Source of the DNA: an uncultured Clostridia bacterium
GTDB lineage: Bacteria; Bacillota; Clostridia; Oscillospirales; CAG-272
Direction of reading: 5' to 3'
Assembly: GCA_944381075.1 (NCBI GenBank)
Contig: CALWJT010000044.1
Location: 1 to 36,849 of the forward strand
Length of the DNA stretch: 36,849 nt
Position 1 is the first letter of the stretch. Every line of letters begins with the position of its first letter. The position numbers were made by a program, and so were the translations under genes. The notes beneath the pieces are model-generated. The model was not told the DNA's origin. It worked only from the letters and a program-made list of their open reading frames with translations, and ran no database searches. This document shows, one piece after another, positions 1 through 36,849 of this stretch.

Positions 1-2
1 AT

Positions 3-350
3 CGGTTTTGGAAGGTCACGGCGGCCGTGATGGCTTGCGCGGTTCCGCAGAGCGTCGAAGAGAAAAAACAGTTTCTGCTTGAGAACGGGATCGCGCTTTG
101 GGATGTCATTGCTTCCTGTGACGTGAACCATTCCTCCGACAGCAGCATCCGGAATGCCGACCCGAACGATCTCGATATCATTTTTTCACATGCGGATATC
201 CGCGCGGTTTTTACGAATGGGAAAACTGCGGACCGCTTATATCGGCGGTTTTTCGACGAAAACGCCGTATGCCTGCCTTCCACAAGCCCTGCCAATGCTG
301 CGTGGACGCTGGAAAAGCTGGTGACGGCATGGCAGTGTATCCGGATTTAA
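3..350 (+). CDS. DNA-deoxyinosine glycosylase, 3' part
   Basis: The reading frame is open from the window edge, so the true start lies upstream; the first ATG at 27 is internal to the family sequence. The visible 115 codons carry the features of the bacterial DNA-deoxyinosine (hypoxanthine) glycosylases of the uracil-DNA-glycosylase superfamily: NRFWK-like entry (RFWKV), GIALWDVIASC, the SSDSSIRNADPNDL segment, an FTNGKTA segment, and the C-terminal LPSTSPANAAW motif that contacts DNA in this superfamily. The enzyme would remove deaminated adenine (hypoxanthine) from DNA and start base excision repair. It converges on the NUDIX gene, with the two stop regions overlapping by 4 nt. The catalytic N-terminal motif is outside the window, so activity cannot be judged. 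Confidence 0.85.
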   Translation, partial: RFWKVTAAVMACAVPQSVEEKKQFLLENGIALWDVIASCDVNHSSDSSIRNADPNDLDIIFSHADIRAVFTNGKTADRLYRRFFDENAVCLPSTSPANAAWTLEKLVTAWQCIRI

Positions 351-835
351 ATGATGGATAGCAGGTGCTCGATATAATCATAGGGACAGAAATCTCCGCT
401 TTTGATCCAATCCAAAATCTGCCGGCGATTTGCCCACATGCAGTCGACGGTTTCCTCGGCCTGGAGCCGGACGCTCGATATGGGAAAGTCGGTCTGAAAC
501 AGCCATACGTCGCCGAGCCAGTCCTCTTTGCGATAGGAGAAAACACAGCGGCGGGAGGCTTTGGTGTGATCGATCCCGGTTTCTTCCCGCGTTTCCCGCA
601 GAGCGGCGGACGCGCTGTCCTCGCCGGCCAGCGCGGAACCGCCCGTACATTCCCATTTGCCGGGGAAGGGTGTTTTGTTTTGCGAACGTTTTGTGATGAA
701 GAATTCTCCGCTGCTGTTTTTCACCCAGATATGTACGACGAGATGATATTCTCCTTTGGAAAGGGGCAGACCGCGCCGGTGAAGCTTTCCGGTACGGTTT
801 CTGTCTTTGTCATAAATATCCCAATATTCTTCCAT
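347..835 (-). CDS. NUDIX hydrolase
   Basis: This is a 162-residue NUDIX protein. The Nudix box fits GX5EX7REUXEEXGU completely: it starts at GSALAGE, continues through REXREEXG and lies near residues 65-87. It therefore should bind divalent metal and hydrolyse a nucleoside diphosphate linked to another group X. The N-terminus (YWDIYDKDRNRTG) and the overall layout resemble the YfcD/isopentenyl-diphosphate-isomerase-like NUDIX branch rather than MutT; the substrate cannot be predicted. The start at 835 is preceded by GGAGAG and by a consensus minus-strand promoter at 869-897. It overlaps the 3' end of the convergent glycosylase gene by 4 nt. Being next to a deaminated-base repair gene fits nucleotide-pool housekeeping, but that link is only inferred. 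Confidence 0.9.
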   Translation of the reverse strand: MEEYWDIYDKDRNRTGKLHRRGLPLSKGEYHLVVHIWVKNSSGEFFITKRSQNKTPFPGKWECTGGSALAGEDSASAALRETREETGIDHTKASRRCVFSYRKEDWLGDVWLFQTDFPISSVRLQAEETVDCMWANRRQILDWIKSGDFCPYDYIEHLLSII

Positions 836-868
836 TTTTTATTCTCTCCTTTCCTGCCGGCCCCGTTC

Positions 869-897
869 ATCTTATCATTTGCGGATAATTTTGTCAA
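869..897 (-). promoter_or_regulatory. Promoter of NUDIX gene
   Basis: On the minus strand TTGACA (892-897) is followed by a 17-bp spacer and TAAGAT (869-874). It lies about 35 bp upstream of the NUDIX start codon. Confidence 0.75.
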
Positions 898-974
898 GAA
901 AGATGTGACGGCTTGTCAGGGATTCTCTTAAACAAATATTAAGGGGCGGCAGAGAAGGAACGAGAGGAAATTGC

Positions 975-1003
975 TTGATTTTATGAATCAGGTATGGTAT
1001 AAT
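975..1003 (+). promoter_or_regulatory. Promoter of glycolipid cassette
   Basis: TTGATT (975-980), 17-bp spacer, TATAAT (998-1003). It is diverged from the NUDIX promoter and sits about 65 bp upstream of the CrtO-like gene at 1070. Confidence 0.75.
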
Positions 1004-1069
1004 TCTAAAGTATCGGGCGTAAATTGAAAAATTGTCCGGCGCGGAAGTCGAGTTTACGGAGAGGCATCT

Positions 1070-1567
1070 ATGAAAATGATATGGGGCATTACATATATTG
1101 TGCTGGTCGCGATTTTGGCACATTATATCGGCGAACTCCTTCCCAGAAAATGGTTTGACTATGAGAAGTTCCCATACACTTCCTTTGGCTGGGAAAGGGA
1201 TGGGGATATCTATGATAAGCTCAGGATCAAAAAGTGGAAGTCCAAGCTGCCGGACCTCAGCCGTGTGGCAAAATACATGGTGCCGAAAAAGGTCACGGTC
1301 AGTATGAATTCCGGTGATGTCGATTTGCTTTTGAGAGAGACCTGCGTGGCGGAATTTATCCATGTGGCGCTTTGTATTGTTTCCGCGGGCGTGATATGGA
1401 TCACGGAGGAAGCCTATGGTGTGGTGCTTTATCTGCTTTTTGCGCTTGGAAATATCCCGTTTATTTTGGTCCAGAGATATAATCGTCCTCACCTGAAAAA
1501 ACTGCGGATGAAGATGCTTGTCAGAGAGGGGCAGCTGAAGGATGCGAGTTCTGATATTGTCATGTAA
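1070..1567 (+). CDS. CrtO-like acyltransferase family membrane protein
   Basis: A 165-residue protein with an N-terminal membrane segment (residues about 4-20) and two more hydrophobic stretches around 100-145. The segments HYIGELLPRKWFDYEKFPY, ERDGDIYDKLRIKKWKSKLPD and the following MVPKK are the pattern I recognise from the glycosyl-4,4'-diaponeurosporenoate acyltransferase (CrtO) family. Clostridial members are usually found without any carotenoid genes and are likely lipid or glycolipid modifying. Here the next two genes are a diacylglycerol-glycosyltransferase-type enzyme and a PAP2 phosphatase, overlapping in an operon, which supports a membrane-glycolipid role (inference). The start is the first ATG after a promoter; the upstream GGAGAGG at 1057-1063 is a good ribosome binding site. 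Confidence 0.7.
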   Translation: MKMIWGITYIVLVAILAHYIGELLPRKWFDYEKFPYTSFGWERDGDIYDKLRIKKWKSKLPDLSRVAKYMVPKKVTVSMNSGDVDLLLRETCVAEFIHVALCIVSAGVIWITEEAYGVVLYLLFALGNIPFILVQRYNRPHLKKLRMKMLVREGQLKDASSDIVM

Positions 1568-2681
1568 TACGGGCGGCGGACACAATTCGGCAGCGGCTGC
1601 CGTCAAGGAATATTTTGATTCTATGGACATTTCCTGCGATATTATGGATGCGCTGGCGTTCGATTCCCAGCGAAAATCTGATTTTATCAGCTGGGGACAT
1701 GTATTTGTCTATAAAAGAGCGCCGCGTCTGTTTGGAGCCGGATATAAATATACAGAGAATCATCCGCCGAAGCCCGGAAAGCAGTCTGTCATCTATCACA
1801 TCGTGAAAAAGGGAGCGGAAAGCCTCCATGATTTCCTGACAGGAGAGGGCGCGGATATCGACGTCATTGTCAGCACGCATATATTTGCCTCTATGATACT
1901 GACAGAAGTAAAAAGAAAATATCCTACATCGGTTAAAATTTATTTTATTGCGACGGACTACACGTGTAGTCCCGGCGTCGATGAGATCGACGCCGATGCT
2001 ATATTCATTCCGCACCGGGCGCTGATTTCCGATTTTACGGGCAATGGGATCCCCGAAGAAAAAATCATTGTTTCCGGAATCCCTGTCCGCCGTGCGTTCT
2101 ATGAACGGACGGCGGCAGTGCAAGCAAAGCAGGAGCTGGGACTTCCGGCTCATTCACGCATGGTCCTTATGATGTGCGGAAGCATGGGCTGCGGTCCCCT
2201 GCGTGAGCTTGCTTTTGCTCTTTCCCAGAATATCCCAACGGATACGGTGCTTGTGGTTGTATGCGGCAGCAACGAGCGACTGTATGAAAAATTTCAGAAG
2301 CTAAGCGGATTGCCCAATGTATTTGTGATCGGGTTTACGAGAAAAATCAGTCTCTATATGGATGCTGCCTCCGTTATTCTGACAAAGCCCGGCGGACTGA
2401 GCACGACAGAAGCCGCCACCAAGGGTCTGCCGATGGTGTTCATTGATGCCGTGCCGGGTTGTGAAAGCAAAAACATGGACTTTTTTGTTCGGAACGGCTT
2501 TGCTTTGACGGACAGCACGGTGGACGGCTTGGCGTCCAAGGTAAAGGAGCTGCTCACTGACAGCGGCCGGGCAGAAAGAATGTCCCTTGCGCTTCGCGAG
2601 TCTTTTGAAGGCTATGCAGCGGGGAAGATCGGCGGCTATATCCTTTCGGAGGTTTCCAATTTCAATGGTAGATTATCGTAA
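1542..2681 (+). CDS. MGDG-synthase-type glycosyltransferase
   Basis: A 379-residue GT-B glycosyltransferase of family GT28. The N-terminal MGDG-synthase domain (about 1-165) starts with VLILSCNTGGGHNSAA, the glycine-rich loop of UgtP and plant MGDG synthases. The C-terminal GT28 domain (about 190-350) has the donor-binding motif LTKPGGLSTTEA near residue 280. Family knowledge: such enzymes transfer glucose or galactose from UDP-sugar to diacylglycerol at the inner membrane face. The ATG at 1542 overlaps the upstream gene by 26 nt and is preceded by GAGAGGGG, so the two are probably translationally coupled. It also overlaps the PAP2 gene by 17 nt. The acceptor lipid cannot be told from sequence. 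Confidence 0.88.
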   Translation: MRVLILSCNTGGGHNSAAAAVKEYFDSMDISCDIMDALAFDSQRKSDFISWGHVFVYKRAPRLFGAGYKYTENHPPKPGKQSVIYHIVKKGAESLHDFLTGEGADIDVIVSTHIFASMILTEVKRKYPTSVKIYFIATDYTCSPGVDEIDADAIFIPHRALISDFTGNGIPEEKIIVSGIPVRRAFYERTAAVQAKQELGLPAHSRMVLMMCGSMGCGPLRELAFALSQNIPTDTVLVVVCGSNERLYEKFQKLSGLPNVFVIGFTRKISLYMDAASVILTKPGGLSTTEAATKGLPMVFIDAVPGCESKNMDFFVRNGFALTDSTVDGLASKVKELLTDSGRAERMSLALRESFEGYAAGKIGGYILSEVSNFNGRLS

Positions 2682-3393
2682 TTTTCGTTTCCATAAGCTA
2701 AAAACACCGGAATATTCGCATTTGAAGCTGCTTGTTTTTTGGCCGATTTATTTTCTGGCTTTTATGTTTCTTGAGAGAGGGCTGCCGTGGATAGCAGGGC
2801 TTTTCGGAAAGGAAATCACCTATTATCCGATCTGGTGCTCGTTTGACGATCTGATTCCTTTCTGCGAATGGTTCATCATTCCCTATTATATTTGGTTTGT
2901 GTTTCTGGCGGGGATGCTTCTCTATTCTATGCTGTTCGAGGTACCGGTTTTCCGGAAATACATGTGGTTTATTATCATCACTTACAGCATCACCTGTGTG
3001 ATTTATGCGGTGTTTCCGAATATGCAGGAGCTTCGTCCGACGGCTGCGGAGATCGGACGGGACAATATCCTTGTCGACGTGGCCATGTTTCTGTATGATT
3101 TTGATACCAATACCAACGTTTGTCCGTCGCTGCATGTGATCGGTTCCTTTGCGGTATTCTTCGCCGCCTGCCACAGCAAACGCCTTAGCAAATGGTATTG
3201 GATAGTGCCAATCGGCCTTCTGACGGTTCTCATCAGCTTTTCTACCGTGTTTTTAAAACAGCATTCCATCATTGATGTTCTTGCGGGACTTGCTGTGTGC
3301 GCTGTCGTATATCCTTTCGTATATCATGGGAAGACGCATAGAAAGAAAAAGGATAAAAGTGAGGCTCGCTCTGAAGAAATCAAAGATTCCTAA
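2665..3393 (+). CDS. PAP2-superfamily membrane phosphatase
   Basis: A 242-residue polytopic protein with about five to six hydrophobic segments. The PAP2 active-site elements are visible: CPSLHV near residue 150 (the PSxH motif) and STVFLKQHSIIDVLAG near 195 (the SRxxxxxHxxxD motif with the His and Asp retained). Such enzymes dephosphorylate lipid phosphates or undecaprenyl diphosphate, or act as lipid head-group transferases. I chose ATG 2665, preceded by GGAGG at 2648-2652; an earlier in-frame ATG at 2587 would run 95 nt into the glycosyltransferase and adds only shadow sequence. Its position as the last gene of the glycolipid cassette, ahead of a strong terminator, suggests it supplies diacylglycerol or recycles a lipid phosphate for the glycosyltransferase (inference). 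Confidence 0.85.
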   Translation: MVDYRNFRFHKLKTPEYSHLKLLVFWPIYFLAFMFLERGLPWIAGLFGKEITYYPIWCSFDDLIPFCEWFIIPYYIWFVFLAGMLLYSMLFEVPVFRKYMWFIIITYSITCVIYAVFPNMQELRPTAAEIGRDNILVDVAMFLYDFDTNTNVCPSLHVIGSFAVFFAACHSKRLSKWYWIVPIGLLTVLISFSTVFLKQHSIIDVLAGLAVCAVVYPFVYHGKTHRKKKDKSEARSEEIKDS

Positions 3394-3401
3394 TAGACAA
3401 T

Positions 3402-3436
3402 AAAAGCCGCGCCGAGATTCTTCCGGCGCGGCTTTT
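3402..3436 (+). terminator. Terminator of glycolipid cassette
   Basis: A perfect 13-bp inverted repeat (3402-3414 with 3424-3436), GC-rich core, 9-nt loop and T-rich 3' arm, directly after the PAP2 stop codon. Confidence 0.85.
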
Positions 3437-3487
3437 ATTGCTTTATGCCGTATGATTAAGATACGAGGAGCATGAAAAGTAGTAAAT

Positions 3488-3514
3488 TTAGCACTCTTTC
3501 TCAGAGAGTGCTAA
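3488..3514. promoter_or_regulatory. CIRCE operator (HrcA site)
   Basis: TTAGCACTC (3488-3496), 9-nt spacer, GAGTGCTAA (3506-3514). This is an exact match to the CIRCE inverted repeat bound by the heat-shock repressor HrcA. The palindrome continues to 15 bp per arm (3482-3496 and 3506-3520). It lies 215 bp upstream of hsp20, the only gene it can plausibly control here. Confidence 0.95.
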
Positions 3515-3541
3515 ATTTACAAATCGTTCATAAAAAAAGCA

Positions 3542-3568
3542 TTGTATTTTCATAATCAGGACTATAAT
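3542..3568 (+). promoter_or_regulatory. Possible hsp20 promoter
   Basis: TTGTAT (3542-3547) and a clear TATAAT (3563-3568), but the spacer is only 15 bp. This would put CIRCE upstream of the promoter, which is not the usual place for it. An alternative promoter with TTATTG (3435-3440) and TAAGAT (3457-3462), 16-bp spacer, would put CIRCE just after the transcription start, which fits HrcA better. Confidence 0.4.
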
Positions 3569-3607
3569 AAAGAGTGTAAGGGAAAAGAAAAGAGACCCTA
3601 AAGGGAG

Positions 3608-3649
3608 ATGGTTGCGATGTTTCATTTTAACCGTCCGGGTGAAGCTTAA
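3608..3649 (+). other. Possible 13-codon leader ORF before hsp20
   Basis: A short ORF (ATG 3608, second in-frame ATG 3617, stop TAA 3647-3649) lies in the hsp20 5' leader. The inner ATG is preceded by AAGGGAG. It encodes MVAMFHFNRPGEA. The ribosome site is the only support; it may be a leader peptide, a relic of an hsp20 N-terminus or chance. Confidence 0.2.
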
Positions 3650-3728
3650 TCCCAGCCGAACGCGTATGTTATAGTCGGATTAAGGCAAAATATAATAATA
3701 TCGAACTGAAAAATAGGAGGTAATTTAT

Positions 3729-4184
3729 ATGTTTGATCTCAAACCTTATGAACGTAAAAACAATGTTTCATCTTATAATCCTTTCCGCGATATGGAGGCG
3801 TTTGAGCGCAGCTTCTTCTCAAATCCGTTTGGCTTTTTCGGAGGCAATATGCTTTCTGAATTTAAAACGGATATTACCGATAACGGCAATGAATACGTTT
3901 TGGAGGCGGATCTGCCGGGCTTTAAGAAGGAAGATATCAAGCTCGATATCAACGGCGATGTCCTGACGGTGCAGGCAGAACGGCATTCTGAGCATGAAGA
4001 TAAGGACAAGAAAGACAAATATATTCGCTGTGAGCGTTCTTACGGTCTGTATTCGAGACAGTTCGACGTTTCGGAGATCGATACGGAGAATATCAAAGCA
4101 AAATATGAAGACGGCGTGCTGAAGCTTACGCTTCCGAAAAAAGCGGAAGTCGCCTCGTCGCCCAAGCGTGTGGAGATCGAATGA
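3729..4184 (+). CDS. hsp20: Hsp20 small heat-shock protein
   Basis: A 151-residue alpha-crystallin-type chaperone that holds unfolding proteins in an ATP-independent way. The alpha-crystallin domain covers about residues 40-140, with ADLPGFKKEDIKLDINGDVLT early in the domain and the conserved YEDGVLKLTLPK near the C-terminus. A short C-terminal extension follows. The start ATG has a strong AATAGGAGG ribosome site. It is a single-gene transcription unit between a CIRCE operator and a terminator, so HrcA repression with heat induction is the expected control. Length is typical for bacterial Hsp18/Hsp20. Confidence 0.95.
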   Translation: MFDLKPYERKNNVSSYNPFRDMEAFERSFFSNPFGFFGGNMLSEFKTDITDNGNEYVLEADLPGFKKEDIKLDINGDVLTVQAERHSEHEDKDKKDKYIRCERSYGLYSRQFDVSEIDTENIKAKYEDGVLKLTLPKKAEVASSPKRVEIE

Positions 4185-4189
4185 TTGCA

Positions 4190-4221
4190 AAAAACCCTTC
4201 CGGGATTCCGGAAGGGTTTTT
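4190..4221. terminator. Bidirectional terminator hsp20/rplA
   Basis: A 13-bp stem (4191-4203 with 4208-4220), 4-nt loop. Runs of T follow the stem on the plus strand and runs of A precede it, so it can end hsp20 on the plus strand and rplA on the minus strand. Confidence 0.9.
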
Positions 4222-4257
4222 CTATCCTTTCAAAAAGGGAAAATCGATTGCAGAATT

Positions 4258-4953
4258 TTAACCGCCGAGCTTGGCTGCGTTGACCTTGATGCCGGGTCCC
4301 ATCGTGGAAGCGATGACGCAGCTCTTGATATACTGACCTTTGGCGGCTGCCGGCTTTGCTTTGATGACAGCGCCCATCAGAGTATTGAAGTTGTCGGACA
4401 GCTTTTCCGCACCGAAGGATGCTTTGCCGATCGGGCAGTGAATGATGTTGGTTTTGTCAAGACGGTATTCAATCTTACCGGCCTTTGCTTCCGTGACCGC
4501 TTTTGCTACGTCCATCGTAACGGTGCCGGCCTTCGGATTCGGCATAAGTCCCTTCGGACCGAGGACCTTACCGAGACGTCCGATGACACCCATCATATCG
4601 GGCGTCGCGATGACAACGTCAAAGTCGAACCAGTTTTCCTGCGTGATCTTCTGGACCATGTCCTCCGCGCCGACGTAATCGGCTCCGGCCGCTGTCGCCG
4701 CATCCGCCTTGTCGCCCTTGGCAAAAACAAGCGTGCGCACGGTTTTGCCCGTCCCGTGGGGAAGCACGACCGCGCCGCGGACCTGCTGGTCCGCATGACG
4801 GCTGTCTACACCGAGACGGATATGGAGCTCGATGGTTTCGTCAAATTTTGCTTTGGATGTCTGGCAAACGAGCGAAATGGCTTCGTCTGCGTCGTAGAGT
4901 TTTGTTTTTTCTATCAGCTTTGCGCTGTCCTGATATTTTTTTCCTTTAAACAT
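4258..4953 (-). CDS. rplA: 50S ribosomal protein L1
   Basis: A 231-residue L1 protein, normal length, forming the mobile L1 stalk at the ribosomal E site. Recognisable family segments are [36 protein letters not shown], and [11 protein letters not shown] in the second half. The start ATG follows a GGGGAGGAG ribosome site, 22 nt after rplK. It is the last gene of the operon: a terminator at 4190-4221 follows, and rplJ-rplL, which usually come next, are absent. In E. coli L1 represses its own operon by binding the mRNA leader of rplK; a structured spacer precedes rplK here as well. Confidence 0.98.
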
Positions 4954-4975
4954 TTTCGTTACTCCTCCCCCGAAA

Positions 4976-5401
4976 TCAGTCTGTGACCGTGACGCCCATG
5001 CTGCGCGCCGTACCTGCGATCATGCTCATTGCGGCTTCCAGGGAAGCGGCATTGAGATCGGGCATTTTGGTTTCGGCGATCTTTTTGACCTGCTCCTTGG
5101 TGATGGAAGCAACCTTTGTTTTGTTGGGAGCGCCGGATGCCGTTTCGATTCCGCAGGCCTTTTTGATCAGAACTGCTGCCGGCGGCGTTTTGGTGATGAA
5201 AGAGAACGAACGGTCTGCAAATACCGTGATGACGACCGGGATAATAAGTCCCATATCGTTTTTGGTGCGTTCATTGAATTCCTTGGTGAAGGCAGCGATA
5301 TTGACGCCGTGCTGACCAAGCGCCGGACCGACCGGCGGCTGAGGCGTCGCTTTTCCTGCCGGAAGCTGCAATTTGATATATGCTGCGATTTTCTTTGCCA
5401 T
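4976..5401 (-). CDS. rplK: 50S ribosomal protein L11
   Basis: A 141-residue L11, normal length, part of the GTPase-associated centre together with L10 and L7/L12. Typical segments: [20 protein letters not shown] at the start, [15 protein letters not shown] in the middle, and the C-terminal rRNA-binding GTARSMGV. The ATG at 5401 has CGGAGG in front of it. It is separated from nusG by 99 nt that contain two hairpins and from rplA by 22 nt. Confidence 0.98.
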
Positions 5402-5500
5402 GATTGATACCTCCGAATGTGGTGTATGCCGGGAGAAATGCGAAAAATTTTTCTCCCTCCCACAGATTTTGCCTCCCGAAAGGGAAGCGGTGACATAAAT
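5402..5500 (-). promoter_or_regulatory. Structured rplK leader, candidate L1 autoregulatory site
   Basis: The nusG-rplK spacer folds on the minus strand into two hairpins. One pairs 5450-5457 with 5431-5438 (GGGAGAAA with TTTCTCCC). The other pairs 5482-5488 with 5471-5477 (GCUUCCC with GGGAGGC, UUUC loop). The G-rich and C-rich arms could also pair with each other in alternative ways. In E. coli, L1 binds the rplK leader to repress translation. That this spacer does the same is inference; I cannot match it to a defined L1 motif. Confidence 0.45.
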
Positions 5501-6040
5501 TTAATTTTCCGCCGCAATGCTCGTGATATCGAGCTCGACCGGCGTTTGACGTCCGAAAACAGACGCTGTGACCGTGACCTTTTTCATGTCCGGCGAAATC
5601 TCCGATATGGTTCCGGTAAATCCGGACATCGGACCGCTTTTGATGCTGACCCTGTCGCCGACCTTGAAGCTTATCGCTGCCATCTTGGGGGCGGATTCCA
5701 CACCCAGCGCCTCCACTTCTTTGTCCGTAAGCGGAACGGGACGGGAACCGGGCCCGACAAATCCCGTGGCGCCTGTGATGGTCATCACGATATGCCATGT
5801 CTCGTCTGTCATGACCATTTTCACAAAAACATAGCTCGGGAACAGCTTGGACTCGCTTTCCTTGACCACGCCCTCGGCGTTGGTCTGCGATGTCAGCTCA
5901 ACTGGAATCTTTACCTCTGTGATGAGATGGGAAATGCCGCGGTTTTCGATGATTTTTTCCAGATTGGTTTTTACCTTGTTTTCATAACCGGAGTAGGTAT
6001 GCACGACATACCATTTTGCTGTATTTGCATTTTCGATCAT
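5501..6040 (-). CDS. nusG: Transcription factor NusG
   Basis: A 179-residue NusG. The N-terminal NGN domain (about 8-110) begins WYVVHTYSGYENKVKTNLE. The C-terminal KOW domain (about 125-175) includes VGDRVSIKSGPMSGFTGTI. It binds RNA polymerase and modulates pausing and coupling. The start ATG at 6040 follows GGGATGGGATGACAA, with the AGGGATGGGA part as a modest ribosome site. It lies 21 nt after secE in the normal order. Confidence 0.98.
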   Translation of the reverse strand: MIENANTAKWYVVHTYSGYENKVKTNLEKIIENRGISHLITEVKIPVELTSQTNAEGVVKESESKLFPSYVFVKMVMTDETWHIVMTITGATGFVGPGSRPVPLTDKEVEALGVESAPKMAAISFKVGDRVSIKSGPMSGFTGTISEISPDMKKVTVTASVFGRQTPVELDITSIAAEN

Positions 6041-6061
6041 TTGTCATCCCATCCCTTTTGC

Positions 6062-6307
6062 TTACGATACCGGACGGATGAAATCGATGAGATCCTTGAG
6101 AGCGAACAGACCCTGATTGAGACCATAATCGATGACGGCCAGCAAAGCACCGACGATGATGATCCCGCCTAAAACGACTGTAGAATTTTTCAAAAGCTGC
6201 TTAGGAGTCGGCCATACGAGCTTTTTAAATTCACTTCTGCAGTCCTTGAAATATTTTCTGAGTCTTGACCAAATGCTGGGCTTTTTGGGTTTGGTTGATT
6301 CAGCCAT
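6062..6307 (-). CDS. secE: Preprotein translocase subunit SecE
   Basis: An 81-residue SecE. A basic cytoplasmic part (FKDCRSEFKKLVWPTPKQ, the conserved amphipathic helix of the family) is followed by one transmembrane helix at about residues 45-66. It is a structural part of the SecYEG channel. Start ATG at 6307 follows AAGGAGGAAAAA. Neighbours rpmG and nusG are in the standard order. The tRNA-Trp often found before secE in Firmicutes is not present in the 47-nt gap to rpmG. Confidence 0.97.
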   Translation of the reverse strand: MAESTKPKKPSIWSRLRKYFKDCRSEFKKLVWPTPKQLLKNSTVVLGGIIIVGALLAVIDYGLNQGLFALKDLIDFIRPVS

Positions 6308-6354
6308 TTTTTCCTCCTTACCGCCTTATGGATAAGGCGTCCCATGGTTTACGC

Positions 6355-6504
6355 TTACTTTGTTTCCTTGTGAAGCGTGTGTTTGCGGCAGAACTTGCAG
6401 TACTTGTTCATTTCGAGTCTGTCGGGATCGTTTTTCTTGTTTTTGGTCGTGTCATAATTCCTTTGCTTGCATTCCGAGCAGGCGAGAGTGATCTTAACGC
6501 GCAT
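6355..6504 (-). CDS. rpmG: 50S ribosomal protein L33, zinc-type
   Basis: A 49-residue L33 starting [15 protein letters not shown] chose ATG 6504, which has AGGAGGTG in front; a longer in-frame start would add an unrelated 31-residue extension. Two CxxC pairs are present (CSEC near residue 9 and CKFC near 37), so this is the zinc-binding C+ form of L33. First gene of the rpmG-secE-nusG-rplK-rplA operon. Confidence 0.96.
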
Positions 6505-6533
6505 TTCGGCACCTCCTATTTGTATTTGAAACC

Positions 6534-6569
6534 AAAAAAGGCTTCTGTTTGAGCATAAAAAACAGAAGC
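6534..6569 (-). terminator. Attenuator-like hairpin in rpmG leader
   Basis: On the minus strand a 10-bp stem (6560-6569 with 6541-6550) is followed at once by C and six T, a standard intrinsic terminator. It lies inside the 5' leader, between the operon promoter (6691-6719) and rpmG, only 30 nt before the ribosome site. It could therefore act as an attenuator. The leader upstream of it also holds a small GGAA-tetraloop hairpin near 6595-6611 and an SD-like GGGAGG (6646-6651) without a start codon at proper distance. Confidence 0.6.
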
Positions 6570-6690
6570 GAATGTAACAAAACATAGACGGTTGCATTCC
6601 TGCAATCGCCTGATCTTGAATTTTCCATTCGGTCCGTTTTTCGTACCTCCCTCACATCGAATCTAAATTCCTATTCGCAGAGGTAACAAT

Positions 6691-6719
6691 AGAATAGCAC
6701 GAAAACACGGAACTGTCAA
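6691..6719 (-). promoter_or_regulatory. Promoter of rpmG-secE-nusG-rplK-rplA
   Basis: TTGACA (6714-6719), 17-bp spacer, TATTCT (6691-6696) on the minus strand. The start would be near 6684, giving a leader of about 180 nt before rpmG. Confidence 0.8.
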
Positions 6720-6849
6720 GGGATTTTTTCAATTTTTTCACATGATTTGCCTGACAAAACAATTTTTTTTTGCGGATCGGGATGCTTGTCATGGCAAATG
6801 GCGGCTTGCCAGTTTGCCAATGTTCTTACCGGGAAAAGGATATTTTCGG

Positions 6850-6882
6850 CAAAAGAAAATCTCCCCTTGAAGAAGGGGAGAT
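6850..6882 (-). terminator. Terminator of obgE
   Basis: A 10-bp perfect stem (6873-6882 with 6859-6868), 4-nt loop, followed on the minus strand by TTTCTTTT. It lies 10 nt after the obgE stop codon. Confidence 0.88.
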
Positions 6883-6891
6883 GCGGGCACG

Positions 6892-8178
6892 TCAGTCCAC
6901 AAAATCGAATTCGAGATCGTACAGGCTGACGGTATCCCCGTCTCGAATGCCGAGCGCGCGCATTTTTTCGATGATCCCTTTTTCGCGCAGCATTTTTTCA
7001 AAATACATGAACGATTCGCGGTCGTCAAAATTGATGCCGCTCATGAGCCATTTGAGCCAGTCGCCTTCCACATACCAGACGCCGTCCTCGCGGCGGGCCG
7101 TGATATCGTCGGGGTTTTTCGGCTCCGGCGGGGCTTTCTCATATTCCGGTTCATAAATGGTGATGGGGGGAAGCTTCTGAAGCGTTCCATAGATTTTTTG
7201 ACAAAGCGTTTTGACGTTCTCGCCGGACGCAGCGCTGATATAAACGATCTCATAGCCAAGCGAGGCGGCGAACGCATCCCATTCGGCCTTGATTTTTTCT
7301 GCGGCGTCGGGGGACAGCAGGTCATATTTGTTGGCGGCAAGGATCTGCGGGCGGGAGGCGAGCTCCTCGCTGTATTGACGAAGCTCCTCTTGGATGAGCT
7401 TCACATCCTCCATGGGATCCCGTCCCTCAGAACCGGAGATGTCGACGACATGGACAAGCAGCCGGCAGCGATCTACATGCCTGAGAAAATCGTGTCCAAG
7501 TCCCAATCCCTCGGCGGCACCTTTGATGAGCCCAGGAATGTCGGCGGCGACAAAGGAGTGTCCTTCTCCCACGGATACGACGCCGAGCATGGGAGAAAGC
7601 GTGGTGAAAGGATAATTGGCGATTTTCGGTCTGGCCTTTGAGATCATGGAGAGAAGGGTAGACTTTCCGACGTTCGGAAGTCCGACGAACCCTACATCCG
7701 CCAGCATCTTCAGCTCAAGGATGATCTCTTTTTCCTCGCCTTCGAGCCCGTTTTTCGCGAAGCGCGGCGCCTGCCTTGTCGGCGTTGCGAAGTGTCGGTT
7801 CCCCCAGCCGCCTCGTCCGCCGCGCGCCGCGACGAATGGCTCGCACCGGCTCATATCCTTGATGATTTTTCCTGTTTCGGCGTCGCGAATGACCGTTCCC
7901 TCCGGAACAGGGATGAGAAGGTCGGGCGCGGTCGCTCCATGAAATTTCGCCGGCATGCCGTCGCCGCCGTTTCCAGCGACGAACTTTTTCCGGTTGCGGA
8001 AATCGAGCAGGGTGCCTGTCCCCTTGTCGATGACAAAAACGATGTTGCCGCCGTGCCCTCCGTCGCCGCCGTCGGGGCCGCCGTGGGAAACATATTTTTC
8101 CCGGCGGAAGGAGATACAGCCGTTGCCGCCGTTTCCTGCTTTGATATAGATTTTGACGCGGTCATAAAAGTCTGCCAT
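6892..8178 (-). CDS. obgE: GTPase Obg
   Basis: A 428-residue Obg GTPase, a factor in 50S ribosome assembly and stress control. The glycine-rich Obg fold is at about 1-158 (FYDRVKIYIKAGNGGNGC, HGGPDGGDGGHGGNI). The G domain at about 160-330 has G1 GLPNVGKST, a G3-type DIPGLIKGAAEG and G4 NKYDL. A C-terminal OCT domain follows (about 350-428, ending in YDLEFDFVD). The OCT domain is typical of Gram-positive Obg. The start at 8178 has GAAAGGAAA upstream, and the gene has its own promoter at 8226-8254 and its own terminator. Confidence 0.97.
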   Translation of the reverse strand: MADFYDRVKIYIKAGNGGNGCISFRREKYVSHGGPDGGDGGHGGNIVFVIDKGTGTLLDFRNRKKFVAGNGGDGMPAKFHGATAPDLLIPVPEGTVIRDAETGKIIKDMSRCEPFVAARGGRGGWGNRHFATPTRQAPRFAKNGLEGEEKEIILELKMLADVGFVGLPNVGKSTLLSMISKARPKIANYPFTTLSPMLGVVSVGEGHSFVAADIPGLIKGAAEGLGLGHDFLRHVDRCRLLVHVVDISGSEGRDPMEDVKLIQEELRQYSEELASRPQILAANKYDLLSPDAAEKIKAEWDAFAASLGYEIVYISAASGENVKTLCQKIYGTLQKLPPITIYEPEYEKAPPEPKNPDDITARREDGVWYVEGDWLKWLMSGINFDDRESFMYFEKMLREKGIIEKMRALGIRDGDTVSLYDLEFDFVD

Positions 8179-8225
8179 AGCCTGCGTTTCCTTTCACGGA
8201 ACAAAAATATTAGGATTAGAATAAC

Positions 8226-8254
8226 ACTATATCATAGAAAATCCCGCACGTCAA
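8226..8254 (-). promoter_or_regulatory. Promoter of obgE
   Basis: TTGACG (8249-8254), 17-bp spacer, TATAGT (8226-8231) on the minus strand, between the ligA stop and the obgE start. Confidence 0.75.
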
Positions 8255-8281
8255 GCCGCCGGAAAATGCTTTCCGCAGGCG

Positions 8282-10327
<2,046 letters not shown>

Positions 10328-10435
10328 TCAGAGAATACGGGGATGCGGATGCCGCCTTCCGCTGCTTTTCCCATAGGGGGATGCGTGCCGAAGCTTTGCC
10401 GCAGGGGAACCCGCCGTGCGGTATCCGCTCAGCGC

Positions 10436-11341
10436 CTATTTTCCCATGCCGCTATTGGGCAGCTTTTTTTCTGCTTTGACATACCAGTCCGGTACGATGC
10501 TGCGGAAATGGCTGTACCAGGAAAGCACGTCCTGCGCCTGACGCATCATGACGTCAAGCTCGCTTTGTCCGAAATCCATTGCCCAATAGACCGAGGACAG
10601 CAGGTTGCTCCCGATATAAAATGCAAGACATGCCCAGAACTTTGCCGGCGGGCTGAAATCAAAGTAGCCATCTACCATGCCGGCGGCAAACTCGAACGAG
10701 GACTGCGCACACCAGACGATGCGATTGAATTCCTCCCACGGGTCTCCGAAATCGAACCGGTCAAAATCGAGCAGGAGGATCGCTTCGTTTTCTATCATCA
10801 TATTGCCGATATGATAATCGCCGTGCTGGAAGGTCTGGGGACGGTCCTGAAGAACGCTCCGATTCCGTGTAAGATAGGCGATCACCTCGCTGTCTCCGGC
10901 AAACCGAAGTCCGCAGTCAAGATATTTTTGGATCTTCATGTCGGTTTTTCGGCCAAAGCGTTTGTGCCAGTCCTCCTGGTCCGCCGGAGCGGGTATGGTG
11001 TGGATGCGCTTGAGGATTTTTCCTGCCTGAAGTCCCAGCGCGTATTGTGCGGGCTTGGAAAGGGAGGGGACCGCCGCTTCTGCCTCCGTGCCGTCGATCC
11101 ATGTAAAAAGGGTGTAGAAGCCGTCCTCGCATTCGCCGCTCTCAACAGGTCTGCACATGGGAATGCCCAGTGCCGAAAGGCGCCTCAGTAGCGCTGTCAG
11201 CGCCTTTTGCCTTTCCATTCTGTCGAGGGGCGCGATCCTTAGGAAATATTTGTCTTTTGAAGCCGTTTGGACGCAATATTTCTGATCGCGGGAAAAGCCC
11301 TTATAAATTGCTTCTTTGCTTATGATGTCCTGAAAGATCAC
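10436..11341 (-). CDS. Aminoglycoside-phosphotransferase-fold kinase
   Basis: A 301-residue APH/choline-kinase-fold protein. The N-lobe lysine region is around KYFLRIAP. The catalytic loop is HGDYHIGNMM (Brenner-type HxDxxxxN) near residue 193. The metal-binding segment LLLDFDRFDFGDPWEEF follows 13 residues later. The family includes aminoglycoside, macrolide, homoserine, choline and fructosamine kinases; the substrate here cannot be assigned, and being in a housekeeping region does not suggest a resistance gene. The start codon is GTG (11339-11341), well placed after AGGAGAA. Its promoter is at 11447-11475. Confidence 0.85.
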   Translation of the reverse strand: MIFQDIISKEAIYKGFSRDQKYCVQTASKDKYFLRIAPLDRMERQKALTALLRRLSALGIPMCRPVESGECEDGFYTLFTWIDGTEAEAAVPSLSKPAQYALGLQAGKILKRIHTIPAPADQEDWHKRFGRKTDMKIQKYLDCGLRFAGDSEVIAYLTRNRSVLQDRPQTFQHGDYHIGNMMIENEAILLLDFDRFDFGDPWEEFNRIVWCAQSSFEFAAGMVDGYFDFSPPAKFWACLAFYIGSNLLSSVYWAMDFGQSELDVMMRQAQDVLSWYSHFRSIVPDWYVKAEKKLPNSGMGK

Positions 11342-11446
11342 GGTGTTCTCCTGATACGCCTCCGCTTTCCCGCGGAAACGTCATTTTGCATCGGCGCTGA
11401 GGCCTGCGGGCGAGCCGGTCCAGCCTTTTTCGTTTTCATTTTTTAC

Positions 11447-11475
11447 AGTATAGCATAAAAGAAAAAATCTGTAAA
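11447..11475 (-). promoter_or_regulatory. Promoter of APH-fold kinase gene
   Basis: TTTACA (11470-11475), 17-bp spacer, TATACT (11447-11452) on the minus strand. Confidence 0.7.
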
Positions 11476-11624
11476 TGGTTTCCGGTGGAAAATCTCCTTT
11501 TGGGTTTGTCCAAGGGACAGCGGCCGCCTTTCGGTACATATAGAATATTATCGCACTTTTTTGTGAAAAATCACAAGAAATCAAAATAAATTTTGAATAA
11601 ATTTGAAAATATTTGAGAAAACAG

Positions 11625-11653
11625 TTGATTAACCGAGGGGAATGTATTATAAT
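11625..11653 (+). promoter_or_regulatory. Promoter of DUF3006-sugar operon
   Basis: TTGATT (11625-11630), 17-bp spacer, TATAAT (11648-11653), 55 bp upstream of the DUF3006 gene. The region between this and the divergent kinase promoter (11476-11624) is AT-rich; I see no gene in it. Confidence 0.75.
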
Positions 11654-11707
11654 ATACACATTAAACTAGGGGAAGAATGGGATTCTGTTTTTCCGGCAGG
11701 AGGAAGT

Positions 11708-11944
11708 ATGAAGCAGATGCAGGTGGATCGGTTCGAGGAGGGGCTGGCCGTTCTCGTGGACGAGGAGGAGCGTCTCTATCCGGTCCCTGCGGATTCCTTC
11801 GGCTTTGTTCTGCATGCGGGGGACGTTCTGGCCGTGGAAATGCAGGATGGGAAGCCTTGCCGCGCACGTTTCCTTGCGGAGGAAACAGAGGCGCGAAAGG
11901 CTCGCGCGGCGGAGCTGATGCTGAAGCTGAAGCGGCGTCCGTAG
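11708..11944 (+). CDS. DUF3006 domain protein
   Basis: A 78-residue protein that matches the DUF3006 pattern: QVDRFEEGLAVLVDEEE at the start, a central LHAGDVLAVEMQDG, and a charged C-terminal helix (EARKARAAELMLKLKRR). The function of the family is not known; it is a small beta-barrel-like domain often found near secreted metallo-hydrolases, none of which is here. I chose ATG 11708 after GGAGGAAGT; an upstream in-frame ATG at 11642 lies within six bases of the -10 box and cannot be the start. It is the first gene after the promoter and is followed 60 nt later by the zinc dehydrogenase. Confidence 0.7.
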   Translation: MKQMQVDRFEEGLAVLVDEEERLYPVPADSFGFVLHAGDVLAVEMQDGKPCRARFLAEETEARKARAAELMLKLKRRP

Positions 11945-12004
11945 CCCCGGAAAAAGTCAAGCGCATTCGGCGATGCGTGATGTTCGCCGGGAAAGGATAG
12001 AGTT

Positions 12005-13267
12005 ATGAAGACCAAAGCAGTAAGATTATACGGCGTGGGGGACCTCAGGCTCGAAGAATTCGAGCTCCCGCCCATTACGGAATCGGAGATTCTCGCGCAC
12101 GTTATCTCGGACAGCATCTGCATGTCCACCTACAAGGCGGCCTCGCAGGGCGCGGCGCACAAGCGCGTGCCGGAGGATATTGCGGAGAATCCTGTCATCG
12201 TGGGACATGAGTTCTGCGGGGAGATCCTTGAGGTGGGCGAGAAATGGAAGCATAAATACAAGGCGGGCGACCGGTTTGTCATCCAGCCTGCGCTGAACTA
12301 TAAGGGAAGCCTTGCCGCGCCGGGCTATTCCTATCGGTATATCGGCGGCGACGCCACCTATATCATCATTCCGAACGAAGTGATGGAGATGGACTGTCTG
12401 TTCCCGTATGCGGGGGAAGCCTATTTCTACGGCTCCTTGTCCGAGCCGATGTCCTGCATCGTAGGCGGCTATCATGCCAATTATCATGTAAAGCAGGGAA
12501 CCTACATCCATGAAATGGGTATCCGCGAGGGTGGAAATCTTGCGATCCTTGCCGGTGCAGGGCCGATGGGACTCGGCGCTATCGATTATGCAGTACATAG
12601 CGACAGGCGTCCCTCGCGGGTCGTCGTGACGGATCTTGACGACGCCCGCCTTGCGCGGGCGGCGTCGATCGTGACGCCGCAGGATGCAGCGGAAAACGGC
12701 GTGGAGCTGGTTTATCTGAATACCGGCGCGATGGAAAATCCTGTGGAGACGCTGCGGAGAATGACAGAGGGACACGGCTTTGACGACGTATTCGTATATG
12801 CGCCCGTGAGATCCGTCGTCGAGATGGCGGATGCGCTGCTGGCGCGCGACGGCTGTCTCAATTTCTTTGCGGGACCGACGGACCCTTCGTTCTCTGCCAT
12901 GTTCAATTTCTACAACGTGCATTATTCCGGTACGCACATCGTCGGCACGTCGGGCGGCAACAGCGCCGACATGCTCGAATCCATCGCCATGATGGAAAAG
13001 GGAAGAATCAATCCCGCGGCGATGATCACGCATGTCGGAGGACTGGACAGCGTCTGCGAAACGACGCTGAATCTGCCGCATATCAAGGGCGGCAAGAAGC
13101 TCGTTTACACCAATATTTCCATGCCGATGACGGCGATTGCGGATTTTGCGGAACTTGGGAAACATAATCCGGTCCTCGCGTCGCTTGCCAAGATCGTGGA
13201 AAAGAACAACGGACTTTGGTGTGCAGAGGCGGAGGCCTATCTGCTGGCGAACGCGAAGGCCATTTGA
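12005..13267 (+). CDS. Zinc-dependent dehydrogenase, sorbose-1-phosphate-reductase-like
   Basis: A 420-residue medium-chain dehydrogenase. The N-terminal GroES-like part has GHEFCGEILEVG (zinc-ligand His-Glu), a Cys at residue 39 in place of the usual catalytic-zinc Cys, and SLSEPMSC with the conserved Glu. The Rossmann part begins with LAILAGAGPMGLGAIDYA and the acidic VVTDLD strand end, which favours NAD(H). The four-cysteine structural-zinc lobe is missing. Overall layout resembles the SorE-type L-sorbose-1-phosphate reductases. The partners (aldolase/SDR and PHP proteins) point to sugar or sugar-phosphate breakdown; the true substrate is unknown. Confidence 0.75.
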   Translation: MKTKAVRLYGVGDLRLEEFELPPITESEILAHVISDSICMSTYKAASQGAAHKRVPEDIAENPVIVGHEFCGEILEVGEKWKHKYKAGDRFVIQPALNYKGSLAAPGYSYRYIGGDATYIIIPNEVMEMDCLFPYAGEAYFYGSLSEPMSCIVGGYHANYHVKQGTYIHEMGIREGGNLAILAGAGPMGLGAIDYAVHSDRRPSRVVVTDLDDARLARAASIVTPQDAAENGVELVYLNTGAMENPVETLRRMTEGHGFDDVFVYAPVRSVVEMADALLARDGCLNFFAGPTDPSFSAMFNFYNVHYSGTHIVGTSGGNSADMLESIAMMEKGRINPAAMITHVGGLDSVCETTLNLPHIKGGKKLVYTNISMPMTAIADFAELGKHNPVLASLAKIVEKNNGLWCAEAEAYLLANAKAI

Positions 13268-13291
13268 CAGGGACTGCCGGATCTATATAAT
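13264..13291 (+). promoter_or_regulatory. Internal promoter before aldolase/SDR gene
   Basis: TTGACA (13264-13269), 16-bp spacer, TATAAT (13286-13291). Both boxes are exact consensus. The -35 box overlaps the stop codon of the dehydrogenase gene. It would allow the aldolase-PHP pair to be expressed without the first two genes. Confidence 0.65.
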
Positions 13292-13336
13292 ATTAAGAAA
13301 TTTATCCATCGTTCAGACGGAAAGAAAGAGGCATAT

Positions 13337-15298
13337 ATGGAACTTGATGCACTGATCGAAATGTCACATAAATACGGTGCGGACGCGGACTTCGTCCTCG
13401 CCGGAGGCGGCAATACCTCCTATAAGACGGCGGATACGCTGTATATCAAAGGTTCCGGCACACGGCTTGCGTCCATCGACGCTTCCGGCTTTGTCAAAAT
13501 GGACAGAGCAAAGCTTGCCAGCATCTGGGATATGAAATTTTCCTCGGAGGAAAAGCAAAGAGAGGCCGAGGTCCTGTCGGCGATGATGGCCGCGCGTGAA
13601 GCGGGAGAGGAAGGAAAGCGGCCGAGCGTGGAAACGCTGCTTCATGACCTGTTCCCGCAGAGACTGGTGCTCCATGTGCATCCCGCGCTTGTCAACGGAA
13701 TGACCTGCGGACGCGCAGGCAAGAAGATCGCGGCGGAGCTTTTCCCGGATGCGATCTGGGTCCCGTCAACGAAGCCGGGCTATATTCTTGCTTCCGTCTG
13801 CCGGGAAAAAATGGAGGAATACCGGAAGAAAAACGGGCGCGACGTGAGCCTGCTGTTCCTCGGCAATCACGGCGTTTTCTTTGCTGCTGATACGACGGAG
13901 GGGATCGATGCGCTTGTCACGGAAGTCATGGTGAAGCTGCGTGCATCGGTCGAGACCTTGCCTAATGCAGGTGAGGCGGTGTACGACCGTGAGATGGCGA
14001 AGCGCCTTGTTCCGGAGCTTCGCATGCTGTATGCGGACGGCGGGGAAGCGTGCGTCCGGTTTTCCGTCCATCGCGACATCCTGATGTTCGCTTCGGACGA
14101 AAAGCATTTTTCGGCGGTGCGCGGTGCGTTCACGCCGGACCATATCGTATACTGCGGCGTCTCGCCGATGCTTGTGAAATCGGACGGAGAGGATACGCCG
14201 GAGCGTCTTGCGCGGGAATTTGAAAAATTCGTCAAGCATAACGGCGCCGCGCCGAAGATCGTGCTCGTCACGGGCGTGGGCATGTTCGCCTGCGGCAGAA
14301 CGAAAAAGGAAGCCGATACGGCGGCGTCGCTTTTCGAGGACGCGATGAAGATCGCAGTTTATGCCCAGTCGTTCGGCGGACCGCTGCCGCTCGATTCCGA
14401 AATGTCGGATTTCATCCGGAACTGGGAAGCGGAAAGCTATCGTTCCGGCGTCTCTCTTGCGGGTGCCGCGAAAAAGCGGCTTTCCGGCAAGATATCCATT
14501 GTGACGGGCGCGGCGCAGGGCTTTGGTCTCGGTATCGCGCAGGCGATGGCAAGGGAAGGCGCTTACGTCGTGATCGCGGATATGAATGAGGCGGGTGCTG
14601 CGGCGGCGGCAAAATCGCTTTGCGATGCCTATGGCGACGGAACGGCGATCTCGGTGGGGGCCAACGTATCCGACGAGCAGTCCGTCTCCGACATGATCGA
14701 TACGGCCGTCCTTGCCTACGGCGGACTTGACATTTTTGTGAACAATGCCGGCATCGTCCGCGCGGGGAGCCTTGAGGAGATGACCAAGGCGAATTTTGAG
14801 CTTGTCACGTCCGTCAATTACACCGCGTATTTTCTCTGTGCAAAATATGCGTGCGTGCCAATGAAGATCCAGCACGCCTATGCGCCGGACCGCATGTCCG
14901 ACATCATCGAGATCAACTCGAAGTCGGGACTTGCCGGAAGCAATAAGAATTTTGCTTATGCCGGCAGCAAATTCGGCGGCATCGGGCTTACCGAAAGCTT
15001 TGCGCTGGAGCTTGCGCCCTACGGCATCAAGGTGAACGCGATCTGCCCCGGCAACTATCTCGACGGACCGCTGTGGACGGATCCGGAGCGCGGCCTTTTC
15101 GTCCAGTATCTGAAAGCGGGGAAGGTGCCCGGCGCTAAGACGGTGGAGGATGTCAAGGCGTATTACGAGAGCAAGGTGCCGCTCGGACGCGGCTGCCTGC
15201 CGGAGGATATCGCGCGCGCGCTGTTTTATATCGTCGAGCAGCAGTATGAGACCGGTCAGGCGCTTCCCGTGACCGGCGGACAGGAAATGCTCAAATGA
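13337..15298 (+). CDS. Bifunctional class II aldolase / short-chain dehydrogenase
   Basis: A 653-residue fusion. Residues about 1-370 are a class II aldolase/adducin domain with the metal-binding His-x-His (LVLHVHPALVNGMT) and a further His in LLFLGNHGVFF. Residues about 385-653 are a classical SDR with VTGAAQGFGLGIAQAM, NNAGIV, the catalytic serine region INSKSG, and YAGSK holding the Tyr-Lys pair. This architecture is that of RhaE/YuxG-type proteins, where the aldolase splits rhamnulose-1-phosphate to DHAP and lactaldehyde and the SDR acts on the aldehyde. No other rhamnose gene is nearby, so another deoxysugar or ketose phosphate is equally possible. Start ATG follows GAAAGAGG; the stop is 18 nt before the PHP gene. 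Confidence 0.82.
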   Translation: MELDALIEMSHKYGADADFVLAGGGNTSYKTADTLYIKGSGTRLASIDASGFVKMDRAKLASIWDMKFSSEEKQREAEVLSAMMAAREAGEEGKRPSVETLLHDLFPQRLVLHVHPALVNGMTCGRAGKKIAAELFPDAIWVPSTKPGYILASVCREKMEEYRKKNGRDVSLLFLGNHGVFFAADTTEGIDALVTEVMVKLRASVETLPNAGEAVYDREMAKRLVPELRMLYADGGEACVRFSVHRDILMFASDEKHFSAVRGAFTPDHIVYCGVSPMLVKSDGEDTPERLAREFEKFVKHNGAAPKIVLVTGVGMFACGRTKKEADTAASLFEDAMKIAVYAQSFGGPLPLDSEMSDFIRNWEAESYRSGVSLAGAAKKRLSGKISIVTGAAQGFGLGIAQAMAREGAYVVIADMNEAGAAAAAKSLCDAYGDGTAISVGANVSDEQSVSDMIDTAVLAYGGLDIFVNNAGIVRAGSLEEMTKANFELVTSVNYTAYFLCAKYACVPMKIQHAYAPDRMSDIIEINSKSGLAGSNKNFAYAGSKFGGIGLTESFALELAPYGIKVNAICPGNYLDGPLWTDPERGLFVQYLKAGKVPGAKTVEDVKAYYESKVPLGRGCLPEDIARALFYIVEQQYETGQALPVTGGQEMLK

Positions 15299-15316
15299 GA
15301 GAGGGGAATTTTGCAG

Positions 15317-16612
15317 ATGCAGCTGGAGCTTCTGATCGAAGGACTGAACGCGCCGGAGCGGGACGACAGGCTCGCGGCGCTTGCCGAAATCTATGAAATG
15401 AGCCGGCGGGGAGAGATCCCGACGCCGGAAAAAACCGATTTTGTCAACAATCATATCCATACGATTTATTCCTTTTCTCCGTATTCTCCGACCAAGGCCG
15501 TCTATATGGCATGGCAGAACGGACTTGCGACGGCGGGGATCATGGACCACGATTCGCTTTCCGGCGCGAGGGAATTCCTTGCGGCGGCGGAGATCGTGGG
15601 GCTTCCTGTGACCGTCGGCATGGAATGCCGTGCCTCGATGCGGCATACGAGGCTTGACGGACTTCGCATCAACAATCCCGACCAGAAGTCGATCGCCTAT
15701 GTAGCGCTGCACGGCGTACCGCATCAGAACATCGATATGATCAACAATATTTTTGAGTATTATCGATTCTGCCGGAACAAGCGCAATCGGAAGATGTGCG
15801 AGAATATCACAGAGCTGATGCGTCCCTTCGGCATTTCACTGGACTTTGACCGGGATGTCTATCCGATTTCCATGGCAAAGGAGGGCGGCAGCATCACGGA
15901 GCGCCATATCCTTTATGCGCTGACCAAAAAGATCACGGCGAAGTACCGCACGCCGGAGCAGGTCGTCGCCTTCCTTGCCGGCGAGATGAAGATCCCGATT
16001 TCGGATAAGGTAAGACGCCAGATCTTGTCGGGCAGGGATACGCCGGATTTCTATGAATATGATATCCTCGGCGCGCTGAAAAGCAATCTTGTGGAGAAGT
16101 TTTATATCCCCGCGGAGGCAGAATGCCCCGATATCTACGAGCTTGAAAAGATCTGCCGTGAATGCGGCGTGGTCCTTGCCTATGCGTATCTCGGAGATGT
16201 TGGCGTCTCTATCACGGGAGATAAGAAAGCGCAGCGGTTCGAGGACGGCTATACCGACCTTCTGTTTGCAGAGATCGAGCGGATCGGGTTCAATGCCGTG
16301 ACGTATATGCCGAGCCGCAACACGGAGGAGCAGCTTCGGGAGATCATGGAGCTTTGCGACGCACATAAGCTTTTCCAGATCAGTGGAGAGGACATCAACT
16401 CGCCGCGCCAGTCGTTCCTCTGCCATGCGATGAAAGCGGATATGTTTTCTCATCTTTCCGATGCCGCCTATGCGCTTATCGGGCATGAGAGAGAAGCGAC
16501 AAAGGACCTTGACCGTGCGATGTTTTCGCCGGCAGTATGCCGCGAGATACCGAATCTGCGTGAGAGATGTGCTTATTTTAAGACAAAAGCGCTGGAGTCC
16601 CAGAACATATAA
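15317..16612 (+). CDS. PHP-domain metal-dependent hydrolase-like protein
   Basis: A 431-residue protein with the polymerase-and-histidinol-phosphatase fold. Metal-ligand motifs are visible: NHIHTIYSFSP (HxH) near residue 48, MDHDSLSG near 78, GMECRASM near 105. PHP enzymes hydrolyse phosphate esters with a trinuclear metal site. The start was set at ATG 15317, with AGAGGGGAA 8 nt upstream; an in-frame TTG at 15311 is possible but too close to it. It follows the aldolase/SDR gene by 18 nt, so it probably removes a phosphate from an intermediate or product of the same pathway (inference). Confidence 0.78.
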   Translation: MQLELLIEGLNAPERDDRLAALAEIYEMSRRGEIPTPEKTDFVNNHIHTIYSFSPYSPTKAVYMAWQNGLATAGIMDHDSLSGAREFLAAAEIVGLPVTVGMECRASMRHTRLDGLRINNPDQKSIAYVALHGVPHQNIDMINNIFEYYRFCRNKRNRKMCENITELMRPFGISLDFDRDVYPISMAKEGGSITERHILYALTKKITAKYRTPEQVVAFLAGEMKIPISDKVRRQILSGRDTPDFYEYDILGALKSNLVEKFYIPAEAECPDIYELEKICRECGVVLAYAYLGDVGVSITGDKKAQRFEDGYTDLLFAEIERIGFNAVTYMPSRNTEEQLREIMELCDAHKLFQISGEDINSPRQSFLCHAMKADMFSHLSDAAYALIGHEREATKDLDRAMFSPAVCREIPNLRERCAYFKTKALESQNI

Positions 16613-16617
16613 AAAGC

Positions 16618-16658
16618 ACAGCGCGGGGTCTCTGCCGCATGCAGAGACCCCGCGCTGT
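16618..16658. terminator. Strong hairpin after PHP gene
   Basis: An 18-bp perfect GC-rich inverted repeat (16618-16635 with 16641-16658), 5-nt loop, 6 nt after the PHP stop codon. On the plus strand no T-run follows it; on the minus strand TGCTTTTTATA follows. It looks like a terminator drawn in the minus direction, although no minus-strand gene ends here. On the plus strand it may act as a barrier or 3'-end stabiliser. Confidence 0.6.
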
Positions 16659-16765
16659 TGCTGTAGAGCAAAAAAAGTGCAGATTTGGGAGGAAGTCTGA
16701 CGGGTATATTTTTGTGAAAAAAGAAATTCGCAAAATTGTATGAAACACATTGGAGCGAACATCCT

Positions 16766-17323
16766 ATGGAATGGATACAATATCGAAAAGAACAGAATGA
16801 CAAAGCGATAGAGAGCAGGATCCTTGGCCTTGAGGAAACGGCATGGCCGGGAGCGGCGCAGGAGAGCTTTCCTGCGGCTGCGGACACTTATGTTTTGTCC
16901 CTTGTGCTGCTGGATTCCGATATGGCGGTCTGCCATGTCGGGATTCGGAAAAAAGAACTGGTTCATAAAAAGATCGACTATATGGCGTATGGCCTCAGCG
17001 AGGTCGTGACCCATCCTACCTACCGGCGCCGCGGTCTTGGCACTCAAATGCTGCGTCGGGCGGCGGACTTTATCTTATCGCAGAGTCCGGATATCAGCAT
17101 TTTCACTTGTGCGCCGAAGTATGCCGCATTTTATGAAAGCGCGGGGTGGCAGACGGCAAGGGGAGCCTCTCTTGTCGGGGGCTCGAGCGCGGCGCCGTTC
17201 CGAAGCGACAGCCTCGGACTTGTCACAATGATCCGGTGGATTTCCGATAAGGGGATCGCCCACAAGAAAGATTTTGAAGATACGGATATTGTTCTGGAAT
17301 TGGGAGAAAACCAGCTCTGGTAA
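16766..17323 (+). CDS. GNAT family N-acetyltransferase
   Basis: A 185-residue GNAT protein. The acetyl-CoA binding motif A is clear: VVTHPTYRRRGLGTQMLRRA (R/Q-x-x-G-x-G/A). Motif B is the segment AAFYESAGW, which is usual in the family. The ATG at 16766 has GGAG 10 nt upstream; an in-frame TTG at 16736 has no ribosome site. Substrate unknown. The gene stands alone between two non-coding stretches. Confidence 0.85.
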   Translation: MEWIQYRKEQNDKAIESRILGLEETAWPGAAQESFPAAADTYVLSLVLLDSDMAVCHVGIRKKELVHKKIDYMAYGLSEVVTHPTYRRRGLGTQMLRRAADFILSQSPDISIFTCAPKYAAFYESAGWQTARGASLVGGSSAAPFRSDSLGLVTMIRWISDKGIAHKKDFEDTDIVLELGENQLW

Positions 17324-17693
17324 AAAAGCAAGCGAAAATTTGTGTTTTTCCTATGGAACGGGTCTTTCGTCGGACAATAAAATTTCGGTGGCTCCCGAGA
17401 GGGCCTCGCTTTTCTGATTGGTCTTTCTCTTTCCTTTTCTGTTACGATTGGCGAAAAGGGAGGTTGAGGTTCTCCTTGATAAAAAGCAGGAGGGCAGAGC
17501 TTGGAGCTTCCATTTTTTACAGGTATGTCGAAATTTGTTGTTTTTGCATAAATTCCCGGTGTCTGAAAATACTATGGGTGACAATCAAAGTTTGGAGAAT
17601 AAGGCGGAAACAAGATCGCTTGTTCCTTCAATGTCCCGCCGGACATGCGCCTTTTTTCCGGCTGACAGAAGGGATTTTTATACAAGATACCAT
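17324..17693 (+). other. 370-nt leader/intergenic region before LysM-CAP gene
   Basis: I find no gene. Two adjacent hairpins near the 3' end, GGAA(A)CAAG with CTTGTTCC (17607-17627) and ATGTCC with GGACAT (17631-17646), are followed by a run of six T (17652-17657), only 37 nt before the LysM-CAP start. This looks like an intrinsic terminator or an attenuator. I could not match the upstream part to a riboswitch class that I know, and no convincing promoter is visible. Confidence 0.4.
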
Positions 17694-18305
17694 ATGAAAC
17701 GATTCGTAAAAACGCTTTCACTTGCCTTTATACTGATTGCCGTATGGAACCTGACGGTATCTGCTGCCGGAGGGATCCGATATACGGTGAGGTCCGGTGA
17801 TTCCATGTGGAGGATTGCCGTGCAGTATGAAATCGGGCTTTCCGAGATCATCGAGGCGAATCCTCAGATTGCAAACCCGGATTTGATTTATCCCGGACAG
17901 GTCCTCACCATCCCGCAGATCGAGTCTTCGGTGCTTTCCTTTGAAGAAGAGGTCGTAAGGCTTACCAATGAGAAGCGCGCAATATACGGGCTTCCTGCGC
18001 TTACGGTCAACTGGGAGCTTTCCCGTGTGGCGAGATATAAATCGCAGGATATGTGTGATCTCGGATATTTTTCGCATACCAGTCCCACTTACGGTTCCCC
18101 CTTTGATATGATGAAAAATTTTGGGATCTCCTACCGGGCTGCCGGTGAGAATATCGCCCGCGGACAGACGACGCCGGAAATGGTGGTCGAGGCGTGGTGG
18201 AATTCTTCGGGACACCGGCAGAATATGCTGAATGCCGCTTATACGCAGATCGGCGTCGGATATGTCGCCGACGGCAATTACTGGACACAGATGTTCATCG
18301 GATAA
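17694..18305 (+). CDS. Secreted LysM-CAP (YkwD-like) protein
   Basis: A 203-residue secreted protein. Residues 1-25 form a signal peptide (KR followed by a hydrophobic core and SAAG). Residues about 28-73 are one LysM peptidoglycan-binding domain (YTVRSGDSMWRIA ... IYPGQVLTIP). Residues about 85-203 are a CAP/SCP domain with NEKRAIYGLPAL, HTSP, GENIARG and SSGHRQNML, the family signature of YkwD-like proteins. Family members are extracellular and often involved in spore or wall biology; enzymatic activity is not established. I chose ATG 17694 because it gives a signal peptide, although its ribosome site is poor. A longer open frame back to 17418 gives no family similarity. Confidence 0.82.
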   Translation: MKRFVKTLSLAFILIAVWNLTVSAAGGIRYTVRSGDSMWRIAVQYEIGLSEIIEANPQIANPDLIYPGQVLTIPQIESSVLSFEEEVVRLTNEKRAIYGLPALTVNWELSRVARYKSQDMCDLGYFSHTSPTYGSPFDMMKNFGISYRAAGENIARGQTTPEMVVEAWWNSSGHRQNMLNAAYTQIGVGYVADGNYWTQMFIG

Positions 18306-18336
18306 AAAAACGGCCGCTTAGGGCGGCTGTTTTTTT
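18304..18336. terminator. Bidirectional terminator LysM-CAP/epimerase
   Basis: A 14-bp stem with one G-U pair (18304-18317 with 18323-18336), A7 on the left and T7 on the right. It serves both convergent genes. Confidence 0.88.
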
Positions 18337-19180
18337 ATAGAATGGTGATGGAATATGCAAACTGGAACTCGTCCGACGGAGAAAGCCTTTGGATGTAAGG
18401 CTTTTCCTCGATTTTTCCGGATACCGCGGGATTGTCGCAAATGCCGTACCACGGCTCGATGCAGATGAACGGAGCGCCGGGCTTTGCCCAAAGTCCCACG
18501 AACGGGACTTGCCCGAAGTCGATCTTTAGAAGCTCCCGTCCGGTTTTTGATACGATTTTGGCCGAGGTGCTGGAAAGATTTGAAAAGAAAAGCGCGTCGG
18601 CATCGAACAGGTGCTCGGTGATTTCAATGGATTTGCGGTGCTTGGCAAGTGTTTTCTCACCGCACGAGAGTCCCGATTCGTCGAAAAGCAAGGTCGTGAA
18701 GGTCTCATATTCTGAAAACTTCACGAAATCTCCGATCGCAATCTGAAACGCAGGATGTGCGCCAAGGGAAAAATACATTTCCTCCTTGCCCATATTTTTT
18801 ACAATGTTGAGGACGTGAAGCGTGGTCTGGTCCAGAGAATATTCGGCTGTCAGCGCAAATTCAAACGGATAGACGCGGCGCGTTTCCTCGTTGGCTTCTA
18901 AGCGAAACATCGCCTTTGTATCGGAGGCCGTCAAAATTTCAAATTGGCTTTTGCGCGCGAAGCCGTGCTTGGGAAGATAATATTTTTTATCATGGTAAAG
19001 AAAGCTGTCAGAAAGCAGCCTGCCTGTGATGGGGAAGAGGATCGGGGATTGTCCGCTCCAGACGGACGGCTCGCCCTGCCAGAGGTATTCTTTGCCGGTT
19101 TTGTTATCCGAAATTCCGGAAAGCTCGGCCCCATAAGGCTTGATTTTGACCGTAAGGCTTGAATTTTTTAGTATGATCAT
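18335..19180 (-). CDS. Aldose 1-epimerase family protein, LacX-like
   Basis: A 281-residue protein of the galactose mutarotase fold. Recognisable segments are KIKPYGAELSGI at the start, PILFPITGRL (Arg at about residue 54), LPKHGFAR (catalytic-type His at about 74), SLGAHPAFQI (second His near 140), and FICIEPWYGICD with the conserved Glu near the end. This matches the LacX branch of uncharacterised sugar epimerases. These probably interconvert anomers of hexoses or hexose derivatives. Own promoter at 19246-19274, ribosome site GGAGGATA. Confidence 0.85.
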   Translation of the reverse strand: MIILKNSSLTVKIKPYGAELSGISDNKTGKEYLWQGEPSVWSGQSPILFPITGRLLSDSFLYHDKKYYLPKHGFARKSQFEILTASDTKAMFRLEANEETRRVYPFEFALTAEYSLDQTTLHVLNIVKNMGKEEMYFSLGAHPAFQIAIGDFVKFSEYETFTTLLFDESGLSCGEKTLAKHRKSIEITEHLFDADALFFSNLSSTSAKIVSKTGRELLKIDFGQVPFVGLWAKPGAPFICIEPWYGICDNPAVSGKIEEKPYIQRLSPSDEFQFAYSITIL

Positions 19181-19245
19181 GGCTTTTATCCTCCCCCATA
19201 TATTGCGCGGCGGCGCAGACGGAGCGCAATGCTGTTCTTATCTTT

Positions 19246-19274
19246 ATCATATCGTATTTCTTTTCGTTTGTCAA
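19246..19274 (-). promoter_or_regulatory. Promoter of epimerase gene
   Basis: TTGACA (19269-19274), 17-bp spacer, TATGAT (19246-19251) on the minus strand. Confidence 0.78.
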
Positions 19275-19561
19275 TGAAATCCATCCATCTTCTTTGTAGG
19301 TATGCGGTCGATCCTGTTTTTTGGAATTTATATGGAGCGGATAGACGTCAAATCATGGGCGGCTTATAAACATGTGGAAAATCCTTGCGGTCTTTGCTTC
19401 TGCTCCGGACGGGCGAGACCATGGCTTATCCGAGCGTCTGATTTCGGCAAAGGGATTTGTCAATCCAAACGTACTGCCTGCAGGAGCGCCGCGCTTTTCC
19501 CATTTGCGGGACGCTGAAGCTTGGCGGCGGACTGCGGGACGCCGAAATCCCAAAAAAGGGC
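19275..19561. other. Intergenic, no gene recognised
   Basis: About 290 nt between the epimerase promoter and the thrS promoter. Short open frames exist on both strands, but none shows a ribosome site with a recognisable protein. Confidence 0.5.
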
Positions 19562-19590
19562 TTGACAAAATCGGGTTTCCGGTATAAACT
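19562..19590 (+). promoter_or_regulatory. Promoter of thrS
   Basis: TTGACA (19562-19567), 17-bp spacer, TAAACT (19585-19590); TATAAA two bases earlier is an alternative -10. Transcription would start near 19597, at the 5' end of the T-box leader. Confidence 0.75.
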
Positions 19591-19596
19591 GTTCTT

Positions 19597-19817
19597 ATAG
19601 GAAAAGACATACCACGGACATGTCACCGTCGGATTCCGCAAAGAGAGGCTGCGTCGCGGCTGAGAGCGCGCCCGGAGAACGACGGAGGGATACCGCCGTG
19701 CCGCCGTGCGCAGGAAATGGCGCGCCGGGTCCGCCCGTTATCGCGGTTTAGAGTGAAATCTTGAGTGGAACCGTGCAAAGCACCTCAAGCCGGAGAACCG
19801 GTCTTGGGTGCTTTTTT
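19597..19817 (+). promoter_or_regulatory. Threonyl T-box riboswitch
   Basis: The leader has the order of T-box elements: stem I with AGAGAGGCTGC and GGCTGAGAGCG distal elements; a candidate specifier ACC (19692-19694, threonine) in GATACCGCC; then the T-box-like GAGTGGAACCGTGC (19764-19777), where UGGA is expected to pair with the tRNA acceptor end. An antiterminator around the T-box competes with the terminator stem 19779-19793 / 19798-19812 followed by six T. Uncharged tRNA-Thr should favour read-through into thrS. Confidence 0.9.
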
Positions 19818-19857
19818 GATTTTTTAATCCGCAGCATGCGGAGAAAGGAACTCTGTT

Positions 19858-21624
19858 ATGAAGATCATTGAACACGACGGCAGCATCGTTGAATCCAATT
19901 TTGAAGAGGAGCTGGGGAGAAATGCACTGCGGCATACGGCCTCGCATATTCTTGCGCAGGCGGTGAAGCGCCTTTATCCGGAGACAAAGCTTGCGATCGG
20001 TCCTTCGATCAAGGACGGCTTTTATTACGATTTTGACCGTGATACGCCGTTCTCGGACGAGGATATCGCCGCCATCGAGGCGGAGATGAAGAAAATCGTC
20101 AAGGAAAACCTCAAGCTCGAACGCTATACGCTTCCAAGAGAGGAAGCCATCCGGTTCATGGAGGAAAAGGGCGAGCCGTATAAGGTGGAGCTGATCCGCG
20201 ATCTGCCGGAGGATGCGGAACTGAGCTTCTTCCGTCAGGGGGAATTCACGGACCTTTGCGCGGGACCTCATGTGACCTATACCTCGGCGGTCAAGGCGGT
20301 GAAGCTTACTTCCGTTGCGGGCGCATACTGGCGCGGCAATGAAAAGAACAAAATGCTCATTCGTATCTATGGGACTGCGTTTACCAAAAAAGAGGAGCTT
20401 GAGCAGTATCTCGAGCGCATTGAGGAAGCGAAAAAGCGCGATCACAGAAAGCTTGGCCGAGAACTGGGCATTTTTACCATTATGGATGAGGGGCCCGGCT
20501 TCCCGTTCTTTCTTCCGAAGGGCATGATCTTAAAAAACACGCTGATCGATTACTGGCGGGAGATCCATACCCGCGAGGGATATATGGAGATCAGCACGCC
20601 GGTTATGCTCAATAAAACGCTTTGGGAGACCTCCGGCCACTGGGAGCATTACAAGGACAACATTTATACGACGACCATCGATGAGCAGACCTTCTGTATC
20701 AAGCCGATGAACTGTCCCGGCGGGATGCTTGTTTACAAGATGGAGCCGCGGTCCTACCGCGATCTGCCGATGCGGATCGGAGAGCTGGGACTTGTCCACC
20801 GTCACGAGAAGTCCGGCGCGCTGCATGGGCTGATGCGGGTACGCTGCTTTACGCAGGACGATGCCCATATCTATATGACGGAGGATCAAATTTCCGATGA
20901 GATCAAGGGCGTTGTGCGTTTGATCGACGAGGTATATGCGCTGTTCGGCTTCAAGTATCATGTGGAGCTTTCGACCATGCCGGAGGATCATCTCGGCTCG
21001 CTCGAGGACTGGGAACTTGCGACAAGCGGACTGCGCCATGCACTGGATGAGCTTGGCATGCCATATGCCGTCAACGAGGGAGACGGCGCATTCTACGGAC
21101 CGAAAATCGACTTCCACCTTGAGGATTCCCTCGTCCGTACCTGGCAGTGCGGCACCATTCAGCTCGATTTCCAGCTCCCGATGCGCTTTGAGGCGGAATA
21201 TACTGCGGCTGACGGACAGAAGCGCCGTCCGATCATGATCCACCGCGTCGTGTTCGGCTCCATCGAACGTTTTATCGGAATCCTGATCGAGCATTACGCC
21301 GGCAAATTCCCGATGTGGCTCGCGCCGGTCCAGGTGAAAGTCATCACCATCACGGACCGCGCGAACGGATATGCGCAGGAAGTCACGGCCGCGCTGAAAG
21401 CGCGCGGGATCCGCGCGGAGCTCGACTGCCGCAGCGAAAGTGCGAATTATAAAATCCGTGCAGCGCAGCTGGAAAAGGTGCCGTATATGCTTGTCCTTGG
21501 AGACCGTGAGGTGGAAAATGAGACGATATCCGTGCGCACGCGAGACGGCAAGGTGCTGGGCAGTATGACGCTCGATGCGTTCGGCAGGATGGCGGAGGAA
21601 GAGATCCGCACGAAAAAAAGCTGA
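19858..21624 (+). CDS. thrS: Threonine-tRNA ligase
   Basis: A 588-residue class II ThrRS. The editing domain has HTASHILAQA (HxxxH) near residue 26 and the Cys-His pair in DLCAGPHVT near 140. The catalytic core shows IKPMNCPGGM (zinc Cys), motif 2 LGLVHRHEKSGALHG, and motif 3 HRVVFGSIERFIG, followed by the anticodon domain (APVQVKV onward). The N-terminal TGS domain of about 60 residues found in E. coli ThrRS is missing; the ORF begins just at the editing domain, with a good AAAGGA ribosome site. It is controlled by the T-box upstream. The downstream NUDIX gene overlaps its stop by one base. Confidence 0.97.
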   Translation: MKIIEHDGSIVESNFEEELGRNALRHTASHILAQAVKRLYPETKLAIGPSIKDGFYYDFDRDTPFSDEDIAAIEAEMKKIVKENLKLERYTLPREEAIRFMEEKGEPYKVELIRDLPEDAELSFFRQGEFTDLCAGPHVTYTSAVKAVKLTSVAGAYWRGNEKNKMLIRIYGTAFTKKEELEQYLERIEEAKKRDHRKLGRELGIFTIMDEGPGFPFFLPKGMILKNTLIDYWREIHTREGYMEISTPVMLNKTLWETSGHWEHYKDNIYTTTIDEQTFCIKPMNCPGGMLVYKMEPRSYRDLPMRIGELGLVHRHEKSGALHGLMRVRCFTQDDAHIYMTEDQISDEIKGVVRLIDEVYALFGFKYHVELSTMPEDHLGSLEDWELATSGLRHALDELGMPYAVNEGDGAFYGPKIDFHLEDSLVRTWQCGTIQLDFQLPMRFEAEYTAADGQKRRPIMIHRVVFGSIERFIGILIEHYAGKFPMWLAPVQVKVITITDRANGYAQEVTAALKARGIRAELDCRSESANYKIRAAQLEKVPYMLVLGDREVENETISVRTRDGKVLGSMTLDAFGRMAEEEIRTKKS

Positions 21625-22106
21625 TGGAAGCCCGCGTCAAGCTCTATAATATGACGATGGTGTATGACGGGCACGGCCGCGCGCTGGTCCTTGACAGGAC
21701 CAAGAGCGACTGGCCGGGGCTGACCTTTCCCGGCGGCCACGTGGAACCGGGGGAGGGCATCGTCGCCTCCGCTGTGCGGGAAATCCGTGAGGAAACAGGA
21801 CTTTCCGTCCGAAATCTTGAGCCGTGCGGCGTCGTTCACTGGGCGGAGAAAAATGCAGACCGCCGGTGTCTGGAATTTCTTTACCGAACATCGGATTTTT
21901 CTGGCATCCCATCAGACGGTACGCGTGAGGGAAAGATTTTCTGGATGGAAATGGAGGCGCTGCGCGCTTCCGACAGGCTGTCCCCTAATTTTGAGCGGTA
22001 TCTGCCGCTTTTCCGGGAGCATGGCTTCTCAGAGCTGTTTTTTGAATGGGACGGGATATCTTGGGACGGCGTGCCGCAGTATTTTCGATATCGATTCGGA
22101 GAATAA
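21624..22106 (+). CDS. NUDIX hydrolase, MutT-like
   Basis: A 160-residue protein with a full Nudix box: GGHVEPGEG leading into REIREETGL at about residues 36-60. The short N-terminal part (NMTMVYDGHGRALVLDR) and FPGGHVEPGE resemble 8-oxo-dGTP diphosphatase-like proteins. Its ATG shares one base with the thrS stop (TGATG), so it is probably translationally coupled to thrS and thus under the T-box as well. A role in nucleotide-pool cleaning or in removing an aminoacylation by-product is only a guess. Confidence 0.88.
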   Translation: MEARVKLYNMTMVYDGHGRALVLDRTKSDWPGLTFPGGHVEPGEGIVASAVREIREETGLSVRNLEPCGVVHWAEKNADRRCLEFLYRTSDFSGIPSDGTREGKIFWMEMEALRASDRLSPNFERYLPLFREHGFSELFFEWDGISWDGVPQYFRYRFGE

Positions 22107-22481
22107 GGATACGGACAGGGAAAAGGGCATTGGACAATTTTCCGGCTGGGGAACAGGCGAGAGACAGCTCTGCGCTTGGGAGCACCGGAGCGGGCGCGGC
22201 CTTTCTGGTCCCCCCGGTATGGGTTCTGCCATAGGAGCAGAGTTTTTTCCGCTGCCGGCAAGAAGGCTTAGCGCCATTTTTTCATGTGCACTTGGCCGCG
22301 TATTTTTCAGAGACGACAGGGGATTTTCCGTGCGGTATGAGACGCCTCGCCGTTGCAGCCGTATTTGGATTCCGACCTCTGTATTCCGTGTCCGCGGCAG
22401 AGGAGATTCCGGCTGCTTTCAGCCTGAAGGAAGAATATATGAGATTTTCTGGGAGCCTTTCGCTTCCATGGGGATGATGGT
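22107..22481 (+). other. 375-nt stretch without confident gene, possibly degraded coding DNA
   Basis: All three forward frames have open pieces. One frame, starting at ATG 22337, gives a signal-like MRRLAVAAVFGF; another, open through the whole stretch, has a coding-like RIYEIFWEPFAS close to the beta-helix gene start. None has a good ribosome site or a family I recognise. It may be a frame-shifted remnant or just GC-rich spacer that happens to lack stops. Confidence 0.35.
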
Positions 22482-23723
22482 ATGGTATATTATATCGACA
22501 GAGAGAACGGGACCGGCGACGGAAGGTCGCCGGAAAGTCCGCGCGCAGATTACCGTGACCTTGCGCTCGCGCCGGGGGACAGAGTCCTGTTTCGCCGCGG
22601 GACCGTCATGCGGGAGCGTCTTGTCACGTCCTGCGGCGAGCAAGGCGCGCCGATCGTATTCGGCGCCTATGGGGAGGGCGCACCGCCGCGCTTTCTCGGC
22701 TCCGTAAACCTTGGACATGCGGAGGACTGGGAGCCGGTTCGGCCGAACGTCTGGCGCTGCACGAGGCGGCCTGACACGGAGGCGTGCAGTTTCGTTTTTG
22801 ACGGCGGCGCCTCCTTCGGAACGCTGCGCTGGAGCCTTGACGCGCTTTGCGGGCAGGGGGATTTCTTCGACGAATGCTATGGATTTTCTTCGCAAAGGCT
22901 CGCGTGTGAGGGCGGACTTTTCCTCTTTTCGAGGAAAAATCCGGCCGAATCATACCGGTCGGTCGAGTGTGCCGTATACGGCGGCAGGAACCTTGCGGAT
23001 GCCGGCCATGATATGCGCATTGAAAATCTCTCTTTTGAAATGAGCGGGGTCCACGGCGTTTCCGGAAAGGGTATCCGAACCGAGGTCTTTGGATGCCGTT
23101 TCCGTCATATCGGCGGCTGCGTCTGGAGCCGCGAGAGAAAGATCCGATTTGGGAACGCCGTGGAGTTTTGGAATATCTGTGAGGATACCCGTGTAGAAAA
23201 CTGCCTGTTCGACGAAATCTATGATTCCTGTGTGACCCATCAGGGCGGGGCAGAATGCAGACCGGCACGTCATGTCCGTATTCTGCGCAATCTGTTTTCA
23301 AATTATGGCATGGCTGCCTATGAATGCCGGGATAAGCTGCCCATCGATACGGTCTTTGCGGCAAATCTCTGCGAGGGGGCGGGATGTGGGTTTTCTACCC
23401 TCGGCGATACGGTCCCGCGTAATTCCGAGATTTATCCGGAGCCGATGGGACATCACGTCTTTATCTGGCGGATCCCTGCTGCGACCGAGGGCGGCTCGCT
23501 TGTAATGGAGCAGAATATTTTTGGGAATGCGCCGCAGGGAGCCGCCGTATATTCGACGGCTGCGCCCTCTGCGGAAGCGCAGATTTTGATGAGGCAGAAT
23601 CTTTATCGGATGGAAAAGAGGGCGTTTTTCTGCCGGTTCGGCGGGAAAAACTATAAGGATTTTGAAGAATATCGGAACGAAACGAAAAAGGATGCGGAAA
23701 GTATCCTTGCCGGTTCGGCTTGA
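22482..23723 (+). CDS. Right-handed parallel beta-helix protein
   Basis: A 413-residue protein. The N-terminus YYIDRENGTGDGRSPESP, then APGDRVLFRRGTVMRERL, is the standard opening of pectate-lyase-like beta-helix proteins of gut and soil Firmicutes. Repeating strands around 180-330 (FEMSGVHGVSGKGIRTEVFGCRF split by turns, NCLFDEIYDSCVTHQGG, ILRNLFSNYGMAAYE) fit the coils of that fold. Such proteins bind or cleave acidic polysaccharides. It has no signal peptide, which is unusual for a polysaccharide lyase. Start ATG 22482 has GGGGATG nearby. The next gene follows after 13 nt. Confidence 0.72.
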   Translation: MVYYIDRENGTGDGRSPESPRADYRDLALAPGDRVLFRRGTVMRERLVTSCGEQGAPIVFGAYGEGAPPRFLGSVNLGHAEDWEPVRPNVWRCTRRPDTEACSFVFDGGASFGTLRWSLDALCGQGDFFDECYGFSSQRLACEGGLFLFSRKNPAESYRSVECAVYGGRNLADAGHDMRIENLSFEMSGVHGVSGKGIRTEVFGCRFRHIGGCVWSRERKIRFGNAVEFWNICEDTRVENCLFDEIYDSCVTHQGGAECRPARHVRILRNLFSNYGMAAYECRDKLPIDTVFAANLCEGAGCGFSTLGDTVPRNSEIYPEPMGHHVFIWRIPAATEGGSLVMEQNIFGNAPQGAAVYSTAAPSAEAQILMRQNLYRMEKRAFFCRFGGKNYKDFEEYRNETKKDAESILAGSA

Positions 23724-23736
23724 AGGAGGGAAGAGC

Positions 23737-25140
23737 ATGAAAACGGATGTTGTCATCGTCGGCGCGGGACCGGCGGGAATTTTCACGGCGATTGAAATGA
23801 TCCGAGGCGGGAGCCGAAAGAAGATCACCATTGTGGAAAAGGGGAGCGCGATCGAAAACCGCCATTGTCCGAAGGAAAAGACGAAGCGGTGCGTAAATTG
23901 CAAGCCTTATTGTCATATTACGACAGGATTTTCCGGCGCCGGCGCTTTCTCAGATGGGAAGCTGTCTTTAAGCTATGAGGTGGGCGGAGACCTGCCGACG
24001 CTTGTCGGCGAGGACGTCGTGCAGGATACGATCCATTATACGGATGGGATCTATCTCGAATTCGGTGCGGACGAGCATGTCGAGGGCGTATCCGACAACG
24101 AGGCAAAAAAGGAGATCCGCAAGCGTGCGATCCAGGCTGGACTAAAGCTTGTGGACTGTCCGATCCGTCATCTCGGTACGGAAAAGGCGCAGGATCTTTA
24201 TTATGCGATCGAGCAGTATCTTTTGAAAAACGGCGTCGAGATCATTTTCGGCTACGAATGCACGGACATCCTCATCACGGACGGTGTTTGCCGCGGGATC
24301 CAGATCACAAACGGGAAGGAGTCGCTTGAGATCCTCTCCGAGCGCACGATCGTCGCGACCGGACGGCGCGGCGCGGAATGGCTGGAGAAGACCTGCACGG
24401 ATCATAATATCGATCATGTCCCGGGGACGGTCGACATCGGCGTCCGCGTCGAGGTACGCAACGAGATCATGGAGCAGATCAACGAGGTGCTGTATGAATC
24501 CAAGCTCATCGGATATCCGAAGCCGTTCAAAAACAAGGTGCGTACCTTCTGTCAAAACCCGGGAGGTTTTGTCAGTCAGGAAAATTACGACAATGACCTT
24601 GCCGTCGTCAACGGACATTCCTATAAAGAGCTCAAGTCGGACAACACCAATTTGGCGATTCTTTGTTCCCACAATTTCAACGTACCGTTCAATCAGCCGA
24701 TCAAATATGCGCAGAAGGTCGGAGAGCTGACCAATATGCTCGGTGCGGGACATATCCTGGTACAGCGGTTCGGGGATATCCTTGACGGAAAGCGTACGTG
24801 GCAGAAGGAGCTGTCGCAGTCGAATCTGCGTCCGACGCTTCCGGACGCGGTGGCGGGCGACATCACGGCGGCGATGCCGTACCGTGCGATGATGAACATC
24901 ATCAATTTTATTCAGGCGATGGACCATGTCGTGCCGGGCTTTGCCTCAACGGAGACGCTGCTTTATTCGCCGGAGCTGAAATTTTACAGCAACCGCGTCA
25001 AGATGAATGAGGAGCTGGAAACGAGCGTGAAGGGGCTGCACTGTCTCGGCGATTCCAGCGGATGGACGAGGGGGCTCATGATGGCGTCCGTCATGGGAGT
25101 CCTGATGGGACGAAAGATCGTAAGGGACGAAAAAGAATAA
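23737..25140 (+). CDS. FAD-dependent oxidoreductase (COG2509 type)
   Basis: A 467-residue flavoprotein. It begins with an FAD-binding Rossmann motif DVVIVGAGPAGIFTA and has a second FAD contact near the C-terminus (LHCLGDSSGWTRGLMMA). After the first motif come CPKEKTKRCVNCKPYCH, a cysteine-rich segment, and FSGAGAFSDGKLSLS, both typical of the uncharacterised FAD-dependent dehydrogenases of COG2509. Reaction and partner are unknown. Start ATG 23737 follows GAAGGAGGG; an earlier in-frame ATG at 23662 lies inside the beta-helix gene and is rejected. A terminator follows at once. Confidence 0.85.
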   Translation: MKTDVVIVGAGPAGIFTAIEMIRGGSRKKITIVEKGSAIENRHCPKEKTKRCVNCKPYCHITTGFSGAGAFSDGKLSLSYEVGGDLPTLVGEDVVQDTIHYTDGIYLEFGADEHVEGVSDNEAKKEIRKRAIQAGLKLVDCPIRHLGTEKAQDLYYAIEQYLLKNGVEIIFGYECTDILITDGVCRGIQITNGKESLEILSERTIVATGRRGAEWLEKTCTDHNIDHVPGTVDIGVRVEVRNEIMEQINEVLYESKLIGYPKPFKNKVRTFCQNPGGFVSQENYDNDLAVVNGHSYKELKSDNTNLAILCSHNFNVPFNQPIKYAQKVGELTNMLGAGHILVQRFGDILDGKRTWQKELSQSNLRPTLPDAVAGDITAAMPYRAMMNIINFIQAMDHVVPGFASTETLLYSPELKFYSNRVKMNEELETSVKGLHCLGDSSGWTRGLMMASVMGVLMGRKIVRDEKE

Positions 25141-25177
25141 GAAAATGCCGCCTCCTCATAGGCGGCATTTTCTTTAT
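25141..25177 (+). terminator. Terminator of FAD oxidoreductase gene
   Basis: A perfect 12-bp stem (25141-25152 with 25161-25172), 8-nt loop, T-rich tail. Confidence 0.9.
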
Positions 25178-25199
25178 TCAAATTTTTCCCTAAAAGTAG

Positions 25200-25228
25200 T
25201 TGACATTTGGAACGGAATGGTGTATAAT
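25200..25228 (+). promoter_or_regulatory. Promoter of tRNA-Pro unit
   Basis: TTGACA (25200-25205), 17-bp spacer, TATAAT (25223-25228): a perfect consensus vegetative promoter, typical of stable RNA genes. Start near 25235. Confidence 0.88.
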
Positions 25229-25234
25229 ACTAAA

Positions 25235-25416
25235 GCCATAGAGGGTAGGGCAGTCCTTTTTCATAAAAGAGTCTTTGCCCATAGCTCTGCGGAAGATCGA
25301 TGCTGGGAAGCACAGAGAGAAAAAAGCTGTGGCGTAAGGCTTCTTTGAAATGGCGCCGTTGTATTCCTGTGAGTGAGGTCTTTTCACGGGACAGTGGCGA
25401 TCCATTCGATCAAAAT
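25235..25416 (+). ncRNA. Structured leader RNA upstream of tRNA-Pro
   Basis: About 182 nt lie between the transcription start and the tRNA, with no ORF. Complementary segments suggest a compact fold: P1 pairs GCCAT (25235-25239) with ATGGC (25350-25354). Inside it, hairpin A pairs 25240-25243 and 25248-25252 with TGCCC (25276-25280) and CTCT, and hairpin B pairs GAAGC plus ACAG (25307-25315) with CTGT and GCTTC (25327-25343). Hairpin C is the strongest: 25355-25361 and 25365-25372 pair with 25384-25398, 15 bp in all. RNase P processing of the tRNA would free this leader as a separate RNA. I do not recognise a known family (not 4.5S, tmRNA, T-box). Confidence 0.5.
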
Positions 25417-25493
25417 CGGGGTGTGGCTCAGTTTGGTAGAGTGCTTGGTTCGGGACCAAGAGGCCGGAGGTTCAAATCCTCTCACTCCGACCA
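25417..25493 (+). tRNA. tRNA-Pro, anticodon CGG
   Basis: A 77-nt cloverleaf with encoded CCA. Acceptor stem CGGGGTG pairs with CACTCCG (one G-U). The D stem is GCTC/GAGT, and the anticodon stem CTTGG/CCAAG encloses loop TTCGGGA with anticodon CGG at 25451-25453. T arm GGAGG-TTCAAAT-CCTCT. Reads the CCG codon. Confidence 0.97.
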
Positions 25494-25494
25494 C

Positions 25495-25535
25495 GTCGGA
25501 GCAGGCGAATGATCGCCTGCTCCGACTTATTTTTT
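25495..25535 (+). terminator. Terminator of tRNA-Pro unit
   Basis: A perfect 14-bp stem (25495-25508 with 25513-25526), 4-nt loop, then TTATTTTTT, one base after the CCA end. Confidence 0.93.
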
Positions 25536-25589
25536 ATCTTAAATAAATTAAATAAAAATTCTTTCTGCTTGAGCGGGAGAAATTGAAAA

Positions 25590-25617
25590 GCGAAGATAGG
25601 GCTTATCCTTTCTTCGC
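25590..25617. other. Hairpin in tRNA-Pro/kdpD spacer
   Basis: GCGAAGA (25590-25596) pairs with TCTTCGC (25611-25617), with AGG/CCT inside after one mismatch. A T-rich stretch follows on the plus strand (25622-25630). No gene is visible around it. Confidence 0.4.
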
Positions 25618-25701
25618 ATGCTTTATTTTTGTGTACCGTTTTTTGCTGTCTTTGAGATACGGTTTCATAATTTCATAAGAGGAACGCTCCCATCATAAGA
25701 T

Positions 25702-25742
25702 AGTCCGAGGCGTCTTGTTTTATAAGACGCCTCGGACTTTTT
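25702..25742. terminator. Terminator downstream of kdpD
   Basis: A perfect 15-bp stem (25702-25716 with 25724-25738), 7-nt loop. The five-T run follows on the plus strand; on the minus strand, where kdpD ends 15 nt away, the tail is only moderately T-rich. It probably stops the kdp operon and anything coming from the tRNA side. Confidence 0.75.
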
Positions 25743-25753
25743 GCCGGCAGTAT

Positions 25754-27265
25754 CTACAGAATTAAACTGAGCAACGGCACGATCTGGCTGAATATCAGCC
25801 GATCTGTTACCGTGAGCTTGGAATCCCGGCAGGAGAAGGCGACGGCGACGGTGCCATGCTTTGTCATGACGGGCAGGTAGAGTGCCTTTGCCTCGCGGAG
25901 CGTTTCGCTTCCTCTGCCGGCAGGCCGGCTGTTCTTTTTGACCCATTCGGCAACGGCCTTTTCATTGGGGGCGGTCCAGAAGCTCAGATCCTCTTCTCTC
26001 CATGAGGAAAATGTATCCTTCGCACCGAATACGGCTGTGCTGCGCATGAAGGCGCGGCACAGGACGTCCGCTATCGTTTGCTCGGGAAGGTTGCTGTTCT
26101 GTATCTCACGCTCGATAACGTTATGGATATCGAGGGTCCGATTGGCGGTTCGATACTTCTGGAGCAGACGCCTTGGAAGAAAAAGCCTTTCAAAAAGCTC
26201 CCGGATCGCACTTTTCCGGCAGTCGATGTGCGTACTGTCGGGAACGATCAAAATCTGGACCTGCGGCATGCGGGCGATAAATTTATCCTCGAATCCCATC
26301 TTTTTTCCGACGGATTGCCATGTCTTTCCGATCACAAGGTCGGTGATGCCTGCGATGCGCGCATAGTCTGCGACTGTCTCCACGACGTCCTCTCCGTATT
26401 TCACGACCATCTCTCCGCCTAAGTCTTTGACGAGCCGCATGTGCCTTTTCAAGTTTGCGGCGGACTGGTCGCTCAGGTCGCCGTTGCGCTCGACATATAG
26501 GGCAGAAAATCGGCAATGGTACGCTTCCGCCATCCTTGCGGCGATATGGATATTTTTTTCTGCGGACGGCGAGGGACTGATCAGCACCAAGATTTGGGTC
26601 TTTCGCTGGCCGTTGTGATTCTGTTTTTCGATGCGGTCGGCATTGCGTCGCATATACAGCTCGCGCAGGGTAGAGAGATGTTCTGTCCGGAAAAAATTTT
26701 CAAGTGCGGTCGCAGCTCTTGTCTTGCCGTAAATTTTTCCCTCACGCATGCGTTCGATCAGCGCAGCGGGTTCAATGTCCACCAGTACGACCTCGTCGGC
26801 ATAATCGAAGATCTCGTCCGGGATGCGCTCGCTGACATCGACTGAGGTAGCGGCGTCTATCAGATCATGAAGCCCCTCGATATGCTGTACATTGACGGTC
26901 GTCCATACCTCGATGCCGCTGCCGACGAGCTCCTCCACGTCGATATAGCGCTTTGCGTTTTTGCTGCCGGCCGCATTGGTGTGCGCCAGCTCGTCGACAA
27001 GAAGGATGCGCGGACGGCGGGCAAGCGCCGCGTCCACATCAAACTCCTGAAGCTGAATCCCTTTATAGTGGAACGTGCGAAGCGGAAGGCGTTCTAAGCC
27101 TTCCGCCATTTGCAGCGTTTCGGGTCTGTCATGCGGTTCAAGATAACCGATGACGACGTCCAAGCCCTCTTGCTTCGCTTCCTGCGCAGCTTTCAGCATG
27201 GCGTAGGTTTTTCCGACGCCTGCCGAATAGCCGAAGAAGATTTTCAGTTTACCGCGTTCCATCAT
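25754..27265 (-). CDS. kdpD: Split KdpD: soluble sensor part (KdpD + USP domains, no kinase)
   Basis: A 503-residue protein equal to the soluble modules of the potassium sensor KdpD. Residues about 5-210 are the KdpD domain with Walker A GYSAGVGKT (12-20) and Walker B-like RILLVDELAHTN (85-97). Residues about 222-345 are a USP-like domain (ILVLISPSPSAEKNIHIAA ... TDLVIGKTW). Residues about 370-503 may be the GAF-like module. There are no transmembrane helices, no HisKA and no ATPase domain, while E. coli KdpD has about 890 residues. The ATG at 27265 overlaps the kdpC stop by 4 nt (ATGA). The missing DUF4118-kinase half is in the gene at 35549-36643. The stop is a clean TAG, so this is a stable short form rather than an obvious frameshift. 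Confidence 0.9.
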   Translation of the reverse strand: MMERGKLKIFFGYSAGVGKTYAMLKAAQEAKQEGLDVVIGYLEPHDRPETLQMAEGLERLPLRTFHYKGIQLQEFDVDAALARRPRILLVDELAHTNAAGSKNAKRYIDVEELVGSGIEVWTTVNVQHIEGLHDLIDAATSVDVSERIPDEIFDYADEVVLVDIEPAALIERMREGKIYGKTRAATALENFFRTEHLSTLRELYMRRNADRIEKQNHNGQRKTQILVLISPSPSAEKNIHIAARMAEAYHCRFSALYVERNGDLSDQSAANLKRHMRLVKDLGGEMVVKYGEDVVETVADYARIAGITDLVIGKTWQSVGKKMGFEDKFIARMPQVQILIVPDSTHIDCRKSAIRELFERLFLPRRLLQKYRTANRTLDIHNVIEREIQNSNLPEQTIADVLCRAFMRSTAVFGAKDTFSSWREEDLSFWTAPNEKAVAEWVKKNSRPAGRGSETLREAKALYLPVMTKHGTVAVAFSCRDSKLTVTDRLIFSQIVPLLSLIL

Positions 27266-27906
27266 TCGATCAATCCGTCGAGCGCGAGGTTGACAAGCAG
27301 AACGTTGACGCGCTCCTCGCCGAATATTCCAAGCCATCTGCCTTCTGTATATTCGTCGATGATCGCTTTAACCTCTTCCTCCGTGATGTTCTCCCCTTGC
27401 GCATTTCTTGCATGAACGATCGCGGGGATCTGGAAGTAGGCTGCCTCAGGAGAGATATGCGGGTCCACGCCGCTGCCGCTCGAGGTGAGAAGCTGGTCGG
27501 GGATGGCGTCCATATCCGTATAGCCGACGGCGGCCAGCTTTTCTTTTCTTTCTGCGATGCGCTCCTCTACCAGCTGTTCAAACTCCTCGCTTTCGGGAGA
27601 AAGGTTGGTGGGCGCGCCAAGGTTCACTCTGCCGAAAAGATATTTCGCATCCTCGTAATTTTGGCCGATGAGCTCGGAGCCGTAGACCTTTTTCGTCCCG
27701 TCCTTCAGAGTAACGATAATCTGTGAGCCGTTCGCTTCGTAAGGATAAAGCGCCTGCCCGACGACCGTTACGCTCAACGTGTAGACGATCCCGCAGAGAA
27801 GGGTAAAGACAAGCAGGCACATGAGCGCTGCCCGCACTGTCCCGAATCTGCGCTTTTTTCCGGATTCGGTCCTTGTGTCTTGGTTCATATTGGTTTCGTT
27901 TTTCAT
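27262..27906 (-). CDS. kdpC: Potassium-transporting ATPase subunit C
   Basis: A 214-residue KdpC, typical length. One N-terminal transmembrane helix (about residues 24-50) is followed by a periplasm-side/extracellular domain with the family segments GSQI (ANGSQIIV), SELIGQNYEDAKYLFGR, and SSGSGVDPHISPEAAYFQ. The subunit holds KdpA and KdpB together. It starts 10 nt after kdpB and overlaps kdpD by 4 nt, so C and D are translationally coupled. Confidence 0.97.
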   Translation of the reverse strand: MKNETNMNQDTRTESGKKRRFGTVRAALMCLLVFTLLCGIVYTLSVTVVGQALYPYEANGSQIIVTLKDGTKKVYGSELIGQNYEDAKYLFGRVNLGAPTNLSPESEEFEQLVEERIAERKEKLAAVGYTDMDAIPDQLLTSSGSGVDPHISPEAAYFQIPAIVHARNAQGENITEEEVKAIIDEYTEGRWLGIFGEERVNVLLVNLALDGLIE

Positions 27907-27916
27907 ATCAGTCTCC

Positions 27917-30001
27917 TTATTTTATGCCGCACAGCGTGAAAAGCAGGTCGAACAGCTTGATGAAGATAAAGGGAGCAATGACGCCTCCTACGCCGTAGAT
28001 GAGCAAATTGTTTTTCAGCATTTTGCCTGCGGGCTGTTCTTTATATTTGACGCCTTTCAGCGACAGCGGAATGAGCGCCACGATGATGAGCGCATTATAA
28101 AGGATAGAAGAAAGAATCGCCGTTGTCGGACTTGTCAAGCGCATGAAATTGAGTGCCTGGAGTCCGGGATAGATGCTGGCGAACAAAACGGGAATGATGG
28201 CAAAGTACTTAGCAATATCGTTGGCAATGGAGAAGGTCGTCAGCGCACCGCGCGTCATCAGAAGCTGCTTGCCGATGCGCACGACTTCGATGAGCTTCGT
28301 CGGACTGGAGTCGAGGTCGACCATGTTGCCGGCTTCTTTTGCCGCCTGTGTGCCGGAATTCATTGCGACTGCGACATCGGCCTGCGCAAGTGCCGGCGCA
28401 TCGTTCGTTCCGTCGCCTGTCATAGCGACCAGATGCCCTTCTGCCTGCAATTTCTTGATGAGGGAAAGCTTGGTTTCGGGCGTGGCTTCCGCGACGAAGT
28501 CGTCAACGCCCGCCTCCGCGGCGATGGCTGCCGCCGTGATCGGGTTGTCGCCCGTTATCATGATCGTCTTGATGCCAATCTTTCTTAAGTCGCTGAATTT
28601 TTCCTTCACGCCCTCCTTTACGATATCCTTGAGGTAGATAACACCCAGGACGGAGGCGTTCCTTGCCACGACAAGCGGCGTACCGCCGGCGCCGGCGACC
28701 TTTTCTACCGCTTTTTTGCAGTCTTCGGGAAATGCTCCGCCTTGCGCCTTGACATAAGCCTCGATCGCGTCAGCACTGCCTTTGCGGATATGCTCGTCGC
28801 CGATATCGACACCGCTCATCCTTGTTTTTGCCGAAAATTCAATAAACGTCGCTTTCAGTTTTGCGATCTCCTTGCCGCGCAGTCCGAACTTATTTTTTGC
28901 CAGGATGACGATGCTTCTGCCCTCTGCTGTTTCGTCCGCGATGGACGCAAGCTGGGCCGCTTCCGCAAGGTCACGCTCGCTTGTCGCACCGACGGGGATA
29001 AATTCGCTTGCCTGTCTGTTTCCGAGCGTGATGGTGCCCGTTTTATCCAAAAGAAGGATATCCACGTCGCCGGCCGCCTCGATCGCCCTGCCGCTCGTGG
29101 CAAGAACGTTGGCTTTGTTCAGGCGCGCCATCCCGGCGATCCCGATGGAGGAGAGCAGCGCACCGATCGTGGTAGGAGCAAGGCAGACGAGCAGTGCGAC
29201 GATGTTGGTAAGGCTGATCGGATCGCCCTGTCCCGCCTGATCTACAGAAAACTGCGAGAAGGGAAGCAAGGTAGCGGAGACGACAAGGAAGATGATGGTC
29301 AGCGTGACAAGTAGGATTTGCAGAGCGATTTCGTTGGGCGTCTTTTTGCGGCTTGCGCCCTCGACCATGGCGATCATTTTGTCGAGAAAGGACTTGCCCG
29401 CTTCCGCCGTGACACGGATGATCAGCCAGTCGCTCGTGACGAACGTGCCGCCCGTCACGGCACTTCTGTCGCCGCCGGATTCGCGGATCACAGGCGCGGA
29501 TTCGCCTGTGATGGCGCTCTCATCCACACTTGCGACGCCGATGATGACCTCGCCGTCCATCGGGATCTGTTCACCCGCTTTGACAAGGACGATATCGCCC
29601 GGCTTCAGCTCCGTGCTTTTGACCTCTGTGTATTCCGATTCGAGATCCGCCGTTTTCAGTTTCTTTGCAATCACGTCGCGGCGGGCTTTTTTCAGGCTTT
29701 CTGCCTGCGCGCGTCCGCGCCCTTCGGCGATGGCTTCGGCAAAATTGCCGAACAGCGTCGTGAACCAAAGAATAAGAGAAATCGCGAAGATGTACCAGCT
29801 TGCGCCGTCGGCGATTCCGCCAAGAGAAAGAAAGAACAGTACCATTGTGAAGATCGCCCCGAGATAGACGACAAACATCACGGGATTTTGGATTTGTGTT
29901 TTCGGCTTTAGTTTTACGAGCGACTGCACCGTGGCGTCAAGAACGATCTTTTTATTGACCAGTTGTCCCTTTTTGGGACTCTCGCTATTGTATTTATTCA
30001 T
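27917..30001 (-). CDS. kdpB: Potassium-transporting P-type ATPase subunit B
   Basis: A 694-residue P-type ATPase subunit. It has the phosphorylation motif DKTGTITLG (Asp 319), the TGES loop (165-168; serine 168 is the residue phosphorylated for inhibition in E. coli KdpB), [12 protein letters not shown] in the N/P region and [17 protein letters not shown] in the hinge. Seven or so membrane segments. I chose ATG 30001 with GGAGGTCAAAT upstream; an earlier in-frame start at 30049 would overlap kdpA. It drives potassium uptake by ATP hydrolysis together with KdpA and KdpC. Confidence 0.98.
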
Positions 30002-30014
30002 ATTTGACCTCCGA

Positions 30015-31730
30015 TCATGCGACATACTCCGCAATAGGACCGAGCGCAAGCGCCGGGAAGAAGCTCAGCGCGCCGATAATCAGAATCACGGCGATGAGCA
30101 GTCCCACGAACATTGCATTGTTTGTGGCAAGCGTACCGTCGGTCTGCGGCGTCATTTTCTTTTTACCAAGGCTTCCGGCAAGGAAGAGCGCGGCGAACAT
30201 AGGAATAAACCGGACCAGCAGCATGATGATGCCTCCTGTGACGTTCGTCCATACCGTGTTGGCATTGAATCCGGCAAATGCCGAGCCGTTGTTGTTCGCC
30301 ATCGATGCGAATGCGTAGAGGATCTCCGAAAATCCGTGCGGCCCGCTGTTGGTCAGCCATTCGGATGCCTGCGGCATCATCACAGTACCGGCCGTGCCAA
30401 GAAGCAGGCAGAGCACGGGCGTGAGAATGATGAGGCAGACCATTTTCATATCGAAGCTGCCGATCTTTTTGCCGAGATACTCAGGCGTTCTGCCGACCAT
30501 TAAACCGGAAATGAATACCGTGAGCAGGGCGAAGGCAAGCATTCCGTAGAGTCCGCATCCGACGCCGCCGTAAACGATTTCGCCGAGCATCATAAGGAAA
30601 GTCGGAATCATGCCGCCGATCGACGTATAACTGTCGTGCATCGAGTTCACGGAGCCGTTGGACACCGACGTCGTCGCGACCGCCCAAAGAGAGGAGCCGC
30701 CGATCCCAAAGCGCACTTCTTTTCCTTCCATATTGCCGATGGACTGTACGCCGTCCATCGAAATGGCGCCTGCATATTCAAATACGGTGCAGATGACAAG
30801 GCATGCCACGAAGAGAATGGTCATTGCCTTCAAAAGGGCGATCCCCTGATTCTTTTCTTTGAGGATCGTGCCGTCCTCGTTCCTGCGTCTCACGGCTTTC
30901 CCGAAGGTGAAGCAAAGTCCGGCGGGGATCCATGTAAGGGACAGGCATTCCAAAAGGTTGGTGAACGGAGTCGGGTTCTCAAAAGGATAGGCGGAGTTCA
31001 CGCCCCAGAAGCCGCCGCCGTTGGTAAAGAGCTGCTTGATGATGATCTGGCTTGCGGCGGGGCCGAGATACAGCTTTTGTGCCGTCCCGTCCATCGCGGT
31101 GTAATCGACGGCGCCCTGCATGGTCTGCGGCACACCGTCCGAAATGAGCAGCAGCGCGCCGATAAAGCATACCGGAAGCATGAAGAGCGTCACCCGTGTC
31201 ACGTCCGCCCAGAAGTTGCCGATGGTACGTTTTTCTTTTCTCGTAAAGCCTCGGATAAGGGCAAACAGAACGCAGATCCCGACTGCGCCCGACAAAAAGT
31301 TCTGCACGGTGAGGCAAATCATCTGTGACAAATAGGAAAGCCCCGTCTCACCGGAATAGGCCTGCCAGTTCGTATTGGTGATAAAGCTTGCAGCGGTATT
31401 GAATGCAAGATGCCAGCTCATCCCCTCGATATTTTCGGGGTTCCATGTCAGATATGCCTGAAGCATGACCACGGCAATAAAGAACACGAGCGAAAATATA
31501 CTGAAAAGGGCGATGCACAGGGCGTATTTTTTTGCGGTCATCTCCTCTTTCGGATCGATGCCCATTGCTTTGTAGATTCCTCTTTCCGTCGCGGTACAAG
31601 CTTTTCTTGCGAATACGGGCTCGCCCTTGTATATTTTATAAAAGGCTTTGCCGAACAGATACCCGACGCCAAGGAGCAGGACGAGATATAAAATATCCTG
31701 CAGGACGGTAAACATTACACTTTCCGTCAT
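30015..31730 (-). CDS. kdpA: Potassium-transporting ATPase subunit A
   Basis: A 571-residue, roughly ten-helix channel-like subunit that holds the selectivity filter. Filter loops of the family are seen, for example [33 protein letters not shown] (kept short here), [20 protein letters not shown] and [13 protein letters not shown]. Two start codons are possible: ATG 31730, whose GGAGG is only 3 nt away, and ATG 31715, whose ribosome site is poor. I keep 31730. The 180 nt upstream to kdpF hold a large hairpin. Confidence 0.97.
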
Positions 31731-31760
31731 AATCCATCCTCCATTTTATCTTAGTTTTTT

Positions 31761-31847
31761 CGATCAAGGGACATGCCGATAAGGACGGATGCGGCGAAAG
31801 GGCAGATCAAATGCCTTTTTCGCTTTATCGGACTGCTGTCCCTATCG
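31761..31847 (-). other. Large hairpin between kdpF and kdpA
   Basis: An imperfect 87-nt hairpin with 28 paired bases: 31761-31764 with 31844-31847; AGGGACA 31767-31773 with 31837-31843; CCGATAA 31776-31782 with 31825-31831; GCGAAA 31794-31799 with 31818-31823; GGCA 31801-31804 with 31812-31815. Neither strand has a T-run after it, so it is not a normal terminator. It would be in the kdpF-kdpA mRNA, where it might act as a regulatory or processing element, or it could be a palindromic repeat. Confidence 0.6.
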
Positions 31848-31867
31848 CTGCTATGTCAATGCGGACG

Positions 31868-31899
31868 TATCCGTCCGGATGCGTATCCTTATCCGTCCG
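31868..31899. repeat. Short direct repeat TATCCGTCCG
   Basis: TATCCGTCCG occurs at 31868-31877 and 31890-31899. A CGGACG (31862-31867) can pair with either copy's CGTCCG. CGTATCC also occurs at 31866 and 31882. The spacing of 22 bp is close to two helical turns, which would fit an operator, but the position within the operon argues for an RNA role. Confidence 0.45.
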
Positions 31900-31910
31900 C
31901 CGGACCGTAT

Positions 31911-32000
31911 CTACGATCGGTCGCTTTTGAACAGCGAATAAAACAGAAATCCCAAAAGTCCGAGCGAGAGGAATCCTGCTGCAATCGTAACTGCCGTCAT
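31911..32000 (-). CDS. kdpF: Small Kdp membrane subunit KdpF
   Basis: A 29-codon ORF, MTAVTIAAGF then SLGLLGFLFYSLF then KSDRS: one hydrophobic helix with a short basic tail, the normal make-up of KdpF, which stabilises the Kdp complex. It starts at ATG 32000 with a strong AAGGAGG 6 nt upstream. It lies 12 nt after the TPR gene and 180 nt before kdpA, the usual relative position in kdpFABC. Short genes such as this are easily missed. Confidence 0.85.
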   Translation of the reverse strand: MTAVTIAAGFLSLGLLGFLFYSLFKSDRS

Positions 32001-32012
32001 ATGAGAACCTCC

Positions 32013-32390
32013 TTATCCATCCAGTCCCCAGCGGATGCCGGAACTATCCTTATACCAGAATTTACAGACCCTTTCCAGGTTGTCAAACGAGGCGCCAAAA
32101 GTCTGGTCCATATAGTAGGCGACTCTGTAGAATTTTGAGGCTTTCAGTTTGTCGCCTTCCAGCTCATAAGAGATGCCGAGCAGATTGTATGCCTCCGGAT
32201 CCTCCATATCGGTCGATACAGATTGCTTGAGTAAATCGCGTGCCAAGGCATAATCCGCTGCGCGAATCGCATCGGCGGCTTTTCTTAGCAAACTGTTATG
32301 ATCTGCAATGCGATCGGCGGGTGTGCTCTGCGCTTCAGGGCGCTCGGTATTTTTCAGCCCGGCGCCGGTCATGGAAATTTTTGCAGTCAT
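32013..32390 (-). CDS. TPR-like protein at the head of the kdp operon
   Basis: A 125-residue soluble protein. Residues about 32-105 look like two to three tetratricopeptide-type helix pairs: LLRKAADAIRAADYALARDL, then PEAYNLLGISYELEGDKLKA, then SKFYRVAYYMDQTFGASFDN. No signal peptide or membrane segment. ATG 32390 has GAGAGGTGA upstream. The stop is 12 nt before kdpF and no terminator lies between, so it is the first gene of the kdp transcript. TPR proteins are adaptors; this one could link the pump or the split KdpD to another partner. Its function is unknown, and the association is inferred only from position. Confidence 0.75.
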   Translation of the reverse strand: MTAKISMTGAGLKNTERPEAQSTPADRIADHNSLLRKAADAIRAADYALARDLLKQSVSTDMEDPEAYNLLGISYELEGDKLKASKFYRVAYYMDQTFGASFDNLERVCKFWYKDSSGIRWGLDG

Positions 32391-32416
32391 GGCTTATCAC
32401 CTCTCTTTCGCACGCT

Positions 32417-32445
32417 ATTATACTGCTTTTTCTATTAAGAGAACA
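32417..32445 (-). promoter_or_regulatory. Candidate kdp operon promoter
   Basis: On the minus strand a perfect TATAAT (32417-32422) is preceded, with 17-bp spacing, by a poor -35, TGTTCT (32440-32445). The DNA upstream is AT-rich with A-tracts. A good -10 with a bad -35 fits a promoter that needs an activator such as KdpE; that is inference. Confidence 0.55.
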
Positions 32446-32477
32446 TTGAGATTTTTTTGCACGGCATTAAAAATGTA

Positions 32478-33827
32478 TTAAGCTTCGTCTGCTGCAAGAA
32501 AGGCGTCAAATAACGCCCGTACGGCGCGTTCATAATTGCTTTCGTCGATGCCTGCTATGACGTTGATTTCTCTGCATCCCTGAATCAGCATGCGAATGTT
32601 GATCCGATTGTCCGACAGAGCAGTCAGCATTTTCGCAGCGATGCCGACCCGCTGGAACATATTTCTGCCGACGATCGAGACGATGGCGATTTTGTCGAGA
32701 AGCTGAATGCTGTCGGGATGAATGCTTTCCTTGATTTCGTCTGCGAGCTCTTTCGCAAGACAGGGCTGCATGCTCGCATAGGGGATCAGGATGTTCATCG
32801 TATCAAGGCTTGCGGGCATGTGCTCGAAGACGATTCCGTGATATTCGAGGATAGAAAGGACCTTGCGCACAAATCCCTTATGGGTGTTCAGTCCGATCTT
32901 GTGGATCCATAGGATCCGAAAATCCTTTTTGCCGGCGATCCCTGTTATCGTGTGCCGGTTTGTGCTATGTATATTGGAACAGACGAGCGTGCCGTTTTGA
33001 TCGGGATGAAAGGTGTTTCGCACGTTCAGCGGTATTTTCGCTTTTACGATCGGGAGAAGGGCATCGGGGTGCATGACGCAGGCGCCAAGGTAGGAAAGCT
33101 CGCGCAGCTCACTGTATGTCATAGCGTCGATGATCCTCGCTTCCGGGACAATGTGGGGATCGGCGTTTAGAATGCCGTCTACATCCGTCCAGTTTTCATA
33201 TAAATCGGCCTTTTGGATCTGCGCGAGGATGCTGCCGGTGATATCGGAGCCGCCGCGCGAAAAGGTCATGACCGCTCCCGTTTCATCGGCTCCGTAAAAG
33301 CCGGGGATGACGGCACGCTCGACATTTTTCAAGCGGGCGCGGCACTGCCTTTCCGTTTTTTCCGAATCGTATCCGTCATAGCGGTTGAAGGCGATCAGCT
33401 CGGCCGCGTCGATGAAAGGAAAGCCGATTTTCGCCGCAAAAAGATAAGCGCAGAGATATTCTCCGCGTGAAATACAGAAATCGCGGCTTTTCCGACTTTC
33501 GATTTGCTCCTTTATGTCTTTCATCAGGCGGTCAAACGCTTCGTCACTTATCCCGCCATGTAGCGGGCGGAACCGCTCTTCTATTTGAGGAAACGTCTTA
33601 TCGCACCGTCCGGTCTCGGAAATTTCCTTATCGCATTCCATGAGCAGATCCGTCACCTTTTTCCCGCCCTGCGTTCTGCCGGGAGCGGAAACGACGATAA
33701 ACCGTCTTGCGGGATCGCTTTTTACGATATCCGCGACTTGCTCTGTGCTGCTTTGATCTGCCATCGACGTCCCGCCGAATTTGCATACGACCGTTCGGAC
33801 GGAATTTCGGTCTAATTCCATGTTCAT
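32478..33827 (-). CDS. lysC: Aspartate kinase
   Basis: A 449-residue aspartokinase that phosphorylates aspartate in the first step of the lysine, threonine and methionine pathway. Catalytic motifs are intact: VCKFGGTS (Lys 16), FSRGGSDITGSILA, ENWTDVDGILNADPHIV. The C-terminal third has two ACT domains (HKIGLNTHKGFVRKVLSILE and AIVSIVGRNMFQRVGIAAKM), so feedback control by an amino acid is likely. ATG 33827 has AAAGGTG and overlaps the dapA-like stop by 4 nt (ATGA). A longer open frame upstream is the shadow of the dapA-like gene. It lacks a visible terminator before the TPR gene. Confidence 0.93.
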   Translation of the reverse strand: MNMELDRNSVRTVVCKFGGTSMADQSSTEQVADIVKSDPARRFIVVSAPGRTQGGKKVTDLLMECDKEISETGRCDKTFPQIEERFRPLHGGISDEAFDRLMKDIKEQIESRKSRDFCISRGEYLCAYLFAAKIGFPFIDAAELIAFNRYDGYDSEKTERQCRARLKNVERAVIPGFYGADETGAVMTFSRGGSDITGSILAQIQKADLYENWTDVDGILNADPHIVPEARIIDAMTYSELRELSYLGACVMHPDALLPIVKAKIPLNVRNTFHPDQNGTLVCSNIHSTNRHTITGIAGKKDFRILWIHKIGLNTHKGFVRKVLSILEYHGIVFEHMPASLDTMNILIPYASMQPCLAKELADEIKESIHPDSIQLLDKIAIVSIVGRNMFQRVGIAAKMLTALSDNRINIRMLIQGCREINVIAGIDESNYERAVRALFDAFLAADEA

Positions 33828-34714
33828 TCTATCACCTTTGCTGCGCGAAGTGCGCTGAGTTCTTTTTGGAGCCGTTCTGCCGTTTGTTTTTCTGCCGGAC
33901 AGAGAGGAAGTCTCGGACTGCCGACATTCCTTCCCATAAGATTCATGGCGGCTTTTACAGGGATGGGATTGGTTTCGCAGGACAACGCCTCTATGAGCGG
34001 GAAAAGCTGAATTTGCAGCTGGGTGCTTCTCTCTGCGTCTCCTGTAAAGTAGCGGGTGCAGATATCGTGGACGATATGCGGAAAAAGATTGGAGAGCACA
34101 GAAATACATCCGCAGGCTCCAGCACCCAGCAGGGGCGCGTTCATCGCGTCACAGCCGCTGTATATGTCCAAATGATCGCCATATACGCTTTTCAGCCGGA
34201 TGCACTGTTCTGCATTGCCTGAGAGCTCGCTTACTGCACGGATGTTTTTTATTTTCAGCAACCGTTCATAGGCTTCTGCCGGAAGCGCTGTATCGATGGA
34301 AGCACTGCTGAGGATAAAGGGAAGCTTGGCCGCTTTTGCACATGCGGCATAATGCAGGTATAAGCCCCTTGGAGGGCACGGATAGGGCGGAGGAAGCATG
34401 AACAGGATATTGGCTCCCGCCTCCTCCAGAGCGCCGCATTCCTTTGCGGCTTCGGCGGTACCGCTGTTTCCCGTGCCTGCAATCAGCGGTACTCTTTTGC
34501 AGATCCTCTTGGCTGCGAAAGAAACGATGGAAAGCTTTTCTTGTATGCTCAAAGCGGCGTTTTCTCCCGTTTCTGCGCACATCAAAAGCGCATCGCAGCC
34601 ATGGCTCAGCTGGTAGTCGATCAATTTTTCAAGGATTTTATAATTCACCTGCCCCGCTTGGTCAAAGGGGGTGACGAGCGCCGTTGCAGCGCCGACGAAA
34701 AGATGTTCTTCCAT
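33824..34714 (-). CDS. DapA-family protein lacking catalytic residues
   Basis: A 296-residue (beta/alpha)8-barrel protein plainly related to 4-hydroxy-tetrahydrodipicolinate synthase: FVGAATALVTPFD, LIDYQLSHGCDALL, PLIAGTGNSGT, ANILFMLPPPY and ALSCETNPIPVKAAMNL. However, the active site has changed. The Schiff-base lysine (normally in a KEAS motif) is Ser 162 (AVSELSG); the catalytic tyrosine (normally YN) is Ser 136; the substrate-binding arginine of GRT is Asp 141; the GTTGE threonine is Glu 48; and one of the paired tyrosines (PYY) is Pro 110. It should not make dihydrodipicolinate. It is translationally coupled to an intact aspartokinase, so a regulatory or binding role is plausible. The start has AAGGAG upstream. 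Confidence 0.88.
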   Translation of the reverse strand: MEEHLFVGAATALVTPFDQAGQVNYKILEKLIDYQLSHGCDALLMCAETGENAALSIQEKLSIVSFAAKRICKRVPLIAGTGNSGTAEAAKECGALEEAGANILFMLPPPYPCPPRGLYLHYAACAKAAKLPFILSSASIDTALPAEAYERLLKIKNIRAVSELSGNAEQCIRLKSVYGDHLDIYSGCDAMNAPLLGAGACGCISVLSNLFPHIVHDICTRYFTGDAERSTQLQIQLFPLIEALSCETNPIPVKAAMNLMGRNVGSPRLPLCPAEKQTAERLQKELSALRAAKVIE

Positions 34715-34753
34715 ACGGCTCCTTTTTTGAAGATGACTTTTATCGCTTTCATG

Positions 34754-34782
34754 ATTCTATCGGATTTTATATTAAAAGTCTA
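34754..34782 (-). promoter_or_regulatory. Promoter of dapA-like/aspartokinase operon
   Basis: TAGACT (34777-34782), 17-bp spacer, TAGAAT (34754-34759) on the minus strand, 40 bp before the dapA-like start. Confidence 0.6.
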
Positions 34783-34816
34783 TTGGGATTTGTCCCTTTT
34801 GCATTAAGATTGTATA

Positions 34817-34859
34817 AAGAAAGGCGAAGCCGCTCTTTTTGAGCGGCTTCGCCTTTCTT
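34817..34859 (-). terminator. Terminator of histidine kinase-kdpE operon
   Basis: A perfect 19-bp stem (34817-34835 with 34841-34859), 5-nt loop; on the minus strand the arm ends in TTTCTT. It lies 17 nt after the kdpE stop and separates the regulators from the dapA-like operon. Confidence 0.88.
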
Positions 34860-34875
34860 ATGGAAGGAGGAGGTT

Positions 34876-35556
34876 TTATTCGATCCTGTTCATCCTGTAT
34901 CCGACCCCGACGTCTGTGCGGATAAATTCCTGCATATAAGGCCCCTTTTCGATTTTACGGCGGATTCCCGCCATAAAGACGCGCAATCCGTTTGCATCGT
35001 TTCCGCCGGCGCCCCAAACCTTTGAAATGATAAAATTATGGGTGAGCGTTTTTCCGACGTTCTGCGCCAGCACGCACAGAACCTTGTATTCGTAATTGGT
35101 TAAGTGTACTTCCTTTCCGTCAAGATAGACGCTGTGTGCGGCATAATCTATTTTTAAACTGCCGTTTTCAAATACGGAAGCCTGCTCCGTATGCGCGCGG
35201 TGACGAAGCGCTGCCCGTATTCTTGCCATCAGCTCAGCGGTAGAGAAGGGCTTCTGCACGTAATCGTTGACGCCGGCATCCAGGCATTTTATTTTTTCCG
35301 CTTCGTCGCTTCTCGCGCTGACGACGATGATGGGAAGAGATTCAGAGAAATCGCGGATGACGTTCACGACAAAAATGCCGTCCATATCGGGAAGTCCCAG
35401 ATCAAGGATAACCAAATCCACTACATTTGCCACGGTATAGTCGATTCCTTCCCGGGCGGTGGCGACTCCCTTGATTCCATAGCCCTCCTGTTTGAGCGCG
35501 ACTTTCAATAAATTTTGAATTGCCATATCGTCTTCGATGATTAAAATTTCAGACAT
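34876..35556 (-). CDS. kdpE: KdpE-type response regulator
   Basis: A 226-residue OmpR/PhoB-family regulator. The receiver domain (1-118) has acidic pocket EDD (8-10), phosphoacceptor Asp 52 in ILDLGLPDMDG and Lys 102 in VQKPF. The winged-helix domain (about 130-226) has LTNYEYKVLCVLAQN and DANGLRVFMAGIRRKIE, and it ends FIRTDVGVGYRM. It should activate kdp transcription. ATG 35556 follows GGAGGAAAGCA and overlaps the kinase gene by 8 nt. A longer frame upstream lies in the kinase gene and is rejected. Confidence 0.94.
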   Translation of the reverse strand: MSEILIIEDDMAIQNLLKVALKQEGYGIKGVATAREGIDYTVANVVDLVILDLGLPDMDGIFVVNVIRDFSESLPIIVVSARSDEAEKIKCLDAGVNDYVQKPFSTAELMARIRAALRHRAHTEQASVFENGSLKIDYAAHSVYLDGKEVHLTNYEYKVLCVLAQNVGKTLTHNFIISKVWGAGGNDANGLRVFMAGIRRKIEKGPYMQEFIRTDVGVGYRMNRIE

Positions 35557-36643
35557 TGCTTTCCTCCATGGGGAGCGTAAATTCAAATATGACCTCCCGC
35601 TCCGAATTTCTTGCGGTGATTTCTCCGCCGTGTGCCGTAACGATAAGCTTGCAGATGGAAAGTCCCAGTCCGCCGATGTTGTCCTGTACGTTGTCGCCGC
35701 CCTTGTAGTATGCCTCGAACAAATGAGGCAGATCTTCTTTGCGGATGAGCTCGCCGTCGTTGGAAATGCGGAACACGGCACTTTTTCCTGTGTTCCATAC
35801 CTTTATCGTGATGTTCCCGTCATCCGACGTATGCTTGATCGCATTGCCCAGAATGTTGGAAATGGTTTGGATGATAAGGGTCGCATCCATGGGAACCAGC
35901 ATCAGGTCCGCCGGCATATCGTAATGGATGGTCCTGTGTCCGAGCGCGCCATACACAGTGCGGACCGCCTGCGGAACGATTTCCTCCAGTGCTTCGGCCT
36001 GCTTTTTCACCGTCAAATGCTCGCTGTCTATTCTCGAAAGGGAAAGCAGGTTTTCTACAAGGCGTATCGTCCAGTTGGCTTTGTCTATAATACTCGATAA
36101 GATTTCCCGCCGGTCCTCCTTTTCAATACCGTCGTCGCAGAGCAATACCTCCGCACCGTTTTTCATTGTAGTAAGAGGCGTTCTCAAATCGTGGGAAATA
36201 CTGCGAAGCAGCATGGCCTTCATTTGCTCTTTTTCCGCTTCGCTTTTGATTTTTGCCTTTTCCATATTCAGCGCGTTGATTTGCTCCATTTTACGCTTTA
36301 ACTGGTAGGTTATGGTGCTGATCCCAATGCCTGTCACAAGCATCAAAAGGAAGGTGACAAGATATGAGCGGTCATAAAAATGGAAGGTATATCGGGGGAC
36401 AGTGAAAAAGAAGTTGTATCCGAATACACTCAGGGCAGAAAGGCAAAGTGAATAGACGTATCCGCGTGTAAATACAGCGGCAAGCAAAATGCCGAGGATA
36501 TAGAGGATCAGATAATTTCGGTTGTCGATCTGAAAGAAATCGAGCAGATAGCAGATGCCTGTACATGCGATAAACAGGCCAAGCGTAATAAGGATTTGCA
36601 GTAGAATTTGTTTAATCGAAAGCTGTTTTCTTGAATTTTCCAT
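35549..36643 (-). CDS. DUF4118 histidine kinase: membrane/kinase half of split KdpD
   Basis: A 364-residue sensor kinase. Residues about 12-115 hold four hydrophobic helices of the DUF4118 type found in KdpD (LILYILGILLAAVFTRG and FGYNFFFTVPRYTFHFYD are hallmark segments). Then follow HisKA with SISHDLRTPLTTM (His 151) and an ATPase domain with N box ILGNAIKHT (about 265-272), and G boxes near 294-299 and 323-330 (GGLGLSIC). The KdpD nucleotide-binding and USP domains are absent. It is the first gene of the operon and overlaps kdpE by 8 nt. It is thus the C-terminal half of KdpD, encoded apart from the soluble half at 25754-27265. The ribosome site (GGCGG) is modest. Confidence 0.92.
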   Translation of the reverse strand: MENSRKQLSIKQILLQILITLGLFIACTGICYLLDFFQIDNRNYLILYILGILLAAVFTRGYVYSLCLSALSVFGYNFFFTVPRYTFHFYDRSYLVTFLLMLVTGIGISTITYQLKRKMEQINALNMEKAKIKSEAEKEQMKAMLLRSISHDLRTPLTTMKNGAEVLLCDDGIEKEDRREILSSIIDKANWTIRLVENLLSLSRIDSEHLTVKKQAEALEEIVPQAVRTVYGALGHRTIHYDMPADLMLVPMDATLIIQTISNILGNAIKHTSDDGNITIKVWNTGKSAVFRISNDGELIRKEDLPHLFEAYYKGGDNVQDNIGGLGLSICKLIVTAHGGEITARNSEREVIFEFTLPMEESNV

Positions 36644-36849
36644 AATACCGCCGTTTCTGAGTTCGTAATATACGTTTTAATAGTGGCTTTTTTTAAGCTT
36701 TCAGAGGGAAAAGGATATTTTTCAAGGCTATGTCACAACAAACAGTTGATAAATAGCCATTTTTATAGGGGAGTATCAGAACTCCCCTACAAACTGTTAT
36801 TTGCAGTTATCTATACTCATTTGGAATTTCGATATGAAGTGTCTCACAC
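36644..36849. other. Right-edge non-coding region with palindrome
   Basis: No gene seen. A perfect 9-bp inverted repeat TAGGGGAGT/ACTCCCCTA (36766-36774, 36781-36789) lies within an outer AACAGTT/AACTGTT repeat (36741-36747, 36792-36798). No T-run follows it on either strand. A kinase-operon promoter is likely nearer to 36643, but only weak candidates are visible. Confidence 0.4.

Follow-up and report, generated by a model that had tools for sequence, protein, structure and literature searches.

The sensor kinase KdpD of E. coli, like that of most order-mates of the bacterium studied here, is a single chain of about 900 aa that carries all modules in the order KdpD-Usp-TM-GAF-DHpCA, with KdpE as partner and a pump; indeed, 44 of 50 over-cut-off PF02702 places among the order-mates lie in open frames of 869–993 residues. 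Split forms are also on record. Thus, Deinococcus radiodurans was described in 2017 as having a kdpBAC-kdpD-N operon and a separate SK/RR operon (PMC5716572), and a 2024 survey of 5495 species reports split KdpDs in which the atypical serine kinase (ASK) and histidine kinase (HK) activities reside on separate chains, the commonest pair that it describes being KdpD/Usp plus TM/GAF/DHpCA (PMC11018627). The serine kinase itself was identified only in that 2024 report. According to it, the N-terminal domain of KdpD phosphorylates KdpB at S162, a short KdpD/Usp chain does so under c-di-AMP, and the activity requires Walker A, the Walker B residues D109/E110 (the glutamate was found necessary in E. 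coli KdpD) and the W39/R190 pair (PMC11018627).

Here we describe a two-chain KdpD in the window, by which we mean the whole 36,849-nucleotide stretch analysed, from an uncultured Clostridia bacterium. Its kdp genes all lie on one strand, and the pump operon has the order TPR-kdpFABC-short kdpD (Table). As in D. radiodurans, an N-terminal KdpD chain stands behind the pump genes and a kinase corresponding to the C-terminal half is encoded, with its regulator, in a separate neighbouring operon. In the published system, however, the two operons face opposite ways and the description of the soluble chain is that of an N-terminal half (PMC5716572), whereas in the window the soluble chain carries a GAF, the genes run in one direction and the pump operon begins with a TPR gene. 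The initial annotation had presented the occurrence of both parts in separate operons as new; this does not hold, since both publications already describe it. What is different here is the GAF on the soluble chain, the TPR gene and the existence of pump-less relatives, forms that lie outside the survey because it took species annotated with a Kdp pump (PMC11018627). Two order-mates (G153 and G177) share ASK and Usp with the window in a short KdpD/Usp chain of about 380 aa (39% identity to the window's over ASK and Usp in G177), but this chain lacks the GAF, its gene is convergent with the pump genes and it forms a distant branch in the tree; G177 also has a separate 504-aa kinase whose TM and DHpCA parts lie on either side of a stretch the size of a GAF.

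Table. Features of the kdp region (positions in the window)
Feature	Position	Strand	Basis
Short kdpD, 503 aa: KdpD/ASK 4-212, Usp about 216-345, KdpD-type GAF about 377-480	25754..27265	-	Domain profile searches, structure-chain match, profile comparison
kdpC; 4-base overlap with short kdpD	27262..27906	-	Scores below KdpC model cut-offs, e.g. NF001454 146 vs 178 bits
kdpB; TGES with Glu161/Ser162 equivalents kept	27917..30001	-	TIGR01497 1022 bits; alignment
kdpA	30015..31730	-	TIGR00680 660.9 bits
kdpF-like membrane peptide, 29 aa	31911..32000	-	Sequence; counterparts in L059, L060, L106
Small TPR protein, 125 aa; heads pump operon	32013..32390	-	Profile search; synteny
TATAAT, -10 element of TPR-kdpFABC-kdpD operon	32417..32422	-	Sequence; conserved position across operons
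Direct-repeat box TTAATACATTTTTAATG, probable KdpE site	32465..32481	-	Position and repeat form
lysC (aspartate kinase)	32478..33833	-	NF006540 453.6 bits, cut-off 434
dapA (4-hydroxy-tetrahydrodipicolinate synthase)	33824..34714	-	TIGR00674 230.6 bits, cut-off 206
Strong terminator-like hairpin 3' of kdpE, before dapA-lysC	34817..34859	-	-36.6 kcal/mol, z -9.95
kdpE-type response regulator, 226 aa; 8-base overlap with HK gene	34876..35556	-	Profile search, overlap, synteny
Membrane histidine kinase (HK), 364 aa: four-helix DUF4118 + HisKA + HATPase_c; phospho-acceptor H151	35549..36643	-	Domain profile searches, alignment, tree

The initial annotation had placed a KdpD domain, Usp and GAF, and neither membrane nor kinase domain, in the gene after kdpC; its coordinates and length are correct, and profile searches agree with the domains. 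PF02702 matches strongly (294.8 bits, cut-off 26.1), while the Pfam hit to Usp is weak (16.7 bits, cut-off 24). Residues 213–317 match PDB chain 7ji4, named KdpD, with E 7.5e-7; we take this chain to be the Usp domain of S. aureus KdpD. Pfam did not match a GAF, and it was by profile comparison that the tail was recognized as the GAF module of KdpD (probability 98.4, E 1e-14). The Pfam search found no DUF4118, HisKA or HATPase, and TM and histidine kinase are absent; the score against the one-piece KdpD equivalog PRK10490 is 331.8 bits, far under its cut-off of 1123.

The kinase gene before kdpE likewise has the content first assigned to it. DUF4118 (18–122), HisKA (142–208) and HATPase_c (253–360) all score above cut-off, neither PF02702 nor Usp was found by Pfam, and the interval between DUF4118 and HisKA leaves no GAF module between TM and DHp. 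These domains, with the phospho-acceptor His (the H673 equivalent) conserved in all four HKs aligned, are those of a KdpD-type histidine kinase, although the PRK10490 score is 182.6 bits against 1123. The best model for its neighbour is KdpE PRK10529, at 183.2 bits and thus below the cut-off of 325; we call it kdpE because of the gene overlap and synteny. That HK is part of the kdp locus is supported by this overlap and by two related loci (L059 and L060), where the same kdp genes are gathered in one cluster and HK adjoins kdpABC. No dapA or lysC is present in those two clusters, whereas in the window dapA-lysC stand between HK-kdpE and the pump operon, and 8.28 kb separate the point where the HK gene ends (35549) from the start of short kdpD (27265), as the estimate of about 8 kb had it. 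The hairpin after kdpE escaped a simple scan and was found by sequence reading and folding energy.

Together the two proteins hold all five KdpD modules, each once. To this extent the idea of one complete KdpD divided at module borders stands, but the division is not at one border. Compared with the one-piece order, KdpD-Usp-GAF plus TM-DHpCA are interleaved, which a single cut does not produce. Could a normal KdpD nevertheless have been broken by gene fragmentation, misassembly or misbinning? The assembly is fragmented, with the contig end 206 bases upstream of HK, and among same-genus genomes kdpA was found in none of three tested and short KdpD matched in none of six sampled. On the other hand, both genes have intact start and stop codons, and misbinning of the contig, though conceivable, would leave the architecture untouched. 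Both architectures also recur in independent assemblies: the short form occurs in eight genomes, the window's own included, so the split is not a sequencing break, and the eight short chains form one clade with support of 100, as do the four kinases of the HK type. We therefore regard an artefact as scarcely credible. Profile searches of the window's own genome (93.6% complete) returned one PF02702 match and one DUF4118 match; hence no second or full-length KdpD was found there, as had been expected. The uncultured bacteria with a two-chain KdpD form a small and scattered group, and among named relatives of the short chain the nearest (L060) comes from an uncultured Clostridia MAG.

What the short chain does is suggested by its active site. 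All eight short KdpDs retain G30, G36, K37, T38, D109, E110 and R190 and an aromatic residue at 39, that is, the Walker A G-X5-GKT, the Walker B D/E and the aromatic-Arg adenine pair of an ASK. The substrate site is kept as well, since KdpB E161/S162 (TGES with the preceding Glu) is conserved in the window and in three other loci (L059, L060, L106). Residue 39, a W in E. coli, is Y or F in the short chains, and of the two NCBIfam models with a match to the window's chain one is NF038185, the ‘KdpD-like non-kinase potassium sensor’. Both could speak for a non-catalytic sensor or scaffold that merely binds ATP and c-di-AMP. We consider this very improbable, as the NF038185 score of 294.4 bits lies below the curated cut-off of 550 and the Walker B glutamate is present in 8/8 short chains, though other KdpDs may lack it. 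Such loss is seen at four loci (L042, L043, L046, L047) with a KdpD on either side of a single pump operon: in all four, G30 is replaced by S and E110 by D in the kdpE-side copy. As judged from the alignment, however, the contrast between short and other KdpDs has exceptions. The kinase-bearing copies of G067 (L009) and G442 (L029, L049), which have two KdpDs on different contigs, retain all eight residues, and E110 is replaced by D in L052, for which no second KdpD is known.

We propose, as the probable reading, that the short KdpD is a serine kinase that closes the pump through KdpB Ser162, and that HK and KdpE control transcription. With the serine kinase on one chain and HK/KdpE on the other, pump brake and gene switch would be separate proteins with no obligate complex between them. 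When K+ is plentiful, the short chain would phosphorylate Ser162 in the TGES loop and the pump would stop; its inputs would be c-di-AMP at Usp and, at GAF, perhaps K+ of the cytoplasm or some other ligand. The second chain would sense external K+ via its four-helix domain and phosphorylate KdpE, which would bind the TTAAYR-N5-TTAAYG box and turn on TPR-kdpFABC-short kdpD, such that new pump is always made together with its brake. The initial annotation had read the co-expression of the short chain with the pump as possible feedback by stoichiometry. It is more directly explained by the known chemistry of the domain, serine phosphorylation of KdpB.

The box is probably the KdpE control box, an assignment made by position and repeat form. 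It has a single match in the window (0.02 expected) and recurs at the same place upstream of 4/4 pump operons, with TATAAT 58–59 bases beyond the start of the box (59 in the window). The shuffle counts for the four operons were 0, 14, 0 and 11 of 3000. In each of the four pump operons read, the TPR gene comes first.

A different relation between the chains would be docking of the short KdpD to the membrane kinase to make one working KdpD, with Usp and GAF signals steering its kinase/phosphatase switch. The complementary module content would fit this. Cytoplasmic K+ is sensed by the C-terminal domain of KdpD (PMC5936718), and a kinase lacking its own GAF may depend on another protein if K+ is to stimulate its phosphatase activity. 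Furthermore, each of the four kinases of the HK clade belongs to a genome that has a short KdpD, a count that does not derive from a survey for the kinase alone. To that degree the proposed co-occurrence of the two genes is borne out, but not as an obligate pairing: the partner kinase is missing, as far as searched, in four of the eight short-form genomes. The kinase search gave no match in G748, G749 and G750, and G872 has no DUF4118 and a best HisKA match of 27% only. In a further genome (G991) the two parts are on different contigs, and AlphaFold2 single-chain models are poor, with mean pLDDT of 52.6 and 59.7 for the short KdpD (6 sequences) and HK (3 sequences). Taken together, we think docking unlikely, and favour the separate brake and switch.

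G748–G750 are three related small genomes that have retained the short KdpD next to a TetR-type gene, with a dN/dS of 0.03, a sign of strong purifying selection, in the one measurable pair. The pump was looked for by kdpA, which was found in none of the three; KdpB is therefore hardly the sole target across the short-KdpD clade. With neither a kdpA nor a kinase match in these genomes, the target of their short KdpD would be some other protein; the TGES loop of a P-type ATPase other than Kdp is one possibility, a further transporter of K+ or osmolytes a second. We thus raise, tentatively and with rather less than even confidence, the possibility that KdpD-Usp-GAF is a family of free-standing, ligand-gated serine kinases with targets beyond KdpB. 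If a kinase so far credited with one substrate indeed survives without the pump of that substrate, it has another, and the reach of bacterial protein phosphorylation linked to c-di-AMP and K+ would be larger than known; the pump-less relatives offer a sharp test of the single-substrate view.

With ASK apart from the histidine kinase and GAF attached, these proteins are natural systems for asking what gates ASK. A DAC (diadenylate cyclase) domain, in keeping with c-di-AMP synthesis, is present in the window's own genome (G000:C29, 154.5 bits) and in 12/12 genomes tested. Against the SXS-X20-FTAXY motif of PMC4686210, the short KdpD has S230-P-S232, 20 residues and FSALY, with S replacing T. The (A/G/C)XSXSX2N(Y/F) motif given in PMC8214093 agrees at three of five positions (S230, S232, Y257), L228 and A235 deviating, which places the domain outside this motif, and the Usp ligand may therefore differ from c-di-AMP. 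Cytoplasmic K+ sensing is reported for the C-terminal domain of KdpD (PMC5936718), and by extrapolation from E. coli, the GAF of the short chain possibly senses K+.

An Rfam scan of the window at gathering threshold gave tRNA-Pro as its sole match, and no kdp or c-di-AMP riboswitch. Integration at this tRNA (25417-25493) was considered and rejected, no exact repeat of it of at least 12 bases occurring elsewhere in the window. In a check for foreign base composition, GC content is 0.47–0.55 in the kdp and TPR genes, lowest in HK and kdpE, 0.52–0.53 in dapA and lysC, and 0.54–0.59 in six other genes of the window.

On the minus strand of the window, a whole contig of 36,849 bases from a 2.0-Mb genome (47 contigs, 93.6% complete), the order from the contig end is HK (the membrane histidine kinase), kdpE, a hairpin, dapA, lysC, a promoter region, a TPR gene, kdpF, kdpA, kdpB, kdpC and short kdpD. 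The short KdpD has a KdpD domain (294.8 bits), a Usp domain that is weak by Pfam and clear against PDB chain 7ji4, and a tail that a profile comparison relates to the GAF part of one-piece KdpDs (probability 98.4, E 1e-14). HK carries DUF4118 and, some 20 residues further on, HisKA, followed by HATPase_c.

The initial annotation regarded these proteins as one KdpD split in two, which would make them complementing halves. Between them the modules are indeed complete. However, one-piece KdpDs run KdpD-Usp-TM-GAF-DHpCA, where TM is the DUF4118 four-helix part and DHpCA is HisKA plus HATPase_c; therefore, no single cut can give KdpD-Usp-GAF and TM-DHpCA. No other KdpD was found in the genome: it gives one PF02702 and one DUF4118 match, in an assembly from which about 6% may be missing.

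Coordinates of the features discussed
Feature	Sequence	Positions	Strand	Remark
Histidine kinase (HK)	window	35549-36643	-	DUF4118 + HisKA + HATPase_c
kdpE-type regulator	window	34876-35556	-	8-base overlap with HK gene
Strong terminator-like hairpin	window	34817-34859	-	-36.6 kcal/mol, z -9.95; between kdpE and dapA
dapA, then lysC	window		-	between hairpin and pump-operon promoter region
Direct-repeat box	window	32465-32481	-	probable KdpE site
Small TPR gene	window	32013-32390	-	first gene of pump operon
kdpF	window	31911-32000	-	between TPR gene and kdpA
Short kdpD	window	25754-27265	-	4-base overlap with kdpC
tRNA-Pro, then strong terminator-like hairpin	window	25417-25526		just past short kdpD; none of the tRNA's stretches of 12 bases or more recurs in the window
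TPR gene	L059	5072-5431
TPR gene	L060	4688-5125
TPR gene	L106	12606-12929	-
80-residue ORF	L060	5235-5474		additional, between kdpF and kdpA; no Pfam match
Short kdpD + TetR-type gene	L056	9328-11524
Short kdpD + TetR-type gene	L057	164-2360
Short kdpD + TetR-type gene	L058	9327-11521
Last part of kdpC-like frame, then short kdpD	L079 (G872)	8893-10732		stops upstream of the frame part
Two-KdpD locus	L042	14891-17545
Two-KdpD locus	L043	14826-17507
Two-KdpD locus	L046	14927-17587
Two-KdpD locus	L047	3158-5884	-
One-piece KdpD	L054	8134-10809		KdpD domain strongly diverged (101.9 bits; 99.6 bits as G405 in the order survey)

The arrangement recurs in relatives. Loci L060 (68% identical) and L059 (55%) hold HK-kdpE-TPR-kdpF-kdpA-kdpB-kdpC-short kdpD in one run, and in genome G991 two separate contigs share the genes, TPR-kdpF-kdpABC-short kdpD (L106) and HK-kdpE (L113). 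Thus, the TPR gene (product 108-146 residues) heads all four operons read, and HK-kdpE can sit apart. Identity between the window and L060 is 66% for HK, 81% for KdpE, 55% for TPR, 81% for KdpA, 91% for KdpB, and 68% for both KdpC and short KdpD. Eight short proteins form one clade (tree of 53 rows) and four TM-DHpCA kinases another (33 rows), each with support of 100. Both trees were built by a quick method and many of their inner branches are weak, so the point at which either clade joins the one-piece KdpDs is tentative. The kinase was sought in 13 genomes, and DUF4118 in five plus the window's own; beyond this set the kinase may occur without a short KdpD.

We propose that the short KdpD is probably a brake on the pump, with HK and KdpE as the transcription switch. 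PMC11018627 shows the N-terminal domain of KdpD to be an atypical serine kinase, active as an isolated domain, that turns the pump off by phosphorylating KdpB Ser162; a short KdpD/Usp protein carries out this phosphorylation under c-di-AMP, and where the histidine kinase is separate, some species keep the serine kinase chain behind the pump genes. The residues named there are present in 8/8 short proteins (G12, G18, K19, T20, Y21, D91, E92 and R172 in the window protein), except that the tryptophan among them is replaced by Y or F. KdpB retains TGES, a diadenylate cyclase is found in the window's genome, and the c-di-AMP motif of the Usp domain is kept only partly. In E. coli (PMC5936718), K+ outside the cell acts at a site reachable from the exterior, and K+ inside it at the C-terminal cytoplasmic domain; with GAF relocated to the soluble chain, internal K+ sensing would sit with the pump brake.

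Loci L042, L043, L046 and L047 each have a single pump operon with a KdpD on either side. In all four, the kdpE-side copy lacks the glutamate and the first glycine (Walker B E to D, first Walker A G to S), and the other copy keeps both. In L042 and L043 that other copy has no histidine kinase; the same separation of tasks may have been reached there by another route. A clean residue rule, however, is contradicted by G067 (L009) and G442 (L029, L049), in each of which two KdpDs lie on different contigs and the kinase-bearing KdpDs keep all eight positions, and by L052, with D in place of the glutamate.

Regarding expression control, the direct repeat TTAAYR-N5-TTAAYG precedes the TPR gene by 75 bases, counted from its near end; it also lies upstream of this gene in L059, L060 and L106. 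The window has a single occurrence (0.02 expected), and 0, 14, 0 and 11 of 3000 shuffles of the upstream regions contain one (window, L059, L060, L106), figures that overstate its rarity since the pattern was composed after inspection of these four sequences. More weight goes to the constant spacing: from box start to TATAAT there are 59, 59, 59 and 58 bases, respectively, L106 having two further TATAATs upstream of the box. E. coli KdpE binds two AT-rich 6-base direct repeats (PMC3264566). The pattern matches 17/113 loci, several being one site fetched twice; of nine loci carrying other KdpDs, six have it on the same strand upstream of kdpD and three have it on the opposite strand. In the HK-kdpE loci L059, L060 and L113, no box was found other than that ahead of the TPR gene. 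The window extends only 206 bases upstream of HK, to the contig end.

Short kdpD may also occur apart from the pump. In L056, L057 and L058 it adjoins a TetR-type gene (by Pfam for L056, by similarity for the others), with no kdp genes in the fetched flanks. Their genomes, G748-G750, contain a diadenylate cyclase; neither kdpA nor an HK match was found in these 0.9-1.1 Mb assemblies of close kin, whose completeness is unknown. Between L056 and L057, dN/dS by simple counting is 0.032 overall (KdpD 0.024, Usp 0.006, GAF tail 0.052; dS about 1); L056 versus L058 was left out because synonymous sites were saturated in two of three domains. In G872, of the same family, a contig end holds the last stretch of a kdpC-like frame with short kdpD behind it, and a profile search of the genome gave no DUF4118 match; this could reflect an intermediate stage or the assembly.

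A split KdpD is already known: PMC5716572 describes both parts in separate neighbouring operons in D. radiodurans, and PMC11018627 reports separate serine kinase and histidine kinase chains. GAF on the soluble chain, the TPR gene and the pump-less form were not met in a word search of the open-licence literature, outside which most subscription papers lie.

Scanning the GTDB species-genome collection gave five relatives of the short KdpD, with alignments that begin at residue 2 or 4 and run to 503. The short form occurs in one of 395 genomes of the window's family and in none of six other sampled members of its genus, in two of 201 in the G752 family and one of 55 in the G751 family; the 196 genomes of the G748 family have four in frames of 521-541 residues plus one in an 869-residue frame. 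This rarity and scatter across several families suggest transfer between lineages. Within the order, PF02702 exceeds the cut-off in 45/394 genomes, and 44 of the 50 such places lie in open frames of 869-993 residues. In the window's family, 18/395 genomes match the short KdpD through the Usp part only, 15 of them in open frames of 627-688 residues. Two proteins of this family read at locus level (L067 and L069) are Usp-TM-DHpCA without the KdpD domain, and in the kinase tree they and five from the G752 family group inside one-piece KdpDs.
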